Source: a virus | Strand: one strand, 5' to 3' | Length of the DNA stretch: 20,525 nucleotides | Virus record (IMG/VR): IMGVR_UViG_3300038451_000186 | Location: 1-20,525 of that record | Program-made: the position numbers and the translations under genes | Shown: positions 1 to 20,525 of the stretch, one piece after another | Layout of the letters: every line of letters starts with the position of its first letter | Numbering within the stretch: position 1 is the first letter of the stretch | The notes under the pieces: generated by a model | Database searches by the model: none | What the model saw: the letters and a program-made list of their open reading frames with translations, nothing else | Told to the model about the DNA's origin: nothing

Positions 1-143
1 GTAGAGAATTTACCAAGTAACTTCTTGACTCTGTCTCTGGTCTGATTGTTAATTCCCGCGGTAGCACTTGAGACATAATCGTTCGCAGCCGTATTGTTCC
101 CGTATTCCTGCATTAACATATTTTGTATTTGGTCAAGATCCAT
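1..143 (-). CDS. Unknown small phage protein, cut by the left edge
   Basis: The reading frame opens with ATG at 143 and runs off the window, so only the first 47 residues are visible. They begin MDLDQIQNML and include a polar stretch ending in TRDRVKKLLG. An AGAGGTATAT ribosome binding site lies directly upstream and fixes the start. It is the last visible gene of the leftward virion operon, downstream of the fibre-like genes. I do not recognise the family. The position suggests a tail or late accessory protein, but that is only inference from context. Confidence 0.6.
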   Translation of the reverse strand, partial: MDLDQIQNMLMQEYGNNTAANDYVSSATAGINNQTRDRVKKLLGKFS

Positions 144-163
144 TATATACCTCTATTAAAAAA

Positions 164-358
164 TCATAAATTTGAACCTGTTTTTTTCCATTCACCCGAT
201 ACCATCTTGTAAGAATCGTATTTACCCGTACTGTTTTTAATCCAACATTCAGCGAAGTCTCTTACGCTTTTTGGATCGGGTAACTTTGTCGCCACTTGAG
301 GAACTGGGTGATAATATCTATTAAGTTCCGATAAATCTTGTGAGTTAAGTTTTTTCAT
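164..358 (-). CDS. Small hypothetical protein (64 aa) in the tail module
   Basis: A 64-residue soluble protein with no signal peptide or membrane segment. Its ATG overlaps the stop of the upstream gene as ATGA, so it is probably translated by coupling. The second half (around residues 38-62) reads WIKNSTGKYDSYKMVSGEW followed by KKTG, a Tyr/Gly/Trp spacing often seen at the ends of short phage structural proteins. I cannot assign a family. It ends with TGA and is followed after about 20 bases by the next gene. A minor tail component is plausible and unproven. Confidence 0.55.
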   Translation of the reverse strand: MKKLNSQDLSELNRYYHPVPQVATKLPDPKSVRDFAECWIKNSTGKYDSYKMVSGEWKKTGSNL

Positions 359-909
359 TTTCTCACTCTCAATCTTCGTGAAAAATTAACAGTAATATCA
401 CCGGTAACGGTCATTGAATCAATCATTACTTCTGAATAATTATGATATGTATCTATCTGCCAATAACCACCGTTAGCTGTAGGAGTGACTGAAAAATTAA
501 CTACCTGCCAATTATTGTCTCCAATTCCCGTATGAGCTGTTGGAAGTCCAATTTTAGTAGTTCCTGCCAAAGGGGCAGCGGTCGGATAAGTTAGACTGGT
601 GTCAACTACAATAAAAGTTGTATCATGACCGCCCGTTAAACTGTTATTATACTTGAATGAAAAGCTATAAGTTATTCCCTTCTTCAAATTCAACTTACGA
701 GTAAGCACCGATAGAGCTATTGAGTTATCCCACATATAAGAACCTACCGGATGAATACCGTAAGTCACGCCTACTCTATATGAGGTCATCGTAGATTTCC
801 ACCCATCAAAACCAGTTTCAAATCCAGTTTGATAGATAGTTGTGACTTGCGCAAAAACACAAGAGCGCAGGGAGATTACTGTAAGCAATATGGTTAATAG
901 TCTTTTCAT
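355..909 (-). CDS. Secreted-type beta-sandwich protein in the tail module
   Basis: I take ATG 909 as the start (184 residues) because it overlaps the stop of the upstream gene as ATGA. An in-frame ATG at 939 would remove the clear signal peptide from the N-terminus. The protein begins MKRLLTILLTVISL and has a cleavage site around CVFAQ. The mature part is rich in beta strands and starts near YQTGFETGFDGW, resembling the carbohydrate-binding or adhesin-like jelly rolls of secreted proteins. No catalytic motif is visible. It sits with the fibre-like genes, so binding of a host surface glycan is a reasonable guess. A cleavable signal peptide is odd for a virion protein that assembles in the cytoplasm. 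Confidence 0.7.
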   Translation of the reverse strand: MKRLLTILLTVISLRSCVFAQVTTIYQTGFETGFDGWKSTMTSYRVGVTYGIHPVGSYMWDNSIALSVLTRKLNLKKGITYSFSFKYNNSLTGGHDTTFIVVDTSLTYPTAAPLAGTTKIGLPTAHTGIGDNNWQVVNFSVTPTANGGYWQIDTYHNYSEVMIDSMTVTGDITVNFSRRLRVRK

Positions 910-2057
910 AATTTTTGAACCATAATATTTACGTTCCAAACTATTACCTCGTTATGTGGAACAGTGCCCTGAAATTTGAATAAAAGAATATCTCCCACAT
1001 GTAAAATTAGGTTTGAATTAAGAGCAAATGTTACCCTTTGATTTGTCGAACTCGTTGGTAAGATTGCCGAAACCACAGGTACCCTTGTGCCATTTATAAA
1101 CAATGCCGCGAATACACTTCCAGAGGTAGTATCTTCAATTGTCGCACTAATTGAATAAAGGTAGGTTCCCGCCTTTTGTATGACCATAGAACTATCGGTA
1201 GCAGTCACGTTCTTTATGTTATATGTCGTCATGCCCTTCAGAGTTTTAAAAGTTGAGCCGACTAAAGGAACATACAAATGAGAGGAAGCATAATCATTGA
1301 ATAACCCTCCGTAAGCCACCGAAGGTAAAGAATTAATAGCTACTGTATCGACATAAGTTTTCACCCAATTATGAGTAGATGAACTATCGGAAGTTACAAG
1401 TGTTCCAGATGTAATTGGAAGATTAAGTATAATATTACCAGTTGGAATACCGGTCACTAATGTTGTCGTATTGGAATTAATATCGTTATAGAAAAGAAAT
1501 TGCCCCGCCCAATAAGTAGCAAGTCCCAAACGTACCGGATTTTTGAAAGTATTATATGAACCCGTAAAATTATTATTCTTCGCCAAGTAAGGAATTTTTG
1601 TCGTATCGATTTTACTACTAACCCATTTATTAACCGTATCCACCGTAACCGGGTGTTTAAGACTCACTGTATCACCCGTGACCTTGAAATCACTAAGACT
1701 AAATTCAGTTACAAGACTGTCTATTTTTCTGAAATTATAATTAAAATCAGCTCGATACAGAGTATTAGTAGCGAATGTTTTTAGGGAAATATTTGTTGTA
1801 GAAGTCCCCGCAAGCCTTGGAATCATCAAATTGTTTAATTTTAATGAATCATTGAGTATGTGTCTTAATTGCCACATATACATTTTCTTCCAGTGATAAA
1901 CGCTACTCAATTTTTTTTGGACTGCAAATATCATTGTAGAGTCCCAAACACCAATTGAGTCCTGACCGCTTATTCTTACAGCCGAAGTATCGGTTAGGAA
2001 GTGTCCGAATGTGCAACCGGTTACTAGGAACATTAAAACTATTATAAACTTTTTCAT
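906..2057 (-). CDS. Fibre-like lipoprotein with C-terminal C1q/TNF-like domain
   Basis: A 383-residue protein. The N-terminus MKKFIIVLMFLVTGC ends in a lipobox (V-T-G-C, Cys15), so it looks like a lipoprotein. The start is well fixed by GAGGATAGC before ATG 2057. The middle contains a segment near GTLVTSDSSS that is typical of phage tail-fibre stalks. The last 100 or so residues (from about AGTYLYSISATI through the LHVGDILLFKF strand) look like a C1q/TNF-type jelly roll, a common trimeric receptor-binding head in phage fibres. It directly follows the hub gene in the operon. I infer a receptor-binding or host-surface protein. The lipobox conflicts with simple assembly into the particle. Confidence 0.72.
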   Translation of the reverse strand: MKKFIIVLMFLVTGCTFGHFLTDTSAVRISGQDSIGVWDSTMIFAVQKKLSSVYHWKKMYMWQLRHILNDSLKLNNLMIPRLAGTSTTNISLKTFATNTLYRADFNYNFRKIDSLVTEFSLSDFKVTGDTVSLKHPVTVDTVNKWVSSKIDTTKIPYLAKNNNFTGSYNTFKNPVRLGLATYWAGQFLFYNDINSNTTTLVTGIPTGNIILNLPITSGTLVTSDSSSTHNWVKTYVDTVAINSLPSVAYGGLFNDYASSHLYVPLVGSTFKTLKGMTTYNIKNVTATDSSMVIQKAGTYLYSISATIEDTTSGSVFAALFINGTRVPVVSAILPTSSTNQRVTFALNSNLILHVGDILLFKFQGTVPHNEVIVWNVNIMVQKL

Positions 2058-2069
2058 GCTATCCTCTTT

Positions 2070-4388
2070 TTAATATGCGCCTATACTTCCGCCGTCATCA
2101 GAAGCCGGTCTGTCTGTGTCATCAGTCGCATGCTTACCGGAATCATCAACCGCTTTATGTACCAATGTTTTTTGCAGAACTCTCCACGGTTCAATATTAT
2201 AATCTAACCTTCCAGCGAAGAATTTACTTATTGCTTCACCGCTGATACTGAAATTTAATTTAAAAGTTCTCTTTAGATTCCCCTGCATTCCATCGGTAGC
2301 AATCTTAAAAATACTTTGCGCCACTGTTTCATCCCAATCAGTAATAGAGATTGAAATGCCGCTCATTGGGTCTGTGAGAGCAAAAGTAATCTGTTGTGAA
2401 GCCGTGCCGGTTAATCTGTAATAATTTATAAATAAAAACATCAATCTCGCTGTTATAAAATTATCAGGAAAAGAATAATCCTTTGTTTTCAAGGCTATTG
2501 TAATGTCTTTTGTACTTCCTGAATCATTATCGTAAGCCTGTGATGTATTGTAGTAAGTGATATAAAGATTCCCGCCAAATAAAAGTTTTCCTTTATCGGT
2601 TCCAAATTCTTTCTCAAAGACGGTATCGGCTTGACTGATTGTAAACTTATACCAAGTTTCTAATTTTGTATCGTAACATAGTAAGTAGTAAGTGGAACTA
2701 ACCTTAACAGTTAGGATATACCACAAAACAGAATTGTAGAACGCTGCACCCTGAAAAGAAGTTACACTGTCAAAAGTAGGTTTTCTTTTATATGAAATAC
2801 ACTTAGGTTCTCCACTTCCTGCCCATTCGTAAACTTTGTTTCTCCACACGAAATAATAAATACTCCCTCGTTTGATTATTGAATCCGGTTGATCACATCC
2901 CATATTATGGACTAACTTTTGAACCTGCCAGTTTTCAGGTGCACCATTGGTATATATTTTACAGATTGAATTTTCTTTGAAAACCATTATCCCATTATCA
3001 TCGTCAAAGATTCCAGTTATGGAATCGGAGTCATCTGGAAAAACTTCCAAGTAATTTAATTCAGGATATTCCAAATAATTATAGAGATTAGAATAAATTA
3101 CACTTGAGGGTAATTTTTGTAATTCTGCCACATTATGAACTGTTGCCTTGGGATATGGTATAGTTAAAGCTGAATCCGCGGTCCCATCGTGAACATCGGC
3201 AGGGACATACCCATCGTTCAAAGTCGCACTTAAAAAATAATAAACACTTCCATTGGCTTTGGTACGATACAGATTAGTGTAGATGACAGGCGCAAATACA
3301 TAACGATAAAAAGAAAAATCTATTCTTTTATTTGGTGAAGCAAGTGTATCAAAAACATAAGGGACTAATGCGGATTCATTCCCATTCACGTCCACGAATG
3401 ATACTGCATATTTGTAAGTCCCTGCACTTAGATTTCCCGTCTGTGTATCATCTAAGATAAGAGCAGTGGAACCTGATACTAAATATTCAAAAAGAAAAGT
3501 AGGTGCAATAACTCTATTAGTCATTAGCTTAATAATATTTGCAAATGCAATTCTATCGGCAATAGGCGTTATATATTTCATTGCGTTTGGAGTATTCAAA
3601 TATTCGATAGTATCAGTAGTGTCTAATTCGGTGTCGGTCTTAACATCTACGTAAGTAGTTAATGAATTATCAAGTTCCTCAACTAAGTAAAAATTTCCAA
3701 TTATACGAGTCTCCGGATGTCCGGCGGTACCCCATTGAGTATCTTTAGCCCTATATAATCGTTTTTTAATTACTCTCGGATCTATTGAAACTGGAAGATT
3801 ATTAAGAGTAATTGCCGCTAAAGTCCAACCAGTAGAAGGCTTATTAAAATAAATCATGAAGTAATCAGAAACATTACTTTTTTGTCCGTCAACAGTTATA
3901 TATACTAAAACATAAATAGGTGGTAAGGGGACGTTGTTAGTCACACTCCCATCAACCGAACCGGTAATTCCCGTTACAACCGGCTTGTCAATAACGACAT
4001 CGTATTCAGTAGTTAAATCCGTATAGAAAGGTTTATCGATTCCATTCGTGAAGATAAACGAAGCCCCGTAAGCCGCCATTCGCATTTTTGCAGCAGTAAG
4101 TCCGGTTTTAATATCAGTCCATGTACTGCTAAAATACTTTCTTAACTTCGTGCCTACATTAGCTAATAGATAATTGTTTTGGTTAGCATCTTCTACATCA
4201 AAAATATTATTGATCACTCCGGTAGAGTCAGGCTGTAAATATCTCGCAAAACCATTTCGAGTTGAGATTATACCAATTTCTTTATCGATAACCATATTAT
4301 CAAGTTGTGCAAACTCATTCGGTTTTAACTTCTCCGGATGAGTAGTCTCGTTGACTTCGGTAAAATTGTTAAACTCTACATTTTGCAT
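2070..4388 (-). CDS. Podovirus tail hub/nozzle protein (P22 gp10-like)
   Basis: A 772-residue protein without a signal peptide. The N-terminal region has the pattern seen in short-tail hub proteins: a stretch on defining the particle's own content followed by IISTRNGFARYL (around residue 40). Two fibronectin-like segments follow (roughly residues 135-215 and 310-400; the second has AGTYKYAVSFVDVNGNESA). Then comes a propeller-like part with GIMVFKENSICKIY, MGCDQPDSI and YYFVWRNKVYEW, a succession typical of P22 gp10/T7 gp12-like nozzles. It lies directly after the adaptor genes, as expected. Its role would be to close the head-tail channel and carry fibres. The short tail ends with an Asp-rich stretch. 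Family assignment is by recognition, not search. Confidence 0.78.
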   Translation of the reverse strand: MQNVEFNNFTEVNETTHPEKLKPNEFAQLDNMVIDKEIGIISTRNGFARYLQPDSTGVINNIFDVEDANQNNYLLANVGTKLRKYFSSTWTDIKTGLTAAKMRMAAYGASFIFTNGIDKPFYTDLTTEYDVVIDKPVVTGITGSVDGSVTNNVPLPPIYVLVYITVDGQKSNVSDYFMIYFNKPSTGWTLAAITLNNLPVSIDPRVIKKRLYRAKDTQWGTAGHPETRIIGNFYLVEELDNSLTTYVDVKTDTELDTTDTIEYLNTPNAMKYITPIADRIAFANIIKLMTNRVIAPTFLFEYLVSGSTALILDDTQTGNLSAGTYKYAVSFVDVNGNESALVPYVFDTLASPNKRIDFSFYRYVFAPVIYTNLYRTKANGSVYYFLSATLNDGYVPADVHDGTADSALTIPYPKATVHNVAELQKLPSSVIYSNLYNYLEYPELNYLEVFPDDSDSITGIFDDDNGIMVFKENSICKIYTNGAPENWQVQKLVHNMGCDQPDSIIKRGSIYYFVWRNKVYEWAGSGEPKCISYKRKPTFDSVTSFQGAAFYNSVLWYILTVKVSSTYYLLCYDTKLETWYKFTISQADTVFEKEFGTDKGKLLFGGNLYITYYNTSQAYDNDSGSTKDITIALKTKDYSFPDNFITARLMFLFINYYRLTGTASQQITFALTDPMSGISISITDWDETVAQSIFKIATDGMQGNLKRTFKLNFSISGEAISKFFAGRLDYNIEPWRVLQKTLVHKAVDDSGKHATDDTDRPASDDGGSIGAY

Positions 4389-4414
4389 GATATTCCAAAA
4401 CTATGAATATAAAG

Positions 4415-4445
4415 GCATAATTATACATTTTCGTGCATAATTATA
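4415..4445. repeat. Direct repeat of GCATAATTATA, two copies
   Basis: The 11-mer gcataattata occurs at 4415-4425 and 4435-4445, 20 bases apart, between the hub gene and the upstream adaptor gene. The second copy contains the adaptor gene's stop codon. On the minus strand each copy reads TATAATTATGC, so each offers a perfect TATAAT -10 box, but I see no convincing -35 box. It may be a weak internal promoter for the hub or simply a short local duplication. Confidence 0.4.
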
Positions 4446-5118
4446 AATCTCTAATTTTAAAACTTCTTCCCTTATTAATTATTCCTGTCATATTGTACTT
4501 GGTAAAAGTTTCTCCATTAAATTGTTTACTCATTAATAATAATTCTTCCTTAGAATATTCAACTGCAATTTCAGGAAACATTTGTTTTAACATTCCCAAC
4601 AAAATTAATTTATCATATTGAGTAGGAAAACAAGTATTACCCGTATAGGTACTGTTAAGAAAACTTCCGAAATCTCCGGCACTTGTAGAACTTGGAGAAT
4701 AAAAATTAAAGTTAGATTCAAAACCCACAACCATTGTATCGGCAATAACCGGATTGCCATAAATCCAAATTTGCGGTATTGCACTTGAATAGAGAATCGA
4801 ATAATGAGCCGGACTACAACTAAGTGCTGTTCTCGTTTCCATCCACGCGGTTGACTTCTCAATTAATCTTTGACATCCAATCATTACATCTTTTACAGTC
4901 ATTACACTAGCGTTAAGAACATACTTATCTGTCCCCGCAACAATAGGAATAGATAAAGAAGTTTCAATTACTCCTAAAGATTTCTGGATGTCCGAACAGG
5001 TTTCGGAAAGCATTGTAACTATGTCCTTTTCGCCGAGTACAATTTCTGTGACTCTCCGTTTAAGACACTCTAACGAATATCTTCTTTTGAATAAGTCTAT
5101 CGCTTCACTTAACAGCAT
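4441..5118 (-). CDS. Neck/head-tail adaptor-like protein 3
   Basis: A 225-residue cytoplasmic protein beginning MLLSEAIDLFKRRYS. The overall shape resembles phage neck proteins: an N-terminal helical part (residues 1-50), a beta part around TDKYVLNASVMTVKDVMI, a strand-rich middle, and a helical C-terminus with YDKLILLGMLKQMFPEIAVEY (residues about 168-188). Its ATG overlaps the TAA of the preceding adaptor gene by one base (TAATG), so the two are translationally coupled. Third of three adjacent adaptor-sized genes between the capsid and hub genes. Assignment rests on position and general pattern; no specific motif proves it. Confidence 0.6.
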   Translation of the reverse strand: MLLSEAIDLFKRRYSLECLKRRVTEIVLGEKDIVTMLSETCSDIQKSLGVIETSLSIPIVAGTDKYVLNASVMTVKDVMIGCQRLIEKSTAWMETRTALSCSPAHYSILYSSAIPQIWIYGNPVIADTMVVGFESNFNFYSPSSTSAGDFGSFLNSTYTGNTCFPTQYDKLILLGMLKQMFPEIAVEYSKEELLLMSKQFNGETFTKYNMTGIINKGRSFKIRDL

Positions 5119-6014
5119 TATTGCATCTTCTGATTTTGAATAGTATTATTCATATTCTCACTCTGGATAGTGCCAAAGAACTTATTGTAAGTATTTGTAA
5201 GATCGTTATCAAATTCTTTCAAGGCGTTTTCTTTGTTCTGGATTTTACCCTGATCGATAGCAATGTCCATGATAACTTTTCTTACAACGAAATCTTCAAA
5301 CTCCATAGGGATTTGACTGTAAACTGTTACTGTGCCGCCAGCAGACCAAGTCTGTGCGGTTGTCAAAGGAACGGTGAAAGTATTTGAAGCTGTGACTATA
5401 ACCTGGAAAGTAGAATTAAGGTCAGTCATTCCGGTTACTCCGGCAATAGAAATTGTATCCCCATCGGTAAGTCCATGATTTGCTAAAGTGACAGTAACTA
5501 TACCGCTACCGGCAACAGCACCAGTTATAGTAAGTGTTGAATCAGAAAGATCGTTAATACATTTATAATAATAAGCCGTTCCCGAAGTAATGCCAACGGG
5601 AGTCAGTAAAAGCATATTGGCTAATCTCGTAAATACGGGATCTTTCATTGTAGCTTGATCGTAAGTATTTATAACCTTGCTTTTAAATTTATTGGCATCG
5701 GTAGGATAAGCAACTCCGAAAAGCGTTCCGTCAGTTACTTCAATAAATGGAATTGATCTCGGACTTTCTAACATGTTGGTTAAATTATTCACGCCAATTT
5801 TTTTAATAGCTGCACCGGAAAAAGTTCCCGCTAACGGAGTAATTGGAATTGCGGTTTCCCATTTTTTAAAACCCAGACCATTGAGTTGAATCTGCACATA
5901 TCTACATGCAAGGTTTATTTTTCTGTTTACTCTTGTAACTCCGAAATCAGGATCGCCCTTAATATTTGCACCAAGTTCAACCTGATCTCTAAATTGTGTT
6001 AATGACATACCCAT
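5118..6014 (-). CDS. Neck/adaptor-like protein with inserted FCCH-like domain
   Basis: A 298-residue protein. Residues 1-150 (MSLTQFRDQVELGANIKGD, then RKINLACRYVQIQLNGLGF) and 235-298 (MEFEDFVVRKVIMDIAIDQGK) read like the helical core of a phage head-tail connector. Residues about 162-232 form a separate beta module containing ANHGLTDGDTISIAGVTGM and NTFTVPL. That pattern matches the small domain often labelled ubiquitin-activating E1 FCCH-like, which occurs inside many phage structural proteins. The start is ATG 6014 with AGAGGTATAAA upstream. A second ATG six bases on is possible. The gene is in the same frame as the upstream gene, separated only by TAG plus three codons. Confidence 0.65.
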   Translation of the reverse strand: MGMSLTQFRDQVELGANIKGDPDFGVTRVNRKINLACRYVQIQLNGLGFKKWETAIPITPLAGTFSGAAIKKIGVNNLTNMLESPRSIPFIEVTDGTLFGVAYPTDANKFKSKVINTYDQATMKDPVFTRLANMLLLTPVGITSGTAYYYKCINDLSDSTLTITGAVAGSGIVTVTLANHGLTDGDTISIAGVTGMTDLNSTFQVIVTASNTFTVPLTTAQTWSAGGTVTVYSQIPMEFEDFVVRKVIMDIAIDQGKIQNKENALKEFDNDLTNTYNKFFGTIQSENMNNTIQNQKMQ

Positions 6015-6023
6015 TTTATACCT

Positions 6024-6644
6024 CTATAAATATTTTATTTGTTGGATGAACTCTTGATACTGTGTAAGTGCTTCCTGAATTCGTGCGCTCTTCTTCAAAA
6101 GTTGAGCAAATGCAAAAATAACTATCGCAAAATGAGTATACTCCGGCAGGATAGGATTAGTATTAGCGTCTATCTTCGTTGGTTTTTTAAGATACTCTAA
6201 AGTGTAAGCAAGCCCGCCAGGATTAGTTGGTTGTGGAATCTCTAAGAGAATTTGAGAAGCTGTAATTGAGTAGTAGTAACCACTCGTACCGGAATAACTG
6301 TTAGCCTTTTCAAAAGGAATAGTTCTCGATAGCGGTCTTTTCAACAAAGGTCTACTATAAGGCGCACCTAACGAAAGTGAAATATCATACAGAAAATCCG
6401 AAGGATTAGCAATAAACGAATCACCGGTAGTAGATGAAACGCCCACGTACAAAGCCCTTAGTATTTCCGGTATTGATTCACCAGGATTAATTATACTCTT
6501 TGCTTTATATTGAGCAAGAACAATAGAAGTATATTCTTGTTGTCCATCGGTTAAAGCTGCCCATCTTTCATCATTGGTGAAATACTGTGCAGTGCTTTCA
6601 TCTAATAGAGTAGATAATCTCTCATAAATTTCAGTCGAATTCAT
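6024..6644 (-). CDS. Neck/head-tail adaptor-like protein 1
   Basis: A 206-residue soluble protein beginning MNSTEIYERLSTLLDES, followed by a helical WAALTDGQQEYTS region, a beta-rich centre with IPFEKANSYSGTSGYYYS and LAYTLEYLKKPTKI, and a helical end PEYTHFAIVIFAFAQLLKK. This order (helices, strands, helices) is usual in small phage connector proteins that cap the portal. It ends with TAG and the next adaptor-like gene begins nine bases later in the same frame. A strong intrinsic terminator lies just upstream, so its level may depend on read-through. Function is inferred from size, pattern and position. Confidence 0.62.
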   Translation of the reverse strand: MNSTEIYERLSTLLDESTAQYFTNDERWAALTDGQQEYTSIVLAQYKAKSIINPGESIPEILRALYVGVSSTTGDSFIANPSDFLYDISLSLGAPYSRPLLKRPLSRTIPFEKANSYSGTSGYYYSITASQILLEIPQPTNPGGLAYTLEYLKKPTKIDANTNPILPEYTHFAIVIFAFAQLLKKSARIQEALTQYQEFIQQIKYL

Positions 6645-6660
6645 TGTTACCTCATAATTT

Positions 6661-6691
6661 AGAAAAAATAGACGGACTACAAAGCCCGTCT
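6661..6691 (-). terminator. Intrinsic terminator between secreted protein and adaptor genes
   Basis: On the minus strand the sequence forms an 8-base-pair stem (AGACGGGC paired with GTCCGTCT, one G-T pair, loop TTTGTA) followed by a run of six T. It begins about nine bases after the stop of the 6700-7245 gene and ends about 16 bases before the start of the next gene. No promoter fits between the hairpin and that start, so it more likely reduces expression of the distal genes than separates independent operons. Confidence 0.75.
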
Positions 6692-6699
6692 GTTTTAAA

Positions 6700-7245
6700 T
6701 TATTGAGGCAACACGTAAATCATTTGCATCTTACCGACTCGATTTACTGTAGCGCCACCGGCATTAAATACCAATCTGTAATAAGGCAAGAAAATAAGTG
6801 TTAAGTCAACAGAATAAAAGGTTGTGCCAGTAGATGTAATTACACTCGATAGATTTGCCGAAGCCGTAGCTACTGTAACCCAATTTATCCCATCTCCAGA
6901 GCCTTGAACTACTAAAGTAGCCGCACCACCAGTATAGGCTGTGGTTACATTAATTCCTACAAGAAACTTAGTATTAGAACAAAGATTTCTCCGCTGTGTA
7001 CTGGTTGCGCTTATCTTTCCAAGCGGTTGACTCACCAAGATAGATGTTGAAGTCTTTAAGGTATCCGAGATTGTAGTTACTCCATAGACATAACCCTTCT
7101 GATTAAGTCCAGCATTAAAACCTCTTACAGATTCAGTCCAATTGGCAACCACACCGGAAGTCTTTAAGGTATCAGTAACAGCAAATATTTGTGTACACAA
7201 TAGTAAAGTCATGCACACTATTAAAAATAATTTAATTGCTTTCAT
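6700..7245 (-). CDS. Secreted-type beta protein downstream of the capsid genes
   Basis: A 181-residue protein with a clear signal peptide: MKAIKLFLIVCMTLLLCTQ then cleavage near IFA-VTD. The rest is strand-rich with SQPLGKISATSTQRRNLC, a TAYTGGAATLVVQGSGDG segment followed by INWVTVATAS, and PYYRLVFNAGGATV, resembling a small beta sandwich of the kind found in decoration or binding proteins. The start is supported by GGAG seven bases upstream. It lies in the capsid region and is followed by a good terminator. A head decoration or secreted binding protein are both possible. I do not recognise the family. Confidence 0.65.
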   Translation of the reverse strand: MKAIKLFLIVCMTLLLCTQIFAVTDTLKTSGVVANWTESVRGFNAGLNQKGYVYGVTTISDTLKTSTSILVSQPLGKISATSTQRRNLCSNTKFLVGINVTTAYTGGAATLVVQGSGDGINWVTVATASANLSSVITSTGTTFYSVDLTLIFLPYYRLVFNAGGATVNRVGKMQMIYVLPQ

Positions 7246-7275
7246 TTCATTACTCCAAAAAGTGAATTATAAAAT

Positions 7276-7734
7276 TTATCCAACTTCTTTCTTCAAACTC
7301 TCGTACTCAGTGATTTCTTCTTCAGTAGCATCGGCTCTATAAGTGCCGTCTGTCTTTAAAATACTACCTTCCAAGAATCCAAGGCGTTTTGTTTTATTCT
7401 TCGATTCAACATCAAAAACCTTGACAATTGTTGCGGCGGTTTTAGAAGTAGGAATTTTGTCGATTATGCGGAATTTAAGACCGTTGTAGAAATCATCAGT
7501 AGGATCTTCTATGAAGTCTCTGTGTTTTTTCGCACGTTCAACAGTTAACCTACCTTCTTCGGTACTATCGTCAACAGCGCAAATCCATGAATCAGATTTA
7601 GCGGTTCTTTTCAAGTCACCGTCATTGGTTTTTATCAGATTAATGTTTTGACGGTGAAATTCTAAGATACAACCCTCTTCTTCGTTTCCAAAGATTTTGG
7701 TTGCGCCACGATCTGTTGATTCAAAATAAATCAT
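7276..7734 (-). CDS. Hypothetical protein just downstream of the capsid gene
   Basis: I choose ATG 7734 (152 residues, MIYFESTDRGATKIFG) because AAGGAG precedes it by six bases. An upstream in-frame ATG at 7770 would start inside a hairpin. The protein is charged and soluble, with ILEFHRQNINLIKTNDGD near the front, an acidic centre and a C-terminal helix ATEEEITEYESLKKE. The segment DDFYNGLKFRIIDKIPTSK looks like a beta hairpin domain. It follows the capsid gene, where head-completion or decoration genes are common. I do not recognise it and no catalytic motif is visible. Confidence 0.6.
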   Translation of the reverse strand: MIYFESTDRGATKIFGNEEEGCILEFHRQNINLIKTNDGDLKRTAKSDSWICAVDDSTEEGRLTVERAKKHRDFIEDPTDDFYNGLKFRIIDKIPTSKTAATIVKVFDVESKNKTKRLGFLEGSILKTDGTYRADATEEEITEYESLKKEVG

Positions 7735-7752
7735 TTCATACTCCTTAAAATT

Positions 7753-7768
7753 GGGGCATTGAAGCCCC
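7753..7768 (-). other. Intercistronic hairpin after the capsid gene
   Basis: A GGGGC / GCCCC inverted repeat with a six-base loop lies six bases after the capsid stop codon and just before the ribosome binding site of the next gene. On the minus strand it is followed by AATTTTAAGGAG, too short a T run for a strong terminator. A role as mRNA 3' stabiliser of the capsid message or weak attenuator is possible. Confidence 0.5.
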
Positions 7769-7773
7769 ATTAA

Positions 7774-8955
7774 TTATTTATAAAATATTCCGTGTTTAAT
7801 TTCATTTGGAATTTCTATACCAATATCTGCATAGATTTTGCATTTCTGTGACGAGGCACCCATAGCCTGAACATCTTCCTCGATTCTGAACTTCTGTGTG
7901 CCTTTAATATCATTAGCCATATAGCGCATTTTGATATTTTCCCAATCAACAGCGAAGCCGTAATTTGTGAATTTACCATCCATACGAGGATTCCAGTACA
8001 CGTTTACCATTCCGAAAGGAGTTAAATATCTGGAAAGATTAACTCCATATTCCTTTGCAGGAATAGCTGTGATCTGATATTTATCCTTTAGAATTTTGTT
8101 GATAGCAGTGGTTAAGTTAGACCCTAAGTAAAAGTCTCTCGAATCACTTCCACCGTTATCAAATACACCCTGTAAGAAAGCATCCAAAGCATCTTCGGTA
8201 ACTAAAGTGTAACTGATTTTATTAGTTACTACAGTACCTAAGAATCCTTTGCCCCAAGTTACAGGTGAAGTACCGTTGGTATTTCTTCCGGATGTAGTAG
8301 AAAACATGAGGTTTCTTTCAAACATCTGTTTCATTTCCTCGACTCTCTTTTGAACCTGTTCATCATAACTTCTACCGTTGGTAAAGTGCTTTGCACCTTG
8401 CTCACGCGAGGTCATTTCTACAGACTCATTGAAGATAGTGAGGTAATTAGTTACAGCGACTTCCTGTGTAGCCGTAGCAACTCTAGGTGTATTGTATTCA
8501 GGATTTCTTGAACCAATTTTCTTTAGATAACTATTGCCAACAGCAGAAAGAGCAACGGCAGTAATATTTGAGCCGTCCATAGCTGTGATAGTAACAACAC
8601 TTCCGGCAGTATAAGTACTTACATAAACCGGCTGTTCTGAACCTTCAATCAAAAGGATATCATCCTGTTGAAAGTAAGTAGGATTAGTCAGTTTAGAATA
8701 AAGATTTTCTGTAGCACCACCTCCGGTAATTGCAGCCGAGAGGTATGTTTGGTATGGATACAACTCATCTTCAAAATAAGTAAATGCGCCTTTAGCATCA
8801 ATTACTTCTTCTGAAGGACGTTCCGAAAAATATAACTTTTGAAACAATTGACTTTGATACGGTTTTAAAAGATAAAGAAACGCATCATCATCAGGCATCT
8901 GATTAGTATCAAGTACCACATCAGACGCTAACGCACCAGCTATAACTGTAGGCAT
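7774..8955 (-). CDS. Major capsid protein, SU10-like (DUF5309-type)
   Basis: A 393-residue protein with HK97-fold capsid characteristics of the SU10 group. The key region is NYLTIFNESVEMT (residues 170-182) followed by the helix YDEQVQKRVEEMKQMFERNL (197-216), which closely follows the usual pattern of this family. A beta insertion with QQDDILLIEGSEQPVYVST lies before it (residues 96-114). The C-terminus has IKMRYMANDIKGTQKFRIEED and a final strand. It lies directly after the scaffold candidate, as expected for a capsid gene, with AAGGAA before its ATG. The protein forms the icosahedral shell. Assigned by recognition of the family pattern. Confidence 0.85.
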   Translation of the reverse strand: MPTVIAGALASDVVLDTNQMPDDDAFLYLLKPYQSQLFQKLYFSERPSEEVIDAKGAFTYFEDELYPYQTYLSAAITGGGATENLYSKLTNPTYFQQDDILLIEGSEQPVYVSTYTAGSVVTITAMDGSNITAVALSAVGNSYLKKIGSRNPEYNTPRVATATQEVAVTNYLTIFNESVEMTSREQGAKHFTNGRSYDEQVQKRVEEMKQMFERNLMFSTTSGRNTNGTSPVTWGKGFLGTVVTNKISYTLVTEDALDAFLQGVFDNGGSDSRDFYLGSNLTTAINKILKDKYQITAIPAKEYGVNLSRYLTPFGMVNVYWNPRMDGKFTNYGFAVDWENIKMRYMANDIKGTQKFRIEEDVQAMGASSQKCKIYADIGIEIPNEIKHGIFYK

Positions 8956-8971
8956 AATTTAAATTCCTTAT

Positions 8972-9934
8972 TTATCCAGCTCGTAACCTTTGAGAAGTCT
9001 TTAACCTTGCCGCCAACCTACCGGAAATAGTCTCTGGTTTTTCTTCCTCTTTACGAGTAGTGACGCTGGTTTTCAGAATAGTCCTCGAACCGACTTTCTC
9101 AAGGTTCTCTTTGGTTTTCTTTTGAATTTTTTTGATTACATCACTTTCCTTCTGATTTTTTAAAGAGTCGTAGGATTGTGATTTTAACCAAGTCAAAACA
9201 TCAGCTACAAACTTTCGGGGTTTACCGTCATAAATACTTATTTTCTGATCACCAACTTTAATGTATAAATCTTCTTCGGGATTATTCTCGAAGAAAGCAT
9301 TTAGTACATCTTCCGCTTTCATATCTTTTGGGAGGGAAGATTGAATATTCTTATTAATAGTATTCCAGGTATTTTGTGCGGCAATTTCTTCGGCTTGTTT
9401 AAGTTTGGGATTATCATCGAAAGACTTAACGATGCCTTGTGTTTTTTCTTCAAAAACTTTAAGCATTTTTTGTTCTTTGATTTGGTCTCTCTTTTCAAGC
9501 CATTCAGCGAATTCGTCCGGTTTCTCAATAGGATCGGGCATCTTTCCTAACTGGTTTTTGGTTTCCAGGTTCGCGGCTGCTTCAGCTTCTTTGACTTGCT
9601 TTGTTGATAATTGTCCCTCTAATGTTGATAACTTGGCTTCTAAAGAAATTAGCTTCTGATTATTACTATTAGCCCAAGAAAGGCTTTCACGGTAAGACTT
9701 GCCTACATCTGATAGGGGTTTACCAATCATTCCCTTAGGTAAATTCATAGCAGTTGCTAATTCTTCTGTAACTAAGGAATTTTCAATCTTAGTATCAGGT
9801 TGGATATCGTCCTCTGATTCTTCAATCTTAATTTCTTCTTCAGTAGTCTCAACTTTGGCCTCCGCCGGTTTAAGGCTACTGGTTAATCTTTGTACGATAG
9901 TTTGAGGTTTTTCCTCGTTATCGATTTCTGGCAT
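8972..9934 (-). CDS. Probable capsid scaffolding protein
   Basis: The start is taken as ATG 9934 (320 residues, MPEIDNEEKPQTIVQRL) because AAGGAA stands eight bases upstream. An in-frame ATG at 9964 falls inside a terminator hairpin. The protein is highly charged, rich in Glu and Lys, with acidic residues 25-55 and a long coiled-coil region around NNQKLISLEAKLSTLEGQL. A basic C-terminal tail (SGRLAARLKTSQRLRAG) fits the capsid-binding end of scaffolding proteins. Its place between portal and capsid genes is the classic one. Scaffold guides shell assembly around the portal and then leaves. Sequence alone does not prove it; position and composition do most of the work. Confidence 0.7.
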   Translation of the reverse strand: MPEIDNEEKPQTIVQRLTSSLKPAEAKVETTEEEIKIEESEDDIQPDTKIENSLVTEELATAMNLPKGMIGKPLSDVGKSYRESLSWANSNNQKLISLEAKLSTLEGQLSTKQVKEAEAAANLETKNQLGKMPDPIEKPDEFAEWLEKRDQIKEQKMLKVFEEKTQGIVKSFDDNPKLKQAEEIAAQNTWNTINKNIQSSLPKDMKAEDVLNAFFENNPEEDLYIKVGDQKISIYDGKPRKFVADVLTWLKSQSYDSLKNQKESDVIKKIQKKTKENLEKVGSRTILKTSVTTRKEEEKPETISGRLAARLKTSQRLRAG

Positions 9935-9951
9935 TGCTCTATTCCTTATAA

Positions 9952-9998
9952 TAAAAAAGACCAAGTCATTTACAGTGTTTCTGTATTTAACTTGGTCT
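9952..9998 (-). terminator. Two-part terminator-like hairpin upstream of the scaffold gene
   Basis: On the minus strand AGACCAAGT (9998-9990) pairs with ACTTGGTCT (9966-9958), followed by TTTTTTA. Inside the loop TACAG and CTGTA can pair, giving a stacked structure. Its T run ends 19 bases before the scaffold start, so no separate promoter fits between them. It should lower or condition transcription into scaffold and capsid unless a late antitermination system is active. Confidence 0.7.
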
Positions 9999-10043
9999 CT
10001 AAATTTTGGGAGTTAGACTTTTCGTCATTCCCTAAATTCGATA

Positions 10044-10061
10044 AACAAATTTCTATTTGTT
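10044..10061. repeat. Short AT-rich inverted repeat in the portal-scaffold gap
   Basis: AACAAAT and ATTTGTT form a perfect 7-base inverted repeat around TTCT. It lies in the 85-base stretch between the 55-residue gene and the terminator hairpin. It may be a protein site or chance in AT-rich sequence. Confidence 0.3.
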
Positions 10062-10082
10062 ATAACTTACATAATTATTTTT

Positions 10083-10250
10083 TCAATTCAAAACAAGTGA
10101 CCGCTTATTTGTCATCCTCAATGTGAAAACTTTTACTTTCCCTTTATTCAAATACTTAACTACTATCGGGACGGAGGGATTAAAATGCTCTTCTTCGATT
10201 GGGATAATCATTTCTTTCCTGCCTTCAATCTTTAAGTAGATTTCAATCAT
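10083..10250 (-). CDS. Small hypothetical protein (55 aa) coupled to portal
   Basis: A 55-residue reading frame beginning MIEIYLKIEGRKEMIIPIEE and ending RMTNKRSLVLN before TGA. Its ATG (10250) overlaps the portal stop as ATGA, the same coupling used at other joints in this operon, which is the main argument that it is real. The sequence alternates hydrophobic and charged residues and is predicted by eye to be mostly beta strand, with VPIVVKYLNKGKVKVFTL in the middle. No signal peptide, membrane segment or known motif. It lies between portal and scaffold. Function unknown. Confidence 0.65.
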   Translation of the reverse strand: MIEIYLKIEGRKEMIIPIEEEHFNPSVPIVVKYLNKGKVKVFTLRMTNKRSLVLN

Positions 10251-12199
10251 TGAGGTTGTCCCTGATTTACTGGTTCTGGTTTATTGTTTGTAAGTATTTT
10301 TGCCTTTTCAAGATTATTCTGAATATCCTGCTGTTTCTGTGCCGCCTGAGCTTGAGCTTGTTCGGCTTGCGCTATTTCTGTTTCAATCTTTGATCTGTCC
10401 TCATAACTGAATTCCGGTAATGCCTCAATCTTTTTCTTTCGCCATGTAGGAGATAGTAATAATTTCTGGTCGGCTTGTTCCATACTTGTCATGGTAGCGA
10501 ATCGCTGTTCTTTCTTGTTATCACTTAAAGATTCTTCAATAACTTCGAGTTCGTAATCTGCCGTTTCCAGATAATTTTTATTGTCCTTATTCAAGGAGAC
10601 ATAACCCGAATTAGGATTTTGCACTGATTGAGCGTACATGCTTTGCTGCTGAAGCATTCCAAGCATTTCCTTTGATAACGCGCCGCCTTCAATCCTCATA
10701 ATATAAGGTGTATTATCGTAATGCTTCATAAACCACAAAAGTTTTTGTCCTAAGTCTGTTAAGAATCTATTTCTATTATCGATGAAAGCATTGGTGAGCA
10801 TTTGACCTTGGCCTATTAAACTATTAATTGCTTTGCCTGATTGATTAGCGGAATTAGCAGTACCACTAAAAGTTTTGCCTCCGCCTTGCTCGTCAATCAG
10901 ATTAATCATTGTTTCCATTACTTGAATCCATTGAGGATTTGCTCCAGCCGATTTAATTGGCCTAACAGCGTCCCTCTGCATAGTCGGAATGAAACCTTTT
11001 TCATCAAGTTGAGCCATTGCCTGTTCAATGCTTAATCCAGTACCTTGGAGTGCAGGCAAGAAGACTTCCCATTTATTTTTAAGATCAATTCCAAATGCGT
11101 AGTCGATTTGCGCCAGCATCCTATTTGCTAATTGCTGCATACTCATTAGAATGTCGGACATTGTCCAAATTTTATCTTTGTACTGGAACGCCTGATAAAT
11201 GCTATAGGGGAATACCTCAAGGTCTGTTTCCTCGTAATCTAAAACGTCTGTATAAGTAAATTTATAATAGTCAAGCATAAGTTTTGGAGTCTCAACTATA
11301 TCCGCTGGCGGTAAGTCTTCTCTTGAAGTTAGGTGGGGAAGTTGCAACATCCTTAAAGTTTTTTCTGCATCTGCTTTCTTACGCTCACATGAAACTATCT
11401 GTCCGTTAAAAAGAACTGTGTAATAAACTCTATTAACTTTATGATAGTGATGAAATACAGTAAGTAAATCAAGATCACTCACACCATCTTTATTGTAATT
11501 GACATAGTAATTAGTTTTCTTACGTCCCCAATTTAGAGCCGGATCTCCAATCGAAAGACCTTTAATAAGTTTTAATTTATCAGGATATTGCTTTATTAAG
11601 TCAACCCTGTAAACGTATTCTTTCTCACACATCCACTGCGCATCATTGTGCTCGTACTCTACGCTATTTACATCCCAAATAAGATTCCTGTAATCAACAT
11701 CTTCGATCTTTATTTGTGGATCTCCGTATTTATTTATATCTGCATAAATCTTTTGCGCTCCATACATAACAGCAATACCGCTTGCAAAGGTATCGGATAT
11801 AACCCAATCATGTCTATTCTGTACTCCGATCATTTTCATTCTTAAGGTTGCGAGTTCTGCTTTGATTTCTTTCTCGAAGAGCTGTTGTCTTTGCTGTGGG
11901 TCTTCTGAAATGTCATCAGGTTCAATCTTGGGCTTACATTTCCACGACACACGGTTCATGCGCTCTGTGGAAATGATTGAATTGAGTTTTGTAGCTATTG
12001 AGGAAATACTAAAAGGTATCCGGTTTTGAAGTGTGTACTCATTTTTCTGTCGGTCGGTGAAAGGGTCACAACTGTAGTAAGCCTCATTGCTTTTCCCCCT
12101 TGAATGTAGCTTATCGAAATAAGTTAAAGCTCCATCATGAATTTGTACGAGTGTGTTCACATCGATTCGATGTTCGGAATTGCCTTTGATTTTAGCCAT
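10247..12199 (-). CDS. Phage portal protein (P22-like)
   Basis: I take ATG 12199 (650 residues, MAKIKGNSEH), preceded by GAGG seven bases upstream, over an in-frame ATG at 12217 with weaker context. Features of the P22-type portal family include NRIPFSISSIATKLNSIIS near the front, HDWVISDTFASGIAVMYGAQ, and IKIEDVDYRNLIWD (about residues 164-176). A long helical stem follows, and the C-terminal part (about 595-650) is a Gln/Ala-rich coil (AQAEQAQAQAAQKQQ). The portal is the dodecameric channel at one capsid vertex through which the terminase pumps DNA. It lies downstream of the terminase genes and upstream of scaffold and capsid. Confidence 0.85.
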   Translation of the reverse strand: MAKIKGNSEHRIDVNTLVQIHDGALTYFDKLHSRGKSNEAYYSCDPFTDRQKNEYTLQNRIPFSISSIATKLNSIISTERMNRVSWKCKPKIEPDDISEDPQQRQQLFEKEIKAELATLRMKMIGVQNRHDWVISDTFASGIAVMYGAQKIYADINKYGDPQIKIEDVDYRNLIWDVNSVEYEHNDAQWMCEKEYVYRVDLIKQYPDKLKLIKGLSIGDPALNWGRKKTNYYVNYNKDGVSDLDLLTVFHHYHKVNRVYYTVLFNGQIVSCERKKADAEKTLRMLQLPHLTSREDLPPADIVETPKLMLDYYKFTYTDVLDYEETDLEVFPYSIYQAFQYKDKIWTMSDILMSMQQLANRMLAQIDYAFGIDLKNKWEVFLPALQGTGLSIEQAMAQLDEKGFIPTMQRDAVRPIKSAGANPQWIQVMETMINLIDEQGGGKTFSGTANSANQSGKAINSLIGQGQMLTNAFIDNRNRFLTDLGQKLLWFMKHYDNTPYIMRIEGGALSKEMLGMLQQQSMYAQSVQNPNSGYVSLNKDNKNYLETADYELEVIEESLSDNKKEQRFATMTSMEQADQKLLLSPTWRKKKIEALPEFSYEDRSKIETEIAQAEQAQAQAAQKQQDIQNNLEKAKILTNNKPEPVNQGQPQ

Positions 12200-12422
12200 T
12201 TTGCGCCTCAAGTTCATTTACTCTTTTTGCTGTCAACTTTTCCTGTTCAAGTTTCATTCCATGTTTTAATATGCAAGTGCATGGCACGTAAAACTCGTGC
12301 GTCAAATCGTAATACATGTAACCACGATCTAGGCATTTATTGCAATATCCTCCACCTCTCAACTCAACGAGCTTTTCAAAGTCGGCTTTCTACTGCTCTT
12401 TGGATATATTAATTTTTCCCAT
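12192..12422 (-). pseudogene. Zinc-knuckle protein interrupted by an in-frame amber codon
   Basis: A frame from ATG 12422 to TAA 12192 would encode 76 residues, except that codon 11 (12390-12392) is TAG. Before it stand MGKINISKEQ; after it comes KADFEKLVELRGGGYCNKC. Two cysteine pairs, CNKC (residues 27-30) and CTC (48-50) around LDRGYMYYDLTHEFYVP, look like a small zinc-binding fold, and a charged helix ends the protein. It overlaps the gene before it by 14 bases and the portal start by 8, the usual packing here, so the frame looks like a once-functional gene. I see no good alternative start after the TAG. It may be a nonsense mutation, an amber read-through site or a sequencing error. Confidence 0.6.
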
Positions 12423-12783
12423 TATCTTTCAACATATCGATATATTTATGTAATATTTTCCCTGCTGTTGTCAAATCTTTTACCTTTGGGGTCTTCAGCT
12501 CATTAACGTGTCCGTTTGTCGCTATCGTCTCTTTTGCGCAACCCTGCCACGCGTAAGTAGAACCGCTATGAGTACTAATATCATAAAGCAAAGGCATTTT
12601 CTTCTTTACCGGAATTCTCGCTATTAGGCAGGTGTAACCTCTGTAAACATGTTCGTCATGAAAAGTAACCCACTCAGATTCATCTCTGGATGTACCGGTT
12701 CTTTCCATTCTGTCAAGTGAGGCGTTTAGATGCTTTTTTAATTGTGCGTCAACGCTCGTATCAACTACTTTAATCAGTCCCAT
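12409..12783 (-). CDS. Hypothetical protein (124 aa) between terminase and portal
   Basis: The ATG at 12783 overlaps the stop of the upstream gene (TGATG); a GTG three bases earlier is also possible. The 124 residues begin MGLIKVVDTSVDAQLKKHL and contain EWVTFHDEHVYRGYTCLIAR, YDISTHSGSTYAWQGCAKE and a final helix with AGKILHKYIDMLKDNGK. There is one His-rich strand but no recognised catalytic set. No signal peptide. Its position among packaging genes suggests a small accessory factor. I do not recognise the family. Confidence 0.6.
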   Translation of the reverse strand: MGLIKVVDTSVDAQLKKHLNASLDRMERTGTSRDESEWVTFHDEHVYRGYTCLIARIPVKKKMPLLYDISTHSGSTYAWQGCAKETIATNGHVNELKTPKVKDLTTAGKILHKYIDMLKDNGKN

Positions 12784-13016
12784 CACTTACCTTTTACTCG
12801 CGTTCCGGCCTTTACCTCGTACGCAAGATAATTACTTGCTTGATGTTCTTTGGTGTGTGAGTCCGCCGGTTCGGGATACTTTGACAAACTTAACTTTCTT
12901 TTTATCCCTGCCGGTTTTTTTGCTGCAACCGCCTTCACTGATTTCTTAGCCCCGACTGGTTTTACAAATGGTAAGGGTTTTACTGTTCGATGCGCTTTGA
13001 ATTTTGGTAGTGACAT
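12783..13016 (-). CDS. Small Lys-rich basic protein (77 aa)
   Basis: A very basic 77-residue protein beginning MSLPKFKAHRTVKPLPFVK, with repeated K-x2-3-K/G blocks (GAKKSVKAVAAKKPAGIKRK). The C-terminal half includes EPADSHTKEHQASNYLAYEV. It follows the large terminase: the terminase stop TAG is joined in frame to AGGTATAAA and this gene's ATG. The composition fits binding to DNA or RNA, but basic low-complexity proteins are common in phages and do not allow an assignment. Unknown function. Confidence 0.6.
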   Translation of the reverse strand: MSLPKFKAHRTVKPLPFVKPVGAKKSVKAVAAKKPAGIKRKLSLSKYPEPADSHTKEHQASNYLAYEVKAGTRVKGK

Positions 13017-13025
13017 TTTATACCT

Positions 13026-14501
13026 CTAAAAAGATGTTATAGTTTTGGTCTCTTTGATTAGTTTTACTGCCTGCTGGCGTGCGCTTACGGGCTTCGGGAT
13101 CTCTTTTTTTGCTGGCTCCCAAATAGCGTAATGCGGCATCTTAAAGGCATCGATAGCATGAGGTTTATTTGCGCCTATATTTAAATAATCCCTACCATCT
13201 GCATCTTGTGGAGGATGTATAAGAGTAGAGATTTCCTTGATTAAATATTTACACTTGGAAGAAAAATAAAGCGCTGGCTTGCCGTTTACGATCTTAAGAA
13301 ACTCATGTATCGCATCGTTGACGGATTCACGATAATTTTTATTGTGGTCTAAAGAGGTTTTGTTAACTACTACCATAGCAGGCGCATCGTCGCCCATGCG
13401 CTGCCGGAACACGCTTTGGAATATTTGTATCGGCGTCTTATCAAATCCTACATTACTTATTTGTGATATATCCATATCAGTATCATATATTATGTGCAAC
13501 TTAAATAATTTTCTTTCTAAAAGAAAATCCGAAATTAAATTTGCTCTCTCGGATGGACTTTCGCAGCCAGGCAGATAGCACTCATCTGCTGATACAATTG
13601 TGCCCTCGTAATCTCTTTGCAAGACTTCCAAAACAGTTGTGTTCCCGTAGTCCAGACCGCCGATAGTTGTAAAGTGTGCAGACATTTCATAATTGTTTAT
13701 AACGTGTATGTTCCTTCTGAACTCACTAAAAAACATTCCCTCAAAAATATCCATGTCACCTAGTAATTCAGCTTTTCGTTTGCTTTCCGGGAGCTGGTCT
13801 AATATCCTGCCGTAATCAGTTTTTAAGAAATACTTAAACCTTACGTCTGAATCCCATTTATGATAATCATCAATCGTTAGACCTTCTTCATTTAATTTCC
13901 GTTGGCTCCAATATGCGTTATCCCACCCGAACGTTTGTAAAAAAGCGTAATTCTCAGGAACTTCATTGCCTTCATAGTTAAATTCAAAGAATAGTCTTTT
14001 GTTGTACGAGTGTGAAATGCCACCAGGATTAAAACATAATAGCATCTTTGGAGTAATTTCTAAATTGGTTGAACGGTTAATTGTGGAGAGTGATTCAATT
14101 TCTGCTTGGGTGAATAATTCGGATTGGTCTATAATTATATCGGCAAACTCACGTCCTTTTCGCTCTTCAAATTCCTTAAGGGAATCACCGGACAAAAATC
14201 TAATGTAGGATTTATTAGGTAGAGTTAACATCATTTGCTGCACATTAAACATCGATCTGAGCACCGGATATTTATTAAACAGAGGTGTTAAGTGTATATC
14301 CCAAATATCTTGATAAACTTTCATGACTATCAATCCGTTTGTGCCTGCGTACTTCCTACGTCTGATTATCATCAAAACGTCGGCAGTGTAACTCTTTGTC
14401 CCGCCTCGTGAACCGCCGAACCCTATTATCCTTGCCTCTCCGTATTCGTACAATTGATACAATTTATCTTGAACGGGTTGAAGATTAAAAATAATAGCCA
14501 A
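13026..14501 (-). CDS. terL: Terminase large subunit
   Basis: A 491-residue packaging motor. The ATPase part shows Walker A GGSRGGTKS (residues 29-37), Walker B DIIIDQSE (121-128, Asp125; the usual DE is DQSE here) and a coupling motif CFNPGG (156-161). The RuvC/RNase H-like nuclease part has GGLDYGNTTV (Asp284), YDTDMD (340-344) and HAIDAF (Asp451). The start codon is TTG at 14501, supported by GGAG seven bases upstream; there is no ATG until residue 44. It translocates genome DNA through the portal and cuts concatemers. It follows the small subunit after about 130 bases and ends in TAG. Confidence 0.9.
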   Translation of the reverse strand: MAIIFNLQPVQDKLYQLYEYGEARIIGFGGSRGGTKSYTADVLMIIRRRKYAGTNGLIVMKVYQDIWDIHLTPLFNKYPVLRSMFNVQQMMLTLPNKSYIRFLSGDSLKEFEERKGREFADIIIDQSELFTQAEIESLSTINRSTNLEITPKMLLCFNPGGISHSYNKRLFFEFNYEGNEVPENYAFLQTFGWDNAYWSQRKLNEEGLTIDDYHKWDSDVRFKYFLKTDYGRILDQLPESKRKAELLGDMDIFEGMFFSEFRRNIHVINNYEMSAHFTTIGGLDYGNTTVLEVLQRDYEGTIVSADECYLPGCESPSERANLISDFLLERKLFKLHIIYDTDMDISQISNVGFDKTPIQIFQSVFRQRMGDDAPAMVVVNKTSLDHNKNYRESVNDAIHEFLKIVNGKPALYFSSKCKYLIKEISTLIHPPQDADGRDYLNIGANKPHAIDAFKMPHYAIWEPAKKEIPKPVSARQQAVKLIKETKTITSF

Positions 14502-14530
14502 AGTGTTTCTCCGGTGTTTTTCAACACTTT
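14500..14530. repeat. Inverted repeat spanning the terL start codon
   Basis: AAAGTGTT (14500-14507) and AACACTTT (14523-14530) form a perfect 8-base inverted repeat. One arm includes the TTG start of terL and the ribosome binding site lies in the loop, so the RNA could hide the start. A translational control element is possible; chance is not excluded. Confidence 0.4.
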
Positions 14531-14634
14531 ATTGAGTTTTTAGCTTAAATTCGCAATCTGGTTTTTTCGTCACTATTTGAATTTCGTTCATTTTCGCAAC
14601 TTCTGTTAATGACAAAAATATACGGTAAAACACT

Positions 14635-15006
14635 TTACACCTTAGTTATACCGTTTATAATCAGGTTCATATCACCAGAGTGTTCAATTTCCGTTTTGTC
14701 CGTCCAGCCTAGTTGTTTCAAACTAAAAATAGCCATTGTTTTATCAATCTCGCCATTTAACGCCAGCTTTTCAAGTTGCGCCTCTTTTTTTTCAATTAAT
14801 TCTTTTATAGAGTCCGACAATTTGTGTATCTCGTAAAGCCTTTGTTTCCTTACGTGGTTCTTATAACAAAATTCAGCGATAATGGGGATGTCGGTAGAGT
14901 TGATATACTTTTCGAGTTTAAGTTTAATCTCAAGATTTAGCTCGGGAGTATATTTTACTTTTCGACCTCTTTTATTCGGGCTGGACTTAATTTTCTTTTC
15001 GGGCAT
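14635..15006 (-). CDS. terS: Terminase small subunit
   Basis: A 123-residue protein with a basic N-terminus (MPEKKIKSSPNKRGRKVKY), a helix-turn-helix region around TDIPIIAEFCYKNHVRKQRL (residues 38-57), a helical linker, and the characteristic C-terminal sequence LKQLGWTDKTEIEHSGD (96-112) seen in many phage small terminases. It recognises packaging sites on the genome and recruits the large subunit. The ATG at 15006 follows AAAGAG. Upstream lies the 260-base gap with the solitary CRISPR repeat. Good family match by pattern and by its place before terL. Confidence 0.85.
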   Translation of the reverse strand: MPEKKIKSSPNKRGRKVKYTPELNLEIKLKLEKYINSTDIPIIAEFCYKNHVRKQRLYEIHKLSDSIKELIEKKEAQLEKLALNGEIDKTMAIFSLKQLGWTDKTEIEHSGDMNLIINGITKV

Positions 15007-15126
15007 CTATAACTCTTTTTCTGCAAAATGCAAAATATTTAGTTAATAAACAAATTTCCATCCCCGCCTTCATAAAATCGTTAAATCTTTTCAGAGATAA
15101 GTTTTCTTTGCGGGTTTGGATTAACT

Positions 15127-15158
15127 GTCGCGCCTCATACAGGCGCGTGGATTGAAAC
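15127..15158 (+). CRISPR. Solitary type I-C CRISPR repeat (no array)
   Basis: A 32-base element that matches the type I-C repeat plan from end to end: GTCGCGCCT, loop CATAC, AGGCGCG, then TGGATTGAAAC. The 7-base stem CGCGCCT/AGGCGCG (15129-15135, 15141-15147) and the GTGGATTGAAAC 3' end are the diagnostic parts that Cas5-type processing enzymes recognise. There is only one copy, no second repeat and no cas gene in the window. In crRNA orientation it reads on the plus strand, opposite to the flanking genes. Phage solitary repeat units are known as RNA anti-CRISPR candidates. Recognition of the repeat class is from memory of the family consensus. Confidence 0.88.
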
Positions 15159-15167
15159 GTCATCTGG

Positions 15168-15201
15168 GTTAAAGACTAACTCAATCAAGGGGGTCTTTAA
15201 C
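15168..15201. repeat. Hairpin-forming inverted repeat beside the CRISPR repeat
   Basis: GTTAAAGAC (15168-15176) and GTCTTTAAC (15193-15201) are perfect inverted copies around a 16-base loop. Two further G-T pairs can extend the stem. It begins nine bases after the CRISPR repeat. It has no T run, so it does not look like a terminator. If a plus-strand RNA is made, repeat and hairpin would form two adjacent structures. Confidence 0.6.
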
Positions 15202-15266
15202 TTAAACTCTATTTCGTGTGACTGATTAAGTTTTATGAGGTGTGTAATTAACATCTGTAACCTTGT

Positions 15267-15644
15267 TTATGTTTTTACTATTGAAAGGGCTTTTCTCATT
15301 CTTATTTTTGCGTTTTTCCTTTCGTGCCGTTCATCATCGAGACCCAAATAATTTCTAACTTTATTTTTTATTGTTTGATATTTTTTATTCGGTACATCTG
15401 TAATCTTAAGCTTTATTTTGCCTTGCTTCATCAAATCATGAGCCAAATAATGACATCTTCTGCAAAGTAATCTTAAATCATTGTTTGTAACGTCAAATAA
15501 ATTCTTGTAATTCAGATGATGTATATCTATTTTTTTGGTAGATCCACATATCGAACACCTTTTATTGCTTCTTTCCCATTTCCGGCTTCTTTTTTGTTTC
15601 CATTCATCGCTTGCCAGATATTTTTGATATTCAACCTTATCCAT
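15267..15644 (-). CDS. HNH endonuclease next to terminase genes
   Basis: A 125-residue HNH protein. It has CSIC (Cys30, Cys33), DIHHLNY (His42-His43), NND (54-56) and CRRCH (Cys61, Cys64, His65): the four-cysteine zinc frame and HNH active-site order are both complete. The C-terminal third is basic (KNKVRNYLGLDDERHERKN). HNH proteins beside terminase genes often assist cutting of concatemeric DNA in packaging; a homing endonuclease is an alternative because gene and flanks are free-standing. The ATG at 15644 has only a weak ribosome binding site. It is the first gene after the leftward promoter of the control region. Confidence 0.85.
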   Translation of the reverse strand: MDKVEYQKYLASDEWKQKRSRKWERSNKRCSICGSTKKIDIHHLNYKNLFDVTNNDLRLLCRRCHYLAHDLMKQGKIKLKITDVPNKKYQTIKNKVRNYLGLDDERHERKNAKIRMRKALSIVKT

Positions 15645-15693
15645 TAAATAGCTTTTTTAACTTTTTTCTTTAATCCGTTTTCACGATAAATGA

Positions 15694-15745
15694 CCCCTCT
15701 AACTATCTTGCGAAGAACATTTTGGTACTCTTATCGTTAGAGGGG
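15694..15745. repeat. Perfect 10-base inverted repeat with 32-base loop
   Basis: CCCCTCTAAC (15694-15703) and GTTAGAGGGG (15736-15745) pair perfectly. The element lies in the predicted leader of the leftward transcript, between its promoter and the HNH gene. Inside the loop TCTT-GCG-AAGA can form a smaller hairpin. It is GC-richer than its surroundings, which speaks against chance. No T run follows on either strand. Confidence 0.65.
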
Positions 15746-15810
15746 AACCTTTAACTTAATATTTCATCATATACCTCAATATGGAAATATATTTCTAAAA
15801 ACGATGTTGG

Positions 15811-15839
15811 AATATACGAAACTTTCTTAACGTTGTCAA
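15811..15839 (-). promoter_or_regulatory. Leftward sigma-70-type promoter for the late arm
   Basis: On the minus strand a perfect TTGACA -35 box (15839-15834), a 17-base spacer and TATATT (15816-15811) as -10 box. Transcription would start near 15804 and run into the HNH gene and the packaging genes. Operator O1 covers the -35 box. Confidence 0.75.
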
Positions 15840-15840
15840 G
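15826..15840. promoter_or_regulatory. Operator O1, dyad CTTAAC-GTT-GTCAAG
   Basis: A 15-base dyad of the form CTTrAC-N3-GTyAAG that overlies the leftward -35 box. Read on the minus strand it is CTTGACAACGTTAAG, placed exactly like O2 relative to its own promoter. The shared arrangement indicates a repressor that controls both directions. Confidence 0.72.
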
Positions 15841-15892
15841 AACTATTTTTATATTCTATACTAAAAATATTTTTATTTATCTTACGATTATC

Positions 15893-15907
15893 CTTGACAT
15901 TGTTAAG
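15893..15907. promoter_or_regulatory. Operator O2, dyad CTTGAC-ATT-GTTAAG
   Basis: Second copy of the dyad, covering the rightward -35 box. Half-sites match O1 in reverse orientation (CTTGAC / GTTAAG); only the three central bases differ. The centres of O1 and O2 lie 67 bases apart, close enough for looping between bound dimers. Confidence 0.72.
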
Positions 15908-15921
15908 AAAATGTATTTAAT
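15894..15921 (+). promoter_or_regulatory. Rightward sigma-70-type promoter for the early arm
   Basis: Perfect TTGACA -35 box (15894-15899), 16-base spacer and TTTAAT -10 box (15916-15921, five of six consensus bases). The expected start near 15928 gives a leader of about 18 bases before the ATG of the helix-turn-helix gene. O2 lies across the -35 box. Confidence 0.75.
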
Positions 15922-15945
15922 TAGTATTAGCAATTAGAGAGAACA

Positions 15946-16122
15946 ATGTCAGAGAAAAAAGAAATAGTATCACAGGCGGATTTTGCGAAGAGAATAAATA
16001 AATCTCGTGCGAGAGTTAGTCAAATGATTATTGAGGGAAAACTAAACGTCTCTGAAATCATTGGACGCAAAGCGATATTATTAGATCAAAAAGCCATTAA
16101 TTTAATTAAAGAACTTAACTGA
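15946..16122 (+). CDS. Small helix-turn-helix DNA-binding protein (58 aa)
   Basis: A 58-residue protein starting MSEKKEIVSQADFAKRINKS. The helix-turn-helix is about residues 8-30 (VSQADFAKRINKSRARVSQM), followed by a wing-like strand with GRKAILLDQKAINLIKEL. Such small proteins include phage repressors, Cro-like regulators, excisionases and the Aca regulators linked to anti-CRISPR genes. It is the first gene of the rightward transcript and its promoter carries operator O2, so autoregulation is likely. The ribosome binding site is weak (AGAGAG). The DNA target is inferred from context only. Confidence 0.75.
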   Translation: MSEKKEIVSQADFAKRINKSRARVSQMIIEGKLNVSEIIGRKAILLDQKAINLIKELN

Positions 16123-16141
16123 TATATTTTTTATTCGGGAA

Positions 16142-16156
16142 CTTAACGATGTTAAA
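16142..16156. promoter_or_regulatory. Operator O3, dyad CTTAAC-GAT-GTTAAA
   Basis: Third copy of the dyad, with one half-site base changed (GTTAAA instead of GTTAAG). It lies 7 bases upstream of a TTGACT -35 box (16164-16169) rather than on it. That placement allows activation or weaker repression. Confidence 0.6.
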
Positions 16157-16163
16157 TGAAAAC

Positions 16164-16190
16164 TTGACTTTCTCATTTTAGTGTTTTAAG
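16164..16190 (+). promoter_or_regulatory. Possible promoter for the ribbon-helix-helix gene
   Basis: TTGACT (16164-16169), a 15-base spacer and TTTAAG (16185-16190). The -35 box is good, the -10 box and the short spacing are poor. The start would fall on or near the GTTGTGT / ACACAAC inverted repeat. Confidence 0.4.
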
Positions 16191-16209
16191 TTGTGTGATA
16201 GAACACAAC
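16190..16209. promoter_or_regulatory. Inverted repeat GTTGTGT-N6-ACACAAC before the RHH gene
   Basis: Perfect 7-base arms (16190-16196, 16203-16209). It begins 40 bases upstream of the ribbon-helix-helix gene's ATG and follows its possible promoter. RHH proteins usually bind inverted repeats in their own promoters, so this is a likely autoregulatory operator. Confidence 0.55.
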
Positions 16210-16229
16210 ACAAAAAGAGAGAATAAATA

Positions 16230-16418
16230 ATGAAAGATGAATCGACCACTTTCAGCGTAAGAATGCCGAACAGCATTAAACGCATGGTTAAATCCTTAGC
16301 AAAAAAACAGAAACGATCAGCAAATAATTTTATGCTGGTTTCAATTAAAAAAGAAATAATCAACTCACAAATTTACGAGGCGAAACATGAAAACATACCG
16401 AGTTTGGGACAAGATTAA
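16230..16418 (+). CDS. Ribbon-helix-helix (Arc-like) regulator
   Basis: A 62-residue protein. Residues 6-16 (TTFSVRMPNSI) form the beta ribbon, followed by helices KRMVKSLAKKQKRS and ANNFMLVSIKKEIIN, which is the Arc/MetJ pattern (F-x-V-R-M-P then helix-turn-helix). It binds DNA as a dimer of dimers, usually as an autorepressor. An inverted repeat stands upstream. The next gene overlaps its end by 32 bases and has its own ribosome binding site. The C-terminal 15 residues are outside the core fold. Confidence 0.75.
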   Translation: MKDESTTFSVRMPNSIKRMVKSLAKKQKRSANNFMLVSIKKEIINSQIYEAKHENIPSLGQD

Positions 16419-16611
16419 AAGGTACTATATAATGGATCAGTTCGCATATCCGATCCATTCAACACACTTTCAGACGATCAGAGCAGCAGAAAAAGGAATT
16501 CAAGCTCATATTGAATTCCTATCAAAAAACCGCAACCAGGCAAGAACAGCAGATTCATTCCAGATTCACAAATTTATTGTATGCTATTCATTCAGACACA
16601 TAATAATTTAA
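16387..16611 (+). CDS. Hypothetical protein (74 aa)
   Basis: A 74-residue protein starting MKTYRVWDKIKRYYIMDQ, with a GAGG ribosome binding site seven bases before its ATG. It overlaps the preceding gene by 32 bases in another frame. Contents include a helix with AAEKGIQAHIEFLSKNRNQ and a C-terminal strand FIVCYSFRHIII. It is basic, without a signal peptide. No motif is recognised. Such small early proteins often act against host defences or host regulation, but nothing here shows that. Confidence 0.6.
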   Translation: MKTYRVWDKIKRYYIMDQFAYPIHSTHFQTIRAAEKGIQAHIEFLSKNRNQARTADSFQIHKFIVCYSFRHIII

Positions 16612-16630
16612 TAAAAACAGGAGGTTTATT

Positions 16631-17335
16631 TTGTGCCAGGGAGTTATAGTTAGTCTTGTAAAATTTCAAACTGAATCCGGCAAAAACAAAAGAATCGTAT
16701 TGAAAGGTATCGGTTCGCATTCGGATTTATTAAAAGACAACCAAGCCCGACTTGAAAAGTTAGGGTTCAAAGAAACTTGTATGAATCAAGATGTCATTTC
16801 AATCGAATCAGATTTTTCGGGCTGGAATAGGTTTACAGTTGAAAGCGGATACCCTACACGTTCGGAATTTGCTATTTTAACCCGAGCATATAAAGAATGC
16901 GCTGGAAATGCAAAAACATTAATTGCTCATGTTAAATTCTACAGAAATATTGACGATGGACTCTTAAATCTGTTAACCATAACGGCTTGGAAAGCATATC
17001 AGGAAGCTAAAGCACCGGCTTCGAAAGCATATCGGGAAGTAGAAGCACCGGCTTGGAAAGCATATCAGGAAGTAGAAGCAACGGCTTGGAAAGCATATCA
17101 GGAAGCTAAAGCACCGGCTTGGAAAGCATATCGGGAAGTAGAAGCACCGGCTTTGAAAGCATATCGGGAAGTAGAAGCACCGGCTTGGAAAGCATATCAG
17201 GAAGCTAAAGCAACGGCTTCGAAAGCATATCGGGAAGTAGAAGCACCGGCTTTGAAAGCATATCAGGAAGCTAAAGCAACGGCTTGGATAAAAATATTCA
17301 AGAAAAAAGAAAATAGAGTTGAGAGATTGAGATAA
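16631..17335 (+). CDS. Early protein with nine 11-residue tandem repeats
   Basis: A 234-residue protein starting at TTG 16631 with AGGAGG six bases upstream, so translated M-C-Q-G. Residues 1-118 form a separate domain (starting MCQGVIVSLVKFQTES, with GIGSHSDLL near residue 30); Cys2 would be exposed if Met is removed. Residues 119-217 are nine exact 11-residue repeats of the type AWKAYQEAKAP or ALKAYREVEAP, and residues 218-234 form a basic tail (IKIFKKKENRVERLR). The repeats are mostly helical with a Pro or Thr at each boundary. It is the gene just before the recombination operon. I do not know its function. Confidence 0.75.
   Translation: MCQGVIVSLVKFQTESGKNKRIVLKGIGSHSDLLKDNQARLEKLGFKETCMNQDVISIESDFSGWNRFTVESGYPTRSEFAILTRAYKECAGNAKTLIAHVKFYRNIDDGLLNLLTITAWKAYQEAKAPASKAYREVEAPAWKAYQEVEATAWKAYQEAKAPAWKAYREVEAPALKAYREVEAPAWKAYQEAKATASKAYREVEAPALKAYQEAKATAWIKIFKKKENRVERLR
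16985..17281 (+). repeat. Nine-copy 33-base tandem repeat inside a gene
   Basis: Nine nearly identical 33-base units in frame with the gene 16631-17335, from codon 119 to 217. Units differ mainly at codon 2 (Trp, Ser or Leu), at codons 6-9 (QEAK, REVE or QEVE) and at codon 11 (Pro or Thr). Units 1-2 and 7-8 share the same order, a sign of block duplication. Units this alike suggest recent copy-number change by slippage or recombination. Confidence 0.92.
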
Positions 17336-17356
17336 TTAATCAAAAGGAGAAACAAA

Positions 17357-18805
17357 TTGAAAGTAATCGGATTTAAGGTTGACGGCATACGCAAACTAAC
17401 CGCCGTAGAAATGGAATTTAAGGAAAAAGGGTTAGTCCCAATTAAGGGCAAGAACAAAGTAGGTAAAACTTCAATTTTAGAAGCCCTCGAAATTGCCATT
17501 AGAGGCACAAAAGCAAGTAATCCTGAAATAATCCAAACCGGCAAAGAAAAAGCAGATCTTGAATTAACGCTTTCGGACTACACCATCAAAAGAACGTTAT
17601 TCAATAACGGGAAAACCCCGAAATTGGAAGTAAAAAACACTAAAACGGGCCTAATTAAGAAGGGGGAAGTACAAAACTTCCTTAATACACTTATCAATGA
17701 GGTAAGTTTTAATCCATTCCCGTTTAAAAATAAAACGGCAGTGGAAAAGCTTAAATTCTTTATGGATCTATGCAGGGAAAAATTAGAAGCAAAAAGCAAG
17801 GAATTACTTGGGTATGGCTTCGCCGGAATTGATACAGAACTTGCCAGTTTGGAGGAAGAAAGGAAGCTAATGGGTAGGGAAATTAAGAATTTCGGAGATT
17901 TGGATAAAGATTCACCCGAAAAGCATGAAAGGGTTGATATAACCGGTTTACTACAGAAGAAATCAGATATTGAGGCCAGAAACAAGGCCAAACAAGTCCA
18001 ATTCGACATCGAAAAAGATAAGGAAATAGCCGAGATTGTTGAGTTTAACCGGTTAGAAAAAGAAAAAGACGATGCAATTGGAGGAATTCAGAAACAAATT
18101 GACTATAAAACTATAACTATTAATGCACTTGAAACAGATATTGCAGCTTTAGAAGAACAGCTTGAGGAAAAACGCAAAAAATTATTACAGGAAGAAAATA
18201 TTCTTGAAAACCTCGAAGAACAGATAAATAAACTTCCTTCCGGATTAGAACCAAAACCAGTACAGGCTACAATAGAAACCCCAGTTTATGAAGCTACCGG
18301 AGGTATAGAAGCTGAAATACAATCCACTATTGTAAGCAATCAGAAGGCCGAAACTTATGAGGGTTGGCTTAAGAAAAAAGAGACAAAAGCAGCAAAAGAA
18401 CAGCAGTATGAGGAATATAACGAGAAAGTCAAAGCCTTGCGGGACAAAAAACTTGAAGTTCTTAGATCAATTGACACCGGAGTTAAAGGGCTGGAAATTC
18501 GGGAAGAAGGCATTTATTACAATGATGTTTATTCTGAGAACTGGTCCGACTCGGAAAGCTTAACCATTTCCGCTGAGGTCTGTATTGCACAAATGCCAGA
18601 GCTCAGATGTGTATTCCTGGACAGAGGTGAATCTTTTGATGAAGATATGTTGGCTGCCTTGCACAATTGGGCCGTAGAAAACGATGTTTTAATTCTTACT
18701 ACCATTGTAGAAACAGTTCCGGAAGTTGAAGATATGGAAATTGGAGTATTTTACATTGAGGAGGGAAAAGTAACCACAGTAAAAAGCAAGGAAACGGTGA
18801 AATAA
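17357..18805 (+). CDS. SMC/SbcC-like ATPase of phage recombination operon
   Basis: A 482-residue ABC-type ATPase starting at TTG 17357 behind AAGGAG. Walker A is GKNKVGKTS (residues 31-39). A coiled-coil region follows (about 160-370, with two charged helical stretches around LEEQLEEKRKKLLQEE). The signature-like SDSESL stands at 397-402 and Walker B CVFLD at 418-422, followed by RGE instead of the usual DE. It is short for SbcC/Rad50 and resembles phage ATPases found beside YqaJ and RecT genes. It probably helps end processing or annealing in phage recombination. The exonuclease gene overlaps its stop (TAATG). Confidence 0.82.
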   Translation: MKVIGFKVDGIRKLTAVEMEFKEKGLVPIKGKNKVGKTSILEALEIAIRGTKASNPEIIQTGKEKADLELTLSDYTIKRTLFNNGKTPKLEVKNTKTGLIKKGEVQNFLNTLINEVSFNPFPFKNKTAVEKLKFFMDLCREKLEAKSKELLGYGFAGIDTELASLEEERKLMGREIKNFGDLDKDSPEKHERVDITGLLQKKSDIEARNKAKQVQFDIEKDKEIAEIVEFNRLEKEKDDAIGGIQKQIDYKTITINALETDIAALEEQLEEKRKKLLQEENILENLEEQINKLPSGLEPKPVQATIETPVYEATGGIEAEIQSTIVSNQKAETYEGWLKKKETKAAKEQQYEEYNEKVKALRDKKLEVLRSIDTGVKGLEIREEGIYYNDVYSENWSDSESLTISAEVCIAQMPELRCVFLDRGESFDEDMLAALHNWAVENDVLILTTIVETVPEVEDMEIGVFYIEEGKVTTVKSKETVK

Positions 18806-19818
18806 TGAAAGAATCGATCCCTATACTCGACAAACCCAGATTTCAAACTGCAATCGAAAACGCCCTGAACGGAGACAGAAAAATACTCTTAACTCACTAT
18901 TCTTTTAATGATTGGCTCACTTTCAGGGCTATGATCGGGATAGGAGCCTCGGAAGTTGCAGCAGTTTTAGGCCTGAATAAATATGAGACGCCGTTTTCAG
19001 TTTGGCAGAAGAAAGTAAGTGACGAGATCCTACTTGAAGAAAATGACTTCATGACTTTTGGTAACTTAGTAGAACCCGCCCTGATAGCTTGGTACAATAA
19101 AAAAACCGGCAATTCGGCAATAAAAGACAGTTATTTAAGAATTCACAAGGATTTCAACTGTTTATTTGCAGACTTGGACGGGATAATGATTGATGATTCC
19201 GGTAACGAATGCGGCCTTGTAGAATGTAAGTCCACAAGCCAAAGAACCTATGATTCCTGGCAGAAAGATGAGGAAGATTGTGTTCAGGGAGTCCCCCTGT
19301 ACCATTACTGCCAGATTCAGCATGAATTATCGGTTACCGGCTTGCCCTGGTGTGATTTAGCTGTCCTGATAACAGACCGCAGACAACTAAAAATACTCAG
19401 GATCAATCGGGACGATGAGTATATAACTAAGCAAAATGAGGTTTTAGTTGCTTGGTACAATGCTTATGTGGTCCCAATGATCCCGCCAGAACTAACGGCC
19501 CAAGAACTTTCCCATATCGAACCGGCAGAAGGGACATTTACGGAAGCCTCACAAGAAATAGCCGACAGCGTAAGACTACTTAAAGACCTTGCCGATGAAA
19601 TGAAACTTGTAGAACACCGGTATAACGATGTTAAAGATCTGATTATTAGAAATATCGGAGATAAGGAAAATTTGACCTATTCCGGTAGTGTTTTAGCGAC
19701 CTTTAAGATGCAAAGCAGAGTTACCTTAATGACAGACCTAATCAAACAGAGAGAACCCGATATTTTTGATCGTTTCGGGAAAACTACAACTTTTAGAGTG
19801 TTGCGAATTAAAAAATAG
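18805..19818 (+). CDS. YqaJ-family exonuclease (phage recombinase)
   Basis: A 337-residue nuclease. Typical YqaJ/lambda-exonuclease motifs are visible: IGASEVAAVLGLNKYETPF (45-63), GNLVEP (86-91), FADLDG (121-126), VECKS (139-143, the E-x-K pair) and YHYCQIQHEL (166-175). It degrades one strand of double-stranded DNA to give tails for RecT. The ATG shares one base with the stop of the ATPase gene. The C-terminal third (after about residue 235) is a charged helical extension. The stop is TAG and merges with the ribosome binding site of the next gene. Strong assignment. Confidence 0.9.
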   Translation: MKESIPILDKPRFQTAIENALNGDRKILLTHYSFNDWLTFRAMIGIGASEVAAVLGLNKYETPFSVWQKKVSDEILLEENDFMTFGNLVEPALIAWYNKKTGNSAIKDSYLRIHKDFNCLFADLDGIMIDDSGNECGLVECKSTSQRTYDSWQKDEEDCVQGVPLYHYCQIQHELSVTGLPWCDLAVLITDRRQLKILRINRDDEYITKQNEVLVAWYNAYVVPMIPPELTAQELSHIEPAEGTFTEASQEIADSVRLLKDLADEMKLVEHRYNDVKDLIIRNIGDKENLTYSGSVLATFKMQSRVTLMTDLIKQREPDIFDRFGKTTTFRVLRIKK

Positions 19819-19825
19819 GAGCGAC

Positions 19826-20119
19826 ATGAAAGCTATAATTAATGATTTTAACACCGAAATATTCCCTACAAACGAGGAAGTAAAACAAGTTTGTAAGATG
19901 GGACAAGGAGCCGAATGTTGCGTTTGGTTGCTAATAGGAGCCCGAGGCTTTGAATGCGTATTTATGAACAGGCCACACGATTTAATTGAAAGGATTAATA
20001 ATAACAGTATGGTTGCAAAAAGAAACGGCTGCGAAGAAATGAATTCCTTTAACCCGAGAGAATCTGAGGGAACATACCCGATTGAAGTAAATTTTGATTT
20101 AATAAAAAAGGAGGTATAA
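19826..20119 (+). CDS. Small Cys-containing protein between exonuclease and RecT
   Basis: The start at ATG 19826 (97 residues, MKAIINDFNTEIFPTNE) is preferred to an upstream ATG at 19766, because AGGAG stands five bases before it. Notable residues are QVCKMGQGAECCVWLLIG (Cys, Cys-Cys), FECVFM and GCEEMN, five cysteines in all, which could bind metal. It is embedded in the recombination operon, so a helper role is possible. I do not recognise a known family. Confidence 0.62.
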   Translation: MKAIINDFNTEIFPTNEEVKQVCKMGQGAECCVWLLIGARGFECVFMNRPHDLIERINNNSMVAKRNGCEEMNSFNPRESEGTYPIEVNFDLIKKEV

Positions 20120-20120
20120 A

Positions 20121-20525
20121 TTGAGTAATGAAATGAAAGACCTTGTAAAACAAAGCGCAAACAAACAGCAACTTGCGAAACAAGGTACGTTGTCGGTAGT
20201 TAAATCGCTTTTATCGGGCGAAACAACCAAAAAAAGGTTTGAGGAAATTTTAGGACAGAAAGCCCCCCAGTACATGGCTTCGCTTACCTCGCTGGTTAGT
20301 TCTTCGACAAACTTTAATGATGTTGATGCTAATACAATAGTTGCGAGTGCGTTAATAGCCGCAACGTTAGATCTTCCCATTAATCCGTCTTTGGGGTTTG
20401 CTTATATTATCCCTTATAACGTAAAGGTTGGTGATAGTTGGGTTAAGAAAGCTCAATTCCAGATGGGCTACAAGTCCTTTATCCAACTTGCGCTTAGAAC
20501 CGCATTATACCAAACCATTAACGCA
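20121..20525 (+). CDS. recT: RecT-family single-strand annealing protein, cut by the right edge
   Basis: The 135 residues visible start at TTG 20121, behind GGAGG six bases upstream; the first ATG is 12 bases further on and badly spaced. The key RecT sequence FQMGYKSFIQLALRT (113-127) followed by QTINA is present, and the LDLPINPSLGFAYIIPYN (83-100) segment before it also fits the family. RecT anneals complementary single strands in pairing with the exonuclease upstream. The C-terminal part lies beyond the window. Confidence 0.9.
   Translation, partial: MSNEMKDLVKQSANKQQLAKQGTLSVVKSLLSGETTKKRFEEILGQKAPQYMASLTSLVSSSTNFNDVDANTIVASALIAATLDLPINPSLGFAYIIPYNVKVGDSWVKKAQFQMGYKSFIQLALRTALYQTINA

Follow-up and report, generated by a model that had tools for sequence, protein, structure and literature searches.

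In their work on solitary repeat units, Camara-Wilpert and colleagues described 2,103 in viral sequences, including those of IMG/VR3 (PMC10651486). RacrIC1, a type I-C case published in 2023 together with a functional test, was shown to rescue phage from type I-C interference (PMC10651486); its assay was plaque formation by phage JBD30 on P. aeruginosa PAO1 carrying a type I-C system. In the type I-C Cascade, the 5′ handle of the crRNA comprises nucleotides U1 to G12 and is clamped by Cas5 and Cas7 (PMC7684278), and interference in one I-C system requires a guide of at least 27 bases (PMC8406640). The SRUFinder rules for a solitary repeat unit ask for a full match to a known repeat, with at least 90% identity and coverage, in an intergenic position with no full or partial repeat at a distance of 100 bp or less and no associated cas genes. 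For an RNA anti-CRISPR (Racr), the functional definition adds a promoter no more than 250 bp upstream, sense transcription of the repeat, a matching CRISPR-Cas subtype in the host, and an RNA that inhibits interference by binding Cas proteins.

The window analyzed here is the whole 20,525-nucleotide stretch of the IMG/VR record IMGVR_UViG_3300038451_000186. A 32-base element, GTCGCGCCTCATACAGGCGCGTGGATTGAAAC, lies exactly at positions 15127 to 15158 on the plus strand; it did not occur in any of 100 shuffled sequences. A search of 84,980 species genomes yielded a single exact copy, identical at 32 of 32 positions (100% over 32 bases) to one repeat in a long array of Rheinheimera pacifica (L002:7346-7377). 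This genome carries 42 near-identical copies of the repeat family; the remaining copies in the array differ from the phage element by 1 or 2 loop bases, and the majority repeat differs by 1. The contig with the matching copy also bears a cas5d gene (TIGR01876, E = 7.6e-75), at a distance of about 8 kb. The predicted RNA fold consists of a 7-bp stem, a 5-base loop, and an 11-base single-stranded 3′ tail, as does that of the majority repeat of the array. Because of the exact array match and the Cas5d gene on that contig, the element is a genuine type I-C repeat and not a look-alike.

Other searches with the 32 bases found no match in Rfam or in the phage collection, and 17 plasmid records showed only partial matches or 81 to 88% identity over the full length. 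An IMG/VR search that kept the stem identical and allowed any three loop bases returned the window alone, and the exact element is carried by only one viral sequence. Rheinheimera is not claimed as the host: the repeat family is found in 1 of 395 sampled genomes of the Rheinheimera order, 40 Rheinheimera spacers showed no match to the phage or its relatives, and the G+C content of the phage is 37%.

Within the window, the repeat stands alone. Its second-best match differs at 14 positions. Aligned locally to the repeat, each of the two 100-base flanks gives an identity of 15/32 (47%), which equals that of shuffled flanks and does not reach the 70% limit. A degenerate second repeat or mini-array was ruled out on this basis, and no two repeats around a spacer, the mark of a viral mini-array, were found within the window. 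Cas5d is not encoded in the record, a 20.5-kb virus fragment to which the statement of solitary state refers, and a PADLOC scan of ten window proteins showed no cas gene. The element therefore agrees with the published SRUFinder sequence rules: it is a full match, intergenic, free of partial repeats in its flanks, and without cas genes found in the fragment. The earlier note had read these 32 bases as a full type I-C repeat plan, standing alone between an HNH gene and terS with no second copy and no cas gene. All these points are borne out within the window.

A leftward module occupies the left part of the window and includes terL, terS, the portal, and head proteins. The genes for the large (13026 to 14501; PHROG 979, E = 5.5e-9) and small (14635 to 15006; PHROG 309, E = 1.8e-9) terminase subunits are both on the minus strand, as is the HNH endonuclease gene (15267 to 15644; PHROG 8048, E = 5.6e-10). 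On the right is a rightward module that encodes a Cox-like regulator and an Arc-like protein (both weak Pfam matches), an SMC-like ATPase (a weak AAA_23 match), and a RecE-like exonuclease. No acr gene was recognized next to the repeat with libraries that hold few acr models. The repeat, on the plus strand, is antisense to both of its neighbors, terS and the HNH gene; sense RNA therefore needs a rightward promoter of its own, since read-through cannot supply it. This placement, and with it the need for a separate promoter, had been overlooked in the earlier note.

Only one rightward promoter candidate of note is found in the region defined for a Racr, TTGATA-17-TTTAAT at positions 14900 to 14928 (+), within terS and antisense to it. 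It is moderate to weak: its score is 10.0, where mononucleotide shuffles have their 95th percentile at 9.5, it fails a stricter −10 rule, and the stricter scan found no rightward promoter near the repeat. A strong promoter-like site with 11 of 12 consensus bases, TTGACA-17-TATATT at 15811 to 15839 (−), points leftward, and the transcript predicted from it would include the complement of the repeat.

Divergent promoter-like sites lie between the two modules. An inverted pair of near-identical 18-base sites at 15823 to 15840 and 15893 to 15910 (TTTCTTAACGTTGTCAAG and CTTGACATTGTTAAGAAA) overlaps their −35 boxes, beside the Cox-like gene (15946 to 16122), and resembles paired operators in the control region of a phage. 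Elsewhere in this phage group, short in-frame amino acid repeats (KAYQEAKAPA; NSGNSNSG; ADLRSA and Ala-rich) are found in seemingly unrelated open reading frames, located at 16631 to 17335 in the window and in the related stretches L003:390-1436 and L006:1090-3839.

An 11-base 5′ handle, UGGAUUGAAAC, is predicted at 15148 to 15158 (+), on the basis of how the I-C repeat folds and of the handle published for the I-C Cascade. A predicted 13-bp hairpin starts 6 bases 3′ of the repeat (15165 to 15204, +). Taken alone, it has a z score of −3.6, and none of 200 shuffles was as stable; in a comparison of the 78 solitary I-C loci listed, the z score at this locus was the strongest. Neither strand of the hairpin shows a U tract, so it is not a classical terminator. 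Among the 78 loci listed, a downstream hairpin is not supported as a general trait of solitary I-C repeats (p = 0.44). A second hairpin-forming pair, CCCCTCTAACTAT and ATCGTTAGAGGGG, is located at 15694 to 15745, upstream of the HNH gene; the 11-base word that follows it, CTTTAACTTAA, recurs at 15195 to 15205 within the post-repeat hairpin.

Six viral contigs encode a related terminase (60 to 92% identity), and the repeat is absent from all of them, even with three mismatches allowed; conservation of the element in relatives was accordingly rejected. In the closest of these, DNA similarity ends at the terS end, and the small terminase and all that lies beyond it differ. No relatives of the HNH gene were found, and those of terS are limited to four weak loci. 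The element is evidently a variable accessory in an exchangeable stretch. The earlier note would have counted absence from all relatives against its reading; the absence holds for the six terminase relatives, but it shows accessory status only.

In IMG/VR, at least 119 stretches fit a pattern in which 19 bases of the I-C repeat are fixed. With neighboring-repeat places and duplicates removed, there are at least 77 solitary I-C repeats besides that in the window, versus about 1 match expected by chance across the whole of IMG/VR (our own estimate), which argues that phages keep them. Judged by this pattern, solitary I-C repeats are a common find among viral contigs. By a simple and crude open reading frame rule, which makes the fraction a rough one, 44 of the 78 listed loci (window included) are intergenic. 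Of these 44 listed repeats, 23 are co-directional with both neighbors and 10 are antisense to both, the window among the latter. With the window left out, the counts among the matches listed are 23 versus 9 (p = 0.02), and this predominance of co-directional repeats favors a sense-RNA role.

Two further features were seen in this set. AAAC directly follows the repeat (GATTGAAAC-AAAC) in 9 of the 78 listed loci (L010, L016, L020, L030, L032, L034, L035, L071, and L126), far more often than base composition predicts. On some viral contigs, two or three I-C repeats occur at dispersed, separate places, namely, on IMGVR_UViG_3300031673_000079 (L016 and L020), IMGVR_UViG_3300018019_000025 (L013), and IMGVR_UViG_3300037843_000174 (L057); a spacing of 3678 bases is common to L013 and L057.

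The role that fits the element best, and in our judgment a rather probable one, is that of an RNA anti-CRISPR against type I-C, formed by a solitary repeat unit. A rightward transcript would start at a promoter to the left of position 15127, and the host Cas5d would bind the repeat RNA as if it were pre-crRNA. Cleavage by Cas5d at the foot of the stem would then leave the 11-base handle and the downstream sequence. With a stable hairpin starting 6 bases downstream of the handle, such a product could not offer the approximately 27 or more bases of guide needed by type I-C. Cas5d, perhaps together with a single Cas7, might be trapped in a dead-end complex and so be kept from genuine crRNAs; in addition, the hairpin may shield the 3′ end of the RNA. 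The exact match to an array repeat from a cas5d-bearing genome, the intact fold, the agreement with the SRUFinder sequence rules, the 27-base minimum guide reported for one I-C system (PMC8406640), and the many other solitary I-C repeats in viral contigs all favor this role, as does the published precedent of the same subtype, RacrIC1 (PMC10651486). Against it stand the antisense placement, which bars read-through and leaves a moderate promoter candidate within terS that the stricter scan does not detect, the lack of an adjacent acr gene recognized with those libraries, and the presence of the element in one sequence only.

A single repeat acquired by recombination with a host array and now devoid of function would also account for the absence of the element from six terminase relatives, for the exchange of the terS side of the locus among close relatives, and for the lack of a good promoter. 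Such a relic is a less likely, though serious, explanation: none of the 32 bases is altered and no remnant of a neighboring spacer-repeat unit is seen (a very recent relic would look alike), and solitary I-C repeats recur across many unrelated viral contigs. As both neighbors are leftward and the best nearby promoter-like site points leftward through the element, a transcript of the HNH-terS-terL genes, with an exact repeat complement in this late operon leader, could instead pair with the repeats of host pre-crRNA and block Cas5d. That would be an RNA anti-CRISPR acting by base pairing and not by mimicry, and we know of no natural type I precedent for it. It is very improbable, given that the sense arrangement is the commoner one in other solitary I-C repeats (23 versus 9 among the matches listed) and that pairing would be slowed by the stems that each strand forms within itself.

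Cas5d in type I-C leaves the handle with downstream sequence, so that the bases after the repeat might function as the spacer of a crRNA aimed at a rival element, a phage promoter, or a host promoter. There is no second repeat, though, the 13-bp hairpin occupies the guide region, and the downstream bases have no convincing match in the phage and plasmid collections searched, which are limited in extent. The best seed-plus-TTC site in the window matches 14 of 36 bases, and there is no good one in the relatives. The one-spacer guide that the earlier note had offered as an alternative is thus disfavored, with barely any chance of being correct; the lack of targets for it speaks in turn for the Racr role. 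CRISPR-repeat-like sequences have been mentioned as mediators of viral integration into arrays (PMC10651486), and the element might act at the DNA level, as a site for recombination with or integration into host CRISPR arrays or as a decoy for Cas1-Cas2. We give this little credence, as no integrase was recognized among the window proteins scanned.

We therefore regard the phage element as a candidate Racr with good support. Its subtype is a known one; its orientation and its hairpin are unusual. The Racr role put forward in the earlier note stands as the best fit for a solitary type I-C repeat without cas genes, but its claim of a new case does not hold as regards the kind: inhibition of type I-C by RacrIC1 had already been demonstrated (PMC10651486), and many other solitary I-C repeats are present in viral contigs.

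Viral CRISPR mini-arrays (reviewed in PMC11656645) have in common with this element a host-type repeat in viral DNA. A mini-array, however, contains at least 2 repeats, and its spacers match rival viruses; neither feature was found at this locus. With RacrIF1 from a Thiocystis violascens prophage (PMC10651486), the element shares the intergenic solitary repeat in phage DNA and the lack of cas genes. RacrIF1 is of type I-F, is bound by Cas6f and Cas7f, and was shown to be expressed as a small RNA; in type I-C, processing is by Cas5d, and the RNA of the phage element is a predicted one. The counterpart of the same subtype is RacrIC1 from a Bifidobacterium pseudocatenulatum prophage (PMC10651486), which likewise is a type I-C repeat standing alone in phage DNA with no cas genes. 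RacrIC1 is located 11 bases downstream of acrIC5 and shares its transcript, whereas the phage element is antisense to both neighbors, has no recognized acr gene beside it, and, unlike RacrIC1, is followed by a strong hairpin. The antisense placement serves as a warning that the transcribed strand should be verified before any solitary repeat is named a Racr. The hairpin, 6 bases after the handle, suggests a simple and testable way in which a solitary I-C repeat might yield a dead-end crRNA. The phage element is thus a new example of a known and tested trick and not a new kind, and it adds an uncharacterized phage lineage to the carriers of type I-C repeat mimics.
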